Shown: piece by piece, positions 1-64,000 of the stretch
Position numbering within the stretch: position 1 is the stretch's first letter
Layout: each line of letters starts with the position of its first letter
Source: Halomonas sp. CUBES01
Lineage (GTDB): Bacteria; Pseudomonadota; Gammaproteobacteria; Pseudomonadales; Halomonadaceae
Length of the DNA stretch: 64,000 bases
Direction of reading: 5' to 3'
Assembly (NCBI RefSeq): GCF_020991005.1
Contig: NZ_JAJLLW010000003.1
Location: 124,001-188,000, forward strand
Position numbers and translations under genes: made by a program
The notes under the pieces: generated by a model
Database searches by the model: none
Seen by the model: the letters and a program-made list of their open reading frames with translations, nothing else
What the model was told of the DNA's origin: nothing

Positions 1-318
1 ACGCTGGTGGAGCCCTATGAGCTGCCCGGCCAGCGGCTTTATCATCTGGATCTTTACCGCCTGTCCGACCCTGAGGAACTTGAGTTCATTGGCGGTCGTG
101 AGGTGCTGGCCGACGATGCCCTGTGCCTGATCGAGTGGCCTGGCCGAGGGGAAGGCTGGCTGCCGGCGCCGGATATCCGCCTGCAGCTGGAAGTGGTTAA
201 TTCCGGCCGTCGAGCGCGACTGAGCGCCGGCAGCGACTTCGGTCACGGGGTGCTGGCTACCTTGCAGAACCGTCTGTCGGACTATCCCCAGCAGGATGGT
301 GTTTTTCAATGGTCGTAA
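1..318 (+). CDS. tsaE: TsaE, tRNA threonylcarbamoyladenosine biosynthesis ATPase (3' part)
   Basis: This is the C-terminal part of TsaE, the small ATPase that works with TsaB and TsaD to make N6-threonylcarbamoyladenosine (t6A) at position 37 of ANN-decoding tRNAs. The reading frame is open from base 1, so the start and the Walker A loop lie outside the window. Visible are family-typical blocks HLDLYRL (followed by DPEELEFIG) and CLIEWPGRGE. The stop overlaps the likely amiB start by 10 bp. The order tsaE-amiB-mutL-miaA-hfq-hflX is a classic gammaproteobacterial cluster, which supports the assignment. Confidence 0.9.
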   Translation, partial: TLVEPYELPGQRLYHLDLYRLSDPEELEFIGGREVLADDALCLIEWPGRGEGWLPAPDIRLQLEVVNSGRRARLSAGSDFGHGVLATLQNRLSDYPQQDGVFQWS

Positions 319-1802
319 CCGCAATGGTCACAAGGGTAAAGGCGATAAACAGACGCTCGATACGCCGGCGGGTATGTTGCGTCGTGGCGGTTCTGTCAGC
401 GAGTTTTGGCACGTCGCTTCAGGCCGCCACCGTCGAAGGCATGCGGCTCTGGGCAGCGCCGGATCACGCGCGGCTGGTGCTTGATCTGTCCGGCCCGGCG
501 TCGGCCAATGTGTTTTCCCTGGAGAGTCCTGACCGCTTGGTCATCGACCTTGACGAAAGTCAATTGGAAGCCGACCCGGACAGCCTGGCGTTGGACGACA
601 GTGCCATCAGCACCGTGCGTACCGGTACCCGTAACGGCAACGGACTGCGGGTCGTGCTCGAGCTCAACCGCGAGGTGGCACCGCGCCACTTTACCCTGAC
701 GCCCAACGATCAATACGGCCACCGGCTAGTGGTGGATCTGGAGTACCCCGGCGAAAGTGCGGTCGAAAACCCCATCGATCCCATCGAGGCCATGATTCGT
801 GATCAGGAGATGGAGGCACAGCGTGCGAGCGCCCGGTTGGGCGACCGTCAGCAGGCGTCGCCGCCAGCGGACGCGCCGAGGGGCTCTGAAGAAGCCAAGC
901 CGCACCCTAGGCGCGATATCATTATCGCGGTGGACGCCGGGCATGGGGGCGAAGATCCTGGGGCAATCGGCCCATCCGGCACCCGGGAAAAAGACGTCGT
1001 GCTGGATATCAGTCAGCGTCTGGCCAACACCATCAACGCAGTGGACGGCTTCAAGGCGGTGCTGATCCGCGACGGCGACTATTACCTGGGGCTGCGACAG
1101 CGTACCCAGCTCGCCCGGGAGCAGAAAGCCGACTTCTTCGTGTCGATTCATGCCGATGCCTTCAACAGCCCGCGTCCCCAGGGAAGCTCCGTGTATGCGC
1201 TGTCCCAGCGGGGCGCGACCTCGGAAACCGCGCAGTGGCTCGCCGATAGCGAAAATCGCTCCGACCTGATCGGCGGAGTGGACGGCAACCTGTCGCTGCG
1301 CGACAAGGATCAAGTGCTTCGCGGCGTACTGCTGGACTTGACCATGACGGCCACGCTCAACGATTCGTTGTCGATTGGCGGGCAGGTGCTGGATCAGCTC
1401 GGTCGGGTCAATCGGCTGCATAAATCGCGGGTCGAACAGGCGGGCTTCATGGTGCTTAAGTCGCCTGACATCCCCTCGCTGCTGATCGAGACGGGGTTTA
1501 TCTCCAATCCCGATGAAGAGCGGCGATTGCGGGATCCCGTCCACCAGCAACAGATCGCCGAGGCGGTCTTCAGCGGCTTGCAAAGCCACTTCGAACGCTA
1601 TCCGCCGCCGGCAAGCCTGCTTGCCTGGCAGCGGGATAATCAGCGCCGCCCGAGTGGCGACGAGTACCGTATTCAGTCCGGCGACACGCTCTCGGCGATT
1701 GCGGTGCGCCACGGGGTGCCGATCAACCAGCTCAAGCAAGCCAACGACCTCAACGGCGATGTCATCCGCGTGGGGCAAGTGTTGCGTATTCCCAGTTCAT
1801 GA
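309..1802 (+). CDS. amiB: N-acetylmuramoyl-L-alanine amidase with AMIN and LysM domains
   Basis: Periplasmic zinc amidase that cleaves the amide bond between muramic acid and the stem peptide, needed for septal peptidoglycan splitting. The 497-residue protein has a signal peptide (basic residues 15-21, hydrophobic core 22-38, likely cleavage after SLQA), an AMIN targeting domain (about 40-148), an Amidase_3 domain (about 203-430) and a C-terminal LysM domain (about 453-495, starting YRIQSGDTLSAIA). Zinc and catalytic residues are visible as H211 (DAGHGG), E227, H281 (SIHADA) and E394 (IETGF). A variable linker (about 160-200) separates AMIN from the catalytic domain. The ATG at 309 overlaps tsaE; ATG at 324 is an alternative. 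AmiB rather than AmiC is inferred from the LysM domain and the mutL neighbour. Confidence 0.95.
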   Translation: MVVTAMVTRVKAINRRSIRRRVCCVVAVLSASFGTSLQAATVEGMRLWAAPDHARLVLDLSGPASANVFSLESPDRLVIDLDESQLEADPDSLALDDSAISTVRTGTRNGNGLRVVLELNREVAPRHFTLTPNDQYGHRLVVDLEYPGESAVENPIDPIEAMIRDQEMEAQRASARLGDRQQASPPADAPRGSEEAKPHPRRDIIIAVDAGHGGEDPGAIGPSGTREKDVVLDISQRLANTINAVDGFKAVLIRDGDYYLGLRQRTQLAREQKADFFVSIHADAFNSPRPQGSSVYALSQRGATSETAQWLADSENRSDLIGGVDGNLSLRDKDQVLRGVLLDLTMTATLNDSLSIGGQVLDQLGRVNRLHKSRVEQAGFMVLKSPDIPSLLIETGFISNPDEERRLRDPVHQQQIAEAVFSGLQSHFERYPPPASLLAWQRDNQRRPSGDEYRIQSGDTLSAIAVRHGVPINQLKQANDLNGDVIRVGQVLRIPSS

Positions 1803-1808
1803 GGTGCC

Positions 1809-3719
1809 GTGTTGTCTGAAACAACGTCCGCTATGCCGCGCATACACGTCCTGGATCCCCGGTTGGCGAACCAGATTGCGGCCGGGGAGGTGGTCGAGCG
1901 TCCGGCATCGGTTACCAAAGAGCTGATCGAAAACGCCATCGATGCGGGCAGTCAGCGCATCGAGGTGGATATCGAAGCGGGCGGCGCGCGGCTGATCAAG
2001 GTGCGCGATGACGGTGTCGGCATTGGCGAACAAGACCTGCCGCTTGCGCTGGCGCGCCATGCCACCAGCAAGATTGATAGCCTGGAAGACTTGGAGGGCG
2101 TGAGCTCGCTGGGCTTTCGCGGCGAGGCCCTGGCCTCGATCAGTTCGGTGTCGCGTCTGGAGCTCATCTCCAACGCGGCGGACGACCCGCGCCAGGGCTG
2201 GCGCGTCGTGGCCGAGGGGCGGGGCATGGAAACACGCGTCACGCCAGCGCCGCACCCACGCGGCACCAGCGTTGCCGTACGCGACCTGTTTTTCAACACC
2301 CCGGCGCGGCGCAAGTTTCTGCGTACCGAAAAAACCGAATTCGCCCACGTGGAAGAGGCGTTCCGCCGCCAGGCGCTGTCGCGCTACGACATCGCCTGGA
2401 CATTGCGCCACAATCAAAAGGTGGTGCATCAACTGCCCGCAAGCCATTCGTCTTCCGCCAGCGAGCGGCGCATTGCCTCGCTGTTGGGCAACAACTTTAT
2501 CGAGCACGCGCGCTATATCGAGCGCGAAGCCGGGGCGCTGCGCCTGAGCGGCTGGGTGGGGTTGCCCACGCATTCCCGCGCCCAGGCGGATCAGCAGTAT
2601 TTTTTCGTCAACGGTCGCGTCGTTCGCGACCGACTGGTGGCCCATGCCGTTCGCCAGGCCTACCGCGACGTCCTGTATAACGGCCGCCATCCGGTCTTTG
2701 TGCTGTATCTGACCCTTGACCCCGATGTCGTTGATGTCAACGTTCACCCTACCAAGCACGAAGTGCGTTTCCGCGATGGCCGCATGGTGCACGACTTTCT
2801 GTATTCGAGCCTGCATCACAGCCTGGCAGACGCACGGCCAAACGACGGCGATACCCCGGAGGTGGCAGCATCCGAACCCGCGACCGCCGAGGAAGCGCCG
2901 GCGGACACGGCGCGCTGGCAGCAACAGGGCATGGCACTCGCGCCTTCCAGTGATCGCCATCCGGGTGGTGAGCGGGTGCGTCGCTTCATGCAGGGCTACC
3001 AGGCGTTACACCCTGACCACGAAGAGACGCTGCTGACGCCGCAAACCGGCGCGTCTCACAAGGCATCCGATGAGGCGCACGGAGCGGTGCGCGAAGCGCC
3101 CGTGGCCATGCCGGAGGCAGATCCGGCCAGCGCGCCGCCGTTGGGCTTTGCTCTCGGTCAGCTTCATGGCGTCTATATATTGGCGCAGAACGTCCACGGC
3201 CTGATCCTGGTGGATATGCACGCCGCCCACGAGCGGATTGTCTACGAGCGCATGAAAACCCAGCTGGCGGCGACCCGCGGGATCGACACTCAGCCGCTGT
3301 TGGTGCCCGTGTCGTTAGCCGCCAGTCACGCCGAAGTGGCCACGGTGGAAAGCGAACGCGATGCCATCGCCAAGTTGGGGGTCGAGCTGGATGTTGCCGG
3401 CCCCGAGACCTTGCTGGTTCGCCAGCTACCGGCCATGCTGGCCCAGGCAGACCCGGAGGCGCTGGTACGCGAGATGCTCGAGGAATTGGCGCGCTTTGGT
3501 CGCACGCATCAGGTCGAGGCACGGATTCACGAGCTGCTTTCCACCATGGCGTGTCATGGTAGCGTTCGGGCCAACCGGCGGCTGACCCTGGACGAAATGA
3601 ACGCGCTGCTGCGCGATATGGAACGCACCGAGCGCAGCGACCAGTGCAATCATGGACGACCCACCTGGACGCAGATGGATATGAACGCCCTGGATCGCTT
3701 GTTCATGCGTGGCAAATAG
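1809..3719 (+). CDS. mutL: DNA mismatch repair protein MutL
   Basis: MutL couples mismatch recognition by MutS to strand removal. The 636-residue protein has an N-terminal GHKL ATPase domain (about 9-340, with [17 protein letters not shown] and LGFRGEAL), a low-complexity linker (about 345-430) and a C-terminal dimerisation domain. The C-terminal domain carries [12 protein letters not shown] at residues 469-480, which fits the metal-binding DxHA(X)2E(X)4E motif of MutL proteins that nick DNA themselves; further conserved blocks MACHGSVRA and CNHGRPT follow. The start is uncertain: GTG 1809, TTG 1812 (better spaced from GAGGTG at 1801-1806) or ATG 1833, where the family core MPRIHVLDP begins. 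It lies 6 bp after amiB, so the genes are probably co-transcribed. Confidence 0.96.
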
Positions 3720-3779
3720 CCCTGTCAAGTGGCAAAGCAAGGCGTGGCTTTTTGATTGTTAGTGGAGTTTTACCAGCGC

Positions 3780-4718
3780 ATGGCTGATACACGCCCTTGG
3801 GCGATTTTTTTGATGGGGCCGACCGCCGCGGGCAAAACCGACACGGCCATCGCGCTGCACGAGCGGTTGGGGCACCAGCTGATCAGCGTTGACTCGGCGA
3901 TGGTTTACCGCGGGATGGATATCGGCAGCGCCAAGCCCAGTGCCGATGAGCTGGCCCGCGCCCCCCACCGCTTGATCGACATCCGTGACCCGGCAGAGCC
4001 GTATTCAGCGGCCGATTTTCGCTTTGAGGCGCTTGATGAGATGCGACAAATCAGCGCGGCGGGTCAGGTACCGCTGCTGGTCGGCGGTACCATGCTTTAC
4101 TACAAGCATTTGATTGAAGGCGTCGCTAATCTGCCTCCGGCCGACGCGGCCATTCGCCAGGATCTCGATGCGCGCTGGCAGAAAGAGGGGCTGGTGGCTC
4201 TGCACCGAACGCTTTCCGAGGTCGATCCGTCCTCGGCCCAGCGTATTCACCCCAATGACCCGCAGCGCCTGATGCGCGCCCTGGAAGTGTATTACGCCAG
4301 CGGGCGTCCGATGAGCGCCCTCTGGGCGGAGCAGCAGCCTGAAACCTTTCCCTGGCGGGTGCTGTCGATAGCGCTGTTGCCCGCAGAACGTTCGGTATTG
4401 CACCAGCGCATCGCACGCCGTTTTGAAACGATGCTGCAAGAGGGCTTGATAGATGAGGTCGCCGCCCTCAAACAACGAGATGACTTGCATGGCGATCTAC
4501 CCGCGATGAAAAGCGTTGGCTACCGACAGGTGTGGGAATACCTGGAAGGCCGCTATGATGACGATACACTGGCAGAGCGCGGCATCATTGCCACCCGCCA
4601 GCTCGCCAAGCGGCAGATTACCTGGCTCAGACGTTGGCCGTCGCTGCACTGGATCGATACGCTGCAGCCCAACGCCCTGGATAAGGTGCTGAAAATCGTG
4701 CGTGAAAGCAGCGCTTAG
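3780..4718 (+). CDS. miaA: tRNA dimethylallyltransferase MiaA
   Basis: MiaA transfers the dimethylallyl group of DMAPP to N6 of A37 in tRNAs that read codons starting with U, the first step to ms2i6A. The 312-residue protein starts MADTRPWAIFLMGPTAAGKT with the P-loop at about residues 13-20, followed by the substrate-binding DSAMVYRGMDIGSAKP block and AIKSVGYRQ-like MKSVGYRQVWEYL near the C terminus. ATG 3780 is chosen because it aligns with the family; a TTG at 3756 would add eight residues. GGAG lies 12 nt upstream, a rather long spacing. Length is normal for the family. It follows mutL and precedes hfq, the usual order. Confidence 0.96.
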   Translation: MADTRPWAIFLMGPTAAGKTDTAIALHERLGHQLISVDSAMVYRGMDIGSAKPSADELARAPHRLIDIRDPAEPYSAADFRFEALDEMRQISAAGQVPLLVGGTMLYYKHLIEGVANLPPADAAIRQDLDARWQKEGLVALHRTLSEVDPSSAQRIHPNDPQRLMRALEVYYASGRPMSALWAEQQPETFPWRVLSIALLPAERSVLHQRIARRFETMLQEGLIDEVAALKQRDDLHGDLPAMKSVGYRQVWEYLEGRYDDDTLAERGIIATRQLAKRQITWLRRWPSLHWIDTLQPNALDKVLKIVRESSA

Positions 4719-4855
4719 CGTAAGATAGAAGGCTCGTAAGTGATGTTTTCGAGTGGCCGAGTGAGCAGGCCTTTCGGGCAACGAGATGTCGGCGTAGCAC
4801 CAGTTGGGCACGCCATCCATAACCAACCCCCAACGACAGTTTTAGGGAGAGCAAC

Positions 4856-5104
4856 ATGTCCAAAGGGCAGTCCCTTCAAGACCCGTACCTGAACATTTTG
4901 CGCAAGGAGCGCATTCCGGTCTCTATTTTTCTGGTCAACGGCATCAAGCTGCAGGGCCAGATCGAATCCTTTGACCAGTTTGTCATCTTGTTGCGCAATA
5001 CCGTCAGTCAGATGGTTTATAAACATGCGATTTCAACCGTTGTGCCGTCGCGCAACGTACGGTTACCTGTACAGGATCCGGCCGCTCCGGACGCTGATGA
5101 GTAA
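4856..5104 (+). CDS. hfq: RNA chaperone Hfq
   Basis: Hfq is a ring-forming Sm-like protein that pairs small RNAs with target mRNAs. The 82-residue product has the Sm1 fold ([22 protein letters not shown]), the proximal-face uridine-binding residues of the family, and the Sm2 signature [12 protein letters not shown]. The C-terminal tail after about residue 70 is short and acidic, as in pseudomonads, rather than the long tail of enterobacteria. A good ribosome binding site (AGGGAGAG) sits 5-8 nt upstream. A 137 bp gap from miaA leaves room for a promoter, but I could not identify one. The hflX gene follows after 37 bp. Confidence 0.97.
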
Positions 5105-5141
5105 TCCGTTGGGATATGCAGAACAGTCCATGAGGTATTGA

Positions 5142-6452
5142 TTGTTTTTTGAACGCCCCGAAGCCGGAGAGACGGCTGTCCTTGTTCACGTTGATTTTCA
5201 AGATGAACAAGCGCGTGAAGACCCGGGTGAGTTTCTGGAACTCGTGCGCTCTGCCGGTGCAGAGCCTGCGACGTTGCTCACGGCTAGCCGACATCGTCCT
5301 GACTCGCGCAGCTTTATAGGGTCAGGCAAGTTGGAGGAGCTGCGGGCAATGCTCGCAGCGCACGAAGCCGAACTGGTGATCTTCAATCATGGTCTGAGCC
5401 CCTCGCAGCAACGTAATCTGGAACGTGATCTCAAATGCCGTGTGCTGGATCGCACGGGGTTGATTCTGGATATCTTTGCACAGCGGGCGCGTACCCACGA
5501 AGGCAAGCTGCAAGTCGAACTTGCCCAGCTCGAATATGTATCCACGCGCCTGATACGCGGGTGGACGCACCTGGAGCGCCAGAAAGGCGGTATTGGCCTG
5601 CGCGGTCCGGGTGAAACCCAGTTGGAAACCGACCGGCGTCTGCTGCGTGGGCGTATCAAGTCGATTCATAAACGCCTCGACAAGGTACGCAGCCAGCGTG
5701 AGCAGAATCGCCGTGCCCGTGCGCGGGCCGAAATTCACAGTGTCTCGTTGGTCGGCTATACCAACGCAGGCAAGTCAACGCTCTTCAATGCGTTAACGCA
5801 ATCAAACGTGTATGCTGCCGACCAGCTGTTTGCAACGCTCGACCCAACGTTGAGGCGCCTGGAAATCGAAGACGTGGGGCCTGTGGTGATGGCTGACACC
5901 GTCGGCTTTATTCGGCATCTCCCCCACAAGCTCGTTGAGGCTTTTCAGGCCACGCTGCAGGAGGCCGCCGAAGCCACGCTGCTGGTGCACGTCATCGACG
6001 CGGCAGACCCTGATCGGGATCTCAACGTGGAGCAGGTCGAGCGCGTGCTTGAAGAAATTGGCGCCGATGACGTGCCGGTGCTGAAGGTCATGAACAAGAT
6101 CGACATTCTGGACAGCGCCCCGCGTATCGAGCGTGACGGCGAGGGGCTGCCTGAGGTTGTGTGGCTTTCGGCCCAGCAGGGCAAGGGCCTTGATCTGCTT
6201 CACGAAGCGCTTACCGAGCGCCTTGCCGGTGATGTCATCGGCTTTTCGCTGACGCTGTCCCCCGAGCAGGGCAAGCTGCGGGCAGGCCTCCATGAGCTCA
6301 ACGCTGTGCGTGAAGAAGCCTTTGATGAGCAAGGGCGCTCGGTGCTGGATATTCGCCTGCCGCGGCGTGACTTCAATCAGTTGATGGCGCAACTCGGCGA
6401 GCGCGCCAACACCTATCTGCCCGCCGAGCTGCGCGAAACGAAAGAGTGGTGA
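5142..6452 (+). CDS. hflX: Ribosome-associated GTPase HflX
   Basis: HflX is a translation GTPase that splits or rescues stalled ribosomes, notably under heat stress. The 436-residue protein has the N-terminal HflX domain (about 1-195, with HGLSPSQQRNLER, RTGLILDIFAQRARTHEGK and the GGIGLRGPGE glycine motif) and a G domain with P-loop GYTNAGKST at residues 205-213, DTVGF as the G3 motif and NKID as G4. The start is TTG 5142: GAGG lies 6 nt upstream and the protein aligns from MFFERPEAGE. It belongs to the hfq-hflX-hflK-hflC series. I see no obvious terminator before hflK. Confidence 0.96.
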   Translation: MFFERPEAGETAVLVHVDFQDEQAREDPGEFLELVRSAGAEPATLLTASRHRPDSRSFIGSGKLEELRAMLAAHEAELVIFNHGLSPSQQRNLERDLKCRVLDRTGLILDIFAQRARTHEGKLQVELAQLEYVSTRLIRGWTHLERQKGGIGLRGPGETQLETDRRLLRGRIKSIHKRLDKVRSQREQNRRARARAEIHSVSLVGYTNAGKSTLFNALTQSNVYAADQLFATLDPTLRRLEIEDVGPVVMADTVGFIRHLPHKLVEAFQATLQEAAEATLLVHVIDAADPDRDLNVEQVERVLEEIGADDVPVLKVMNKIDILDSAPRIERDGEGLPEVVWLSAQQGKGLDLLHEALTERLAGDVIGFSLTLSPEQGKLRAGLHELNAVREEAFDEQGRSVLDIRLPRRDFNQLMAQLGERANTYLPAELRETKEW

Positions 6453-6587
6453 CGCTTCGAGACAGTATCCGGAGTGCTCGGTTCGTGACCCAGCAAGCGC
6501 CGTATTGCAATAATACTAAATACGCGCTGCGGCCCTGTGTTAACGTCGGGGCAAGCGTGTGAGTGAATACCTCAGTGGAGACGAAGT

Positions 6588-7844
6588 ATGGCCTGGAATG
6601 AGCCTGGTGGTGGCAACCAGCATGACCCCTGGAGTGGTGGTGGCCGACGTGGCGGTAGCGACGGCGGTGGCAACCGTGGCGGAAACAACGACGGTGGTAA
6701 CGGCAACAAGGGAGGCAATAATCAAGGCCCTCCGGATCTTGATGAGGCCCTGAAAAAGTTTCAGGACAAGCTCAGCGGCGTGCTGGGCGGCGGCAAGAAA
6801 TCAGGCGGCGGTGGCAAGAAAGGCGGTGGCGGCGGCAAGCCTCGCAACGTCTTCGCGCTACCTGGGCTGCTGATTATCGTCGCGCTGGCGATCTGGGCCG
6901 CGATGGGCTTTTACGTAGTGGATCAATCCGAGCGTGGCGTGGTGCTTCGCTTTGGCGAATACCAGAATACGGTCACCCCGGGCCTGCAGTGGAACCCGCC
7001 GTTGATTGACGAAGTGCGCATGGTCAACGTCACCCGCGTACGCTCGCTGACCCAGACCCAGTCGATGCTGACCCGCGATGAAAACATCGTCGAAGTCGAA
7101 ATCTCCGCTCAGTACCAGGTGGCCGATCCGCGTAATTTCGTACTTAACGTCCGCGACCCGGAACTGTCGCTGGATAACGCGCTCGATTCCTCGCTGCGGC
7201 ACGTGGTCGGCGGCACCGACATGATCGATATCCTGACCTCGGGCCGTGAAATCCTGGGTAGCTCGGTAGCGAGCCGCCTGCAGTCCTACCTGGACAACTA
7301 CGGCGCCGGCATTCAGCTGCAGACCATCAACATCGAGTCCACCACTGCGCCTGAGCCGGTCATCGATGCCTTTGATGACGTGATTCGCGCCCGTGAAGAT
7401 CGTCAGCGTACGATTAACCAGGGCATCGCCTACGCCAACGCCATCATCCCTGAGGCTCAGGGGCAGGCGCAGCGTTTGATCGAACAGGGCCAGGGTTATC
7501 GCGAATCCGTCGTGGCTGAAGCGCAGGGTCAGGCCAACCGCTTCAATTCGCTGCTCGCCGAGTACCAGAACTCGCCCGATATCATGCGCGAGCGTATGTA
7601 TATTGAAGCCATTGAAGACGTCTTTGGCGAAACGCCCAAGGTGCTGCTGGATGTGAGTGATAACGCGCCGATGATGTATTTGCCGCTAGAGCAGCTGAAT
7701 CGTCGCCAGGGTGCCGCCGCCTCGCAGCAGGGCAACAGCGACGGCGTTGACCCCCAGGTGCTGGAAAGCCTGTCCAGCAGTAACAGCAGTAGCCAGAGTA
7801 GTTCCTCATCCAACAGCAGCGGCATCCGCAGGGAGGGCCGGTAA
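6588..7844 (+). CDS. hflK: FtsH modulator HflK, SPFH-domain membrane protein
   Basis: HflK and HflC form a large membrane complex that encloses and modulates the FtsH protease. The 418-residue protein has an unusually glycine-rich N terminus (residues 7-85, runs of Gly, Asn and Lys), one transmembrane helix (about 88-110) and an SPFH/band-7 domain (about 110-300) followed by a helical region. The tail (about 385-418) is a low-complexity serine stretch ending in IRREGR. GGAGACG precedes the ATG by a few nt. The TAA stop is immediately followed by the hflC ATG with no gap, so the two subunits are probably translationally coupled. Confidence 0.96.
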   Translation: MAWNEPGGGNQHDPWSGGGRRGGSDGGGNRGGNNDGGNGNKGGNNQGPPDLDEALKKFQDKLSGVLGGGKKSGGGGKKGGGGGKPRNVFALPGLLIIVALAIWAAMGFYVVDQSERGVVLRFGEYQNTVTPGLQWNPPLIDEVRMVNVTRVRSLTQTQSMLTRDENIVEVEISAQYQVADPRNFVLNVRDPELSLDNALDSSLRHVVGGTDMIDILTSGREILGSSVASRLQSYLDNYGAGIQLQTINIESTTAPEPVIDAFDDVIRAREDRQRTINQGIAYANAIIPEAQGQAQRLIEQGQGYRESVVAEAQGQANRFNSLLAEYQNSPDIMRERMYIEAIEDVFGETPKVLLDVSDNAPMMYLPLEQLNRRQGAAASQQGNSDGVDPQVLESLSSSNSSSQSSSSSNSSGIRREGR

Positions 7845-8729
7845 ATGATCAATAATCGTTCCCTGCTAATTGTCGGCGGCATCGCCGCCGTTGCGTGGCT
7901 TGCCAGCAACAGCCTGTATGTTGTCGATGAAACAGAACGTGCGGTCAAACTGCGCTTCGGTGAGGTCATCGAAGAGAACATTCAGCCGGGCCTGCACGTC
8001 AAAATGCCGATTGCGCAGACCGTGCGCACCTTCGATACCCGCCTGCTGACGCTGGATACCGACACCAGCCGCTATCTGACCCAAGAGCAGAAAGCGGTCA
8101 TTGTCGATTCCTACGTGAAGTGGCAAGTGGTCAATCCGACGCGCTATTACGAGGCCACCGCAGGGGATGAAATGATGGCGACGCGCCTGATTCAGCCCCG
8201 CGTTGACGAAAGCCTGCGCAACCAGTTTGGTCGCTTGAACCTTCAGCAGATTATCGCCGAGGAGCGCGACGACCTGATGGATGGTCCGACCGAAGAGCTC
8301 GACGCGCTGATGCGTGAAGAGCTCGGCGTGGCGATTCGCGATATTCGTATCAAACGTATCGATCTGCCGGACGACGTGTCAGCTGCGGTCTATGAACGGA
8401 TGCGCTCAGAGCGTGAGCGTGAAGCCCGTGAGTGGCGCGCTCAGGGTCAGGAAGAGGCTGAACGGATCCGGGCCAATGCGGATCGTCGTCGTCAGGTGCT
8501 GCTTGCTCAAGCCAGCGAACGCGCCGAGACGCTGCGTGGTGAAGGTGATGCCCAGGCCGCTGCGATCTTCTCGGAAGCCTATGGTCAGGATCAGGAGTTC
8601 TTTACGTTCTGGCGTAGCCTGAATGCCTATCGCGAGAGCTTCGCGGGCGATGACAACCTGCTGGTGCTCGAGCCGGATAGCGACTTCTTTCGCTACCTGC
8701 GCAGCGCCATGCCCGACGAAGACAGTTAA
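7845..8729 (+). CDS. hflC: FtsH modulator HflC
   Basis: Partner of HflK in the FtsH-regulating membrane complex. The 294-residue protein has one N-terminal transmembrane helix (about 6-24, LLIVGGIAAVAWLASNS), the SPFH domain beginning YVVDETERAVKLRFGE, and a long charged helix (about 185-240) rich in Arg, Glu and Ala, which in the family packs into the HflKC cage wall. Its ATG abuts the hflK stop. The gene ends before a strong terminator at 8798-8821, so it is probably the last gene of the hfq-to-hflC unit. Confidence 0.96.
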   Translation: MINNRSLLIVGGIAAVAWLASNSLYVVDETERAVKLRFGEVIEENIQPGLHVKMPIAQTVRTFDTRLLTLDTDTSRYLTQEQKAVIVDSYVKWQVVNPTRYYEATAGDEMMATRLIQPRVDESLRNQFGRLNLQQIIAEERDDLMDGPTEELDALMREELGVAIRDIRIKRIDLPDDVSAAVYERMRSEREREAREWRAQGQEEAERIRANADRRRQVLLAQASERAETLRGEGDAQAAAIFSEAYGQDQEFFTFWRSLNAYRESFAGDDNLLVLEPDSDFFRYLRSAMPDEDS

Positions 8730-8743
8730 GCCATTGGCGTAGG

Positions 8744-8764
8744 CCCCGTCGGACACCGGCGGGG
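8744..8764 (+). other. Hairpin downstream of hflC
   Basis: CCCCGTCGG and CCGGCGGGG form a 9 bp stem with one G-U pair around an ACA loop, 14 bp after the hflC stop. Only a short TT follows, so it may stabilise the mRNA 3' end or assist the stronger terminator downstream. Confidence 0.5.
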
Positions 8765-8797
8765 TTCAACGCGTCACAAAACGTGGTAGACTTTATT

Positions 8798-8821
8798 AAC
8801 CGGGCGCAGCCCGGTTTTTTT
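8798..8821 (+). terminator. Rho-independent terminator between hflC and hisZ
   Basis: AACCGGGC and GCCCGGTT form a perfect 8 bp stem around GCA, followed directly by a run of seven T (8815-8821). It closes the hflKC transcript. It lies only 52 nt before hisZ, and a further hairpin (GGCCC 8824-8828 with GGGCC 8838-8842) lies in between, so an attenuator role is conceivable but unproven. Confidence 0.85.
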
Positions 8822-8873
8822 GTGGCCCTACGTTATTGGGCCTTCATTATTGTCGTCTCGCAGGATTGTTTAC

Positions 8874-11362
<2,489 letters not shown>

Positions 11363-11417
11363 TCGCGATATCGACGCCCATGGCGTGTTGGTCTTTTAGG
11401 TAGCGAGTGAAAGAGAG

Positions 11418-11441
11418 GGGGCGACGGGGTCGCCCCTTTTT
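11418..11441 (+). terminator. Rho-independent terminator after purA
   Basis: GGGGCGAC (11418-11425) pairs with GTCGCCCC (11429-11436) around GGG, followed by five T. It ends the hisZ-purA transcript; the converging btuR gene lies just beyond. Confidence 0.85.
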
Positions 11442-11482
11442 GCATCCGTTTGCTTCTTGTGTCCGTTAGTGCTCAGCCCGGT

Positions 11483-12082
11483 TTAAAAATCGATGCCTCG
11501 ACGCGCCTGAAGGCCGTTGTTGAAGGCGTGGCGAACTTCCTGCATTTCGGTCACCGTATCGGCCATGGCAACAAGGTCGCGGTGAGCGTTGCGTCCGGTG
11601 ACGATCACCGTCTGTTCACGGGGACGGTTCTCGAGCGCCTTGATCACCGTGGCAATATCCAGGTAGCCAAATTTGAGCATGTAGGTGATTTCATCGAGCA
11701 CCACCAGGTAGGTGTCGGGGTCGGCCAGCATTTTCTCGGCGTCCTGCCATACCGCCTGGCACGCCTGGGTATCGGCCTCGCGGTTTTGTGTATCCCAGGT
11801 AAAGCCGGTGGCCATGATGGCAACGCTCAGGTTGGAATCTTCTTCCAGACGATTGCGCTCGCCGCACTCCCACAGACCCTTGATAAACTGCACGACGCCG
11901 ACCTTGTAACCGTAGCCAAGGGCGCGGGTCACGGTGCCCCAGGCGGCGGTCGTCTTGCCCTTGCCGTTGCCGGTGTTGATCAGCAGCAAGCCGCGCTGCT
12001 CGGTCGCCTCGGCGACCTTTTCATCGACACGCGCCTTGAGTTTCTCCATTGATGCCTTGTGGCGTGTACTGCGATCTGTCAT
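11483..12082 (-). CDS. btuR: Cob(I)yrinic acid a,c-diamide adenosyltransferase (BtuR/CobA/CobO)
   Basis: Transfers the adenosyl group of ATP to cobalt in corrinoids, giving adenosylated B12 in salvage or synthesis. The 199-residue protein has the P-loop GNGKGKTT at residues 38-45 and the family blocks VGVVQFIKG, MATGFTWDTQNREADT, VVLDEITYM and TVIVTGRNAHRDL, closely matching E. coli BtuR. A GAGGAAA ribosome binding site precedes the ATG on the minus strand. No other cobalamin genes are nearby and I do not see a B12 riboswitch upstream. It stands alone between purA and yajQ. Confidence 0.95.
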   Translation of the reverse strand: MTDRSTRHKASMEKLKARVDEKVAEATEQRGLLLINTGNGKGKTTAAWGTVTRALGYGYKVGVVQFIKGLWECGERNRLEEDSNLSVAIMATGFTWDTQNREADTQACQAVWQDAEKMLADPDTYLVVLDEITYMLKFGYLDIATVIKALENRPREQTVIVTGRNAHRDLVAMADTVTEMQEVRHAFNNGLQARRGIDF

Positions 12083-12223
12083 GCGATTTCCTCAGTGTCA
12101 AACAGCCATCTTGGTGTCCTAGCCTAAGCGATTCATTGCGTCTTGAACATCGAGGCGACCCCGCTTTTATTTCACGGTGGTGAGGGGAGAGGAAGCAATA
12201 TTAGGCGATTTGGGCGAAGAGCA

Positions 12224-12254
12224 TTGGCCGGTAGGGGGCTGGCTGCTCTAGAAT
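12224..12254 (+). promoter_or_regulatory. Possible sigma70 promoter for yajQ
   Basis: TTGGCC (12224-12229) and TAGAAT (12249-12254) are separated by 19 bp, longer than ideal. The -10 box lies 30 bp before the yajQ ATG. The hexamers are moderate matches, so this is tentative. Confidence 0.3.
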
Positions 12255-12284
12255 GGGTAGCTATGTCTTGTCAGGAATCTGTCT

Positions 12285-12770
12285 ATGCCGTCATTTGATA
12301 TTGTTTCAGAGTTCGATCAGCACGAAGCGGCGAATGCCGTCGATCAGGCCAATAGTGAAGTCCAGTCGCGTTTTGATTTCAAAGGGGTGGATGCCTCGTT
12401 CAGCCTCGAAAAGGACACGGTTCAGTTGGAGGCAGAGGTTGACTTTCAGCTCAAGCAGATGCTGGACGTGCTGCGTAATCGGTTAATTGCACGTGGCATC
12501 GACGCGCGCTGCATGGATATCAAGGATCCCGTTCTTTCCGGTGTCAAAGCCCGCCAGGAAGTCGCTCTCAAGCAAGGCCTGGATCAGACCGAGGCCAAGG
12601 ACATCGTCAAGCGTATCAAGGCCAGCAAGCTGAAAGTCCAGGCACAGATCCAAGGCGAGAAAGTGCGTGTGACGGGTAAGAAACGCGACGATCTGCAAAG
12701 CGTCATGGCGTTACTGCGCGGTGAAGAAGGGCCGGAACTGCCTCTGCAGTTCGATAACTTCCGCGACTGA
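12285..12770 (+). CDS. yajQ: YajQ family nucleotide-binding protein
   Basis: YajQ (UPF0234) proteins have two RNP-like alpha/beta domains; family members bind cyclic di-GMP or nucleotides and some act as transcriptional co-regulators of virulence. The 161-residue protein matches throughout: [11 protein letters not shown] at the start, [25 protein letters not shown], and the C-terminal FDNFRD ending. AGGA lies 9 nt before the ATG. The role in this organism is unknown. It is divergent from btuR over a 202 bp gap and followed by pepN after 64 bp. Confidence 0.93.
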
Positions 12771-12834
12771 GCCCACGCGCTTACCGTTTCCTTAACGCCG
12801 ATAACAACAGCACCGACCATAGGAGTTTCGCATC

Positions 12835-15465
12835 ATGTCTGATCCGCAGCCGGTTTATTTAAGCGATTACCAGCCCCCCGCCTATCGGGTGACTCATACC
12901 GAGCTGACGTTTGATCTTGACCCTGCCAATACCCTCGTCACCGCGCGGCTGCATATCGAGCGGCGGGCCACCGCCGATGCCGATACGCCGCTGATCCTTG
13001 ACGGTGAGCAACTCACCCTTCGCTCGCTGTCGATTGACGGCACGCCGCTTGCAGAGAACGCCTATCAGGTCGGCGACGAAGGCCTGCGGATCGAACGGGT
13101 ACCGGCGTGCTTCGTGCTGGACAGTGAGGTGGTGCTGGCCCCAGAGGACAACACCGCGCTGGAAGGCCTCTACCAGTCCAATGGCATGTTCTGTACCCAG
13201 TGCGAAGCCGAGGGGTTTCGTCGCATCACCTTTTACCCGGATCGTCCGGACGTCATGTCGACGTTTACCGTGACGGTGATCGGCGATCGCCGGCGCGAGC
13301 CGATTCTGCTTGCCAACGGCAACCCGGTCGAGCAGGGCGAGCGTCCGGATGGCCGCCACTATGCCATCTGGGAAGACCCGCACCCCAAGCCCTGCTACCT
13401 ATTTGCCCTGGTCGCCGGGGATCTGCATAAGGTGGAAGACCATTTCACCACCCAGTCCGGGCGAGACGTCACCCTGCAGCTGTGGGTGGAAGGGGAGAAC
13501 CTGCAGAAAACCGACCATGCCATGGGCTCGCTCAAGCGTGCCATGGCGTGGGACGAGCAGGTCTACGGACGCGAATACGATCTGGACCTGTTCATGATCG
13601 TGGCGGTCAACGACTTCAACATGGGGGCCATGGAGAACAAGGGCCTCAATATCTTCAACTCGGCGGCGGTGCTGGCCCACCCGGATACCGCCACCGACGC
13701 CGCCTTTCAGACCGTCGAAGGCATCGTGGCCCACGAGTACTTTCACAACTGGTCGGGGAACCGGGTGACCTGCCGGGACTGGTTTCAGCTGTCCCTGAAA
13801 GAGGGCTTTACGGTTTTTCGTGACCAGTGCTTCTCGGCCGAGACCAACTCTGCCCCGGTGAAGCGGATTCAGGACGTGTCGTTTTTCCGTACGGCGCAGT
13901 TCGCCGAGGACGCGGGTCCCACGGCCCATCCGGTGCGCCCCGATCATTACATTGAAATCACCAATTTCTACACCCTGACGATTTATGAAAAGGGCGCCGA
14001 GATCGTCCGAATGCTGCGCAACCTGGTCGGCTGGGACGCCTTTCGCCAGGGCGCAGACCGCTACTTCGAGCGCTTTGACGGACAGGCCGTCACCATTGAG
14101 GATTTCGTCGACTGCATGGCGGAAGCCTCGGGGCTTGACCTGAGCCAGTTCATGCGCTGGTACGATCAGGCCGGGACGCCCGAGATCGATGCCCACGGCG
14201 AGTACGACTACGCCCACGGCGAATACCACCTGACGCTGCGTCAGCGAACCCCTGCCACGCCCGGACAGGTGGACAAGCAGCCGCTGCATATCCCGGTCGC
14301 CATGGGGCTGGTAGGCACCAAGTCAGGACAGGATCTGAGGCTTACCCTGGACGGCGAAAAGCTCGGTAAAGACGCGGTGATTCACCTCCGCGAAGACGAA
14401 CAGACGTTTGTGTTTACCGATGTGGCCGAAGCCCCGGTTCCCTCACTGCTGCGCCACTTTTCTGCCCCGGTAAAGCTGCATTTCCCTTATTCCCGTGAAG
14501 ATCTGGCCTTTCTGCTGACCCAGGACAGCGACGGCTTCAACCGCTGGGATGCCGGGCAAGGCCTGGCAATGTTAGCACTTGACGACCTGATCGCCGCTCA
14601 CCGCAACGGCGTCGAGAAGGTCATGGATGGCCGTGTGGTCGATGCGTTCCGCGCGCTGCTGGCCAGTGAGCCGGCGGACAAGGCGGTGCTTGCCGAAATG
14701 CTCACGCTGCCTTCCGAGGCGTACATCGCCGAGCAGCAGCCGATTGTCGACGTCGACGCCATTCATGCCGCGCGGGAGTTCGTGCGCCAGTCGCTGGCGA
14801 TGGCGCTGCGCGATGAGTTCATGGCGACCTTTGAGGCCAATCGCTCCAGTGAGCCTTATGCACCGACGCCGGAGCAGATTGCCCAGCGAAGCTTGAAGAA
14901 TGTAGCGCTCAGCTACCTGATGTCGATTGAAGATGAGCAGGGCGTGGCGCTGTGCGAAGGCCAGTTTGCGGCTAACCACAACATGACCGACGTGCGCCAC
15001 GCCCTGACATTGCTGGTGCACAGCGACCGCGATGATCTGGCGACGCCGGCGCTCAAGACCTTCGGTGAAAAGTGGGCCCATGACCCGCTGGTCATGGATC
15101 AGTGGTTTACCATCCAGGTGTCCCGGCCGCAGGCGGATGTGCTCGAGCGGGTGAAATACCTGATGGCGCATCCCGCCTTCTCGCTGAAAAACCCCAACCG
15201 CGTACGCGCACTGATTGGTGCCTTTGCGCAAAATCGGGTGAATTTCCACCGTTTGGACGGCGAGGGGTACGCCTTGCTCGCCGATGTGGTGATCGAGCTG
15301 AATCGCCTGAACCCGGAAATTGCCGCGCGTTTGATCACGCCGCTCACCCGCTGGCAGCGTTTCGATGAAACCCGCCAGGATCTGATGCGGTCACAGCTGG
15401 AGCGTATTCAACGCGAACCGCTATCAAGCAACGTTTACGAGGTGGTCGAAAAGGCGCTGGCATGA
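12835..15465 (+). CDS. pepN: Aminopeptidase N (M1 zinc metalloprotease)
   Basis: Cytosolic zinc aminopeptidase that removes N-terminal residues from peptides in the last steps of protein turnover. The 876-residue protein has the GAMEN exopeptidase motif at 264-268 and the zinc site HEYFHNW from residue 300, with the third ligand glutamate about 20 residues later in LKEGFTVFRDQ. The size and the start (YLSDYQPPAYRVTHTELTFDLDP) match the E. coli-type PepN with a long C-terminal helical domain. AGGAG lies about 8 nt before the ATG. The short gap from yajQ suggests possible co-transcription. Confidence 0.97.
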   Translation: MSDPQPVYLSDYQPPAYRVTHTELTFDLDPANTLVTARLHIERRATADADTPLILDGEQLTLRSLSIDGTPLAENAYQVGDEGLRIERVPACFVLDSEVVLAPEDNTALEGLYQSNGMFCTQCEAEGFRRITFYPDRPDVMSTFTVTVIGDRRREPILLANGNPVEQGERPDGRHYAIWEDPHPKPCYLFALVAGDLHKVEDHFTTQSGRDVTLQLWVEGENLQKTDHAMGSLKRAMAWDEQVYGREYDLDLFMIVAVNDFNMGAMENKGLNIFNSAAVLAHPDTATDAAFQTVEGIVAHEYFHNWSGNRVTCRDWFQLSLKEGFTVFRDQCFSAETNSAPVKRIQDVSFFRTAQFAEDAGPTAHPVRPDHYIEITNFYTLTIYEKGAEIVRMLRNLVGWDAFRQGADRYFERFDGQAVTIEDFVDCMAEASGLDLSQFMRWYDQAGTPEIDAHGEYDYAHGEYHLTLRQRTPATPGQVDKQPLHIPVAMGLVGTKSGQDLRLTLDGEKLGKDAVIHLREDEQTFVFTDVAEAPVPSLLRHFSAPVKLHFPYSREDLAFLLTQDSDGFNRWDAGQGLAMLALDDLIAAHRNGVEKVMDGRVVDAFRALLASEPADKAVLAEMLTLPSEAYIAEQQPIVDVDAIHAAREFVRQSLAMALRDEFMATFEANRSSEPYAPTPEQIAQRSLKNVALSYLMSIEDEQGVALCEGQFAANHNMTDVRHALTLLVHSDRDDLATPALKTFGEKWAHDPLVMDQWFTIQVSRPQADVLERVKYLMAHPAFSLKNPNRVRALIGAFAQNRVNFHRLDGEGYALLADVVIELNRLNPEIAARLITPLTRWQRFDETRQDLMRSQLERIQREPLSSNVYEVVEKALA

Positions 15466-15501
15466 TCAGCCCGATGGAGCGATAACCAAAAGGACATCTT
15501 A

Positions 15502-16461
15502 GTGACGACACCACAAAAGCGTTTTTTACTTATCGTCAATGGTAAATCCGCCGGTAATGCGGCGCTACGTGAAGCAGTGGTTGAGCAGCGCAAGGCAGGG
15601 GTTCCGATCAGCGTCCGGGTAACATGGGAAGCAGGCGATGCCGTCTACTTTGCCGAGGCGGCCGCCGGCATGGAGATCACCCATGTGATTGCCTGCGGCG
15701 GTGACGGCACCGTCAATGAGGTGATGAACGGGCTAATGCGCCTGGTGCCGTCGCGGCGGCCCGCCCTGGGGATTGTGCCCATGGGGAGTGCCAATGACTT
15801 TGCCACTTCGGTGGGCTTGCCGCTGGAGCCGCATGACGCGCTCGCGGCGGCGTTGACGCTGGCTGACTATCCCATTGACGTCGTCAAGCTGAGTGCCGAG
15901 CGCGACAGTGATGCGGTGACTCGCTACTACGTGAACATGATGACGGGTGGCTTTGGCGCCGAAATTACCTCGTCGACCCCCAAAATGCTCAAGCGCATGT
16001 TGGGCGGCGGGGCCTATTCGTTGATGGGGGCGGTGAAGGCATGGCGTCATCGCAGCTATCGTGGCACGCTACACTGGGCCGATCAGGAAGAATCCGCCTC
16101 GCTGCTGCTGCTGGCGATTGGCAACGGCCGCCAGTCCGGGGGCGGCCAGGTGCTGGCGCCCAACGCTAAACTGGACGATGGTCTACTGGACGTGCTGGTC
16201 GTAAAGGATTTTGTCACCGCCACGGCGGTGCCTGACCTGGTCAGCGAGCTGCAGGATTTTCCAGGCGCTGGCCGCTTTGTCCGCTACGTATCGGTGGAGG
16301 CGCTCAGCGTCACGACGCTGCCCGATGACCCACCCTGGCCGCTGACGCTGGATGGCGAAGCGTGCCACTACCGACGCTTCTGCGCCGAGATCGTGCCGTT
16401 GGCGATCCGCGCGGTACTGCCCGATAACTGTCCGCTGCTGTCGTCGGCGGATCAGGACTGA
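15502..16461 (+). CDS. YegS-like lipid kinase (diacylglycerol kinase catalytic domain)
   Basis: Member of the DAGK catalytic family related to YegS, which phosphorylates lipids such as phosphatidylglycerol or diacylglycerol with ATP. The 319-residue protein starts at GTG 15502, preceded by AAGGA at about 7 nt. It has the NGKSAGN loop at 13-19, the nucleotide-binding GGDGTVNEVMNGL beginning at residue 66, GIVPMGSANDFA, and a C-terminal beta-sandwich with LDGEACHY. Substrate cannot be decided from sequence. It follows pepN after 36 bp and precedes a lipoprotein gene. Confidence 0.88.
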   Translation: MTTPQKRFLLIVNGKSAGNAALREAVVEQRKAGVPISVRVTWEAGDAVYFAEAAAGMEITHVIACGGDGTVNEVMNGLMRLVPSRRPALGIVPMGSANDFATSVGLPLEPHDALAAALTLADYPIDVVKLSAERDSDAVTRYYVNMMTGGFGAEITSSTPKMLKRMLGGGAYSLMGAVKAWRHRSYRGTLHWADQEESASLLLLAIGNGRQSGGGQVLAPNAKLDDGLLDVLVVKDFVTATAVPDLVSELQDFPGAGRFVRYVSVEALSVTTLPDDPPWPLTLDGEACHYRRFCAEIVPLAIRAVLPDNCPLLSSADQD

Positions 16462-16521
16462 GGCAGCATTGGCAAACGGTTATGGATGCAATGAGGAGCA
16501 AACATTGAGGAGACAACATTA

Positions 16522-17232
16522 ATGGCTAACCGCGTTTGGCTACCCGTACTCGCCGCTGCCATGCTGGTCATCAGCGGCTGTGGCGACAGCGCAGAGACAT
16601 CTGACGTCAATCAGGAGGAGGCGGCGTCATCGTCAACCGATACCGAATCAGCTGCAGTGTCGAACAGCGACGATGACAATGCGCCTGCGGTGTCCTCAGA
16701 CAGCGACACTGACAGCAGCGCAGCGGATAGCGACGCGGTCGAGTCCCGTCAGGCGGAAGAGGAACTGGCGCGCGCCGAGGCGCTGGAAGATGAAGACGCC
16801 GAGCAGGAAACCGCGCCGCAACCCGAAGAGGTCGAGGCCGATGAAGAGACCCTGGCGGCTGACCCTGAAGAGGTGTTGGAAGAAGGTGGAGCCATGCCCG
16901 GTGAAGCGACGCGCTCGGATGTGGATGACATCATTGCCGAGACCGAACGCCGCTTCGAGGAGGCGCAGCAGCGACTGGAAGAGCAGTTTCAGGAAGTCGA
17001 ACAGCAGGCGCCCATCACTGACACCATCAGCGAAGAAGAGATGGACGAGCGCTGGGAATTCGACAGCAGCCTGCCGGAATCGGCGCGCAGTGAAGAAAGC
17101 AACCGCGGCAGCGATGTCGATGCGCTGATCGAAGATACCGAACGTCGTTTTGAAGAGGCCGAGCAGCGTCTCAATGAACAGTTTGAGGCGATCGAAGAGG
17201 AGCGACCCGAGAACCTGATCGGGGAGGAGTAG
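16522..17232 (+). CDS. Acidic lipoprotein with two internal helical repeats, unknown function
   Basis: I do not recognise the family. The 236-residue product has a lipoprotein signal peptide with lipobox ISGC and the only cysteine at position 20. Residues 21-130 are a highly acidic, Ser/Asp/Glu-rich low-complexity stretch. Two copies of a 29-residue motif follow at 132-160 and 197-225, both containing TERRFEEA and EQF; 20 of 29 positions are identical. The motifs look like amphipathic helices or coiled coil. The position-2 residue after Cys is Gly, so outer-membrane sorting is plausible. AGGAGA lies 11 nt before the ATG. It is followed by a terminator belonging to the convergent csp gene. Confidence 0.75.
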   Translation: MANRVWLPVLAAAMLVISGCGDSAETSDVNQEEAASSSTDTESAAVSNSDDDNAPAVSSDSDTDSSAADSDAVESRQAEEELARAEALEDEDAEQETAPQPEEVEADEETLAADPEEVLEEGGAMPGEATRSDVDDIIAETERRFEEAQQRLEEQFQEVEQQAPITDTISEEEMDERWEFDSSLPESARSEESNRGSDVDALIEDTERRFEEAEQRLNEQFEAIEEERPENLIGEE

Positions 17233-17265
17233 TCGGCAGGGCGGAGAAAAGCAGACGCTGGGAAA

Positions 17266-17294
17266 TTAAAAAGGCCCGCTGTGAAGCGGGCCTT
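17266..17294 (-). terminator. Rho-independent terminator for csp
   Basis: AAGGCCCGCT and AGCGGGCCTT form a perfect 10 bp stem with a 4 nt loop. On the minus strand the stem is followed by TTTTTAATTT, so it terminates the cold-shock gene; it may also stop the plus-strand lipoprotein transcript, although no T run follows on that side. Confidence 0.85.
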
Positions 17295-17308
17295 GTGCGT
17301 CGAGGCGA

Positions 17309-17512
17309 TTACGCAACGCGGATGTTGGAAGCCTGAAGGCCTTTCTTGCCCTGAGTCACCTCAAAGCTGACTTTCTGACCGTCCTGCAGGGACTTGAAGC
17401 CCTCCGCTTGAATTTCGGAGAAGTGGGCAAACAAATCATCACCGCCGTCATCGGGAGAGATGAAGCCGTAACCTTTGGTATCGTTGAACCACTTGACAGT
17501 GCCAGTTGCCAT
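17309..17512 (-). CDS. Cold-shock domain protein (CspA family)
   Basis: Small OB-fold nucleic-acid chaperone that melts RNA structure. The 67-residue protein has the RNP1 motif KGYGFI (13-18) and RNP2 motif LFAHF (27-31), and the family ending SNIRVA. AAGGAAA lies upstream on the minus strand. About 130 bp separate it from the divergent exporter gene, enough for the long 5' leader typical of cold-induced csp genes. The sequence alone does not show whether it is cold-induced or constitutive. Confidence 0.95.
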
Positions 17513-17644
17513 TTTCCATTTCCTTAACGAGCTTAATGATCAGACGGGATGCATTTCGAACCCGTCAATTTCACTCTAGATGCAAAAAAACCGATCGTCC
17601 AGTCATAATGCACGGATTCTTTTCCACTTCATGAGCGCTTGAAA

Positions 17645-18301
17645 ATGATGCCTTTTAGCCTGATCGATGCACAGTTTCTGCCGTTTGTCGTCGCCATTAC
17701 GCTGCTATCGGTGACCCCTGGAGTCGATACGCTGCTGGTGATTCGCAATACGGCCCGAGGCGGCTTTCGCGATGGGGTGGTCACCAGCATGGCGATCTGT
17801 AGCGGACTGTTTGTGCATGCCACCATCTCGGCGATGGGGATCTCGCTGATCCTGCTGCAGTCCGCCTGGGCGTTTCATGCCTTGAAGCTGGTGGGGGCAG
17901 GGTATCTGATCTGGCTGGGCGTAGGCAGCCTGTTGGCAGCGAGACGCGGGCAGCCGCTGCCGGTCAAGGGAGTAATGACCGATGCCGCCGCCGTACCGCT
18001 TTGGCAGTCGCTCAAGGAGGGCTTCCTGTCCAATGTGCTCAACCCAAAGACGGTGGTGTTTTACATGGCTTTTCTACCGCAGTTCATTGCCCCGAGCGAC
18101 CCGGCCCTGGTCAAGTCGTTGTGGCTGGCGGGCGTGCACTTCGTGATCGCCAATATCTGGCAGATCGGCGTGGTGGTGATGGTCGGCAGCGCCGGTAAAT
18201 GGCTGGCCAGTGCACGTTTTGCGCAGACCCTTAATGCCATGACCGGCGCTGTCTTGGTCGTGCTGGGGATACGCCTGGCGTTCTCCCAACGCCCGCTCTA
18301 G
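17645..18301 (+). CDS. LysE/RhtB family amino acid exporter
   Basis: Inner-membrane transporter of the LysE/RhtB superfamily, which exports amino acids such as lysine, threonine or homoserine. The 218-residue protein has about six hydrophobic segments, the family signature TPGVDTLLVIRNTARGG near the N terminus, and LSNVLNPKTVVFYMAFLPQF in the middle. ATG 17645 and ATG 17648 are both possible starts; a TTG at 17639 is also in frame. There is no strong ribosome binding site. It is divergent from csp and convergent with slt. Substrate is not predictable. Confidence 0.88.
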   Translation: MMPFSLIDAQFLPFVVAITLLSVTPGVDTLLVIRNTARGGFRDGVVTSMAICSGLFVHATISAMGISLILLQSAWAFHALKLVGAGYLIWLGVGSLLAARRGQPLPVKGVMTDAAAVPLWQSLKEGFLSNVLNPKTVVFYMAFLPQFIAPSDPALVKSLWLAGVHFVIANIWQIGVVVMVGSAGKWLASARFAQTLNAMTGAVLVVLGIRLAFSQRPL

Positions 18302-18352
18302 TGGTTCGTGATAGACGCAACGCTGTTGGGCGATGGCTTTATCCCGTCGGTA

Positions 18353-20287
18353 TCAGTTGCGCGCTACCAGGGCGTGGTCGTAACGCACCTGCTTTTCACC
18401 CTCACTCAGCAGGGTGACGCCGTCACTCGAGCCGTTGGCAAGGCTTTCAAAGATGGCGCGATAGGCTAGCACGGCCTGGACGTAGTTGCGGGTTTCGCGG
18501 TACGGGATACGCTCCACAAAGAGGTCAAAAGCCTCGATGCTATTGTCTCCCAGCCAGCGATCCACGCGCCCGGGGCCCGCGTTATAGGCGGCGGTCGCGG
18601 CTAGCCGATTGCCCTGGTAGCGCTGTAGCTTGTCGCGCAGGTAAGTGCTGCCCAGGCGAATGTTGAGTTCCGGGTCCAGTACGCCGTAGAGGCCGGGGTC
18701 CTCGAGCCCGATCTCACGGCTCACCTGGGCGGCGGTACCTGGCATTAGCTGCATCAGCCCACGGGCGCCGGCCGGCGACAGGGCATTGGCGTTATAGGCG
18801 CTTTCACGGCGCGTGATGGCCATCAGCAGGTAAGGGTCAACCCCGCTGAGGCGCCCCCAGTGGATGAAGTCATCGTGATAGGCCTGGGGGAAGCGCCATT
18901 CGAGAGCGTCCCACATGCCCGCTGCAATGGTGGTCTGCACCAGCCGGGCATGCCAGTCTTGGGCGGCGGCAAAGTCCGCCAGCGCCCGGGCTTCTTCGGT
19001 GGATGCCTGCTGCACCGCATGCAGCCATTCGCTGTTGGCCAGGCCGTCTTCGCCGATGCGCATCAACGCCTGGGTGCGCTGGACGACCGGCAGTTCGGCA
19101 ATACGCTGCCGTGAGGCCTCATCGAAATAGAAGCGTTCGTTGTTCAGGGCCAGGGGCTGACCCAGGCGCTCTGCGGCGGCAAAGCCGTAAAAACTGCGTT
19201 CGTCGGCGGCCTGTTGAAAATGCGTTGCCGCGGCGTCCTGATTGCCTAGCTGATCGTTGGCGCGGGCCAGCCAGTATTGCCAGCGAGCCTCCTGCTGCTG
19301 GTCGCCGGGCATCCGGGTAATCCACTGGCGTACGTTCTCCCACTGGCGCGCCTGAAGCGCGCGGCGAACGCGCAGCTCGAACACCCGCTCGCTGTCGAGA
19401 CGAGGCAGCACGCTGTCCACCCAGGCCATCGAATCGGGGACTTCACGCACCAGCACATAGTAGGCCAGCGCTTCCTCGATGCGTTGCTGATCACTGGGTA
19501 GCAGGCGCAAGCGATCATCCAGAGTGCGCCAGTAGGCGAAGGCCTGCGAGGTATCTTCCTGGATAAGACGCTGCATGCCTGCCTGATAAAAGGGGCTGGT
19601 TGCGGCGCATTCGGGGCCCAGGCAGGTGGGCGAGCTCAACAGTTTCTCGGGATCGCTGTCGGCCGCTTCATAGGTATCGATAGCGGTTTGCCAGGCGCCG
19701 CTCAGTTGGTCACTCAGGTAGTCGGCCAGGCGGGTGTTGTCCGCCTGCCAGGCGAGCATCAGGCGATCCCAGACCGCTTCATCGTCGATGGTGCCATTGG
19801 CTCTCAAGCGCTCAAACAGTGTGTCGCAGGCGCTGGGCTGCGATTGTGCCACCGTCCACAGGCGCAGGCCCGCGTCTGCTGCTTGCTGCGGGGCGCTATC
19901 AAAGTGCGCCGTGTGATAATAGCACTGCCTGGCGGTCCCGCTGGGCTCGCCGTCGCTGACCGCGCGAACATCGCCAAATTGGCCGGCGTCGCCGTAGCGT
20001 TCGATCGCCTGGCCGCGCAGCCATTCACCCAGCGGCGAATCGCGATGAACATCGACGTAGCGGTTGACCGCGTCGGGTGACAGATCCGGCAGCTGGCCGC
20101 GCAGGCGGTGGTAAGTCACATAGCCGCTTAACGGGTGGTCTGCGATCGCGGCCATGTCGATGCGATCCCACTGCTGATTGCGCGCGGCCTCGAGTGCGTC
20201 GCGCAATGCGCTGTCGCTGGCAGCCCAGGACAGGTTCGGCAGGCAAGCCATGAAAGCGATGGAGAATACGCGGGCGGTGCGGGGCAT
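18353..20287 (-). CDS. slt: Soluble lytic murein transglycosylase Slt
   Basis: Periplasmic enzyme that cleaves MurNAc-GlcNAc bonds of peptidoglycan with formation of 1,6-anhydromuramic acid. The 644-residue protein has a signal peptide (cleavage likely after SWA or WAA), a long alpha-helical superhelix (U and L domains, about 25-460) and a C-terminal SLT catalytic domain with the general acid E495 in RRESAYN, then SPAGARGLMQLMP and AAYNAGPGRV. Length matches the Slt70 class. It is divergent from the DUF1232 gene over 97 bp containing a 9 bp inverted repeat. Confidence 0.94.
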   Translation of the reverse strand: MPRTARVFSIAFMACLPNLSWAASDSALRDALEAARNQQWDRIDMAAIADHPLSGYVTYHRLRGQLPDLSPDAVNRYVDVHRDSPLGEWLRGQAIERYGDAGQFGDVRAVSDGEPSGTARQCYYHTAHFDSAPQQAADAGLRLWTVAQSQPSACDTLFERLRANGTIDDEAVWDRLMLAWQADNTRLADYLSDQLSGAWQTAIDTYEAADSDPEKLLSSPTCLGPECAATSPFYQAGMQRLIQEDTSQAFAYWRTLDDRLRLLPSDQQRIEEALAYYVLVREVPDSMAWVDSVLPRLDSERVFELRVRRALQARQWENVRQWITRMPGDQQQEARWQYWLARANDQLGNQDAAATHFQQAADERSFYGFAAAERLGQPLALNNERFYFDEASRQRIAELPVVQRTQALMRIGEDGLANSEWLHAVQQASTEEARALADFAAAQDWHARLVQTTIAAGMWDALEWRFPQAYHDDFIHWGRLSGVDPYLLMAITRRESAYNANALSPAGARGLMQLMPGTAAQVSREIGLEDPGLYGVLDPELNIRLGSTYLRDKLQRYQGNRLAATAAYNAGPGRVDRWLGDNSIEAFDLFVERIPYRETRNYVQAVLAYRAIFESLANGSSDGVTLLSEGEKQVRYDHALVARN

Positions 20288-20303
20288 GATGCTTCCTCGA
20301 TAC

Positions 20304-20366
20304 GGCGTTCGGCCACCTGGGGAGAATGAACTATTCTAACGCGAGCGATTCTGACAACCGAACGCC
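20304..20366. repeat. Spaced 9 bp inverted repeat between slt and DUF1232 gene
   Basis: GGCGTTCGG at 20304-20312 is the exact reverse complement of CCGAACGCC at 20358-20366. The arms flank most of the divergent intergenic region. They could be operator half-sites for one regulator acting on both genes, or coincidence. Confidence 0.5.
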
Positions 20367-20384
20367 TTAGAGGATTCACTACTG

Positions 20385-20729
20385 ATGGCTCCATTATCCA
20401 CGTGGTGGTTGCTACGTCGACTTAAATCCCGTGCCTGGGCAGTCAAGCGCATTGTACGGGCCTTGAAGCTGTTTTTACCGATGACCCGCGATGTCATCAA
20501 GGGGCGTTTTCGCCCGGTGCCCTGGTCGGCGTTTGTGCTGATGGCGGGGGCGCTGTTTTATCTGGTGTTGCCGTTTGACCTGATCCCCGATTTTCTGATG
20601 TTGATCGGCGTGGTTGACGATGTGGTGATCGTCGGATGGCTGCTCAATCGTATCGACAAGCGGCTGGCCGACTATCGCGCCTGGAAATACCCGCAAAGCG
20701 AGCCCTCATCGTCGCCCCCTGCCGCTTGA
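20385..20729 (+). CDS. DUF1232 (YkvA-like) small membrane protein
   Basis: 114-residue protein of the DUF1232 family, whose function is not established. The basic N-terminal third (residues 9-45) is followed by a hydrophobic hairpin (about 48-85) with the family core YLVLPFDLIPDFL and GVVDDVVIVGWLL. A charged tail rich in Ser and Pro ends the protein. GAGGA lies 10 nt before the ATG. It sits just upstream of htpG, and its stop codon overlaps the -35 box of the htpG heat-shock promoter, so the two genes may also share read-through transcription. Confidence 0.85.
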   Translation: MAPLSTWWLLRRLKSRAWAVKRIVRALKLFLPMTRDVIKGRFRPVPWSAFVLMAGALFYLVLPFDLIPDFLMLIGVVDDVVIVGWLLNRIDKRLADYRAWKYPQSEPSSSPPAA

Positions 20730-20752
20730 AAAATCATCCCTCAGCCCCATAT
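20725..20752 (+). promoter_or_regulatory. Sigma32 heat-shock promoter of htpG
   Basis: CTTGAAA (20725-20731) and CCCCATAT (20745-20752) are separated by 13 bp, matching the E. coli sigma32 consensus CTTGAAA N13-14 CCCCATNT at every defined position. It lies 77 bp before htpG, a heat-shock gene, and overlaps the stop codon of the preceding gene. Confidence 0.9.
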
Positions 20753-20828
20753 CTCGTTCACACCTGATTTATGCCTTTGCCAGCGTGGCAGGGCGCTTTA
20801 TGCAACGAGATCAACGAGGGCTAAGCGC

Positions 20829-22733
20829 ATGTCCAATACGAACCACGAAGAAACCCTTGGCTTTCAGACGGAAGTTAAGCAGCTGTTGAATCTGATGATT
20901 CATTCGCTGTACTCCAACCGGGAAATTTTCCTGCGCGAGCTGATTTCCAACGCCGCCGACGCCTGCGACAAGCTACGCTACGCGGCGCTGGACAACGATG
21001 CGCTGTACGAAGGCGATAGCGAACTGCGGGTCGAGATCGAACACGACGCCGACGCGGGCACGGTAACCCTGCGCGACAACGGCATCGGCATGAATCGCGA
21101 CGATGTGATTGCCAACCTCGGCACCATCGCGCGCAGCGGCACCTCCGAGTTCCTCAAGCAGCTGTCCGGCGAGCAGCAGAAAGACGCCAAGCTGATCGGT
21201 CAGTTCGGCGTCGGCTTCTACTCCAGCTTCATCGTCGCCGACGACGTCACGGTGCGCACGCGCAAGGCGGGAGAGGACGCCAGCACCGGCGTCGAGTGGC
21301 GCTCCAAGGGCGAGGGTGAATTTACCGTTGCCGATATCGACCTTGAGAAGCACGGCACCGAAATCATCCTGCACCTCAAGGACGATGCCAAAGAATTTGC
21401 CGACGATTTCCGTCTGCAGAACCTGGTGCGCAAGTACTCGGATCATATCGAAGTGCCGGTGCGCATGCCCAAGACCGAAACCGCCAAGGACGACGACGGC
21501 AATCCCATCGAGGGCAGTGAAGTCACCACCTGGGAAACCGTCAACGAAGCCACGGCGCTTTGGGTGCGCCCCAAGAGCGAGATTTCCGACGACGAGTACA
21601 AGGCGTTCTACAAGCACGTTGCCCACGACTTCAGTGACCCGTTGACCTGGAGCCACAACAAGGTGGAAGGCAAGCTGGAATATACCAGCCTGCTGTACGT
21701 GCCCGGTCGCGCGCCCTTCGATATGTTCGACCGCGACGGCGCCCGTGGCGTGAAGCTGTACGTCCAGCGCGTCTTCATCATGGACGACGCCGAGCAGTTC
21801 CTGCCGCTTTACCTGCGCTTCATCAAAGGGGTACTGGATACCCGTGATCTGTCGCTCAACGTCTCCCGTGAGCTTCTCCAGCAGGATCCCAAGGTCGACA
21901 AGATCAAGGGGGCGCTGACCAAGCGCGCGCTGGATATGCTCAAGAAGCTTGCCAAGGACGACGAGCAGTATCAGACCTTCTGGAACACCTTTGGTAGCGT
22001 GCTCAAGGAAGGCCCGGGGGAAGACGCCGCCAACCGCGAAAAAATCGCCGGCCTGCTGCGCTTTGCCTCGACGCACACCGACACGGCCGCGCAGGAGCAT
22101 GCGCTTGCCGACTACGTCGGGCGCATGAAAGAAGGTCAGCAGAAGATCTATTACGTGGTGGCCGACAGCTTCAACGCCGCCAAGCACAGCCCCCACCTGG
22201 AAATCTTCCGCAAGAAGGGCATCGAAGTGCTGCTGCTTTCCGACCGCATCGACGAGTGGCTGATGAGCCACCTGACCGAGTTCGATGGCAAGTCCTTCGC
22301 GGACGTGGCCAAAGGCGAGCTCGATCTGGGTGACGTGGAAGACGAAGCCGAGAAAAAAGAGCAGGAAGAAACCGCCAAGGCCAAGGAGTCGCTGGTCAAG
22401 CGGGTCAAGGAAGCGCTGGGCGAAGGCGTGCAGGACGTCAAGGTCACCCATCGTCTCACCGACTCGCCGGCCTGCGTGGTGCTGCCGGAGCACGAAATGG
22501 GCTACCAGATGCGTCGCATCATGGAAGCGGCAGGGCAGCCGCTACCTGAGGTGAAGCCGATACTCGAGCTGAACCCCAGCCACTCGCTGGTAGCGCGCCT
22601 GGAAGAGGCCGATGACAGCCTGTTTGCCGACCTGGCTCACATCCTGCTGGATCAGGCGATTATCGCCGAAGGCGGCCACCTGGATGACCCCGCTGCCTAC
22701 GTGAAGCGTCTCAACGGCGTATTGGCAGCGTAA
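20829..22733 (+). CDS. htpG: Molecular chaperone HtpG (Hsp90)
   Basis: Bacterial Hsp90, an ATP-driven homodimeric chaperone that remodels client proteins with the DnaK system. The 634-residue protein has the GHKL ATPase domain (about 1-230, with [20 protein letters not shown] and GQFGVGFYS), the middle domain with the catalytic arginine region ([16 protein letters not shown]) and the C-terminal dimerisation domain. Length is normal and there is no MEEVD tail, as expected in bacteria. GAGGG precedes the ATG. A perfect sigma32 promoter upstream indicates heat induction; a terminator follows at 22751. Confidence 0.97.
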
Positions 22734-22750
22734 CGCCACCTGCCGCGCAC

Positions 22751-22789
22751 AACGGCCCCTTGGCAGCCCCAAGCGGGCCGTTTGTTTTT
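22751..22789 (+). terminator. Rho-independent terminator after htpG
   Basis: AACGGCCC (22751-22758) pairs with GGGCCGTT (22775-22782) around a 16 nt loop that can itself form CTTGG/CCAAG; TTTGTTTTT follows. Confidence 0.8.
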
Positions 22790-22831
22790 GTCGTACGCTT
22801 AACTCTTTGTTAATCAAATCCAGGAACCCCC

Positions 22832-23899
22832 ATGGCTGAGCAGCAGATTCGTGTCGCCGTGCTAGGCGGTGGCAGTTTTGGTACCGCCCTGGCCAGTATT
22901 GCCGCCGACAATGGCGCTCAGGTGCGCCAGTGGATGCGCGACGAGGCGCTGGTGGAGCAGATCAACCGGGAGCGCCGCAACGGTCGCTACCTGCCGAACT
23001 ACCCCATTAACCCCGCCGTCCAGGCGTCTACCGGCCTTGCAACGGTGCTGCACGACGCGGAGCTGGTGCTGATTGCGATTCCCTCCAAGGCCTTTCGCAG
23101 CGTTGTCCAGACCGCCAAACCCTGGCTAAAGCCCGAGCAGATTCTGGTCAGCACGACCAAAGGGATCGAGCAGGACGGCTTTCTGTTGATGAGCCAGGTC
23201 CTTGAACAGGAAACCGGGTTTGCGCATATCGGGGTGATTGCCGGCCCCAACCTGGCCTCGGAAATTGCCGACAAGCAGTTGACCGCCACGGTGATTGCCA
23301 GCGCCGATGCGTTGACCCGCACGCGGGTTCAGCAAGCGCTGGGCTGCCGCTACTTTCGCGTTTACGCAAGCAACGACCGCCACGGGGTGGAGCTCGGGGG
23401 GGCGCTGAAGAATATCTATGCGATTGCCGCCGGCATGGCGGCCGCGCTGGGCATGGGCGAAAATACCCGCAGCATGCTGATGACCCGGGCGCTGGCTGAA
23501 ATGAGCCGCTTTGCCGTTGCCCAGGGGGCCAACCCCATGACGTTTCTGGGCCTGGCCGGGGTGGGGGATCTGATTGTTACCTGCTCGTCGAATCTGTCGC
23601 GCAACTACCGCGTGGGTTTTGCCATCGGCGAGGGCCGCACTCTGGACGACGCCGTCGAGGCCCTCGGGCAGGTGGCAGAGGGCGTCAATACCGTCAGGCT
23701 GGTCTGCACCAGGGCGGCCGAGATAGGCGTCTACATGCCCCTTGCCGAAGGGCTGTATCACGTGCTGTTCGACGGCGTGCCGCCACAGGACATGGCGAAG
23801 ACGCTGATGATGGGCGAGCAAAGCAGTGACGTCGAATTCATTCTTCCCCGCGAAGATGTCCAGCAAGCCCATCGCGATACAGGAGGATGGCATGACTGA
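22832..23899 (+). CDS. gpsA: Glycerol-3-phosphate dehydrogenase [NAD(P)+]
   Basis: Reduces dihydroxyacetone phosphate to sn-glycerol 3-phosphate, the backbone for phospholipid synthesis. The 355-residue cytosolic protein starts [20 protein letters not shown] with the Rossmann GGGSFGTA loop at 12-19, and has the family blocks [35 protein letters not shown] and [18 protein letters not shown] precedes the ATG. It overlaps sixA by 8 bp, so the pair is co-transcribed and probably translationally linked. Confidence 0.96.
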
Positions 23900-24383
23900 C
23901 CAAACGCAGCGACTCTGGCTGATGCGCCACGGCGAAGCGGGCCCCGGCCGCCCCGATGAGCAGCGCACGTTGACGCCGCATGGCGAGCAGGAAGTCGCCA
24001 AGGTGGCGGACTGGCTTGCTGCGCGTTACACGGCACAGGGATGGCCAACGCCGAGGCTGCTGGCAAGCCCTTTTCGTCGCGCCCAGCAGTCGGCCGCGCG
24101 GCTTGCCCAGGCGCTCGCCGTGCCGGTAGAAACCCTGCCGCTGATCACCCCCGACGATCCACCCGAGGCGGTGGTGGAGTGGCTGCTTGAGCAAGCTGAC
24201 GCGCCGCTGATTCTGGTCAGCCATATGCCGCTGGTGGGCGCACTCACTGAAACCCTGGTGGAAGGCCGCACGGCTCGCGGCATGGGGTTTCCCACCGCGG
24301 GCCTTGTCGAGCTGACCGCACCCGTGTGGGCGTCAGGTTGCGCCCAGCTGCAACGCTTTGTGCATCCGGGGCAGTTAACGTAG
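23892..24383 (+). CDS. sixA: Phosphohistidine phosphatase SixA
   Basis: Small histidine phosphatase; E. coli SixA dephosphorylates phosphohistidine, including on the nitrogen PTS protein NPr. The 163-residue protein has the catalytic [13 protein letters not shown] (active-site His in RHG), the conserved [11 protein letters not shown] block and SHMPLV near the second histidine. An ideal AGGAGG with 5 nt spacing lies inside the gpsA reading frame and fixes the ATG at 23892. A link to the nitrogen PTS genes at 39.9-41.7 kb is plausible but inferred from E. coli. Confidence 0.9.
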
Positions 24384-24385
24384 CG

Positions 24386-24413
24386 AAAAAAACGGCCGCA
24401 AGTGCGGCCGTTT
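24386..24413 (-). terminator. Rho-independent terminator between sixA and gatB
   Basis: AAACGGCCGC and GCGGCCGTTT form a 10 bp stem with a 4 nt loop. On the minus strand it is followed by a run of seven T, so it terminates gatCAB; it lies 2-3 bp past the sixA stop and may also act on that transcript. Confidence 0.8.
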
Positions 24414-24433
24414 CAGGTTGGCAAGGGGTATGC

Positions 24434-25888
24434 CTAGAGCAGCGCATCCAGCTTGTCTTTCAACAGGCCATTGACCTGCTGTGGATTGGCGGTTCCCCGC
24501 GAGGCCTTCATGACCTGGCCGACGAAGTAACCAATCATCTTGCCGCGCTTTTCGGGCTCGGCGTCGCGATACTGCGCAACCTGGGCGGGGCTGTCGGCGA
24601 TGACCTGGTCGATCATCGTTTCAATGGCTCCCGTGTCGGTGACCTGCTTGAGGCCTTTCGCCTCGATGATCGCATCGGCGCTTGCGCCTTCGCCGTGCCA
24701 CAGCGCCTGGAAGACCTGCTTGGCGGCTTTGCCGTTGATGGTGTCGTCGAGCACGCGCTGAACCAGCTCGCCCAGCTGCACGGCCGAGACCGGGCTGTCG
24801 GCGATGCTCAGGCTTTCGCGGTTGAGCGCGCCCGATAGCTCGCCCTGCACCCAGTTGGCCGCCTGCTTGACATCGCCGCACACGTGATGGACCTCCTCGA
24901 AATATTCGGCCATGTCGCGGCTGGCGGAAAGCACAGATGCATCGTAGGCCGACAGGCCCAGCGCCTGCTGAAAGCGCTCGCGTTTTTCAGCAGGCAGCTC
25001 CGGTAGCTGGCTGCGCAGATGGTCCAGATAGGCCTGGTCGAGTACCACCGGCAGCAGGTCGGGGCAGGGGAAGTAGCGGTAGTCGTTGGCTTCTTCCTTG
25101 GTGCGCATGCTGCGGGTTTCGTCGCGCTCGGGGTCGAACAGGCGGGTTTCCTGGATCACCTTGCCGCCGTCTTCGATCAGCTCGATCTGCCGCTCGACTT
25201 CAAAGGCAATGGCCTTTTCCACGAAGCGGAACGAGTTGACGTTCTTGATCTCGGCGCGGGTGCCGAAGGCTTCCTGGCCCTTGGGGCGCACCGAGACGTT
25301 GACGTCGCAGCGCATCGAGCCTTCGGCCATGTTGCCGTCGGAAATGCCCAGGTAGGTGACGATCGAATGGATCGCCTTGAGGTAGGCAGCCGCCTCTTTG
25401 GCGCTGCGCATGTCCGGCTCGGAGACGATTTCCAGCAGCGGCGTGCCGGCGCGGTTCAGGTCAATGCCGGTCATGCCGTGGAAGTCTTCGTGCAGCGACT
25501 TGCCCGCGTCCTCTTCCAGGTGGGCATGGTGAATGCGGATCTGCTTGGTGGTGTCGTCGTCCAGGGTGATCTCCACCTCGCCGGGGCCGACGATGGGGTG
25601 ATACATCTGGCTGGTCTGATAGCCCTTGGGCAGATCCGGGTAGAAGTAGTTCTTGCGATCGAAAACCGATACTTCCGGGATGTCGGCGTGCACCGCCAGG
25701 CCAAACTGCACCGCCATGGCCACCGCCTGCTCGTTGAGCACCGGTAGTACGCCGGGTAGACCCAGATCGACCGCGCATGCCTGGCTGTTCGGCTCGGCGC
25801 CAAACGCCGTCGAGGCGCCGGAGAAAATCTTCGAGTGGGTGGCGAGCTGAACGTGGACTTCAAGCCCAATCACGGTTTCCCATTGCAT
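24434..25888 (-). CDS. gatB: Asp/Glu-tRNA amidotransferase subunit B
   Basis: GatB binds misacylated Asp-tRNA(Asn) or Glu-tRNA(Gln), phosphorylates the side chain carboxylate and accepts ammonia from GatA. The 484-residue protein starts [15 protein letters not shown] and has the kinase-domain blocks [25 protein letters not shown] sequence, [25 protein letters not shown] and DVNVSVRP, then the helical and YqeY-like tail domain that contacts tRNA. Its start overlaps the gatA stop (TGATG). Presence of gatCAB implies indirect tRNA amidation in this organism, at least for Asn or Gln. Confidence 0.97.
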
Positions 25889-27348
25889 CAGACGCTCTCC
25901 TCGGCGGTGGCAGGACGTTGCAGGTGCCAGTCAGTGGCTTGCTGGAACTGGTGGGCGACATTCAACAGTTGGGCTTCGGCAAAGTGGGTGCCGAGTATCT
26001 GCAGGCCCACAGGGCGGCGGCCAACGAAACCGGCCGGTACGCTGATGCCGGGAATGCCCGCCAGGTTCACCGCGATGGTGTAGATGTCCTGCAGGTACAT
26101 GGATACCGGATCCTTCTTGGCCCCCAGGTCGAAGGCCGGCGTGGGCGACGCGGGGCCCATCAGCACATCGACGTCTTCAAAGGCGTCCAGGAAGTCCTGG
26201 CGAATCAGGCGGCGAACCTTCTGCGCCTTGGTGTAATAGGCGTCAAAGAAGCCTTCCGACAGCGTGTGGGTGCCAATCAGGATGCGGCGCTGGACTTCTT
26301 CGCCGAACCCTTCGGCCCGGGAACGCTTGTATAGGTCGATCAGGTCGCTTGGGTTCTCGCAGCGGTGGCCAAAGCGCACGCCGTCAAAGCGCGACAGGTT
26401 GGAGGAGGCCTCGGCCGGGGCGATCACGTAATACGCGGGGATGGCGTAGTGGGTATGCGGCAGGCTGACGTCGCGCACCGTGGCGCCCAACGACTCGTAC
26501 ACGCTAACGGCTTCACGGATGGCTTTTTCTACCTCGGGATCCAGGCCATCGCCGAAGTATTCCTTGGGAAGGCCGATTTTCAGCCCGGACAGCGGCGCAT
26601 TGAGCGTTTCCGCGTAGTCGGGCACCCCGCGGGCCACGCTGGTGGAGTCGCGCACGTCGTGGCCGGCCATGACGTTCAACAGGTGGGCGCAGTCGGAGGC
26701 CGAGCGCGCCATGGGGCCCGCCTGGTCAAGGCTGGAGGCGTAGGCGATCATGCCGTAGCGCGACACGCGGCCGTAGGTCGGTTTGAGGCCGGTAATCCCG
26801 CAGAACGCGGCCGGCTGGCGAATCGAGCCACCGGTGTCGGTACCCAGTGCCGCCGGCGTCAGGCCTGCGGCCACCGCCGCCGCGCTGCCGCCGGAACTGC
26901 CACCCGGCACTGCGCTAAGGTCCCAGGGGTTCTTCACCGGTCCGTAATAGCTGTTTTCGTTGGAGGAGCCCATGGCAAACTCGTCCATGTTGGTCTTGCC
27001 AAGGCTGACGGTGCCCGCCGCCTTGAATTTTTCCACCACGGTGGCGTCGTAAGGCGCCGTAAAGTTGTCCAGCATCCTGGAGCCGCAGCTGGTTTTAACG
27101 CCCTGGGTGCAAAAGATATCCTTCAGGGCCAGCGGTAGGCCGGTCAGCCATCCGGCATTGCCGTTGGCACGCGCCTGGTCGGCGGCATCGGCCTGGGCCC
27201 GGGCCTGCTCGGCTGTCACGGTAATGAAGCTGTTCAGCGAAGCATCGGCCTGTTCGATGCGTTGCAGGTAGTGGTCGGTCAACTCGCGGCTGGACAGCTC
27301 ACCGCTGTCCAGCGCCTGGGCGAGTTCCGTCAGTGTCTTGTCGTGCAT
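25888..27348 (-). CDS. gatA: Asp/Glu-tRNA amidotransferase subunit A
   Basis: GatA is the glutaminase of GatCAB, releasing ammonia from glutamine and passing it to GatB. The 486-residue protein is an amidase-signature enzyme: the catalytic Lys lies in LPLALKDIF and the serines in the [13 protein letters not shown] block, with [11 protein letters not shown] containing the nucleophile Ser. Length and start ([20 protein letters not shown]) are standard. It lies 65 bp downstream of gatC and overlaps gatB by one base, consistent with a gatC-gatA-gatB operon. Confidence 0.97.
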
Positions 27349-27413
27349 GACCTGAGAGCTCCGTTCGAAGCGAAAAATAAGGGTGAAAAGTCGGCGAAAG
27401 TCGCGGCGTCGGG

Positions 27414-27701
27414 TTACTCGACCACGCGCGGGACGAGATACAGGCCGTTTTCCACCGCTGGCGCGCAGCGCTGAAAGGTGTCGCGCTGGTCGGTTTCGGT
27501 GACCTCGTCGGCACGCAGGCGCTGGGTGGCGTCGAGCGGGTGGGCCAGCGGCGCCACGCCATCGGTATTGACGCCTTGCAGCTGGTCAACCATGTCCAGA
27601 ATCCGGCTCAGGTCTTCGACGAAGTCGCTGGCCTGGTCATCGCTGACGGCGAGTCGGGCTAGGTGGGCGGCCCGGCGTACATGGGAGTCTTCAAGCGCCA
27701 T
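27414..27701 (-). CDS. gatC: Asp/Glu-tRNA amidotransferase subunit C
   Basis: Small subunit that wraps around and stabilises GatA in the GatCAB amidotransferase. The 95-residue protein starts [19 protein letters not shown], with the family pattern of an N-terminal helical pair, ILDMVDQL and the extended C terminus ending YLVPRVVE. The ATG at 27701 has GAGGAA about 9 nt upstream; the reading frame extends 15 codons further up but without family similarity. It is first in the operon and divergent from mreB across 229 bp, which includes the short palindrome CCGCG-TCA-CGCGG at 27738-27750. Confidence 0.95.
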
Positions 27702-27918
27702 GATCGGAAATTCCTCGCGAAGGTGATGGAACATATCCCGCGTCACGCGGTATACAGTCAGTCATCTTATTAACGTCTTGTGTTGTAGACGTGGAAAATA
27801 GCCGCAAAAGGTACCACATCTTGGCGCGAACGGGCAGTGTTAGCCGCGACTCGTGCTTGCTGCCAGGGGGTTGCGGTGATACCGTTTGCATCCGCACAGG
27901 GTTCCCAGTCTGCACTAG

Positions 27919-28968
<1,050 letters not shown>

Positions 28969-28992
28969 TCGCAGCGGTTAACCGCGGGGGAT

Positions 28993-29937
28993 TTGCCTAT
29001 TAAACCGCTGTTCTCGCACGGGCCATTACCGGGATATCGGCTGTTTTTCTGCTTGCTGATCGCCGGCGCGCTGATGTTTGTCGATCAGCGTTTTACGCGG
29101 ATGGAAAACGTGCGTGCCCAGATGTCGATGGTGGTCGCTCCGATTCAGTGGGTGGTGGGCGTCCCTAGCCGAGTGCTGGACTGGGGGGCGCTGGCCCTGT
29201 CGGATCAGCAGGCACTCGTCGATGAAAATCAGCGGCTGCGCGAGCAGATCCTGACGCTGTCCCATCGCGGCCAGCAGATGGCGAGCCTGGTCAAGGAAAA
29301 TGCTGAACTCCGGCGGTTGCTCAACGCCGCTCAGCGGCGCGATATCCCGTACATGTCCGCTGAGCTGCTTTCGCTGGATAACGATCCCTTCAGCCATCAG
29401 ATGGTGGTAGATCGAGGGCATCGCCACGGTGCCTATGTGGGTCAGCCGGTGATCGATGCCACCGGGCTGGTCGGTCAGGTAACGGCGGTGTCGGCCTACT
29501 CGAGTCGCGTGCTGCTGCTGGCTGATGCCAGCCATGCCTTGCCCGTGCAGGTCAACCGCAACGGGCTGCGCTTTATCGTTCAGGGCGCTGGCCGCTACGG
29601 CCGGGTTAACGTCCTGCATGTGCCCAATACGGCGGACATCCGTGAAGGCGATCTGCTGACCACCTCGGGGCTGGCCGGGCGCTTCCCGCCAGGCTACCCC
29701 GTTGCCCGAGTCACCGATGTCGACCATGACCCGGGTCAGCCATTCGCCCAGGTGACCGCAGAGCCCACGGCGCAGTTGAAACGCTCGCGCCATTTCCTGT
29801 TACTTTCGCCGCCGCCGCGTTTGTCGCCTGACGAGCAACAGTGGGACGATACCCTGCGGATATCGGTGGAAGCACTTCGCAGTGCGCGTCAGGTGGTCGA
29901 CCCTGATGACACATCGTTTTCCCGGGAGGTGCCTTAA
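28993..29937 (+). CDS. mreC: Rod shape-determining protein MreC
   Basis: MreC is a bitopic inner-membrane protein of the elongasome that activates PBP2-RodA. The 314-residue protein has an N-terminal transmembrane helix (about 16-32), a coiled coil (about 70-110, DENQRLREQILTL) and periplasmic beta domains (RGHRHGAYVGQPVID, GDLLTTSGLAGRFPPGYPV). The start is TTG 28993, needed to include the basic N terminus and the membrane helix; the next ATG would cut the helix. The stop overlaps the mreD start (TAATG). Confidence 0.93.
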   Translation: MPIKPLFSHGPLPGYRLFFCLLIAGALMFVDQRFTRMENVRAQMSMVVAPIQWVVGVPSRVLDWGALALSDQQALVDENQRLREQILTLSHRGQQMASLVKENAELRRLLNAAQRRDIPYMSAELLSLDNDPFSHQMVVDRGHRHGAYVGQPVIDATGLVGQVTAVSAYSSRVLLLADASHALPVQVNRNGLRFIVQGAGRYGRVNVLHVPNTADIREGDLLTTSGLAGRFPPGYPVARVTDVDHDPGQPFAQVTAEPTAQLKRSRHFLLLSPPPRLSPDEQQWDDTLRISVEALRSARQVVDPDDTSFSREVP

Positions 29938-30422
29938 TGCCCCGCGTGTCGGTGACGCCCCTCGTGGTGATTTGGCTGACGCTGCTACTGGCGCTTTGCC
30001 TGCAGGTCATGCCGCTGGCGGACGGGTGGCAGGTATTTCGCCCGGACTGGCTGGGCCTGATGCTGATTTACTGGTGCATGCGCGAGCCGGATCAGGTGGG
30101 CGTCTTCCACGGCTTTGTGCTGGGTATTTTGCTCGACCTGATCGAGGGCACCCCGCTGGGACAGCATGCGATCCTGTTTTCCCTGCTGGCGTTCCTCTGC
30201 GCCCTGGTGTATGCCCGGTTCCGCGCCTATTCGCTGCTCCAGCAGGCACTGCTGGTGCTGGTGCTGCTGGGGATTGTCCAGCTGGTCGACCAGTGGCTGC
30301 GCAGCCTGGTGGGTGACTTCTCCATTCATCTGGCGTTTTTAATCTCGTCGGCGGTCAGTGCGGTGTTGTGGCCGTGGCTGGCGACGATGTTTGCCGCTTT
30401 GCAGCGCCGTTTTGCCCGCTGA
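29937..30422 (+). CDS. mreD: Rod shape-determining protein MreD
   Basis: Polytopic inner-membrane partner of MreC in the elongasome. The 161-residue protein is almost entirely hydrophobic, with five to six transmembrane segments, and contains the family blocks FRPDWLGLMLIYWC and GFVLGILLDLIEGTPLGQHA. GGGAGGT lies just before the ATG within the end of mreC, indicating coupled translation. The maf gene follows after 37 bp. Confidence 0.92.
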   Translation: MPRVSVTPLVVIWLTLLLALCLQVMPLADGWQVFRPDWLGLMLIYWCMREPDQVGVFHGFVLGILLDLIEGTPLGQHAILFSLLAFLCALVYARFRAYSLLQQALLVLVLLGIVQLVDQWLRSLVGDFSIHLAFLISSAVSAVLWPWLATMFAALQRRFAR

Positions 30423-30459
30423 CAGACAAGCTGCCCTGAATAATCGACCTGGAGGGGAC

Positions 30460-31056
30460 ATGACCGAATCAGTGCCGGTGTTGTGCCTGGCGTCGGCGTC
30501 GCCCCGACGCCGTGCGCTGCTTGCCTCGATCGGCGTGGCGGTTCAGGTGCAGCCCTGTGACATCGATGAAACGCCGCTGGCCCATGAGTCCGCCGAGCGC
30601 TATGTGGAACGCCTGGCGCAGGCCAAGGCCCGGGCCGCCGCCCCGATGACGTCGCTACCTATCTTGGGCTCGGACACGGCGGTGGTGGTGGACGGGCGGA
30701 TTCTAGGCAAGCCTGGTAGCCAGCAGCACGCCGCCTGGATGTTACGCCAGCTATCGGGGCGCGAGCACCAGGTGCTGACCGGCGTCGCGGTGATTGGCCC
30801 CCGGGGCATGTTGTCGACCTGTGTGACCACTCGGGTGACGCTGCGCGACCTCAGCGAGGCGGAGATAACCGCTTACTGGCAGACGGGTGAGCCAGAGGAC
30901 AAGGCCGGCGGCTATGCGATACAGGGGCTGGCGTCGGTGTTTGTGGCCGGCATAGAAGGCAGCCACTCGGCCGTGGTGGGACTGCCCTTGTTTGAAACAG
31001 CGTGCTTGCTGCGTCGTCAGGGGGTACCGTTATGGGATGGATATTTACCCGCGTAA
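30460..31056 (+). CDS. maf: Maf-family nucleoside triphosphate pyrophosphatase
   Basis: Maf proteins hydrolyse non-canonical or house-cleaning nucleotides; the YhdE type next to mreD and rng acts on dTTP and UTP. The 198-residue protein starts MTESVPVLCLASASPRRRALL with the active-site S-x-S-P-R-R motif, followed by ILGSDTAVVVDGRILGKP, and EDKAGGYAIQGLA. GGAGGGG precedes the ATG by a few nt. Assignment to the dTTP/UTP subgroup rests on gene context, not on an activity-specific residue. Confidence 0.93.
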   Translation: MTESVPVLCLASASPRRRALLASIGVAVQVQPCDIDETPLAHESAERYVERLAQAKARAAAPMTSLPILGSDTAVVVDGRILGKPGSQQHAAWMLRQLSGREHQVLTGVAVIGPRGMLSTCVTTRVTLRDLSEAEITAYWQTGEPEDKAGGYAIQGLASVFVAGIEGSHSAVVGLPLFETACLLRRQGVPLWDGYLPA

Positions 31057-31074
31057 ACCCACAAGGATTTTTGC

Positions 31075-32538
31075 ATGAGCGGTGAGGTTCTGATCAATTT
31101 GACGCCGATGGAGACCCGCGTGGCGCTGGTCGAAAACGGCGTGCTGCAAGAGGCGCTCATCGAGCGTTCCCGCCGACGCGGTATTGTCGGCAATATCTAC
31201 AAAGGCAAGATTGTCCGCGTACTGCCTGGCATGCAGGCTGCTTTTGTTGATATTGGCCTCGAGCGCGCCGCCTTTATCCATGCCCATGAAGTCATGCCGC
31301 CCGGCACGCCCGTCGACGAGCAGCAGACGATCGGGCAGCTGCTTCATGAGGGCCAGGCGCTGGTCGTGCAGGTCACCAAGGATCCCATCGGGACCAAGGG
31401 CGCGCGTCTGACCACCCATCTGTCGGTGCCCTCGCGCTACCTGGTGTACATGCCCGACACGCCGCATAACGGCGTCTCCCAGCGTATCGAAGACGAGCGC
31501 GAGCGCGACCGGCTGAAGGCGTTGCTGGACAGCAGCATCGGCGAGCAGACCCTGGATGTCAACGGCGGCTTCATTGTGCGCACCGCCGCCGAAGGGGTGG
31601 GCGATGAAGAGCTGATTGGCGACATGCACTTTCTGCTGCGTCTATGGCGCAAGGTCAGCGAGCGAAAAATTACTGCGGCGCCCTCCACGGTCATCTACGA
31701 CGACCTGCCGCTGTTCATGCGCACCTTACGCGACGTGATGCGCGACGATATCGAAAAGATCCGCATTGATTCCCGGGAGAACTTTGTCAAGCTCGTCGAG
31801 TTTGCCCGGGAGTTCATGCCCGAAGCCGTCGACCGTATCGAATACTACCCTGGCGAGCGGCCGATTTTTGATCTGTACAGCGTCGAAGATGAGATTCAGA
31901 AGGCGCTCGGTCGCAAGGTTCAGCTGAAATCGGGCGGCTATCTGGTCATTGACCCCACCGAGGCGATGACCACCATCGACGTCAATACCGGGGGCTATGT
32001 CGGCCATCGCAACCTTGAAGAGACGATTTTCAAGACCAACCTGGAAGCCGCGACGGCGATCGCCCGGCAGCTTCGCCTACGCAATCTGGGCGGCATCATC
32101 ATCATCGACTTTATTGATATGGAGGATGTCGAACACCAGCGGCAAGTGCTGCGTGTGCTTGAAAAGGCCCTGGAGCGTGATCACGCCAAGACCAAGTGTA
32201 CCGGTGTCACCGAGCTTGGTCTTGTCCAGCTGACCCGCAAGCGCACCCGCGAAAGCCTCGAGCAAACCCTTTGCGAGGCGTGTCCTACCTGCAGCGGCAG
32301 GGGCACGCTGAAGACGCCGGAGACGGTGTGCTACGAGATCTTTCGCGAGATTCTGCGCGAAGAGCGGGCCTACAGCGCCGAAACCTACATGGTGCTGGCC
32401 TCGCAGCCGGTGGTGGATCGCCTGCTGGATGAAGAGTCCGCCGCCGTGGCGGACCTGGAAACGTTCATCCACAAGACGATACGTTTTCAGGTAGAGCAGC
32501 ATTATTCCCAGGAGCAGTACGATATCGTGTTGATGTGA
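31075..32538 (+). CDS. rng: Ribonuclease G
   Basis: RNase G is an RNase E-family endonuclease that matures the 5' end of 16S rRNA and degrades some mRNAs. The 487-residue protein starts MSGEVLINLTPMETRVA, has an S1 domain (about 38-125, NIYKGKIVRVLPGMQAAFVDIG), catalytic aspartates in TIDVNTGGYVG and IIIDFIDMED, and the zinc-link cysteines in CEACPTCSGRG. It lacks the long RNase E scaffold tail, which fixes it as RNase G. It lies in the mreBCD-maf-rng series and is 3 bp from yhdP. Confidence 0.97.
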   Translation: MSGEVLINLTPMETRVALVENGVLQEALIERSRRRGIVGNIYKGKIVRVLPGMQAAFVDIGLERAAFIHAHEVMPPGTPVDEQQTIGQLLHEGQALVVQVTKDPIGTKGARLTTHLSVPSRYLVYMPDTPHNGVSQRIEDERERDRLKALLDSSIGEQTLDVNGGFIVRTAAEGVGDEELIGDMHFLLRLWRKVSERKITAAPSTVIYDDLPLFMRTLRDVMRDDIEKIRIDSRENFVKLVEFAREFMPEAVDRIEYYPGERPIFDLYSVEDEIQKALGRKVQLKSGGYLVIDPTEAMTTIDVNTGGYVGHRNLEETIFKTNLEAATAIARQLRLRNLGGIIIIDFIDMEDVEHQRQVLRVLEKALERDHAKTKCTGVTELGLVQLTRKRTRESLEQTLCEACPTCSGRGTLKTPETVCYEIFREILREERAYSAETYMVLASQPVVDRLLDEESAAVADLETFIHKTIRFQVEQHYSQEQYDIVLM

Positions 32539-32541
32539 TCC

Positions 32542-35500
32542 ATGACGACTCGCTCGGTGGTGCGTACGGCATTGAGGTTGGCGGCCTGGTGGCTGGGGGC
32601 GCTGGCCATCGTGCTGCTGTTGTTGCGTTTGGCCATGAGTCAGGCGGATGCGCTGACACCGCGCATCGAGGCTTGGCTTGAGACCCAAGTCGGCGTGCCG
32701 GTCACCATCCAGCGCCTGACGCTGGCGTTTGAACGCAATGACATCCAGCTGATGGTTGGCGAGGTCAGTGCCCAGACCCCCGATGGCTACCCCCTTTTCA
32801 AGCTGGATCACGCCAAGCTGCGGCTGGACGTCTGGGCCTCGCTGATCGCGCGCGCGCCGATTTTCAACGACGCAGACGTGCGCGGCACCGAATTTCACCT
32901 CTACCGCTTATTCAGCGATGAATGGCAATGGCCGGCCCCCGCCAAACTGCCGGTGGTAGACCAGCAGCCCGCCATCAACCTCGAGGCGCTGGATCGTTGG
33001 GCGGGCATCCTGCTGCGTCAGCAATTGAGCGTGGAGGATACCCGCCTCGTGCTGCACGGCGAGCGCAATACCGTCGATTTGCACGCCCCTACCTTACTGC
33101 TGGGCGGCGACAATCAAGGCACCCAGCTTGAAGGCAGCATCAATCTGGTCAGCCGCTCGGAGGATACGCCATCCCGACCGTTGCCCACGGTGCATTTGCA
33201 GGCCGAGATCGCGCCGGGCGACCAAGGCTACCGGGACTTCTCCGGCGCCCTGAACGTCGAGATACAGCTGGATCACCTGGCGCTTTTGGCGGATGTGCTG
33301 CGCCCCGACTACGTACCGCAGATTACCCAGGCCGGCGGCGACGCCAAGCTTTGGGGGCGCTGGTACCGGGGCCAGCTGGATCAGGCACGCGTCGGGATCG
33401 AGATACCCCAGCTGACGCTGCGCCACGATGTGCAGCGCGCCATTTTGCGCGATGTTGAAGCGCTGGGGCAGTGGGAGCGCGAGGGCGAGGGCGGCGAAGC
33501 CTGGTTGAGCGGTAATGCGCAGAACGTGGAGTGGGCCCAGCCGGCGGGCGTCAGCGAAGGCCCCGCGCTTCCCCGGCATTGGTACCTGACGCACCAGCCC
33601 GACAGCTGGGAGCTGCGCACCAGCGCGTTTGAACTGGCCTCCCTGGCCGCCTGGCGGGATTATATTCTGTTGCCGGAGTCGGTTACCCGAGTGCTGCAGA
33701 CGCTCTCCCCGCGTGGTCAGGTGGAAGGCTTGAGTCTTGGTCAGCGCGCAGGTGAGTGGGGCGTCGACGCGGCCATCAGCAACCTTGAAGTATTGCCCTG
33801 GGAGCAGGCGCCCGGGGGTGGGCCCCTGGATGCCTGGGTTCAGGCGCGGGATTTCAGAGGGCGCGTACAGTTTGCCAATCATCGCGAGAGCACACTCTAC
33901 TTTCCCGAACTCTTCGCTACCCCCATGCAACTGCAGCATGCCACCGGGCAGGTCGAATGGGTCTACGACGGCCCGCGGGCGCTGGTCAGCGGGCGCGATA
34001 TCGCCCTTGATTGGGACGGCGCCCGGTTGACCGGAGGCTTTGGCCTGGTCACCGATGCCGAGCGCGGGCACTTCGGACTGGATATTGATTTTCAGGACGT
34101 CGATGCCGCCGAGCGACCGCTTGCGCAGTGGGTGCCCATGAAAATCCTGGCCCCCGAGCTGCGCGAATGGCTGAGCCGCGATGTGGGCGGTTATGTCACC
34201 CAGGGGGCATTGAAGCTAAGCCAGCCGCTGGGTGACGATGTGTCCAGTGAGGAAGTGGTCACAACCCTTGATCTTGTGCTGCGCGATGGCTACCTGCCAA
34301 TTGCGCCGGGCTGGCCGCAGCTCAGCGAGTTGGCTGGCCGATTGACGTGGCAAAATAACAATCTGCTTGCCGACATCGAGCGCGGCCAGAGTCAGGGGGT
34401 CGTGCTCACCCAGGGCGCGCTGCGCATGCAGGATGAGATGCTGGCGCTATCCGGCGATTGGCAGTCAAGCGGCCAGGACGCCCTGGCGTTTCTGGCCGCG
34501 ATGCCCGATATCGATATGCCGTCCCTCGGGGCGCTCGACCTTCGCGGCGATATAGACGGTGACCTGGCGCTTGCCATGTCGCTGCACAATGAAAACGACC
34601 TTGCGCTGGAAATCAACGCCGCACCGCAGGGCATGCAGCTCGGCTACGGCGACCTTGGCGAGCGTCTTGACGTACTTGACGGCGACCTTACCTGGCAGCA
34701 GCAGGGCAAGCGAAACGCGCTTGTCGGCCAGTTGAATGGCCGGTTGATGGGTGGCCCGGTGTCGGCGGTGATTGATACCCGGCGCGATGGCATTGCGCTG
34801 CAGGGTCAGGCCGCAGCCGAAAGGCTTTTGGGCCTGGCTGATTTGTCGGGCGACGTTGCCGCCTCGCTTGCCGAAGGACGTACGGCCTGGCAGGGTCAGC
34901 TCGTGCTGGCGCCTTCGCCGACGCTATCGCTTGAGAGCGACTGGCAAGGCGTGGCGGTCAAGCTGCCGGCACCCTTCGCCAAGACCGCCCAGCAGGCATG
35001 GCCCTGGACGTTGAACGCGTCGCTATCACCCTTGCGCATCGAAAGTCGGCTGGGCGATATTGCCGATCTGCATGTCCAAGCCCCGGAAGGGGAGCTTGCG
35101 GGGAATGTGCGCCTGGGGTCGGGTTCGCGGCGTACCCCCGACTGGCGACACACGCCCGGCTGGCAGGTGTCAGCGGATGTCGAACGGCTGGATATCGCCG
35201 CCTGGCAGGCCGCGATATCGCCTATCCTGCCGGCGCCCGGGGCACAAGATAGCGACGCCGCGTCGGATGTGCCCCCGCTGGCGCTGGATGTGGCGACCGG
35301 TTGTGTGGTCTTCCGCGGGGATTGCTTGGGGGGCGGCACGGCGGAGGGCAGCCTGGGCGATGACCAGCTGTCGCTGCTGATCGACAGCGACGTGCTCATG
35401 GGGCGGGTCGACTATCGGCCCGCCCAGTCGATCCCGCTGGATATTGCGCTATCTCGGCTATCGCTGGATCCCATTGTCGAGGCGTTCTCCACAGAGGATT

Positions 35501-36432
35501 CCGAGGGCGATGTCACGCCACGCAGCGGAGACGCTGCCTCGACGCCGAGTTCGTGGCGTCAGTCGGTAGATACGGATGCACCCGCCCCGACGGCGCCGAT
35601 GGGACTGCCGGACTGGCTTGCTGATATCCCCGATGGACGTTTCCGCCTGGCCACCATGCTCCTGGAAGGTAAGCGAATAGGGCCCTTGACCGCGTTCTGG
35701 CACACGGATGAAGCGGGCTTTACACTTGACCCGGTCGGGCTGACGCTGGGGCAGTTGACGGCATCGGGGTCGCTTCACTGGCAGGGCAGCAGCGCCAACA
35801 GTCAGACACGCGCCGAGATGTCGATCAGGGGCGGCGATATCGCCTCGGCGCTTGAACATCTCGACCAGCCGGTGGCCATGCGCAGCCGCAGTACCCAGGC
35901 GGACGCCAACCTGGCTTGGCCCGGTGCCCCCTGGCAGCTGAACCTTGCCCGGGCGGGGGGAGAGCTGACCGCCGACGTGCGCGATGGCCGCTTTTTGACC
36001 CTGGAATCGGCACCGGCTCGCCTGGTGGGGCTGTTGAATCTGGACAATATCCTGCGCCGTTTGCGGCTGGACTTTTCGGACGTAACGGGGCAAGGCACGG
36101 CGTTTGACCGTGTCCACGGCGCGGCGGATGTCGCCGACGGACGGATGATGCTGCGCGGTCCATTGCAAATTGAGGCGCCAGCCACCACGCTGACCCTTAC
36201 GGGCGATGTTGACCTGGTTCGCCGAGAACTCGATCAGCGTCTTGGCGTCGCACTACCGGTAAGCCAGAGTTTGCCCATGGCGGCCATCGCCATTGGGGCA
36301 CCCGTCGTGGGCGGCGCGCTGTTTTTAGCCGACCAGATGTTTGGCGATGCCTTGGATCAGGCGACCACGATTTATTACCGTGTGGAGGGGCCCTGGGCCT
36401 CGCCGCAAGTTACCTTAGAAGGCTCTCGATGA
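32542..36432 (+). CDS. yhdP: YhdP, AsmA-like phospholipid transport protein
   Basis: YhdP is a very large envelope-spanning AsmA-family protein; in E. coli YhdP, TamB and YdbH together carry phospholipids to the outer membrane. The 1296-residue protein has one N-terminal transmembrane helix (about 12-32) and then a long periplasmic beta-rich region with repeated AsmA-like blocks; the C-terminal part has [24 protein letters not shown] and [22 protein letters not shown] sequence typical of the family end. The gene begins 3 bp after rng and overlaps tldD by 4 bp (ATGA). Confidence 0.92.
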
Positions 36433-37880
36433 CCGATCAGACAAGCGACTTACAGACGGCCGTTTCGATTTTGCTCACCCCCGGGGGGCTGGATCTTGAC
36501 GCGCTGGACAGCGGCCTTGGTTATGCCATGGGGGCCGGTGTGGACTATGCCGACCTGTATTTCCAGCGCACCTGGCAGGAAGGCTGGGTGCTGGAGGACG
36601 GTGAGGTCAAGGAAGCAAGTTACAATATCGATGGTGGCGTCGGCGTGCGTGCGCTTGCCGGCGAGAAAACCGGCTTTGCCTATTCCAACCAGATTACGGC
36701 GGATGCGCTGGTGGATACCGGGCGCACGGCCTCCGGTATCGTGCGCAGCGGCAAGCGTCTGCCCGGCCAGGCGGTCAAGCCGGTCGCGGTGGCGTCATAC
36801 TACGCGGGCATCGACCCGCTTGCCGGCCTGAGCGCCGATGAAAAAGTCGCCATGCTGAAAGACGCCGACCGCATTGCGCGCGCCGCCGACCCCAGCGTCA
36901 GTCAGGTCAGTGCTTCGCTTTCCGGCACTTACGAAGTCGTCCTGGTGCGTGCCAGCGACGGCACCCTGGCTGCGGATATTCGTCCGCTGGTGCGCTTCAA
37001 CGTGAGCGTCATTGCCGTTAAAAACGGCCGTCGCGAGCGCGGCAGCGCCGGTGGCGGCGGGCGTTATTCCATGTCACGGCTGCGCGACGAACAGGTTGCC
37101 GAGCGTTACGCCAAGGAGGCAGTGCGCCAGGCCCTGGTCAATCTTGACGCGGTCGATGCCCCCGCCGGCCAGATGCCGGTGGTGCTGGGGGCTGGTTGGC
37201 CGGGCATTCTGCTCCACGAAGCCGTCGGGCACGGTCTGGAAGGCGACTTCAACCGCAAGGGAAGCTCGGCCTTTGCCGGGCGCATGGGCCAGCGCGTGGC
37301 CTCGAAGGGAGTGACCGTCGTGGATGACGCCACCTTGAGCGACGGACGCGGTTCGCTGAGCGTTGACGACGAGGGCACGCCGGGGCAGTACACCTCGCTG
37401 ATTGAAGACGGCGTGCTGACCGGCTACATGCAGGACAAGCTCAACGCCCGGTTGATGGGCATGGCGCCCACCGGTAACGCGCGCCGCGAGTCGTTTGCAC
37501 ATCTGCCGATGCCGCGCATGACCAACACCGTCATGCTGGCAGGTCAGGACGCGCCGGACGACATCATCAAGAGCGTCAAGCGCGGCATTTACGCGGTGAG
37601 CTTTGGCGGCGGCCAGGTCGATATTACTTCCGGCAAATTCGTGTTCTCCGCCAGCGAAGCCTATCTGATTGAAGATGGTCGCGTGACGGCGCCGGTGAAG
37701 GGCGCGACGCTGATCGGTAACGGTCCTGAGGCGATGAGCCAGGTGTCGATGATCGGCCACGACATGGCGCTGGACACCGGCATCGGCGTGTGCGGAAAAG
37801 AAGGCCAGGGCGTGCCGGTCGGCGTCGGCCAGCCGACGCTGAAAGTCGACGAGCTGACCGTAGGCGGCACGCAGTCCTGA
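36429..37880 (+). CDS. tldD: TldD, metalloprotease subunit
   Basis: TldD is the active subunit of the TldD-TldE (PmbA) heterodimeric metalloprotease, which degrades unfolded peptides and matures peptide toxins such as microcin B17 and CcdA. The 483-residue protein shows the zinc motif HEAVGH at residues 263-268 in [14 protein letters not shown]. The start overlaps the yhdP stop. The partner gene pmbA is at 38502, separated by the convergent yjgA gene, the same arrangement as in pseudomonads. Confidence 0.96.
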
Positions 37881-37887
37881 GCCAGGA

Positions 37888-38406
37888 TTAAAGCTGGACG
37901 GTATCGCGCAGGAACTTGAACAGCTTGCGGGCGCTGGCCGGTGGCTTGTCTTGATCGCGCTCCCGCTGGGCATTGCGGATCAATTGGCGCAGGGTCTGGC
38001 GGTCGGTGTCCGGGTGCTCGGTAAGCCACTGCTCCGCTGCCGGGTCGCCTTCATCGATCAGCCGGTCGCGCCATTTTTCAAGGCGATGGAAAGCGTGGTC
38101 GCGCTGCTGCTTTTCCTGTTCGATGCCGTCGAAGACGGCCTGAATGGCGGCAAGGTCTTCCTTGCGGATCAGCTTGCCGACGTACTGCATGTGACGACGG
38201 CGCCCCTCATGGGAGCGGATGCGGGCGGTTTCATCGATGGCGCGCAGCATGTCATCGGATAGCGGGAAGCGCGCCCGCTCGGCGGGCTGCATGGCAATCA
38301 GTGTTTCCCCCAATGCCTGAAGCGCATGCATTTCGCGCTTCAACTGGGATTTGCTGGGGCGCTCTGTCAGCTCGTCGTCTAGGGGCTCGGGGCGTTGTTT
38401 TGGCAT
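37888..38406 (-). CDS. yjgA: YjgA/DarP ribosome-associated protein (DUF615)
   Basis: YjgA (DarP) associates with the 50S subunit and late assembly intermediates in E. coli. The 172-residue protein is highly charged and mostly helical, starting with a short acidic stretch and then SKSQLKREMHALQALGETL, which is the conserved core of DUF615; RRRHMQYVGKLIRKED follows. It is antiparallel between tldD and pmbA. Its ATG lies 33-38 bp downstream of a perfect TATAAT on the minus strand (38439-38444). Confidence 0.9.
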   Translation of the reverse strand: MPKQRPEPLDDELTERPSKSQLKREMHALQALGETLIAMQPAERARFPLSDDMLRAIDETARIRSHEGRRRHMQYVGKLIRKEDLAAIQAVFDGIEQEKQQRDHAFHRLEKWRDRLIDEGDPAAEQWLTEHPDTDRQTLRQLIRNAQRERDQDKPPASARKLFKFLRDTVQL

Positions 38407-38438
38407 CGTGGGTTCTCATCAACAGAATTCGTGGCCCT

Positions 38439-38444
38439 ATTATA
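38439..38444 (-). promoter_or_regulatory. Possible -10 element for yjgA
   Basis: On the minus strand the sequence reads TATAAT, a perfect -10 hexamer, with the start codon about 33 nt downstream. No good -35 hexamer is present at the right spacing. Confidence 0.35.
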
Positions 38445-38501
38445 TCAGGCTGCGATGCTCAATATGGATCTACCGGCAATGTCGGTGGTTAAGGAGATTG
38501 T

Positions 38502-39842
38502 ATGGCTCAAGCGTTCGACGCATCAGCCCAGCAGGCACTGCTCATCCAGCGTGCCGAAAGTGCCTTGGCGATGGCTAAACGGATGGGCGCCGACGCGGCC
38601 GAGGTCGGCGCCAGCGTTGACCAGGGGATCGGCGTCAGCGTCCGTCAGGGGGAAGTGGAAACGGTAGAGCTTTCCCGCGATCAAGGCATTGCCATTACCG
38701 TCTATGTCGGTCAGCGCAAGGGCAGCGCTTCGTCGACGGATGCCGGTGAAGCCTCGCTGCTGGCCACCGTTGAGAAAGCCCTGGCGATTGCCCGCTACAC
38801 AGGAGAGGACGCCGCGGCAGGCCTGGCCGATGCGGCCTTGATGGCCACCGACCTGCCGGATTTGAAGGTTCATCATCCCTGGGCGCTCACCACCGATCAG
38901 GCCATTGAGCTGGCCCTGGCCTGCGAACAGGCGGGACGCGACGTGGCGGGGATTACCCAGTCGGACGGGGCGTCGCTGTCCAGCGGTGAAGGCGTGCGCG
39001 TGTATGCCAACAGCCACGGTTTTGTCGGCACTCAGAAAGGCAGCCGCCACTCGCTGTCCTGCATGCTGATCGCCGAGGACGCTCAAGGCATGCAGCGCGA
39101 CATGGATTACACCTCGGCACGGGATCCCGCAGAGCTAGCCGACCCGGCGATGGTGGGGCGCGAAGCGGCGCGGCGGACACTGCGGCGGTTGGGTGCCAAA
39201 CGGCCGCCCACAGGCACGTATCCGGTGCTGTTCGACCCCAGTCTGGCAAGTGGTCTGGTAGGCCATCTGATGGGTGCCCTGGCGGGCGGTGCGCTTTACC
39301 GTCAGGCGTCTTTCCTGTGTGATCGGCTCAACACACCGCTGTTTCCCGATTGGTTCAGCCTCGAGGAGCGGCCAATGGAGGTCGGCGCGACGGCCAGCTC
39401 GCCCTTTGACGGCGAAGGCGTGCAAACCCGCGACAACCGCTTTATCGACCGTGGCCGGATTGCGAGCTACATGCTGTCGTCCTACAGCGCTCGTCGCTTG
39501 AACATGACCACCACCGGTAATGCAGGCGGTGCCCGCAATATGCGCATTACCGCGCCGTTAACCCGTCATGCATCGCTGCTGTCGCAAATGGGCACCGGGG
39601 TCTGGGTGACCGAGCTGATGGGGCAGGGCATCAATGGCGTGACCGGCGACTACTCGCGCGGCGCTGCTGGGTTCTGGGTAGAAGACGGCGTGGTGCAATA
39701 CCCTATCGAGGAATTCACCATCGCCGGTAACCTGGAGCGCATGTTCGGGGGCCTGGTGGGCGTCGGCGATGACATCGACCGCCGGGGCAGTATTCATTCC
39801 GGCAGCTGGCTTATCGATGGCATGACCGTCGCCGGCAGCTAG
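38502..39842 (+). CDS. pmbA: PmbA/TldE, metalloprotease partner subunit
   Basis: PmbA (TldE) forms the heterodimeric protease with TldD but lacks the zinc motif. The 446-residue protein starts MAQAFDASAQQALLIQRAESAL; conserved blocks include EVETVELSRDQGIAITVYVGQRKGSASS near the N terminus and RRLNMTTTGNAGGARN. AAGGAG with 6 nt spacing precedes the ATG. The stop codon lies at the end of the first copy of a four-fold 8 bp tandem repeat, so repeat copy number does not change the protein. Confidence 0.95.
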   Translation: MAQAFDASAQQALLIQRAESALAMAKRMGADAAEVGASVDQGIGVSVRQGEVETVELSRDQGIAITVYVGQRKGSASSTDAGEASLLATVEKALAIARYTGEDAAAGLADAALMATDLPDLKVHHPWALTTDQAIELALACEQAGRDVAGITQSDGASLSSGEGVRVYANSHGFVGTQKGSRHSLSCMLIAEDAQGMQRDMDYTSARDPAELADPAMVGREAARRTLRRLGAKRPPTGTYPVLFDPSLASGLVGHLMGALAGGALYRQASFLCDRLNTPLFPDWFSLEERPMEVGATASSPFDGEGVQTRDNRFIDRGRIASYMLSSYSARRLNMTTTGNAGGARNMRITAPLTRHASLLSQMGTGVWVTELMGQGINGVTGDYSRGAAGFWVEDGVVQYPIEEFTIAGNLERMFGGLVGVGDDIDRRGSIHSGSWLIDGMTVAGS

Positions 39843-39865
39843 GCAGCTAGGCAGCTAGGCAGCTA
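39834..39865. repeat. Tandem repeat, 4 x GGCAGCTA
   Basis: Four perfect copies of GGCAGCTA run from 39834 to 39865. The pmbA stop TAG spans the junction of copies 1 and 2 (39840-39842). The array then lies 19 bp from the end of the convergent ptsO gene. Each copy contains AGCT, and each junction reads CTAG. Confidence 0.95.
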
Positions 39866-39884
39866 GCGCAGGGGTCTTTAAGGC

Positions 39885-40154
39885 TTACTTGTCCTCATCG
39901 AAGCGCGCGTCGAACAGCGCCTGGATCGCCTCCAGCGCCTGTTCGGCGTCATCGCCCTCGGCTCGGATGCAAAGCTCGGTGCCGCAGGGCGCCGCCAGCA
40001 TCAGGAGGGCCATGATATTGGCCGCATCGGCTTCCTGCTGCTGATTCACGACCCGTACGCTGGCGTTGAACTGCTGGCAGCACTGTACGAGTTTGGTGGC
40101 AGCCCGCGCGTGAAGCCCGCGCTGGTTGGTGAGGGTAAGTGTACGTTCTGGCAC
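39885..40154 (-). CDS. ptsO: NPr, nitrogen-related HPr-like phosphocarrier
   Basis: NPr accepts phosphate from EI-Ntr and passes it to EIIA-Ntr (PtsN) in the nitrogen-related phosphotransferase system. The 89-residue protein has the active histidine at residue 15 in RGLHARAATK. The second half, with EADAANIMALLMLAA, matches NPr rather than sugar HPr, which has a serine phosphorylation site there. It is the last gene of the minus-strand rpoN-hpf-ptsN-rapZ-ptsO run. The gene for EI-Ntr is not in this window. Confidence 0.93.
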   Translation of the reverse strand: MPERTLTLTNQRGLHARAATKLVQCCQQFNASVRVVNQQQEADAANIMALLMLAAPCGTELCIRAEGDDAEQALEAIQALFDARFDEDK

Positions 40155-40222
40155 CCTGGTTCCTTTTGGCTATTAGGGGTGTCGCGGTGGATAATGGCCC
40201 GGCTTCCGCCAGGCGTAAACGT

Positions 40223-41104
40223 TTAGTGCGCAGCATTGACCGTGTACTGCAAGCCCAGCTCTCGGTGGCGTAGCTGCACTTCATCCATATGCCGGACGAG
40301 GCGCTGGGCCAGCTGTTCCACCATGTAAACCGAGCGATGCTGCCCGCCGGTACAGCCGATTGCCACGGTCATGTAGCTGCGCTGGCTGTTCTGGTACTCA
40401 GGCAGCCAGCGTTCAAGCCATGCCTGAATATCGTTGGCCATGGCGTCGACCAGCGGGTAGTTGCCCAGAAAGGCAATGATATCGGCATCGCGACCGGTGG
40501 ACGAGCGCAGCGAGGGATCCCAGTAGGGATTGGGCAGGCAGCGCACATCGAAGACAATGTCCGCATCGAGGGGAACGCCGCGCTTGTAGCCAAAGGACTC
40601 AAAAGTCAGCGTAAGCTGGTCGCGCCGCTGGTGGGCCACCTGGTCGGTGATGCGTCGGCGCAGGTCGTGGGCCGAAAGCCGAGACGTATCGATGGTCAGA
40701 TCGGCAAGGTCGCGTATTTGGTGCAGCGTCTGCTCTTCCTGATCGATGGCTTCTTCAAGCGTCAGCGAGCTGTTGCGAGTCAGCGGATGTCGCCGGCGGG
40801 TGGCCGAGTAGCGTTCCAGCAGTATGCGGGCATCGGTGGTCAGATACACGATCTGACACTTGATAGTGCGTTGACGCAGTGCCTCGAGAAGCTTGGGCAG
40901 CTCGGCGAGGGCCGCAGGCAGGTTGCGCGCATCAATGCTCACCGCCAGATGGGTACGTCCCCCTTGTTCACGCAGCTCATCAATCAGCGCGTCCAGAAGC
41001 ATGGCTGGCAGGTTATCAATGGCGTAATAGCCTAGATCTTCCAGCGCCTGCAAGGCAATGGATTTGCCTGACCCGGAGCGGCCACTAATGATGACGAGTT
41101 GCAT
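40223..41104 (-). CDS. rapZ: RapZ, GlcN6P-sensing RNase adapter protein
   Basis: In E. coli RapZ binds glucosamine 6-phosphate and delivers the sRNA GlmZ to RNase E. The 293-residue protein has a P-loop GRSGSGKS at 8-15, a Walker B region, and the C-terminal metabolite-binding domain with FESFGYKRGVPLDAD, VRCLPNPYWDP and the GCTGGQHRSVYMVEQLA motif. The extreme C terminus differs from E. coli: after RHREL it reads GLQYTVNAAH and lacks the basic cluster (K270, K281, R282, K283) needed there for RNA binding. It lies between ptsN and ptsO as in most gammaproteobacteria. Confidence 0.93.
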   Translation of the reverse strand: MQLVIISGRSGSGKSIALQALEDLGYYAIDNLPAMLLDALIDELREQGGRTHLAVSIDARNLPAALAELPKLLEALRQRTIKCQIVYLTTDARILLERYSATRRRHPLTRNSSLTLEEAIDQEEQTLHQIRDLADLTIDTSRLSAHDLRRRITDQVAHQRRDQLTLTFESFGYKRGVPLDADIVFDVRCLPNPYWDPSLRSSTGRDADIIAFLGNYPLVDAMANDIQAWLERWLPEYQNSQRSYMTVAIGCTGGQHRSVYMVEQLAQRLVRHMDEVQLRHRELGLQYTVNAAH

Positions 41105-41195
41105 GGAAAGCTCTCTTGCTTGCGCTCAAGCGACGTGGGTAATCAGCCAGATGGCGATGTTAACGCATTGTGTGCCCGCCAGGCTCGCCAGCGGG

Positions 41196-41669
41196 TTACT
41201 GGCTGTTAGCCTGGTCGCGTATCTTGGCCGTGATGAGATCCAGCAGCTCCCGTTGGCTCTCGGTTTTGCGAAGCTGCTGGCGCGTGTCGGCATCGTTCAT
41301 GATCGAGGCGACCTGACCAAGCAGAGCCAGATGGGTATCATCGGCTTCTTCGGGCACCAGCAGGACAAACACCAGATCGACCGGATCGCCGTCGATGGCG
41401 TCGAAATCCACCGCTTCGTTGAGCTTTAAAAAGCCTGCGATAGGCGATTCGCAATGCGGGCTGCGGGCATGGGGAATGGCAACGCCGTTGCCGATCCCCG
41501 TGCTGCCCAGGCGCTCTCGACCGATCAGCCGGCTGAACACTTCCTGGCTGTCGAGACTGGGGATATTTTGCGCGATAAAGGTGCTGAAAAACTCCAGCAC
41601 CCGTTTTTTGCTGCCCCCGGGCACGTCGTAAAGTACGCGCTCCGGGGGGAGGATAGTGGCTAACGTCAT
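41196..41669 (-). CDS. ptsN: PtsN, EIIA-Ntr of the nitrogen PTS
   Basis: EIIA-Ntr is the output protein of the nitrogen PTS; depending on phosphorylation it controls potassium transport, the stringent response and other targets. The 157-residue protein has the active-site H67 in AIPHARSPH and the family blocks RLGSTGIGNGVAIP and VDLVFVLLVPEE. The ATG is 4 nt downstream of the hpf stop, with no clear ribosome binding site, so translational coupling with hpf is likely. An in-frame extension upstream is the hpf gene in another frame and is not used. Confidence 0.95.
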   Translation of the reverse strand: MTLATILPPERVLYDVPGGSKKRVLEFFSTFIAQNIPSLDSQEVFSRLIGRERLGSTGIGNGVAIPHARSPHCESPIAGFLKLNEAVDFDAIDGDPVDLVFVLLVPEEADDTHLALLGQVASIMNDADTRQQLRKTESQRELLDLITAKIRDQANSQ

Positions 41670-41673
41670 TGAA

Positions 41674-41982
41674 TTAACGCACGCCTGCGCCCTGGGCGCG
41701 GGCTTGTGCTTTTTCCTTGTGCTTGACGAGTTGCCGATCAATTTTGTCCGCCAGTGCATCAATGGCTGCGTACATGTCATTGTCGAGGGCTTCGGCGTGC
41801 AAGTCGGCACCGGCGGCGTGCAGCGTACAGGCCGCCTGTTGACGCTCTTTCTCGACCGAGAGCGTGACCTGCACGGTGGTGATGTTGTCGTAATGGCGCT
41901 CAACGCGTTCCAGCTTTTCGTTGACATAGTCACGCAAGGCGTCAGTCAGTTCTACATGATGACCGGTAATATTGACTTGCAT
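41674..41982 (-). CDS. hpf: Short ribosome hibernation promoting factor HPF
   Basis: Short HPF binds the 30S decoding centre and converts 90S dimers to inactive 100S ribosomes in stationary phase. The 102-residue protein starts MQVNITGHHVELTDALRDYV and has the beta-alpha-beta fold with EKLERVERHY and YAAIDALADKIDRQL; it lacks the long C-terminal dimerisation domain. AAGGAG with about 8 nt spacing precedes the ATG. It is directly downstream of rpoN (86 bp) as in Pseudomonas and enterobacteria. Confidence 0.95.
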   Translation of the reverse strand: MQVNITGHHVELTDALRDYVNEKLERVERHYDNITTVQVTLSVEKERQQAACTLHAAGADLHAEALDNDMYAAIDALADKIDRQLVKHKEKAQARAQGAGVR

Positions 41983-42015
41983 TGACGTACTCCTTATCCG
42001 TCGGACTGTCCTTCG

Positions 42016-42042
42016 ATTGTAACCCTTTTTGCCGTTAAGCAA
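42016..42042 (-). promoter_or_regulatory. Possible sigma70 promoter for hpf-ptsN
   Basis: On the minus strand TTGCTT (42042-42037) or the overlapping TTTGCT, then TACAAT (42021-42016), with 15-16 bp spacing. This would give hpf its own promoter downstream of rpoN. The -10 is good, the -35 and spacing are weak. Confidence 0.35.
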
Positions 42043-42068
42043 AGCCCTTGTGACGAGTTTCCGTCTTT

Positions 42069-43478
42069 CTAACGCAAACGGCGTCGTTCGCTGGAGGACG
42101 GGATACCCATGCCTTCGCGATATTTGGCCACGGTACGCCGCGCCACGTGGACACCGGCGTCTTCGAGCAGGGTGACAAGGCGGCTGTCTGACAGGGGTTT
42201 GCCGGGCGGCTCTTCCTGGATCAGCTTCTTCAGCCGTGCCCGGATCGCGGTGCTCGAATGGCTGTCGCCGTCCTGGCCGCTGATCTGGCTGGAAAAGAAG
42301 TATTTAAGCTCGAAAATGCCCCGCGGCGTGTGGATGAACTTCTGGGTGGTGACCCGAGAAATCGTCGATTCGTGCATCTCGACCGCCTCGGCGATGTCGG
42401 CCAGGATCAGCGGCTTCATGGCTTCTTCACCCCGTTCCAGAAAGTCGATCTGGCGGGTGACGATTTCGCGGCCGACGCGTAGCAGGGTGTCGTTGCGGCT
42501 GGACAGGCTCTTGATCAGCCAGCGGGCTTCCTGAAGATGGTCCTTGAGAAACTGGTTGTCCTGGCTCTTGTCGGCGCGTTTGATCAGGCTGGCGTAATCG
42601 GGCTGAATCCGGAGTTTGGGGAGCGCTTCCGGGTTGAGCTCCAGGTGCCAGCCCTCGCTATCGTGACGAACCACCAGGTCGGGAATCACGTAGCTGTCAT
42701 CGGTGACGGTGTACTCGCTGCCGGGACGCGGATCCAGGCTCCTGATCAGTTGGATGACCTCATCGAGCTGCGCCTCGTCCAGGCCGAGCCGCCGTTTGAG
42801 CAGGCGCTGATCATTCTTGCTCAGGGCTTCCAGGAACTGGCGAACCAGTCGCCGGGCAGGCATCAGCAGCGGGGTGTCGTCGGGCAGGGCGGCAAGCTGC
42901 AGCATCAGGCATTCGCGCAGGTCGCGAGCGAACACGCCGGTGGGCTCGAACTGCTGGAGTCGCATGAGGATGCTTTCGACCTCGCGCTGGCTGAGGCCTT
43001 CCACGCCCTGGGCGCGCAACCCCTCGCGGATATCGTTGAGCGGTTGGGTCAAGTAGCCGTTCGTATCCAGGGCGTCGATCAGGCTTTCGGCGACCAGCTG
43101 CTCGCGGCGGCTCAAATCGGTCATGGCGAGCTGCCACAGAAGATGGCCGTGGAGGCTTTGCCCGGCCGCCTGGCGTTCAAAGTCCGGGCCCTCACTGCTC
43201 GAGCTGCCGCTGCCTGCCATGTCTTGGTAGGTATCCGACCAGTCGCTGTCGACGGAGAGCTCCGTGGGGATGCTGTCGGCCCACTCGGTTTCCTCGGGCT
43301 CGCTGGTGGCCTGCTCGCTGAACTCGTCTTCCTGCTCGAGCATCGGGTTGGCGTCGAGGGCCTGCTGAATTTCCTGGCGTAAATCGAGCGTGGATAGCTG
43401 CAGCAGGGCAATGGCCTGCTGCAGCTGGGGTGTCATGGTGAGCTGGGTGCCGATCCGCAGTTGAAGAGAAGCTTTCAT
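42069..43478 (-). CDS. rpoN: RNA polymerase sigma factor sigma54 (RpoN)
   Basis: Sigma54 directs RNA polymerase to -24/-12 promoters that require an AAA+ activator. The 469-residue protein has the glutamine- and leucine-rich region I (MKASLQLRIGTQLTMTPQLQQAIALLQ), an acidic region II (about 50-105), the core-binding region, a helix-turn-helix, and the RpoN box ARRTVAKYRE at 446-455 that reads the -24 element. ATG 43478 matches the family start; ATG 43484 is two codons upstream. It lies between lptB and hpf, and two tandem sigma54-type promoter sequences occupy the gap upstream. Confidence 0.97.
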   Translation of the reverse strand: MKASLQLRIGTQLTMTPQLQQAIALLQLSTLDLRQEIQQALDANPMLEQEDEFSEQATSEPEETEWADSIPTELSVDSDWSDTYQDMAGSGSSSSEGPDFERQAAGQSLHGHLLWQLAMTDLSRREQLVAESLIDALDTNGYLTQPLNDIREGLRAQGVEGLSQREVESILMRLQQFEPTGVFARDLRECLMLQLAALPDDTPLLMPARRLVRQFLEALSKNDQRLLKRRLGLDEAQLDEVIQLIRSLDPRPGSEYTVTDDSYVIPDLVVRHDSEGWHLELNPEALPKLRIQPDYASLIKRADKSQDNQFLKDHLQEARWLIKSLSSRNDTLLRVGREIVTRQIDFLERGEEAMKPLILADIAEAVEMHESTISRVTTQKFIHTPRGIFELKYFFSSQISGQDGDSHSSTAIRARLKKLIQEEPPGKPLSDSRLVTLLEDAGVHVARRTVAKYREGMGIPSSSERRRLR

Positions 43479-43544
43479 GACCATCTGAGAACCACTCGTT
43501 ATCGGAAAGCATCCACCCTAGTGTGTGTTGTGTTTTGGTGCAAG

Positions 43545-43560
43545 TGCAATAAGTATGCCA
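43545..43560 (-). promoter_or_regulatory. Sigma54 (-24/-12) promoter sequence, proximal, upstream of rpoN
   Basis: Read on the minus strand: TGGCATACTTATTGCA. This fits the sigma54 consensus TGGCAYR-N4-TTGCW at every defined position, with GG and GC exactly one helical turn apart. The -12 GC lies about 67 bp upstream of the rpoN ATG. It is the second of two copies spaced 18 bp. Confidence 0.75.
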
Positions 43561-43562
43561 CA

Positions 43563-43578
43563 GGCAATAAATATGCCA
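43563..43578 (-). promoter_or_regulatory. Sigma54 (-24/-12) promoter sequence, distal, upstream of rpoN
   Basis: Read on the minus strand: TGGCATATTTATTGCC. It matches the sigma54 consensus TGGCAYR-N4-TTGCW except for the last base, and differs from the proximal copy at two of 16 positions. It starts 10 bp past the lptB stop, exactly 18 bp upstream of the proximal copy. Confidence 0.65.
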
Positions 43579-43587
43579 TTGACAGCT

Positions 43588-44334
43588 TTACAGACGGAAA
43601 TCAGCACCTAGGTAAACGTCGCGCACTTCCTGATTGTCAAGAATAGCGCTTGGCGTGCCGCTGGCGATGATATGGCCGTCGCCCACGATGTAGGCCACGT
43701 CGCAGATATCCAGCGTCTCGCGCACGTTGTGGTCGGTAATCAGCACACCGATGTCACGTGCCTTCAAAGCGCGAATGATCGACTTGATATCGCCGACAGA
43801 AATAGGGTCGACGCCGGCGAAGGGCTCGTCAAGCAGGATGAACGCGGGCTCGGTGGCCAGCGACCGGGCAATCTCGACGCGGCGGCGCTCGCCGCCGGAC
43901 AGGCTCATGCCCATGTTATCGCGGATATGGGTGATGTGGAAATCTTCCAGCAGTGCTTCCAGGCGTGCTTCGCGACCGGCGCGGTCGAGGTTCTTGCGCG
44001 TTTGAAGGATTGCCATGATGTTGTCGGCGACGGTCAGCTTGCGAAAGATCGACGCCTCCTGGGGGAGGTAGCCAATGCCCGCCTTGGCGCGCTCGTGCAT
44101 GGGCGCGCGGGAAAGGTCGAGGCTGTCGATGGCGACGCTGCCCGCGTCGGCCTTGACCAGGCCGACGATCATGTAGAACGAGGTGGTTTTGCCCGCGCCA
44201 TTGGGGCCTAGCAACCCCACGATGCTGCCCTGGGATATATCCAGGTTGATGTCTTTGACCACGCGCCGGCGCTTGTAGCTTTTGGCCAGGTGGCGGGCGT
44301 GTAGCGTGCGGGTGGCAGGGTCGGCGGCGGCCAT
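43588..44334 (-). CDS. lptB: LPS export ABC transporter ATPase LptB
   Basis: LptB dimer powers LptFGC extraction of lipopolysaccharide from the inner membrane. The 248-residue cytosolic protein has Walker A GPNGAGKT at 43-50, signature motif [16 protein letters not shown], Walker [13 protein letters not shown] and the switch histidine in [19 protein letters not shown] precedes the ATG on the minus strand. It follows lptA by 10 bp in the kdsD-kdsC-lptC-lptA-lptB series; lptF and lptG are not in the window. Confidence 0.97.
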
Positions 44335-44344
44335 CGGGCTCTCC

Positions 44345-44839
44345 TTACTCTTCGGGCTGCAGCGTCATGCGAATTCGCTGCGGTTCTTGGTTCTCCACGT
44401 CGGAACGCGCCTGGACGACCTCCCGGTCGATGAAGTATTCCAGCCGCCCGCCGGTGAAACGGTCGCCTTGCTGGATGATCTCGGCCTGGTCGATCAACTC
44501 CACGCGGCGCTCGGCGACGTGATAGATCACCCGGCGTCCCCAGCCTTCCAGCGGGCCTTCCTGATTCTCGGGTTGCTGACGCAAGTAGGCGCGCTCGCCC
44601 AGAGCGGTGGCACGCGACAGCTCGCCTGCCTCGTTGCGCTGAATTTCGACTGTGTCGCCCTTGATCAGCATATCGCCCTGGCGAACTTCCACGTCACCGG
44701 TATACACCGCCGTGCCTGCGCGCTGGTCGAGATCCAGCCGGTCGGCTTCAACCTCAACCGGTTGCTGGTGATTGTCGGCCGTGGCGTAAAGCGGAACCAG
44801 GCAGACGGCGGCCAGGGCCGTGTAAATAAGCGCTTTCAT
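44345..44839 (-). CDS. lptA: LPS transport periplasmic protein LptA
   Basis: LptA forms the beta-jellyroll bridge carrying LPS across the periplasm from LptC to LptD. The 164-residue precursor has a signal peptide (cleavage likely after ATA, leaving [11 protein letters not shown]), and the OstA-type repeats [21 protein letters not shown] and [15 protein letters not shown]. Length is slightly below the E. coli protein. It is 3 bp from lptC, indicating operon expression. Confidence 0.94.
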
Positions 44840-44842
44840 GTG

Positions 44843-45424
44843 TTATTCCTGTCCAGGTTGCGTCTCGGGAGGGTGGTAGCCTTGCACATTCTCTTCAAGG
44901 CGCACTTTCTCGTCGTTGAGCCATGCATCCATCCGTTGCGCCGTCATGCGCTGGGGTGGCTGCTGGAGGAGTACGGGGGTATCGCTCCAGGCGTGGGCGG
45001 TCTTGCCATCATAGTGCAGGACATCCGTGTCCAGCTGCCAGCCTTCTTCGGGCGCTATCAGCCGCGCATTGCCCGAGAGCGTCAGCGCTTGCGCGTTGGT
45101 GTCGAGCGTACCTACCTCGGCGGTGGCGTTCCACACCCGGCGTTCGCTGTCATACAGCGTGGCGCGGGGCGTTTCCGCCTGGGTGGAGGCCGTCTGGGGG
45201 GTGTGCACCAGGCGCGGCGTGGTCAGTCCCTGCTGGATGTTGCCCTGCGCGTCGAACAGCGTCAGCTCGGCGTTGTGCAGCACATGGCCGGGCTCTTCCG
45301 CCCGCGCGTCGGGATCGGGTGTAACGGTTCGCGGGCCGCCGGGATCCAGCCATACCAGCAGGCCGCCGAGCGCCAGTACGATCAGGGCGAGGCCCAGGCG
45401 CGTGCGTAGTCGCTTCAGCATCAT
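44843..45424 (-). CDS. lptC: LPS export protein LptC
   Basis: LptC is a bitopic inner-membrane protein that receives LPS from LptBFG and hands it to LptA. The 193-residue protein has a basic start (MMLKRLRTR), one transmembrane helix (about 10-25) and a periplasmic jellyroll domain with the family pattern of a hydrophobic groove (HNAELTLFDAQGNIQQGLT, LSGNARLIAPEEGWQLDTDVL). Either Met 1 or Met 2 may be the start. It lies 3 bp after kdsC. Confidence 0.92.
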   Translation of the reverse strand: MMLKRLRTRLGLALIVLALGGLLVWLDPGGPRTVTPDPDARAEEPGHVLHNAELTLFDAQGNIQQGLTTPRLVHTPQTASTQAETPRATLYDSERRVWNATAEVGTLDTNAQALTLSGNARLIAPEEGWQLDTDVLHYDGKTAHAWSDTPVLLQQPPQRMTAQRMDAWLNDEKVRLEENVQGYHPPETQPGQE

Positions 45425-45427
45425 GCC

Positions 45428-45964
45428 TCAGCCGTGTAGGTAAGTATCGACGACCGCGCCCCAGTGGCCCTGGGCATCCAGCATCGCGTCGCACACTTCA
45501 CGCACGGCCCCGTGGCCACCCAGGCGCTCGGTAACCCAATCGGCATGGGTGTGCATGTAGTCGGGGGCGTTGGGCACGGTGATGCCTACGCCCGAGCGCT
45601 TGATGCTGGCCAGGTCGGGCAGGTCGTCGCCGCAGTAGGCCACCTGGGAAAGTTCGATGTCCAGGCGCTGGCAGAGCCCGCGCAGGGTGGCCAGTTTGTC
45701 CTCGCAGCCCTGGTAGACGTGAGCAATGCCCAGGGCGGCGGCACGTTGGCTGACCATGGGCGAATCGCGTCCGGTAATCAGGGCGACGGAAATGCCGGCG
45801 CGCTTGAGCAGCTTGAGCCCGTGGCCATCCTGGGTGTGAAAGGCCTTGATCTCGACGCCGTCGGCCTGAAAGTAAAGCCGACCGTCGGTCAGGACGCCAT
45901 CGACATCCAGGGCAAATAAGCGCACGCGGCGGAGTCGGTCGAGTAGGTCAGCGGAAAGGGTCAT
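45428..45964 (-). CDS. kdsC: KDO-8-phosphate phosphatase KdsC
   Basis: KdsC removes phosphate from 3-deoxy-D-manno-octulosonate 8-phosphate to give KDO for LPS inner core. The 178-residue HAD-family protein has the catalytic aspartates D20 and D22 in FALDVDGVLTDG, ALITGRDS, and the metal-binding YCGDDLPDL motif. It is a C0-type HAD tetramer family without a large cap. It lies 17 bp downstream of kdsD, the preceding enzyme gene of the same pathway. Confidence 0.95.
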   Translation of the reverse strand: MTLSADLLDRLRRVRLFALDVDGVLTDGRLYFQADGVEIKAFHTQDGHGLKLLKRAGISVALITGRDSPMVSQRAAALGIAHVYQGCEDKLATLRGLCQRLDIELSQVAYCGDDLPDLASIKRSGVGITVPNAPDYMHTHADWVTERLGGHGAVREVCDAMLDAQGHWGAVVDTYLHG

Positions 45965-45981
45965 TGAGCCTCCGAATTCAG

Positions 45982-46965
45982 TTAAATGACGCCGCTGGCA
46001 AGCAGGTCATGCATGTGTAGCGCCCCTACGGGGCGCTGCTGTTCATCCACTACCGCCAGCGCGGTGATGCGATTGTCTTCCATGATGCGCACGGCTTCGG
46101 CGGCCAGCAGGTCGGGAGAGATGCGCTTGCCGGGGCGAGTCATCACCTCGTCCACCCGTACGTCGCGCAAGTCATGGACGCTATCCAGGGTGCGGCGCAG
46201 GTCGCCATCGGTGTACACGCCGGCCAGTTGGCCGTCCGGGGCGACCACGCAGGTGAATCCCAGTCCCTGGCGGGTGATTTCCAGTAACGCATCGCGCAGC
46301 GGGCTGCCCAGCGGTACCTGGGGCAGGCGGTCGCCTTCATGCATCAGGTCGCGTACGCGCAGCAGCAGGCGCCGGCCCAGGCTGCCGCCGGGGTGCGACA
46401 GGGCAAAGTCTTCGGCGGTGAAGCCGCGTGCTTCCAGCAGGGCGACGGCGAGTGCATCGCCGAGCGCGAGCGCGGCTGTGGTCGAGCTTGTCGGCGCCAG
46501 GTCTAGCGGGCAGGCTTCCCGGTCGACGCTGCTGTTCAGGTGGGCGTTTGCGTGTTGCGCAAGGGTCGATGTGGGCCTGCCCGTCATGCTGATCAGCGGC
46601 GTGCCGAGCCGTTTGAGCAGCGGCAGCAATGCCGTGACCTCGGCGGTTTCGCCGGAGTTGGAAAGCGCGATCACCACGTCGCTGCGGGTGATCATGCCAA
46701 GGTCGCCATGGCTGGCCTCACCGGGGTGAACAAAAAAAGCCGGTGAGCCGGTGCTTGCAAGCGTCGCGGCGATCTTGCCGGCAATGTGGCCCGATTTGCC
46801 CATGCCGGTGACCACCACGCGGCCCTGACAGTCCAGAATCAGCTCGCAGGCATGGTCGAAGTGCGCATCCAGCTTGGCGGCCAGGCCGGCAATGGCGGCC
46901 TGCTCGATGTTCAGCGTGCGTAATGCGCTTTGACGAAAGGGCGTAGTAGCAGTGGTCGCGGGCAT
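45982..46965 (-). CDS. kdsD: D-arabinose-5-phosphate isomerase KdsD
   Basis: Converts ribulose 5-phosphate to arabinose 5-phosphate, the first step toward KDO. The 327-residue protein has an SIS domain (about 35-190, GMGKSGHIAGKIAATLASTG and SNSGET) and two CBS domains (about 205-327), ending with MHDLLASGVI. It is the first gene of the minus-strand LPS run and divergent from mlaF across 269 bp. That gap contains an inverted repeat TTGCCC/GGGCAA at 47031-47058 but no promoter I can name with confidence. Confidence 0.95.
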   Translation of the reverse strand: MPATTATTPFRQSALRTLNIEQAAIAGLAAKLDAHFDHACELILDCQGRVVVTGMGKSGHIAGKIAATLASTGSPAFFVHPGEASHGDLGMITRSDVVIALSNSGETAEVTALLPLLKRLGTPLISMTGRPTSTLAQHANAHLNSSVDREACPLDLAPTSSTTAALALGDALAVALLEARGFTAEDFALSHPGGSLGRRLLLRVRDLMHEGDRLPQVPLGSPLRDALLEITRQGLGFTCVVAPDGQLAGVYTDGDLRRTLDSVHDLRDVRVDEVMTRPGKRISPDLLAAEAVRIMEDNRITALAVVDEQQRPVGALHMHDLLASGVI

Positions 46966-47030
46966 GGGTGTTGGCGTGGCTCGTTAAAAATGACAAACAG
47001 GGTGCAAGAGTAACATTGACGGCGAGCAGT

Positions 47031-47058
47031 TTGCCCTATCGTTTTGTATCGTGGGCAA
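47031..47058. repeat. Inverted repeat in the kdsD-mlaF divergent gap
   Basis: TTGCCC (47031-47036) and GGGCAA (47053-47058) are reverse complements around 16 bp, in which TATCG occurs on both sides. It sits between two divergent envelope operons and could be a binding site or an RNA hairpin. The evidence is only the symmetry. Confidence 0.35.
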
Positions 47059-47234
47059 CCTATACTCGCTTGTCGTTGTCGGGGTGGGTTAGAATACGTT
47101 GTTCGATAATCCTTTTTAACCACTGTTTTTACGCTGTGTGGAACGAAGCGCCCCCCGCCGCTTGGCGTAAGGCGTTTGCACGGCGCGCCAGCGCTGAGCC
47201 GCCGGCGCATGTCAACCTGAGAGTCGATGGTTCC

Positions 47235-48059
47235 ATGAGCACTGAGCCTTTTATTGAAGTCGAGAACCTGTATTTCTCCCGGGGTGATAGCGAGATCTTT
47301 CGCGGCGTGAACATGATCATTCCTCGCGGCAAAGTGACGGCGATCATGGGGCCAAGCGGAACGGGCAAGACCACGCTGCTGAAGCTTATCGGCGGGCAGC
47401 TGACGCCGGATCAGGGGCGTGTGCTGATCGACGGCGACGACGTTCATCGCCTGTCGCGGAAGGCCTTGTTCGCCCTGCGTAAACGCATGGGCATGCTGTT
47501 CCAAAGCGGAGCGCTGTTCTCGGACCTGGATGTCTATGAAAACGTCGCCTTTCCACTGCGTGTCCACACCGACCTGCCCGATGCAATGATTCGCGACCTG
47601 GTGCTGCTCAAGCTTCAGGCGGTGGGGCTGCGTGGTGCGCGCCATCTGACGCCGGCCGAGCTTTCCGGGGGCATGGCCCGGCGCGTTGCGCTTGCCCGGG
47701 CGGTGGCCCTGGACCCCGAGTTGATTCTCTACGACGAGCCGTTTGTGGGTCAGGATCCCATCTCCATGGGCGTGCTGGTGCAGCTGATCAAGCGGCTCAA
47801 TGAGGCGTTGAGTCTGACCTCGGTGGTAGTCTCCCACGATATCAAGGAGACGCTGACCATCGCGGATTACCTGTACTTTATTTCCGAAGGCCAGGTGGTG
47901 GCGCACGGAACGCCCGCCGACCTCGACGTCAATCAGGATGCGCGGGTGAAGCAGTTCATTCACGGGGAGCCCGACGGGCCTGTTCCCTTCCATTACCCGG
48001 CGTCGGCGTTTTATCCCGATATGTTGGGTGACGCGGTAATTCAGAGGGGTGCCAAATGA
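47235..48059 (+). CDS. mlaF: Phospholipid transport ABC ATPase MlaF
   Basis: MlaF is the ATPase of the MlaFEDB complex that moves phospholipids between inner membrane and MlaC to keep outer-membrane asymmetry. The 274-residue protein has Walker A GPSGTGKT at 39-46, signature [16 protein letters not shown], Walker [14 protein letters not shown] and the switch His in [13 protein letters not shown] 47235 gives the family start [18 protein letters not shown]; the frame is open further upstream but into the intergenic region. The stop overlaps the mlaE start by 4 bp. Confidence 0.95.
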
Positions 48060-48856
48060 CCACCAAACAGGGGACGGTCGTCTCACGCATTACCCGCCTG
48101 GGGCGGCGGGGCTGCGACGTGGTCGAGTCGCTTGGCCGCGCCGGGGTGTTTCTTGCCCAGTCGGCCGTGGGCGTGCCGTCGGCCGAAGGCATTCGGCTGT
48201 GGGTTCGTCAGCTGCATTTTGTCGGTGTGCTGTCGCTGGCGATCGTGCTGGTATCGGGGCTGTTCATCGGCATGGTGCTGGCGCTTCAGGGTTATACCAT
48301 TCTGATCGACTTTGGCGCCGAGGACGCTCTGGGGCAGATGGTGGCGCTGTCGCTGCTGCGCGAGCTGGCCCCGGTGGTCGCCGCGTTGTTGTTTGCCGGT
48401 CGTGCCGGATCGGCGCTTACCGCCGAAATAGGCCTGATGAAAGCCACCGAGCAGTTGACCAGCATGGAAATGATCGGCGTCGATCCCTTGAGGCGGGTGG
48501 TGGCACCACGCTTCTGGGCAGGAGTCGTGGCGCTGCCGATCCTCACCGTGGGGTTTAGCGTAGTGGGTATCTGGGGCGGCTATCTCGTCGGCGTCGAATG
48601 GCTGGGTGTCTTCGAAGGCTCCTACTGGAGCAACATGCAGGCGAGCGTTGGGTTCATCAACGATATCGGCAACGGCATGATCAAAAGCGTCGTGTTTGCG
48701 GTGGTGGTCACCTGGATTGCCGTGTTCCAGGGGTACGACCTGATGCCGACCTCTGAAGGGATTTCCCGGGCTACTACGCGCACGGTCGTCTACTCGTCGC
48801 TTGCGGTGCTGGGGCTTGATTTTATATTAACCGCCGTGATGTTCGGCGGCCTCTGA
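48056..48856 (+). CDS. mlaE: Phospholipid transport permease MlaE
   Basis: Inner-membrane permease of the Mla transporter. The 266-residue protein has an N-terminal amphipathic stretch and five to six hydrophobic segments, with the MlaE-family blocks [39 protein letters not shown] (the coupling region) and [22 protein letters not shown]. The start overlaps mlaF (ATGA). The mlaD gene follows after 16 bp with GGGAG upstream. Confidence 0.95.
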
Positions 48857-48872
48857 ATAGCGGGAGCAGTTC

Positions 48873-49337
48873 ATGAAGCGAAGTAGAGCCATGGAGTTTG
48901 GTGTGGGCCTGTTTATCCTGGTTGGAGTGCTGGGAATGGTGTTTCTGGGCCTGCGCGTCAGCGGCCTGAGCTTTTCAGGGCCTTCGAACACCTTCCAGCT
49001 GGACGCGCACTTTTCCAACATCGGCGGGCTCAAGCCCCGCGCCCGCGTCTCCATGTCGGGCGTGACCGTCGGGCACGTCGAGTCCATCGAGCTGGATACC
49101 GAGTGGTATGACGCGCGGGTGACGCTGAGTCTTGACAGCGAGCTGGAAGGGCAGATCTCCCGCGATTCCACCGCCGCCATTCTGACGTCGGGCCTGCTGG
49201 GCGAGCAGTACGTTGGCTTGAGCATGGGAGGTGACCCCGAAATGCTGGAACCCGGCGACACCATTCGCGATACCCAATCCGCCCTTGTGCTTGAAGAACT
49301 TATTCAGCAATTTATATCCAATATGGCAAGTAACTAA
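48873..49337 (+). CDS. mlaD: MCE-domain lipid transport protein MlaD
   Basis: MlaD is a bitopic protein whose hexameric MCE ring channels phospholipids between MlaE and MlaC. The 154-residue protein has one N-terminal transmembrane helix (about 8-28) and an MCE domain (about 38-120, FSNIGGLKPRARVSMSGVTVGHVESI). The hydrophobic pore-loop region and a short C-terminal helix (EELIQQFISNM) follow. It is in the usual position between mlaE and mlaC. Confidence 0.94.
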   Translation: MKRSRAMEFGVGLFILVGVLGMVFLGLRVSGLSFSGPSNTFQLDAHFSNIGGLKPRARVSMSGVTVGHVESIELDTEWYDARVTLSLDSELEGQISRDSTAAILTSGLLGEQYVGLSMGGDPEMLEPGDTIRDTQSALVLEELIQQFISNMASN

Positions 49338-49434
49338 CCGTTGTGATGGCGAAGGGGTTGCCGCGTTTCGTGCCCGTTGCTCAGGATGAGAAAAAGCGTG
49401 GGGGCGCGTTCGCCGTCGATAAAAGGAGAAAGTG

Positions 49435-50094
49435 ATGTTGGTAAAAAAATGGTCGTCAATGACAGGGGTGGCCCTGATCGCCGTGTTATTTGTCGCCCTG
49501 ACGCCGCTGTCGGCAAGCGCGCAGCCCGAGCCACCCGAGGCAATGATCCGCGATAACATCAACGATTTCATGGAACAGCTCGAAGGCCGGGAAGCGTATT
49601 ACGAAGACAATATTGACGAGCTGAAACAGCAGGTCGACGAGAGCCTTGAAGAGGTAGCGGACTTTCGTTATATCGGTGCCAGCGTCATGGGCAGCTATTT
49701 CCGCAATGCGTCCCCGGAGCAGCGCAGCCGTTTTGCGGATGTCTTCCGTAAGACGCTCATCGATACCTACACACGGGGGCTTGTGACCTTCGATTACGAC
49801 GAGATCCGTGTGCTTGATGACCAGCGTCCGCAGCGCGAAGAGGATCGCGCCAGCGTGGCCATGGAGGTCGTCGGCACCAACGGCGATGTTTATCCGGTCA
49901 ACTACAGCCTGCGTTTATCCGACGGTGAGTGGCGCGTGGTCAACGTCATCGTCAACGGTATCAACCTGGGACTGACTTTCCGCAACCAGTTCGATCAGGC
50001 CATGCGCGACAATAACCGCGACTATGACGCGGTGATCGAGGGTTGGTCGCCAGACGTCGGTGTCGATGAGATGGAAGAAGGGGGCAGTGAGTGA
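49435..50094 (+). CDS. mlaC: Periplasmic phospholipid-binding protein MlaC
   Basis: MlaC shuttles phospholipid across the periplasm between MlaD and the outer-membrane MlaA-porin complex. The 219-residue precursor has a signal peptide (about 1-29, cleavage after SASA) and the Tol-Tol-Ttg2 family fold with DFRYIGASVMGSYFRNASPEQRSRF-type sequence and WRVVNVIVNGINL. AGGAG lies 6 nt before ATG 49435, which I prefer to GTG 49432. The stop overlaps the mlaB GTG start. Confidence 0.94.
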   Translation: MLVKKWSSMTGVALIAVLFVALTPLSASAQPEPPEAMIRDNINDFMEQLEGREAYYEDNIDELKQQVDESLEEVADFRYIGASVMGSYFRNASPEQRSRFADVFRKTLIDTYTRGLVTFDYDEIRVLDDQRPQREEDRASVAMEVVGTNGDVYPVNYSLRLSDGEWRVVNVIVNGINLGLTFRNQFDQAMRDNNRDYDAVIEGWSPDVGVDEMEEGGSE

Positions 50095-50429
50095 CGGTAA
50101 TCTATACCGATCGCGAGGTGTCGCTCCACCATCAGGCCGAGGGTCTGAGCGTGCAGGGTGACGTGGACGTGACGTCGGCAGCGGCGCTGGCCGCCGAGGG
50201 GTCGCGCTGGCTTGTCGATCAGCACCCGGCGACGGTGGCGCTCGATTTCAGCGCGGTGGCCACGCCCCGTAATGTGGCGCTGAGCGTTCTGCTCCAGTGG
50301 CTGCGAACCTGTCACGAGCACCGCATCAGCGTCGTTTCAATCGCGCTCTCAGCGCCGCTAATGCGGCTTGCCGAGCTTGCCGAACTTGAGGCGCTGATCA
50401 AGGCGCCGGATGAAAAGCCCGCCCACTGA
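50091..50429 (+). CDS. mlaB: STAS-domain protein MlaB
   Basis: MlaB is the small cytosolic STAS subunit that stabilises and activates MlaF. The 112-residue protein starts at GTG 50091, overlapping the mlaC stop as GTGA. It shows a beta-alpha STAS pattern (VQGDVDVTSAAALAAEG, TVALDFSAV, LSVLLQWLRTCHEHRI) with the conserved threonine/serine region diverged. Sequence similarity is modest, and the call rests partly on its position as the last gene of mlaFEDCB. Confidence 0.85.
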   Translation: MTVIYTDREVSLHHQAEGLSVQGDVDVTSAAALAAEGSRWLVDQHPATVALDFSAVATPRNVALSVLLQWLRTCHEHRISVVSIALSAPLMRLAELAELEALIKAPDEKPAH

Positions 50430-50430
50430 A

Positions 50431-50464
50431 CTGCGGGCGTCGCCAAACCGCAGGCTTTTCTTTA
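50431..50464 (+). terminator. Possible terminator after mlaB
   Basis: CTGCGG (50431-50436) can pair with CCGCAG (50448-50453) around an 11 nt loop, followed by GCTTTTCTTT. A competing hairpin uses GCCCGC at 50418-50423 with GCGGGC. Moderate support. Confidence 0.4.
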
Positions 50465-50527
50465 TGATGGCTTTCCCTTGATGTCCATCCATTCGTTACA
50501 CAACGTCCTTTAAGGAGTTTCGAACCT

Positions 50528-52052
<1,525 letters not shown>

Positions 52053-52080
52053 GCCTGGCCCCCAACCATTGGCAGATAAA

Positions 52081-52737
52081 ATGAGCAATCAGTTAATTGT
52101 CGCGCTCTCCAAAGGGCGCATACTCGATGAAACCCTGCCGCTACTGGCCGATGCGGGTATCACCCCTATCGAGGATATCCGTAAGAGCCGCAAGCTGCTG
52201 TTTGATACGAATTTGCCCGACGTCAAGTTCGTCGTCATCCGCGCGACAGACGTGCCGACCTATGTACAGCTGGGAGCGGCTGATCTGGGCGTGGCGGGCA
52301 AGGATGTGCTGCTGGAGCACGGCGCCGAGGGGCTTTATGAGCCGCTGGATCTCGACATCGCCCGCTGCAAGCTGATGACCGCAGGTGTTACCGGCAAGCA
52401 GCCAACGCTGGCGCGGCGTCGGGTGGCGACGAAATTCGTCAATATTGCCCGCCGTTACTATGCCGAGCAGGGCATCCAGGCCGAGGTCATCAAGCTTTAC
52501 GGTGCGATGGAGCTGGCGCCGCTGATGAACCTGGCCGATGAAATCGTCGACATCGTCGACACCGGCAACACCCTGCGCGCCAATGGCATGGAGCCCCGCG
52601 AATTGATTGCGCCGATCAGCACTCGCCTGGTGGCCAACAAGGCGGCGATGACCATGAAGCACGCCCGCATCAAGCCGCTGCTGGCCCGCCTGGAGCGCGC
52701 CGTTGCCGAACGCAAGACTCCATCGCCCGCCGATTAA
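52081..52737 (+). CDS. hisG: ATP phosphoribosyltransferase, short form HisG
   Basis: Catalyses ATP plus PRPP to phosphoribosyl-ATP, the first step of histidine synthesis. The 218-residue protein is the short form: it has the catalytic phosphoribosyltransferase-like domains ([18 protein letters not shown]-like [40 protein letters not shown]) but no C-terminal histidine-binding domain. It therefore depends on HisZ, encoded at 8874-10067. It follows murA and lies 12 bp before hisD. Confidence 0.97.
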
Positions 52738-52749
52738 CGTGAGGTTGCC

Positions 52750-54069
52750 ATGAACGACAACGCCACCGCGACGATAGCACGACTCAATACCGCCGAGGCG
52801 GATTTTACCGCCCGTCTGGATAGCCTGCTTGACTGGGAGGGGGTGTCCGACAGTGCCGTTCAGGCGCGGGTCGACGACATTCTTGCCAGCGTAAAGCGTG
52901 AAGGTGATGCAGCGGTGATCGAGGCCACCAATCGCTTTGATCGCGTATCGGTGACTTCGATGGACGAGCTTCGCCTGACCGCCGAACAGCTGCGCCACGC
53001 CTTCGAGCAGCTGCCGACGGCGCAGCGCGATGCCCTGGCCAGCGCGGCCGAGCGTATTCGCCGTTATCACGAGCACCAAAAGCCGGGTTCCTGGCAGTAC
53101 GAAGAAGCCGACGGCACCGTGCTTGGGCAGCAGGTCTCGCCAATCGACCGGGCGGGCATTTACGTACCCGGCGGCAAGGCCGCCTATCCGTCTTCGGTGC
53201 TGATGAACGCCATTCCTGCCCATGTGGCCGGGGTTCAGGAAATCATCATGGTCGTGCCGACCCCCGACGGGGTGTTGAACGACCTGGTGCTGGCGGCGGC
53301 GCATGTAGCCGGGGTCGACCAGGTGTTTACCATCGGCGGTGCCCAGGCCATCGGTGCGCTTGCCTATGGCACCGAGAGCGTGCCGCGGGTCGACAAGATT
53401 GTCGGGCCGGGCAATATTTACGTGGCCACCGCCAAGCGGGCGGTGTTTGGTCAGGTGGGCATCGACATGATCGCCGGCCCCTCGGAAATCATGGTGGTAT
53501 CCGACGGCCTTACCGATCCCGACTGGCTGGCCATGGATCTGTTTTCCCAGGCGGAACACGACGAGGATGCACAGTCCATTCTGGTCAGTTGGGACGCGGA
53601 TCACCTGGCCCAGGTGGAGGCGGCCATTGAGCGCCTGCTGCCGACGCTGGAGCGCGCGGATATCGTCCGCGAGTCACTGCGCCGGCGTGGCGCCCTGATC
53701 CAGTGTCGTGATGCGGCAGAGGCCATCACGCTGATTAACCGCGTTGCTCCTGAGCACCTTGAGTTATCGGTGGAGACGCCGGATGCCTGGCTTGCAGACA
53801 TTCGCCACGCCGGGGCGATTTTCATGGGGCGCTACACGGCCGAGGCGCTGGGCGACTACTGCGCAGGGCCCAATCACGTGCTGCCCACGTCGGGCACTGC
53901 GCGATTCTCATCGCCGCTTGGCGTGTACGATTTCCAGAAACGCTCGTCGCTGATTCACTGTTCCGCCGAGGGCGCCTCGATGCTCGGTGAGGTCGCCTCT
54001 GTGCTGGCACGGGGTGAATCGTTGACCGCCCACGCGCGTTCTGCCGAGTACCGCATCCGTCGGTCGTGA
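52750..54069 (+). CDS. hisD: Histidinol dehydrogenase HisD
   Basis: Zinc enzyme that oxidises L-histidinol to L-histidine in two NAD-dependent steps. The 439-residue protein has the NAD and substrate blocks [60 protein letters not shown] and the catalytic region RVAPEHLEL with the general base His. Family length is normal. It is downstream of hisG; the hisC gene that follows hisD in Pseudomonas is absent here, and the next gene is the convergent protease. Confidence 0.97.
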
Positions 54070-54097
54070 AGCGTGCGCCGGCGACCCTTCCGCGCTG

Positions 54098-55366
54098 CTA
54101 GGGCTGGGGTGACGGGTCGCCGCTTCGCCGCGTACCGTCGGTCTGCGGCAGCGATGAGGGAATGGGCCGTTCACCGACTTCCAGTGTCATCTCCTTGCGC
54201 TTACCGTCACGCACGATGGTGAGCGGCAGCGAGGTGCCCGGCTTGATGGACGCGATGTCGCTCATGGTAGCGCGGGCATCCAGGATCGGTTGGCCGTCGA
54301 CGGCCAGCAGGACGTCGCCGGGCAGCAGTCCTGCCTTTTCGGCAGGCCCGCCGTCCACGACGCCCGCAACAATGACGCCCTGGGGGGTACGCAGTCCGAA
54401 CGAGGCGGCAAGCTCCCGGGACAGCGCCTGGGCTTCAATGCCCAGCCAGCCGCGGATGACGCGGCCCTGAGTCACCAGTTCGTCGAGAACACTGTGGGCC
54501 AGGTTGGCCGGAATGGCAAAGCCGATGCCCTGCGAGCCGCCGGATCGCGAGAAGATGGCCGTATTGATGCCGACGAGGGCGCCTTCAGGGTTGACCAGCG
54601 CTCCGCCCGAGTTCCCGGGGTTGATGGCCGCGTCGGTTTGAATGAAGTCCTCGTAGGCGTTCAGCCCCAGGTGGCTGCGACCGGTGGCGCTGATGATGCC
54701 CATGGTCACGGTCTGACCCACGCCGAAGGGGTTGCCGATCGCCAGCGCGACATCGCCAACCGCCACATCGGTGGAGTTGCTCAGCTCGATGACGGGCAGT
54801 TCGTCCAGATCGATTTTCAGTACGGCCAAGTCGCTTTCCGGGTCGGTGCCGATCACCTCGGCAATCACCTCTCGCCCATCACGCAGGGCCACCTGAATTT
54901 CATCGGCCCCGTTGATCACGTGATGGTTGGTAAGGACATAGCCCTCTTCGCTGACGATGACGCCGGAGCCCAGGCTGGATAGCATGCGCTGGTGGGTGGT
55001 GGCATCATCGCCGTTGAAGAACTGCTGAAAGAACGGGTCCGACATCAGCGGATGTTCGTCGCGCTCGACGATGCGCGATGAATAGATGTTGACCACGGCA
55101 GGGGCTGCCTGATTGACCGCGTCGGCGTAGCTGGCAGGGCCTTGGTTGCGTGCCAGGGGAGCGGCTTGGCGAATGTCGGGGGGCGGGCGATCCGGGTCGC
55201 TTTGCTCGTCGGCGGTCGTTACCAGCGAAGGCGGTGGCTCCACGGTCTGTGGCGTCGAATTCAGGAAAGGCAGGGTAAAGCGATCTGGAAAGGCCAGTAA
55301 TACCAGTGCTGCCAGCAACAAGCCTGTGATGATGGGCCATACATAAGGCAGCACATAGCGATGCAT
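54098..55366 (-). CDS. Membrane-anchored trypsin-like protease with one PDZ domain (DegS/AlgW type)
   Basis: DegS in E. coli and AlgW in Pseudomonas cut the anti-sigma factor when misfolded outer-membrane proteins bind their PDZ domain, releasing sigmaE/AlgU. The 422-residue protein has one N-terminal membrane helix (about 8-26), a Pro-rich linker, a trypsin-like domain with H149 (TNHHVI), D179 (SDLAVLKID) and S253 (NPGNSGG), and a single PDZ domain (about 305-395). The start at 55366 has AAGGA 7 nt upstream; an ATG 8 codons earlier lacks one. It is longer than E. coli DegS (355), mainly in the linker and C-terminal tail, so DegQ/MucD-like roles cannot be excluded. Confidence 0.85.
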   Translation of the reverse strand: MHRYVLPYVWPIITGLLLAALVLLAFPDRFTLPFLNSTPQTVEPPPSLVTTADEQSDPDRPPPDIRQAAPLARNQGPASYADAVNQAAPAVVNIYSSRIVERDEHPLMSDPFFQQFFNGDDATTHQRMLSSLGSGVIVSEEGYVLTNHHVINGADEIQVALRDGREVIAEVIGTDPESDLAVLKIDLDELPVIELSNSTDVAVGDVALAIGNPFGVGQTVTMGIISATGRSHLGLNAYEDFIQTDAAINPGNSGGALVNPEGALVGINTAIFSRSGGSQGIGFAIPANLAHSVLDELVTQGRVIRGWLGIEAQALSRELAASFGLRTPQGVIVAGVVDGGPAEKAGLLPGDVLLAVDGQPILDARATMSDIASIKPGTSLPLTIVRDGKRKEMTLEVGERPIPSSLPQTDGTRRSGDPSPQP

Positions 55367-55409
55367 TGGACGTTCCTTTGATGATTGCAAAAGCGACGGA
55401 AGATTAGCA

Positions 55410-55438
55410 CTGACAAGCCGTCAATATTAGACTATGAA
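55410..55438 (+). promoter_or_regulatory. Sigma70-type promoter for the Nif3-like gene
   Basis: CTGACA (55410-55415) and TATGAA (55433-55438) are separated by exactly 17 bp. The predicted start of transcription is about 55445, giving a leader of about 50 nt before the GTG start. Confidence 0.55.
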
Positions 55439-55495
55439 TGGTAACACTTTATGGGTTCATGTCTCATGGGTGCCGGCAAACCTCGAGGAGTGACG

Positions 55496-56257
55496 GTGAT
55501 TCAACGCGATAGTTTAGTAGCGGCCTGTGACCATCAGCTGCACGCTTCACAGTTCAAGGATTTTACGCTTAACGGCCTGCAGGTGGCGGGCCGTGAGCAG
55601 GTGACACGGGTTATGACCGGCGTGACGGCCTGTCAGTCGCTGCTTGACGAAGCGGTGCGCTGGGAAGCCGATATGCTGATTGTTCACCATGGCTATTTCT
55701 GGAAGAACGAGCCCATCGCGATTACCGGCATGAAACACCGGCGAATCAAAACCCTGATGGATCACGACATCAACCTGCTGGCCTACCATTTGCCCCTGGA
55801 TGCCCATCCCGAGATGGGCAACAACGCCGAGCTTGCCCGTCGGCTTGGCTGGAAGGTCGAAGGGTGCCTGGACGGCGAGCTGGGTGAAGGACTGCTATGG
55901 TCGGGGCGGGTGGCCAAACCGCTGAGTGCCAAGGCGCTGGCGGATCAGCTTGGCCAGGCCCTGGCGCGCGAGCCGTTACTGATCGAGGCGCCCGGCGTGG
56001 GCGATATCGAACGAATTGCCTGGTGCACGGGTGGGGCGCAGGACATGATCAGTGCCGCCTACGAAGGCGGCGCCCAGGCGTTTGTTTCCGGCGAAATTTC
56101 CGAGCGAACGACGCACCTGGCCAGAGAAATGGGCATTCACTACTTCGCGGCGGGGCATCACGCCACAGAGCGCTATGGCGTTCAGGCGCTGGGCGAATGG
56201 CTGGCCGATGAATATGCGATTACCCATCGCTTTGTCGATATCGATAACCCGGCTTGA
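55496..56257 (+). CDS. Nif3/YbgI-like dinuclear metal centre protein
   Basis: Nif3-like (DUF34) protein of the GTP cyclohydrolase I type 2 family, a toroidal hexamer with a dinuclear metal site; in E. coli YbgI has been linked to GTP cyclohydrolase activity, but the physiological role is unsettled. The 253-residue protein has metal-binding HHGYFWK and DAHPEMGNN blocks and the C-terminal AAGHHATERYGVQALGEWL. The start is GTG 55496 with GAGGAG 5 nt upstream, which matches the length of YbgI; an upstream ATG at 55451 would lie only a few nt from the predicted transcription start. Confidence 0.9.
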   Translation: MIQRDSLVAACDHQLHASQFKDFTLNGLQVAGREQVTRVMTGVTACQSLLDEAVRWEADMLIVHHGYFWKNEPIAITGMKHRRIKTLMDHDINLLAYHLPLDAHPEMGNNAELARRLGWKVEGCLDGELGEGLLWSGRVAKPLSAKALADQLGQALAREPLLIEAPGVGDIERIAWCTGGAQDMISAAYEGGAQAFVSGEISERTTHLAREMGIHYFAAGHHATERYGVQALGEWLADEYAITHRFVDIDNPA

Positions 56258-56260
56258 GAG

Positions 56261-56295
56261 AGCCGCCCCGGTCGTCGCTGGCCAGGGGCGGTTTT
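56261..56295 (+). terminator. Rho-independent terminator after the Nif3-like gene
   Basis: AGCCGCCCC (56261-56269) pairs with GGGGCGGTT (56285-56293) including one G-U pair, around a 15 nt loop, followed by TTGTT. It lies just past the stop codon and before the convergent zapG gene. Confidence 0.6.
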
Positions 56296-56307
56296 GTTCG
56301 GTAGGCC

Positions 56308-56763
56308 TCAGTAGCGCGGTGCCGTTGCGGTCTCGTCGCTTGCGGTCTTGTCCTTGAGACCAAAATCCTCGGATAGCGTGCCGTTCTTGCCATCGGCGTA
56401 GTCCCGGGGCATGGCGGGTTCGCTGGCAGTGTCAGTGGGTGCCGAGGTTGTCGGGCGAAGGTCGCTGAGCGCGGCAGGATGATGCGTCAGCCTGTCGAGC
56501 TGCCACTGCCCGGCGTCTTCCTGGAGCTTCTTTTCCAGCTCGTCGGCTTCCTGGCGGATGGTCGCCAGCGATTCATGGACGCTGGACAGCTGGTTGCTGA
56601 CGCCGTTTTTAAGCGACGCCACCTGATGCTCGCGTTCCAGCAGCGATTGACGCAGTGAGGCAAGCTGGCGCTGGCTCTTGCTGAGTAACCGGTAGCATCC
56701 TGCGCCGATTATCAGGCCGATCACCAGGCCTATTGCTGCATAGGTTAATGACTCGCTTTCCAC
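56308..56763 (-). CDS. zapG: ZapG (YhcB, DUF1043) cell envelope protein
   Basis: ZapG/YhcB is a single-pass inner-membrane protein that links cell division and envelope synthesis in gammaproteobacteria. The 151-residue protein starts at GTG 56763 with AGGGAGA 6 nt upstream. It has an N-terminal transmembrane helix (about 7-26, with GLVIGLIIGAGCY), a coiled coil (about 30-95, containing EREHQVASLKNGVSNQL) and a disordered tail. A longer frame to an ATG at 56862 is rejected because that ATG lies upstream of the predicted promoter at 56825-56855. Confidence 0.88.
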   Translation of the reverse strand: MESESLTYAAIGLVIGLIIGAGCYRLLSKSQRQLASLRQSLLEREHQVASLKNGVSNQLSSVHESLATIRQEADELEKKLQEDAGQWQLDRLTHHPAALSDLRPTTSAPTDTASEPAMPRDYADGKNGTLSEDFGLKDKTASDETATAPRY

Positions 56764-56824
56764 ATTGATCTCCCTTGATGCCTGCCGCTGCTCGTCGTGA
56801 CAGCGTGTAATACAGTCGAGTGCC

Positions 56825-56855
56825 ATTATAGGCGTCTTCATGATGGTTGGGTCAA
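56825..56855 (-). promoter_or_regulatory. Sigma70 promoter for zapG
   Basis: On the minus strand TTGACC (56855-56850) and TATAAT (56830-56825), spacer 19 bp. The hexamers are strong but the spacing is long. The transcript would start near 56818, about 55 nt before the GTG start. Confidence 0.55.
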
Positions 56856-56883
56856 TGCTCATGCGTCAGCGCGCGGAACCACG

Positions 56884-56889
56884 TATAAT
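56884..56889 (+). promoter_or_regulatory. Possible -10 element for zapE
   Basis: TATAAT, a perfect -10 hexamer, about 70 bp before the zapE ATG. The -35 region (ATGCGT at 17 bp spacing) is poor, so an activator may be needed or this may be chance. Confidence 0.4.
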
Positions 56890-56959
56890 TAGCGCTTTCA
56901 TCGATAGCGTATGGCGCTTTTCAGCGATGTTGAACGGCAAGTAACGGGAGAATTGAACG

Positions 56960-58138
56960 ATGAGGGCAACGTCGGCCGGCGGTGAATCAGCGCCTGGTGC
57001 GGCAACGCCAATGGGGCGTTATCGCGAGGACTTGGAGCGAGAAGGGTTTGAGTACGACGCCGCGCAGGAAGCGGCAGTGGCGCATTTGCAGCGCTTGTAC
57101 GATGCGTTACTGTCCACGCCGACCACGGTGCCTAAAACGGTCCTTGCCAACAAGGGGCTGAAGGGGAAGGTGGCGGGGCTGATGGGCAAGAAGTCGGCAC
57201 CCGCCGAGCCGGTGATGCCCAGCGTGGAAGGCCTGTATTTCTGGGGAGGGGTGGGCCGTGGCAAGACCTACCTGGTCGATACCTTCTACGAGTCATTGCC
57301 GTTTGCCGACAAGATGCGCACCCACTTTCACCGTTTCATGCAGCGGGTGCATAACGAGCTGACCCATTACAAAGGTGAAAAGAATCCGCTCACGCTGGTC
57401 GCAAGCAAGTTTGCCAGCGAAGCCCGCGTGATCTGCTTTGATGAGTTCTTCGTCAAGGACATCACCGACGCGATGATTCTGGCCAACCTGCTCGAGGCGC
57501 TGTTCGAGCGCGGCGTCGTGCTGGTGGCGACGTCGAATATCGTACCCGATGATCTCTACAAGGATGGCCTGCAGCGCGCCCGCTTCCTGCCGGCCATCGA
57601 TTTGCTCAATCGCCATTGCCGCGTCGTGAATGTGGATTCGGGCGTCGACTATCGTCTGCGCGCCCTCGAGCGTGCGGAAATCTTTCATTCGCCGCTTGAT
57701 GAGGCGGCCGAGCATGCGCTCGCGCGCAGCTTCCGGGAAATCGCCGGGCATGCAGGGGAGGCCAATGCTCCCCTTGAGATCAATCAACGCGTGCTGACGA
57801 CGCGCCGGCTACACGACGACGTTGCCTGGTTCGAGTTTGCGGAACTTTGCGATGGACCGCGCAGCCAGAACGATTACATCGAGCTGGCGCGGGAATTTCA
57901 CACCGTTATCGTCTCCAACGTGCCCACCATGCGCGGTGGCGATGACGATCAAGCTCGGCGCTTTATCAACATGGTTGATGAGTTTTATGACCGTGGCGTG
58001 AAGGTGCTGATGTCGGCGGCCGCGCCGGTGGAGTCGCTATACCGCGATGGCAAGCTGACCTTTGAATACCAGCGTACGCTCTCGCGTCTCCAGGAAATGC
58101 AGTCCCACGACTACTTGGCATTGCCGCACAAACCCTGA
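56960..58138 (+). CDS. zapE: ZapE, AFG1-like cell division ATPase
   Basis: ZapE is an ATPase that associates with the Z ring and destabilises FtsZ polymers, mainly under low oxygen or heat in E. coli; it is related to mitochondrial AFG1. The 392-residue protein has Walker A GGVGRGKT at 96-103, the FHRFMQRVHNEL block, Walker B ICFDEFFVKDITDAM and LVATSNIVPDDLYKDGLQR. CGGGAG precedes the ATG. It is divergent from zapG, another division-linked gene, and followed by rplM. Confidence 0.94.
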   Translation: MRATSAGGESAPGAATPMGRYREDLEREGFEYDAAQEAAVAHLQRLYDALLSTPTTVPKTVLANKGLKGKVAGLMGKKSAPAEPVMPSVEGLYFWGGVGRGKTYLVDTFYESLPFADKMRTHFHRFMQRVHNELTHYKGEKNPLTLVASKFASEARVICFDEFFVKDITDAMILANLLEALFERGVVLVATSNIVPDDLYKDGLQRARFLPAIDLLNRHCRVVNVDSGVDYRLRALERAEIFHSPLDEAAEHALARSFREIAGHAGEANAPLEINQRVLTTRRLHDDVAWFEFAELCDGPRSQNDYIELAREFHTVIVSNVPTMRGGDDDQARRFINMVDEFYDRGVKVLMSAAAPVESLYRDGKLTFEYQRTLSRLQEMQSHDYLALPHKP

Positions 58139-58207
58139 GTCGCGTAAGCCGTCATTGTCGTGCGGTGAATAGAGCGCCGAAAAAGTGTCTGATGGGTATA
58201 GAAAGGC

Positions 58208-58236
58208 TTAACTTGGCGAATGGCTTGCTGTAGAAT
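58208..58236 (+). promoter_or_regulatory. Sigma70 promoter of rplM-rpsI with GC-rich discriminator
   Basis: TTAACT (58208-58213), 17 bp spacer, TAGAAT (58231-58236), followed by GCCGCC, a GC-rich discriminator of the type seen at stringently controlled ribosomal promoters. The leader before rplM would be about 110 nt. Confidence 0.6.
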
Positions 58237-58286
58237 GCCGCCTCGCTACACGTTGTGGGGTCACTTGATCCGCAACCAAAAAAAAT

Positions 58287-58323
58287 AGGGATGGTGCAAC
58301 GCCGCTGATCGGCGTGTAGTACC
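58287..58323 (+). promoter_or_regulatory. Structured leader hairpin upstream of rplM
   Basis: ACGCCG (58299-58304) and CGGCGT (58310-58315) form a perfect 6 bp stem with a 5 nt loop; flanking GGG..GGT and ACCC can extend it. It lies 36 nt before the rplM ATG. It may be an autoregulatory L13 or S9 binding structure, which is an inference. Confidence 0.45.
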
Positions 58324-58351
58324 CAACACATTTTAATTGGTGATTTCATCC

Positions 58352-58780
58352 ATGAAGACGTTCAGTGCTAAGCCGCAGTCCGTCCAGCGTGATTGGTACG
58401 TTGTTGACGCAACGGACAAGACGCTCGGTCGTCTGGCTACCGAAATTGCTCGCCGCTTGCGCGGTAAGCATAAGCCCGAATTTACCCCTCACGTTGATAC
58501 CGGTGATTACATCGTGGTCATCAACGCTGAAAAAGTCCAAGTGACCGGCAACAAGGCGAAGGCCAAGACCTATTACCGCCACACTGGTTACCCGGGCGGT
58601 TTGCGCTCCATGACGTTCGACAAAATGCTCGACCATGCCCCCGAGCGCATCATTGAGTCTGCCGTGAAAGGCATGCTGCCGAAAGGCCCGCTGGGCCGCG
58701 CCATGTACTCGAAACTGAAAGTGTACGCTGGTGCCGAGCATCCGCATGCTGCCCAACAGCCGCTTGAACTGAACATCTGA
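58352..58780 (+). CDS. rplM: Ribosomal protein L13
   Basis: Large-subunit protein that binds 23S rRNA early in 50S assembly. The 142-residue protein starts [20 protein letters not shown] and has the family blocks [31 protein letters not shown] and the conserved [17 protein letters not shown] region. The frame extends five codons upstream to a GTG-like start, but ATG 58352 aligns with the family. It is 13 bp upstream of rpsI, the universal pair. Confidence 0.98.
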
Positions 58781-58793
58781 GGAACTCTTCGCC

Positions 58794-59183
58794 ATGACAC
58801 AGCAGTATTACGGTACCGGGCGCCGCAAGACTTCCACCGCGCGCGTCTTCATGAAGCCGGGTTCCGGCAAAATTACCGTCAACAACCGCGAGCTGGACCA
58901 TTACTTTGGTCGCGTGACGGGCCGCATGGTCGTGCGCCAGCCGCTAGAGCTCACCGAAACGCTCAACCAGTTCGACGTTTACGTCACGGTTGAGGGTGGC
59001 GGTGGTTCTGCGCAGGCCGGTGCGATTCGCCACGGCATCACTCGCGCACTGATGAACTACAATGAAGACCTGCGTCCGACACTGCGTGCGGCGGGTTATG
59101 TCACCCGCGATGCGCGTCAGGTTGAGCGTAAGAAAGTCGGCCTGCGCAAAGCGCGTCGTCGCCCGCAGTTCTCCAAGCGTTAA
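58794..59183 (+). CDS. rpsI: Ribosomal protein S9
   Basis: Small-subunit protein whose C-terminal tail reaches the P-site tRNA. The 129-residue protein starts [19 protein letters not shown] and ends with the basic tail RRRPQFSKR, whose terminal SKR contacts tRNA; the [15 protein letters not shown] block is intact. GAGGA lies about 10 nt before the ATG. A very strong terminator follows. Confidence 0.98.
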
Positions 59184-59201
59184 TCACGCGCAAGACTGTG
59201 G

Positions 59202-59237
59202 AAAACGCCCGGGCCAATGGCCCGGGCGTTTTTTTTT
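59202..59237 (+). terminator. Rho-independent terminator after rpsI
   Basis: AAAACGCCCGGGCC and GGCCCGGGCGTTTT form a 14 bp stem around AAT, followed by a run of nine T in total. It separates the ribosomal operon from petABC. Confidence 0.95.
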
Positions 59238-59394
59238 GCTACGACAACCACTTTTGCGGTCTGTGTAAAAGATGGGGTGGGTCTGGCGCTCAGTGTGTGG
59301 ATTCAACTACCTTAATACAGAGACGACCAATAACAATACGAACCCTCGTCTGGGCAGCAAGCGATAGGCGAGGCTCAAGGGTGAGGGAGTGGAT

Positions 59395-59994
59395 ATGGCA
59401 AATGGCGGCGTTAACAGGGGGCGGCGTCGCTTCCTGGTAGGGGCAACGACCGTTGTCGGCGCAGTGGGGGCCGTGGGCGTGGCGATCCCCTTTCTGTCGG
59501 CATGGCAACCTAGCGCCAGAGCGCGGGCAGCGGGTGCCCCTGTTCAGGCCGATGTGTCGAAGCTCGCTCCCGGCCAGCGCATGACGGTCGAATGGCGAGG
59601 GCGACCAGTGTGGATCATTAATCGTACGCCCGAAATGATCGAGCGCACCGAAGCGTTTGCCGCTGACCGTCTCGCCGACCCCGACTCCAGGTCGTCGTTG
59701 CAGCCTTCCTACAGTACCGGTCAAATGCGCTCCATTAGGCCTGAAATAGGCGTGCTGATTGGTATCTGCACCCATCTGGGCTGTTCGCCTGTGTATCGGC
59801 CCGAGCCCGATGCGGACGGCGTAGGCGTTGATGACTGGCCCGGTGGTTTTTTCTGCCCCTGTCACGGGTCGCGATTTGACCTGGCGGGGCGAGTGTTCAG
59901 CAACGTACCGGCGCCGACCAATCTTGAAGTGCCCCCTTATCGTTTCGAGGGCGATAACATCATCATCGTTGGCGAAGATGAGGAGACGGCCTGA
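59395..59994 (+). CDS. petA: Ubiquinol-cytochrome c reductase Rieske iron-sulfur subunit
   Basis: Rieske [2Fe-2S] protein that takes an electron from ubiquinol at the Qo site and swings it to cytochrome c1. The 199-residue protein has a twin-arginine-type N terminus (NRGRRRFLVGA) leading into a transmembrane anchor (about 14-36) and the cluster motifs CTHLGC at 125-130 and CPCH at 154-157, with the disulfide cysteines in place. ATG 59395 is preceded by GAGGGAG at 5 nt; an in-frame GTG at 59389 overlaps that site and is unlikely. The stop overlaps petB (TGATG). Confidence 0.96.
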   Translation: MANGGVNRGRRRFLVGATTVVGAVGAVGVAIPFLSAWQPSARARAAGAPVQADVSKLAPGQRMTVEWRGRPVWIINRTPEMIERTEAFAADRLADPDSRSSLQPSYSTGQMRSIRPEIGVLIGICTHLGCSPVYRPEPDADGVGVDDWPGGFFCPCHGSRFDLAGRVFSNVPAPTNLEVPPYRFEGDNIIIVGEDEETA

Positions 59995-61253
59995 TGGGTA
60001 ATCCAAATAAAGCCAAAGCCCCACGCGGCCTGATGCGCTGGGTCGACGACCGCTTGCCGGCAACGCAGTTCTTTCAGGATCACCTATCTCACTATTACGC
60101 CCCTAGGAATTTCAATTTCTGGTATTTTTTCGGCTCGCTGGCGCTGCTGGTGCTGGTCAACCAGATCATCACCGGCATCTGGTTGACCATGAGCTTCAAC
60201 CCCAGCGCCGAAGGGGCCTTTGACTCCATTGAGTACATCATGCGCGACGTGGAGTGGGGCTGGTTGATCCGCTATATGCACACCACCGGGGCCTCGGCCT
60301 TCTTCGTGGTGATCTATCTGCACATGTTTCGAGGCCTGCTCTATGGCTCCTACAAGGCGCCGCGCGAGCTGGTGTGGATATTCGGCATGGCGATTTATCT
60401 GCTGCTGATGGCCGAGGCGTTCATGGGCTACCTGCTGCCCTGGGGGCAGATGTCGTACTGGGGCGCGCAGGTGATTATTTCACTGTTCTCGGCCATCCCG
60501 GGGATTGGCCCGGATCTGGCGCAGTGGATACGCGGGGACTACCTGATTTCGGGCATTACGCTGAACCGCTTTTTTGCGCTCCACGTCGTGGCGCTGCCCA
60601 TCGTGATTCTGGCGCTGGTGGTGCTGCATATCATCGCGCTGCACGAGGTGGGCTCGAACAACCCGGACGGCATCGATATCAAGCAGAAAAAGGACGAAGC
60701 CGGTAACCCGCGGGACGGGATTCCCTTCCATCCATACTACACCGTGAAGGATCTGGTGGGCGTGGCGGTCTTTTTATTCGTGTTTTGCGTGGTGGTGTTT
60801 TACTTTCCGGAAGGCGGGGGATATTTCATCGAGACGCCGAACTTCGAGCCTGCCAATCCGTTGCAGACGCCCGACCATATTGCCCCGGTCTGGTACTTCA
60901 CGCCGTTCTACGCAATCTTGCGCGCGATCACCTTCTCGATCTTTGGTCTGGAGGCGAAGTTTCTGGGGGTGATGTGTATGGGCGCCGCTATTGCGATACT
61001 GTTTGTGCTGCCCTGGCTGGATCGCAGTCGGGTGCGGTCAATGCGCTATAAAGGCTGGATCTCCAAGTTGATGCTGGCGTTATTCGCGGCCAGCTTCGTG
61101 ACGCTTGGGGTGCTTGGGGTGTTGCCTTCAACCGGCGCCAGAACGCTGCTGGCCCAGGTGTGCACGGCGATCTACTTTGCCTATTTTCTGCTGATGCCAA
61201 TCTATACGCGGCTGGAAACAACAAAACCCGTACCGGAAAGGGTGACTGGCTGA
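59994..61253 (+). CDS. petB: Cytochrome b of the bc1 complex
   Basis: Core membrane subunit carrying hemes bL and bH and both quinone sites. The 419-residue protein has about eight transmembrane helices. Heme ligands are H96 and H110 (14 apart) and H197 and H212 (15 apart). The Qo-site motif reads PVWY at 298-301 where many bc1 complexes have PEWY. It overlaps petA by one base and petC by one base, so all three subunits are translated from one message. Confidence 0.97.
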   Translation: MGNPNKAKAPRGLMRWVDDRLPATQFFQDHLSHYYAPRNFNFWYFFGSLALLVLVNQIITGIWLTMSFNPSAEGAFDSIEYIMRDVEWGWLIRYMHTTGASAFFVVIYLHMFRGLLYGSYKAPRELVWIFGMAIYLLLMAEAFMGYLLPWGQMSYWGAQVIISLFSAIPGIGPDLAQWIRGDYLISGITLNRFFALHVVALPIVILALVVLHIIALHEVGSNNPDGIDIKQKKDEAGNPRDGIPFHPYYTVKDLVGVAVFLFVFCVVVFYFPEGGGYFIETPNFEPANPLQTPDHIAPVWYFTPFYAILRAITFSIFGLEAKFLGVMCMGAAIAILFVLPWLDRSRVRSMRYKGWISKLMLALFAASFVTLGVLGVLPSTGARTLLAQVCTAIYFAYFLLMPIYTRLETTKPVPERVTG

Positions 61254-61999
61254 TGAAAAAACAACTGATCGCGCTCATTGCCATCTTCGTGCCGCTTGCC
61301 GCCGTGGCTGCCGGTGGCGCCAGTGTGCCACATTCCATGGAGCCTGACTTGCAGGACCGAGTGTCGTTGCAAAATGGCATGAAACTCTACGTGAACTACT
61401 GCATGGGGTGCCATTCGCTCGAGTACCAGCGATTCTCGCGCGCCGCCGAGGATCTGGGAATTCCCCGGGATATTGTTGAAAACAACGTCATCTTTTCGCC
61501 GGACTTGGCGTTTAACGACCAAATGCAAACGGCGATGGACGAGGTCAACGGCGAGACCTGGTTCGGGGCTGCCCCGCCGGATCTGACGCTCTCTGCGCGC
61601 CTGCACGGTACGGACTGGCTGTATTCGTACCTGCTCAGTTTTTACCAGGATCCGGAGCGCCCCACGGGGGTTAACAACACGGTGTTTGAGCTGGTCGCCA
61701 TGCCCAACGTACTTGAGCCTTTACAGGGCGTGCAGGAAAAGGTGTGCGATGACGCGGCGGCCTCCGAAGAGGGCGAAGCGTCCGATGCTGACTGCAGGCT
61801 GGAGGTAACCGAGCAGGGCGAGCTATCCCCGGAGGCGTTTGAGCGCGCCGTTTATGATTTGACCAACTTCCTTGCTTATGTGGGAGAGCCTTCAAAGCTT
61901 AAGGCCCAGGCATTGGCGCCCAAGGTGCTCATCTTTCTATTTATATTTGGCGTGATGGCGTATTTCCTCAAGCGAGAGTACTGGCGCGACATTCATTGA
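61253..61999 (+). CDS. petC: Cytochrome c1 of the bc1 complex
   Basis: Heme c subunit that passes electrons from the Rieske protein to soluble cytochrome c. The 248-residue protein has a signal peptide (MKKQLIALIAIFVPLAAVAA), heme motif C50-x-x-C53-H54, a heme-iron methionine in AMPNVLEP, and a C-terminal membrane anchor (about 223-243). Two further cysteines flank an acidic loop (VCDDAAASEEGEASDADC region) and may form a disulfide, as in some bacterial c1 proteins. It overlaps petB (TGATG) and is the last petABC gene. Confidence 0.95.
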   Translation: MKKQLIALIAIFVPLAAVAAGGASVPHSMEPDLQDRVSLQNGMKLYVNYCMGCHSLEYQRFSRAAEDLGIPRDIVENNVIFSPDLAFNDQMQTAMDEVNGETWFGAAPPDLTLSARLHGTDWLYSYLLSFYQDPERPTGVNNTVFELVAMPNVLEPLQGVQEKVCDDAAASEEGEASDADCRLEVTEQGELSPEAFERAVYDLTNFLAYVGEPSKLKAQALAPKVLIFLFIFGVMAYFLKREYWRDIH

Positions 62000-62022
62000 G
62001 CGCATTGCTACAGGGCAACCCG

Positions 62023-62050
62023 GGGCGTGCGGCCAGACCGCGCGCCCTTT
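62023..62050 (+). terminator. Terminator-like hairpin after petC
   Basis: GGGCGTGCGG (62023-62032) and CCGCGCGCCC (62038-62047) form a 10 bp stem with one G-U pair around CCAGA, followed by TTT. The T run is short, so termination may be partial. Confidence 0.55.
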
Positions 62051-62146
62051 GCGTGTTAGCCTTGGCCTTAAAGCATGGCGTCGCCTTCCCCAAAGGTGGG
62101 GTGGACGTGTTATTATCCAAGATTGATTCGCTGCGAGGATGGTTTC

Positions 62147-62773
62147 ATGGGAGTTGTGGCCAAACGGTCGTCAATGATTTTTTATTCAGGTAATGATGAT
62201 CATTTCAGTCATCGTGTGCGCATTGTGCTGGCTGAGAAAGGCGTGGCGGTCGATGTCGTCGATGTATCCGGCGAGAATGTGCCTGACGAACTAGCCGACT
62301 TGAATCCCTATAACAGCGTGCCCACGCTGCTTGACCGCGATCTGGTGCTTTACGAGTCCAAGGTCATGATGGAGTACCTGGACGAGCGTTTTCCGCATCC
62401 GCCGTTACTGCCCGTGTATCCCGTCGCGCGTGCACAGAGCCGCCTCTGGATGCACCGCATTGAGCGTGAATGGTGCCCGATGGTCGAGCAGATCGTCAGC
62501 GGTGGGAAAAAGGATGCAGAGAAGGCGCGCAAGGAGCTACGCGAAAGCCTGATCGGCATTTCGCCTATTTTCGAAGATATGCCGTACTTCATGAGCGACG
62601 AGTTCACCCTGGTGGACTGTTGCCTGGCGCCCATTCTATGGCGCTTGCCTGCGCTGAATATCGAGCTGCCGGAAAAACAGGTGAAGCCGCTGTTGAGCTA
62701 TATGTCACGTGTGTTTGAGCGAGACGCTTTCAAGGCCGCGTTGAACGAGCGCGAGAAAGAAATGCGTGCTTGA
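62147..62773 (+). CDS. sspA: Stringent starvation protein A
   Basis: SspA is a GST-fold protein that binds RNA polymerase and alters transcription in starvation and stationary phase. The 208-residue protein starts [22 protein letters not shown] and has the thioredoxin-like domain ([21 protein letters not shown]) and the helical C-terminal domain ([15 protein letters not shown]). ATG 62147 has GAGGA 8 nt upstream; an ATG at 62075 would add an unrelated 24 residues. It is followed by sspB after 54 bp, the standard pair. Confidence 0.95.
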
Positions 62774-62779
62774 ACCCAC

Positions 62780-62805
62780 ACGGGGCCTCGCCTGGCGGGG
62801 CCCGT
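62780..62805 (+). other. Hairpin between sspA and sspB
   Basis: ACGGG(G)CCTCG and CGGGG-CCCGT form a 10 bp stem with one bulged G around CCTGG. No T run follows. It could modulate the sspA/sspB ratio by mRNA processing or partial termination; this is inference. Confidence 0.4.
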
Positions 62806-62827
62806 CTGTCAGGAGGAGCGAGTCTAG

Positions 62828-63328
62828 ATGAAATCGAGCCGTCCTTATATCGCCCGAGCGCTTTACGAATGGCTGGTGGATAATGAGCTGACCCCCCATC
62901 TGGTGGTGGATGCCACCCAGCCGGGTGTCGAGGTGCCGCGCCAATTCGTCCAGAACGGCCAAATCGTTTTGAACGTCGCGCCGACGGCGGTGCGCGACCT
63001 GTTCATGGAAAATCAGGCTGTCGGCTTTAACGCCCGGTTTGGCGGTCAGCCGATGCAGGTCATGATTCCCACGCCGGCGCTCATCGCCATCTATGCCCGT
63101 GAAAACGGGGCTGGGATGGTCTTCGGTCACGAACCGGAACTGACCTCGCTGGAAGAGGAGGAGCCGCTTGACGAGTCGCCTGCCCCTGGCAAGCCGACGC
63201 TTTCGGTGACCGATCCGACCCCTGATGCGGAGCCATCGTCGAATAACACGCCGCCGGACGTGTCTGACGATGCAGCCAAGGGTCAATCAGGCGGCAAGAA
63301 AAAGCCCTCGCTGCGTGTGGTGAAGTAG
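62828..63328 (+). CDS. sspB: ClpXP adaptor SspB
   Basis: SspB tethers ssrA-tagged proteins to ClpXP for degradation of incomplete translation products. The 166-residue protein has the substrate-binding domain (about 1-112, with RPYIARALYEWLVDN and NGQIVLNVAPTAVRDL), a flexible acidic linker rich in Pro, Ser and Asp, and the C-terminal ClpX-binding motif LRVVK at the very end, as in E. coli. AGGAGGAG precedes the ATG. A convergent terminator follows at 63362. Confidence 0.96.
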   Translation: MKSSRPYIARALYEWLVDNELTPHLVVDATQPGVEVPRQFVQNGQIVLNVAPTAVRDLFMENQAVGFNARFGGQPMQVMIPTPALIAIYARENGAGMVFGHEPELTSLEEEEPLDESPAPGKPTLSVTDPTPDAEPSSNNTPPDVSDDAAKGQSGGKKKPSLRVVK

Positions 63329-63361
63329 TCGTTTCTTAAGCACTGCGTTACCAGTGGATAT

Positions 63362-63395
63362 AAAAAACCTCGCTGTCATGCAGCGAGGTTTTTTT
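63362..63395. terminator. Bidirectional terminator between sspB and the BON lipoprotein gene
   Basis: ACCTCGCTG (63367-63375) and CAGCGAGGT (63381-63389) form a perfect 9 bp stem with a 5 nt loop. Six A precede and seven T follow, so it works on both strands for the convergent genes. Confidence 0.9.
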
Positions 63396-63410
63396 GCCTA
63401 GCGCGTGGCG

Positions 63411-63998
63411 TCAGTCGATATATTCGAAGACTTTAACGATGCGTTGCACCCCCGCCACGTTGGAGACCGCGTTGACAATGCGATCCGCTTCCCCTCGGGT
63501 CACCATGCCCATGATGTAGACGCTGGCGTTTTCGGTGGTCACCTTGAGTTTCGAGGAATCGATGCTGTCGTTGGTGGCTAGCCGGCTGATCACGTTGCTG
63601 GTCAACCAGGTGTCGGTGAGGCGCTGGGTGGAGGGCAGGCGGGCGGCTACCGTCAGTTCGTTGTACACGTCGTTGACGCCGCGCAGGTCAGCGGTGACGT
63701 TTTCTGCCATGTCCCGCAGCTCTTCGCTGGGCACTTGGCCCACCAGCAGCACTGTGCCGTTGAAGCTGTGCGGGCGAATTCTTGCATCGCCCAGGCGTCC
63801 GTCAGCCCGCTCCAGCGCGTGCCCGACTTCCCGTTCGATGGTGGCGTCTACGGCCGCCACGTCTTCGCTACGCTGGCCGTAGTGGGATGAATCAACTCGG
63901 GTGTCGGTTGCACAGCCGGCCAGCAGGACGCTTGCACCCAGGGTGGCCGCCATTAGCAGGCGGGATAGACGCGACGAGGAAAGTGATAAGCTCATCAT
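63411..63998 (-). CDS. BON-domain outer-membrane lipoprotein (DolP/YraP-like)
   Basis: Dual-BON lipoproteins such as DolP (YraP) bind anionic phospholipid and support outer-membrane integrity and BAM function. The 195-residue product has a lipoprotein signal with lipobox LAGC and Cys at position 29, then two BON domains (about 50-115 and 122-190, each with the conserved glycine pattern, for example FNGTVLLVGQVPS and ENASVYIMGMVTR). The ATG at 63998 lies 2 bp from the window edge, so the ribosome binding site is not visible, but the signal peptide makes the start credible. ATG 63995 is an alternative. Confidence 0.88.
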   Translation of the reverse strand: MMSLSLSSSRLSRLLMAATLGASVLLAGCATDTRVDSSHYGQRSEDVAAVDATIEREVGHALERADGRLGDARIRPHSFNGTVLLVGQVPSEELRDMAENVTADLRGVNDVYNELTVAARLPSTQRLTDTWLTSNVISRLATNDSIDSSKLKVTTENASVYIMGMVTRGEADRIVNAVSNVAGVQRIVKVFEYID

Positions 63999-64000
63999 AA

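Follow-up and report, generated by a model that had tools for sequence, protein, structure and literature searches.

The region in front of rpoN, the gene for sigma54, in Halomonas sp. CUBES01 carries two sequences that resemble binding sites of sigma54 itself. This raises the question of whether the pair is more than a coincidence and, if so, what sigma54 would do at its own gene.

Two sigma54-type sites between lptB and rpoN

The window analysed here is a stretch of 64,000 nucleotides, and the features of interest are collected in Table 1. A preliminary description had placed two strings on the minus strand exactly 18 bp apart; both were located and are termed P1 (upstream) and P2 (proximal to rpoN). 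Scored against TGGCAYR-N4-TTGCW, a consensus taken from that description and from general knowledge, P2 fits at 12 of 12 defined positions and P1 at 11 of 12, the mismatch being the base after the -12 GC (position -11). The GG and GC elements are correctly spaced, 10 bp apart in each site, and in all these respects the description was accurate. Its figure of 109 bp for the gap between lptB and rpoN stands when the gap is measured to ATG 43478; to ATG 43484 the gap is 103 bp.

The nearest named relatives of the encoded RpoN are those of an unclassified Halomonas genome (L001, 93%) and of Vreelandella species (88-90%), which places the window in this branch of the Halomonadaceae. The neighbourhood (38502-48856) looks ordinary. 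From the translations we take it to comprise kdsD, kdsC, lptC, lptA, lptB, rpoN, hpf, ptsN, rapZ, npr and a pmbA-like gene, with presumed mla-type transport genes in divergent orientation.

Table 1. Coordinates of the sites, putative promoter elements and genes in the window.
Feature	Positions	Strand	Remarks
P1, upstream sigma54 -24/-12 site TGGCATATTTATTGCC	43563..43578	minus	predicted from sequence; GG 43577-43576, GC 43565-43564, C at -11 (43563)
P2, proximal sigma54 -24/-12 site TGGCATACTTATTGCA	43545..43560	minus	predicted from sequence; GG 43559-43558, GC 43547-43546, A at -11 (43545); predicted +1 near 43534
-35-like hexamer TTGCAC	43538..43543	minus	putative; TTGC-to-TTGC distance from P2 6 bp
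-10-like hexamer TAGGGT	43515..43520	minus	putative; spacer 17 bp; predicted +1 near 43508
rpoN	42069..43484	minus	sigma54, 471 aa from ATG 43484; second in-frame ATG 43478
lptB (name presumed, from the preliminary description and general knowledge)	43588..44334	minus	upstream of rpoN, same direction; ORF, aligned with relatives

Distribution of the pair among rpoN leaders

For single sites, chance remains an adequate explanation: the window holds 29 matches with at most two mismatches where 35.9 are expected, and the whole genome holds five perfect sites against two for a reversed-pattern control. The pair behaves differently. The exact pattern GGCAY-N5-TTGC-N4-GGCAY-N5-TTGC, searched in all 201 Halomonadaceae genomes of the first collection, occurs in 57 of them (the window's own included), once per genome and in all 57 cases within 400 bp upstream of the rpoN start; the reversed-pattern control gave one match in total. 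When the gap was freed to 0-30, the same 57 pairs were recovered together with 36 other matches spread over 30 other gap lengths (reversed control, six). Of these 36, 33 lie away from rpoN and three (in G004, G068 and G118) are in genomes with no listed rpoN place. A wider search, spanning 275 genomes, added 30 exact pairs in the 74 genomes beyond the first 201, and all 30 stand at rpoN.

Outside the family, the pair was found in 4 of 372 genomes of the order. Three of the four were inspected and set aside as unrelated coding or repetitive stretches, away from rpoN; the fourth, in G332, belongs to the same genus as G569 and is nearly identical to it in its letters. Shuffling of 145 rpoN leaders 200 times each gave a site in 2420 of 29,000 regions and a tandem in none, against 143 and 60 of the 145 real leaders; the shuffles were mononucleotide and, like those used below for the NtrC- and IHF-like sites and the sigma70-like motif, preserve base composition alone. 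A chance origin of the exact 18-bp pair is ruled out by its constant position at rpoN, by the gap-length control and by the shuffles, which bears out the earlier judgement that such a tandem at rpoN is unlikely to be accidental. In these genomes the exact pair is essentially confined to rpoN.

The 145 leaders, with that of the window among them, represent the better-matching part of the 201 genomes, and distant genera are thinly represented or missing: 51 genomes had no row in the list of RpoN matches and five listed ones were left out. Two RpoN matches each were seen in 7 of 8 g3 genomes, in all six g5 genomes and in G010, G022, G118 and G137, and one in the others. On the coding strand, 143 of the 145 leaders have at least one sigma54 site scoring 9 or more out of 12, whereas only 31 have such a site on the other strand. 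In 59 of the 143, a further GG-N10-GC is found precisely 18 bp upstream of the proximal site, and no other offset is represented more than five times. The preliminary description had made its proposal depend on conservation of these elements in relatives, and such conservation is what was found. The number of tandems varies slightly with the definition: 57 by the exact pattern, 59 when a GG-N10-GC is required at -18 from the rpoN-proximal site and 60 by any pair with a score of at least 9, GG and GC being forced by all three.

Broken down by genus label, g1, to which the window belongs, has the tandem in 12 of 50 leaders, g20 in 33 of 48, g12 in 5 of 5, g6, g9 and g21 in 2 of 2 each, g14 and g23 in their single leaders, and g11 in 1 of 7. 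The tandem is absent from the leaders of g2 (0/10), g4 (0/3), g7 (0/1) and g19 (0/13). On an RpoN tree of 34 rows, the tandem label needs five changes by parsimony, at least four of which are forced by well-supported branches. The simplest reading of this distribution would be one gain followed by several losses, with Chromohalobacter, Salinicola and Modicisalibacter outside. Among 49 named loci outside the family, a coding-strand site is present in 27 and an other-strand site in 11, and no tandem was seen in any of the 49. Single sigma54-like sites precede rpoN in Pseudomonas and Marinobacter loci; in several Marinobacter leaders (L038, L039, L042 and others) the site reads CGGCAAAGAACTTGCT or nearly so and resembles that of the five g20 genomes described below. 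Within the family, 83 of the 143 leaders with a site have it without the pair, and P1 is therefore not essential.

The -11 letter and the sigma70-like motif

The two members of the pair differ in the letter at -11. Among 54 distinct pairs, this letter in P1 is G in 28, C in 25 and T in one (G or C in 53), and in P2 it is A in 28, T in 25 and C in one (A or T in 53). The unpaired sites of the 83 other leaders carry A (46) or T (37) without exception. The position equivalent to -11 of P1 in these 83 leaders holds A in 17, C in 47, G in 1 and T in 35 per cent; A or T thus accounts for roughly half, so that P2 itself does not require G or C in P1. The full consensus is matched at 12 of 12 positions by P2 in 50 of the 54 distinct pairs and by 78 of the 83 partnerless sites. 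The letters of P1 that are not forced by definition are also kept in the 60 paired leaders: the C after GG in all 60, the next A in 58 and each T of TTGC in 59, amid neighbouring letters that vary.

This split was first noticed in the first set of genomes, and a second set was then fetched with the P1 letter left free. Every one of the 32 pairs in the second set stands before rpoN and carries G or C at -11 of P1, as does each of the 24 distinct pairs that the first set lacked. The 32 comprise 30 exact pairs and two one-mismatch pairs, the latter chosen, because their letters looked right, from 12 one-mismatch rows of new genomes, the other ten being left out. The A or T of P2 in this set is largely forced by the search pattern. 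At least four of the 32 loci (G637, G605, G587 and G601) apparently coincide with named loci already in the comparison and are new only in lying outside the first count.

As background, 25 genomes of the same genus gave 172 real against 149 control matches to TGGCAYR-N4-TTGCS and 124 against 82 to TGGCAYR-N4-TTGCW, both excesses including some of the rpoN sites themselves. Sites with A or T are favoured in these genomes, and sites with G or C are also present elsewhere. According to PMC7057263, activator-driven opening of sigma54 promoters starts with a wedge at -12/-11. We infer that G or C at -11 would make P1 a site for binding only.

Downstream of the sigma54 sites lies a conserved motif that resembles a sigma70-type promoter. 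The preliminary description mentions neither this motif nor the split at -11. The search required TTGC, a spacer of 15-19 and TA...T, 25-60 bp before the ATG, and found TTGC-N17/18-TA...T in 144 of 145 leaders, against 25 of 2900 shuffles. The spacer is 17 in 141 leaders and 18 in three, a preference that is helped by the resolution of ties towards common -10s and spacers near 17; all 32 leaders of the second set have the motif with a spacer of 17. The -35-like hexamers are TTGCAC (51), TTGCAA (50), TTGCAT (30) and others (13), and the -10-like hexamers are TAGGGT (88), TAACGT (25) and others (31). The -10-like hexamer of the window is poor, matching TATAAT at three of six positions, and a generic promoter scan of 43450-43700 found no sigma70 promoter.

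In 142 of the 145 leaders the -35-like element is preceded by a sigma54 site at a distance of 0-26 bp (TTGC to TTGC). These distances fall into separate classes of 0, 6-7, 12-16 and 25-26 bp, which follow lineage. The tandem is present in 11 of 47 leaders at 6-7 bp, in 30 of 38 at 14-16 bp and in 19 of 26 at 25-26 bp; at 0, 12 or 13 bp none of 31 leaders has the pair. Because the distance shifts without loss of the site, proximity, as expected of occlusion, appears to matter rather than a phased contact. P1 is 24 bp from the -35-like element in the window and 43-44 bp from it where P2 is at 25-26 bp. In five g20 genomes, G105, G143, G177, G115 and G139 (loci L190, L171, L194, L201 and L179), the -12 and -35 elements are the same TTGC and overlap directly, with GGCAAG... 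in three and GGCCCG... in two. In two genomes of the window's own genus, G138 and G146 (loci L206 and L203), no site scores 9 or more and the sigma70-like motif is kept.

Proposed occlusion of the rpoN promoter and its alternatives

We propose that P1 and P2 probably act together as a sigma54 operator with two sites, through which rpoN is negatively autoregulated by promoter occlusion. In this scheme rpoN would be transcribed from the weak sigma70-type promoter of Table 1. As sigma54 rises, sigma54-RNA polymerase would settle on P2 or P1 in closed complexes that are stable and silent; a closed complex parked beside the -35 would exclude sigma70 polymerase, and the level of sigma54 would be held down. 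The autoregulation that the preliminary description had suggested from the tandem appears well supported by conservation and by confinement to rpoN. Counting against occlusion are the two leaders of 145 that lack a sigma54 site, the 83 that do without the pair, and the poor -10 together with the negative result of the generic promoter scan.

The contribution of P1 may take either of two forms. Judging from general footprint sizes, polymerases should not occupy both sites at once at an offset of 18 bp; the pair would therefore raise total occupancy without cooperativity. P1 lies 24 or 43-44 bp from the -35, perhaps too far for its polymerase to interfere with sigma70 polymerase, and P1 could even buffer P2. 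Since an occupied P1 should leave P2 empty and P1 is the farther of the two from the -35, the upstream site may instead cap repression. Opposite effects of a P1 mutation are expected from added occupancy and from a cap. In the proposed division of labour, A or T at -11 of P2 would keep opening possible should an activator act, and G or C would mark P1 as the bind-only site. More tentatively, and as a possibility that we hold with clearly less confidence than occlusion itself, the leader might be a two-position sigma54 switch, in which a bind-only site stands 18 bp upstream of a fire-competent one, a sigma54 site serves as an operator by design and the -11 letter tells operators from promoters. 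As one polymerase would exclude the other, the pair would then set both the tightness of repression and the scope for override by an activator.

The chief rival to occlusion is that P2 is a true activator-dependent promoter, giving positive autoregulation, for instance under nitrogen limitation, with P1 as a competing bind-only damper. We regard this as unlikely, although the full consensus fit of P2 in 50 of 54 distinct pairs and its A or T at -11 in 53 speak for it, and a 2025 survey takes sigma54 sites at rpoN as a sign of transcription via sigma54 (PMC12316311). Moreover, rpoN is upregulated in an ilvA-deleted Halomonas bluephagenesis, described as being in a pseudo-nitrogen-limited state (PMC13101641); this rise is compatible with activation and equally with a release of repression. 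An enhancer would be expected in the 3' end of lptB, but synonymous conservation there is ordinary among 32 lptB sequences, with no enhancer trace, and NtrC-like and IHF-like sites, the two kinds searched for, show no excess over shuffles in 145 upstream regions; other enhancer-binding proteins have other sites. The conserved sigma70-like motif downstream also argues against this rival. The enhancer-binding protein that the preliminary description had invoked as boosting rpoN is accordingly less favoured. That description had alternatively supposed a roadblock against read-through from lptB into rpoN, which the position of the pair directly after the lptB stop codon and the common direction of the two genes would allow. 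This is improbable in our view: according to PMC4591121, E. coli genes with intragenic sigma54 holoenzyme are unaffected by it, and the sites stay close to the -35-like element, which a roadblock would not need. With a site 0-26 bp from the -35 in 142 of 145 leaders, occlusion of the gene's own promoter offers the simpler target, and read-through blocking has lost favour.

Two further alternatives concern the nature of the repeats. P1 might be left over from an 18-bp tandem duplication and have no function of its own, P2 alone being of importance. A duplication would account for the fixed 18 bp, and the tandem label changes at least four times on the tree; drift, on the other hand, would not yield G or C at -11 in 53 of 54 and 24 of 24 distinct pairs, nor does it suit the unforced letters of P1 that are kept amid varying neighbours, and we give a relic little probability. 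Least credible of all is that a different DNA-binding protein recognises the repeats and that their likeness to sigma54 sites is accidental. P1 forms the palindrome GGCA-N7-TGCC when its -11 letter is C, but the palindrome is broken in the 28 of 54 distinct pairs with G and does not exist in P2 with A or T, and the full consensus fit of most P2 and partnerless sites points to sigma54.

Negative autoregulation of rpoN has precedents, as the preliminary description had said. In Pseudomonas putida rpoN is negatively autoregulated. The rpoN of R. leguminosarum is likewise stated to be negatively autoregulated (PMC3538637). In both organisms, as proposed here, sigma54 would limit its own gene. The Halomonadaceae differ in having two sites, a fixed distance of 18 bp and opposite -11 letters. 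In PMC3188799 the gene called negatively autoregulated is prkA, not rpoN. The E. coli sigma54 holoenzyme represses overlapping sigma70 promoters in vitro, as reported for four promoters (argT, chaC, mdfA and patA) in PMC4551910. The likeness to its class I and class II promoters is that here too a sigma54 site would probably lie inside the area covered by sigma70 polymerase, and that a silent closed complex would act as the blocker. This is in contrast to the present case in that the four promoters belong to other genes, and tandem sites are not described in the available text. The survey mentioned above (PMC12316311) finds an enrichment of predicted sigma54 sites in front of rpoN in several classes, gamma-Proteobacteria included, and resembles the present findings to that extent; its available text does not deal with the spacing or pairing of sites or with the -11 letters. 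Sigma54 sites at rpoN and autoregulation of rpoN are thus known from PMC12316311 and PMC3538637. A literature search conducted mostly outside subscription journals brought up one synthetic-circuit paper on tandem, two or overlapping sigma54 sites, and no account of an rpoN-confined fixed tandem with split -11 letters was found in it. To that extent the arrangement, which the preliminary description had not seen reported, is apparently new, both in the fixed tandem confined to rpoN and in the split between G/C and A/T at -11.

Halomonas also serves as a production host, and in H. bluephagenesis disruption of sigma54 raises bioplastic content and lowers growth (PMC13101641). From genome-wide correlations it is hard to tell whether evolution has designed sigma54 sites to act as repressor sites. 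The family provides a natural experiment at the sigma54 gene itself, with two, one or no sites at graded distances from a sigma70-like motif, and with G138 and G146 as natural controls for rpoN expression. The -11 letter separates the two copies, and both autorepression by sigma54 and the role of -11 become directly testable.
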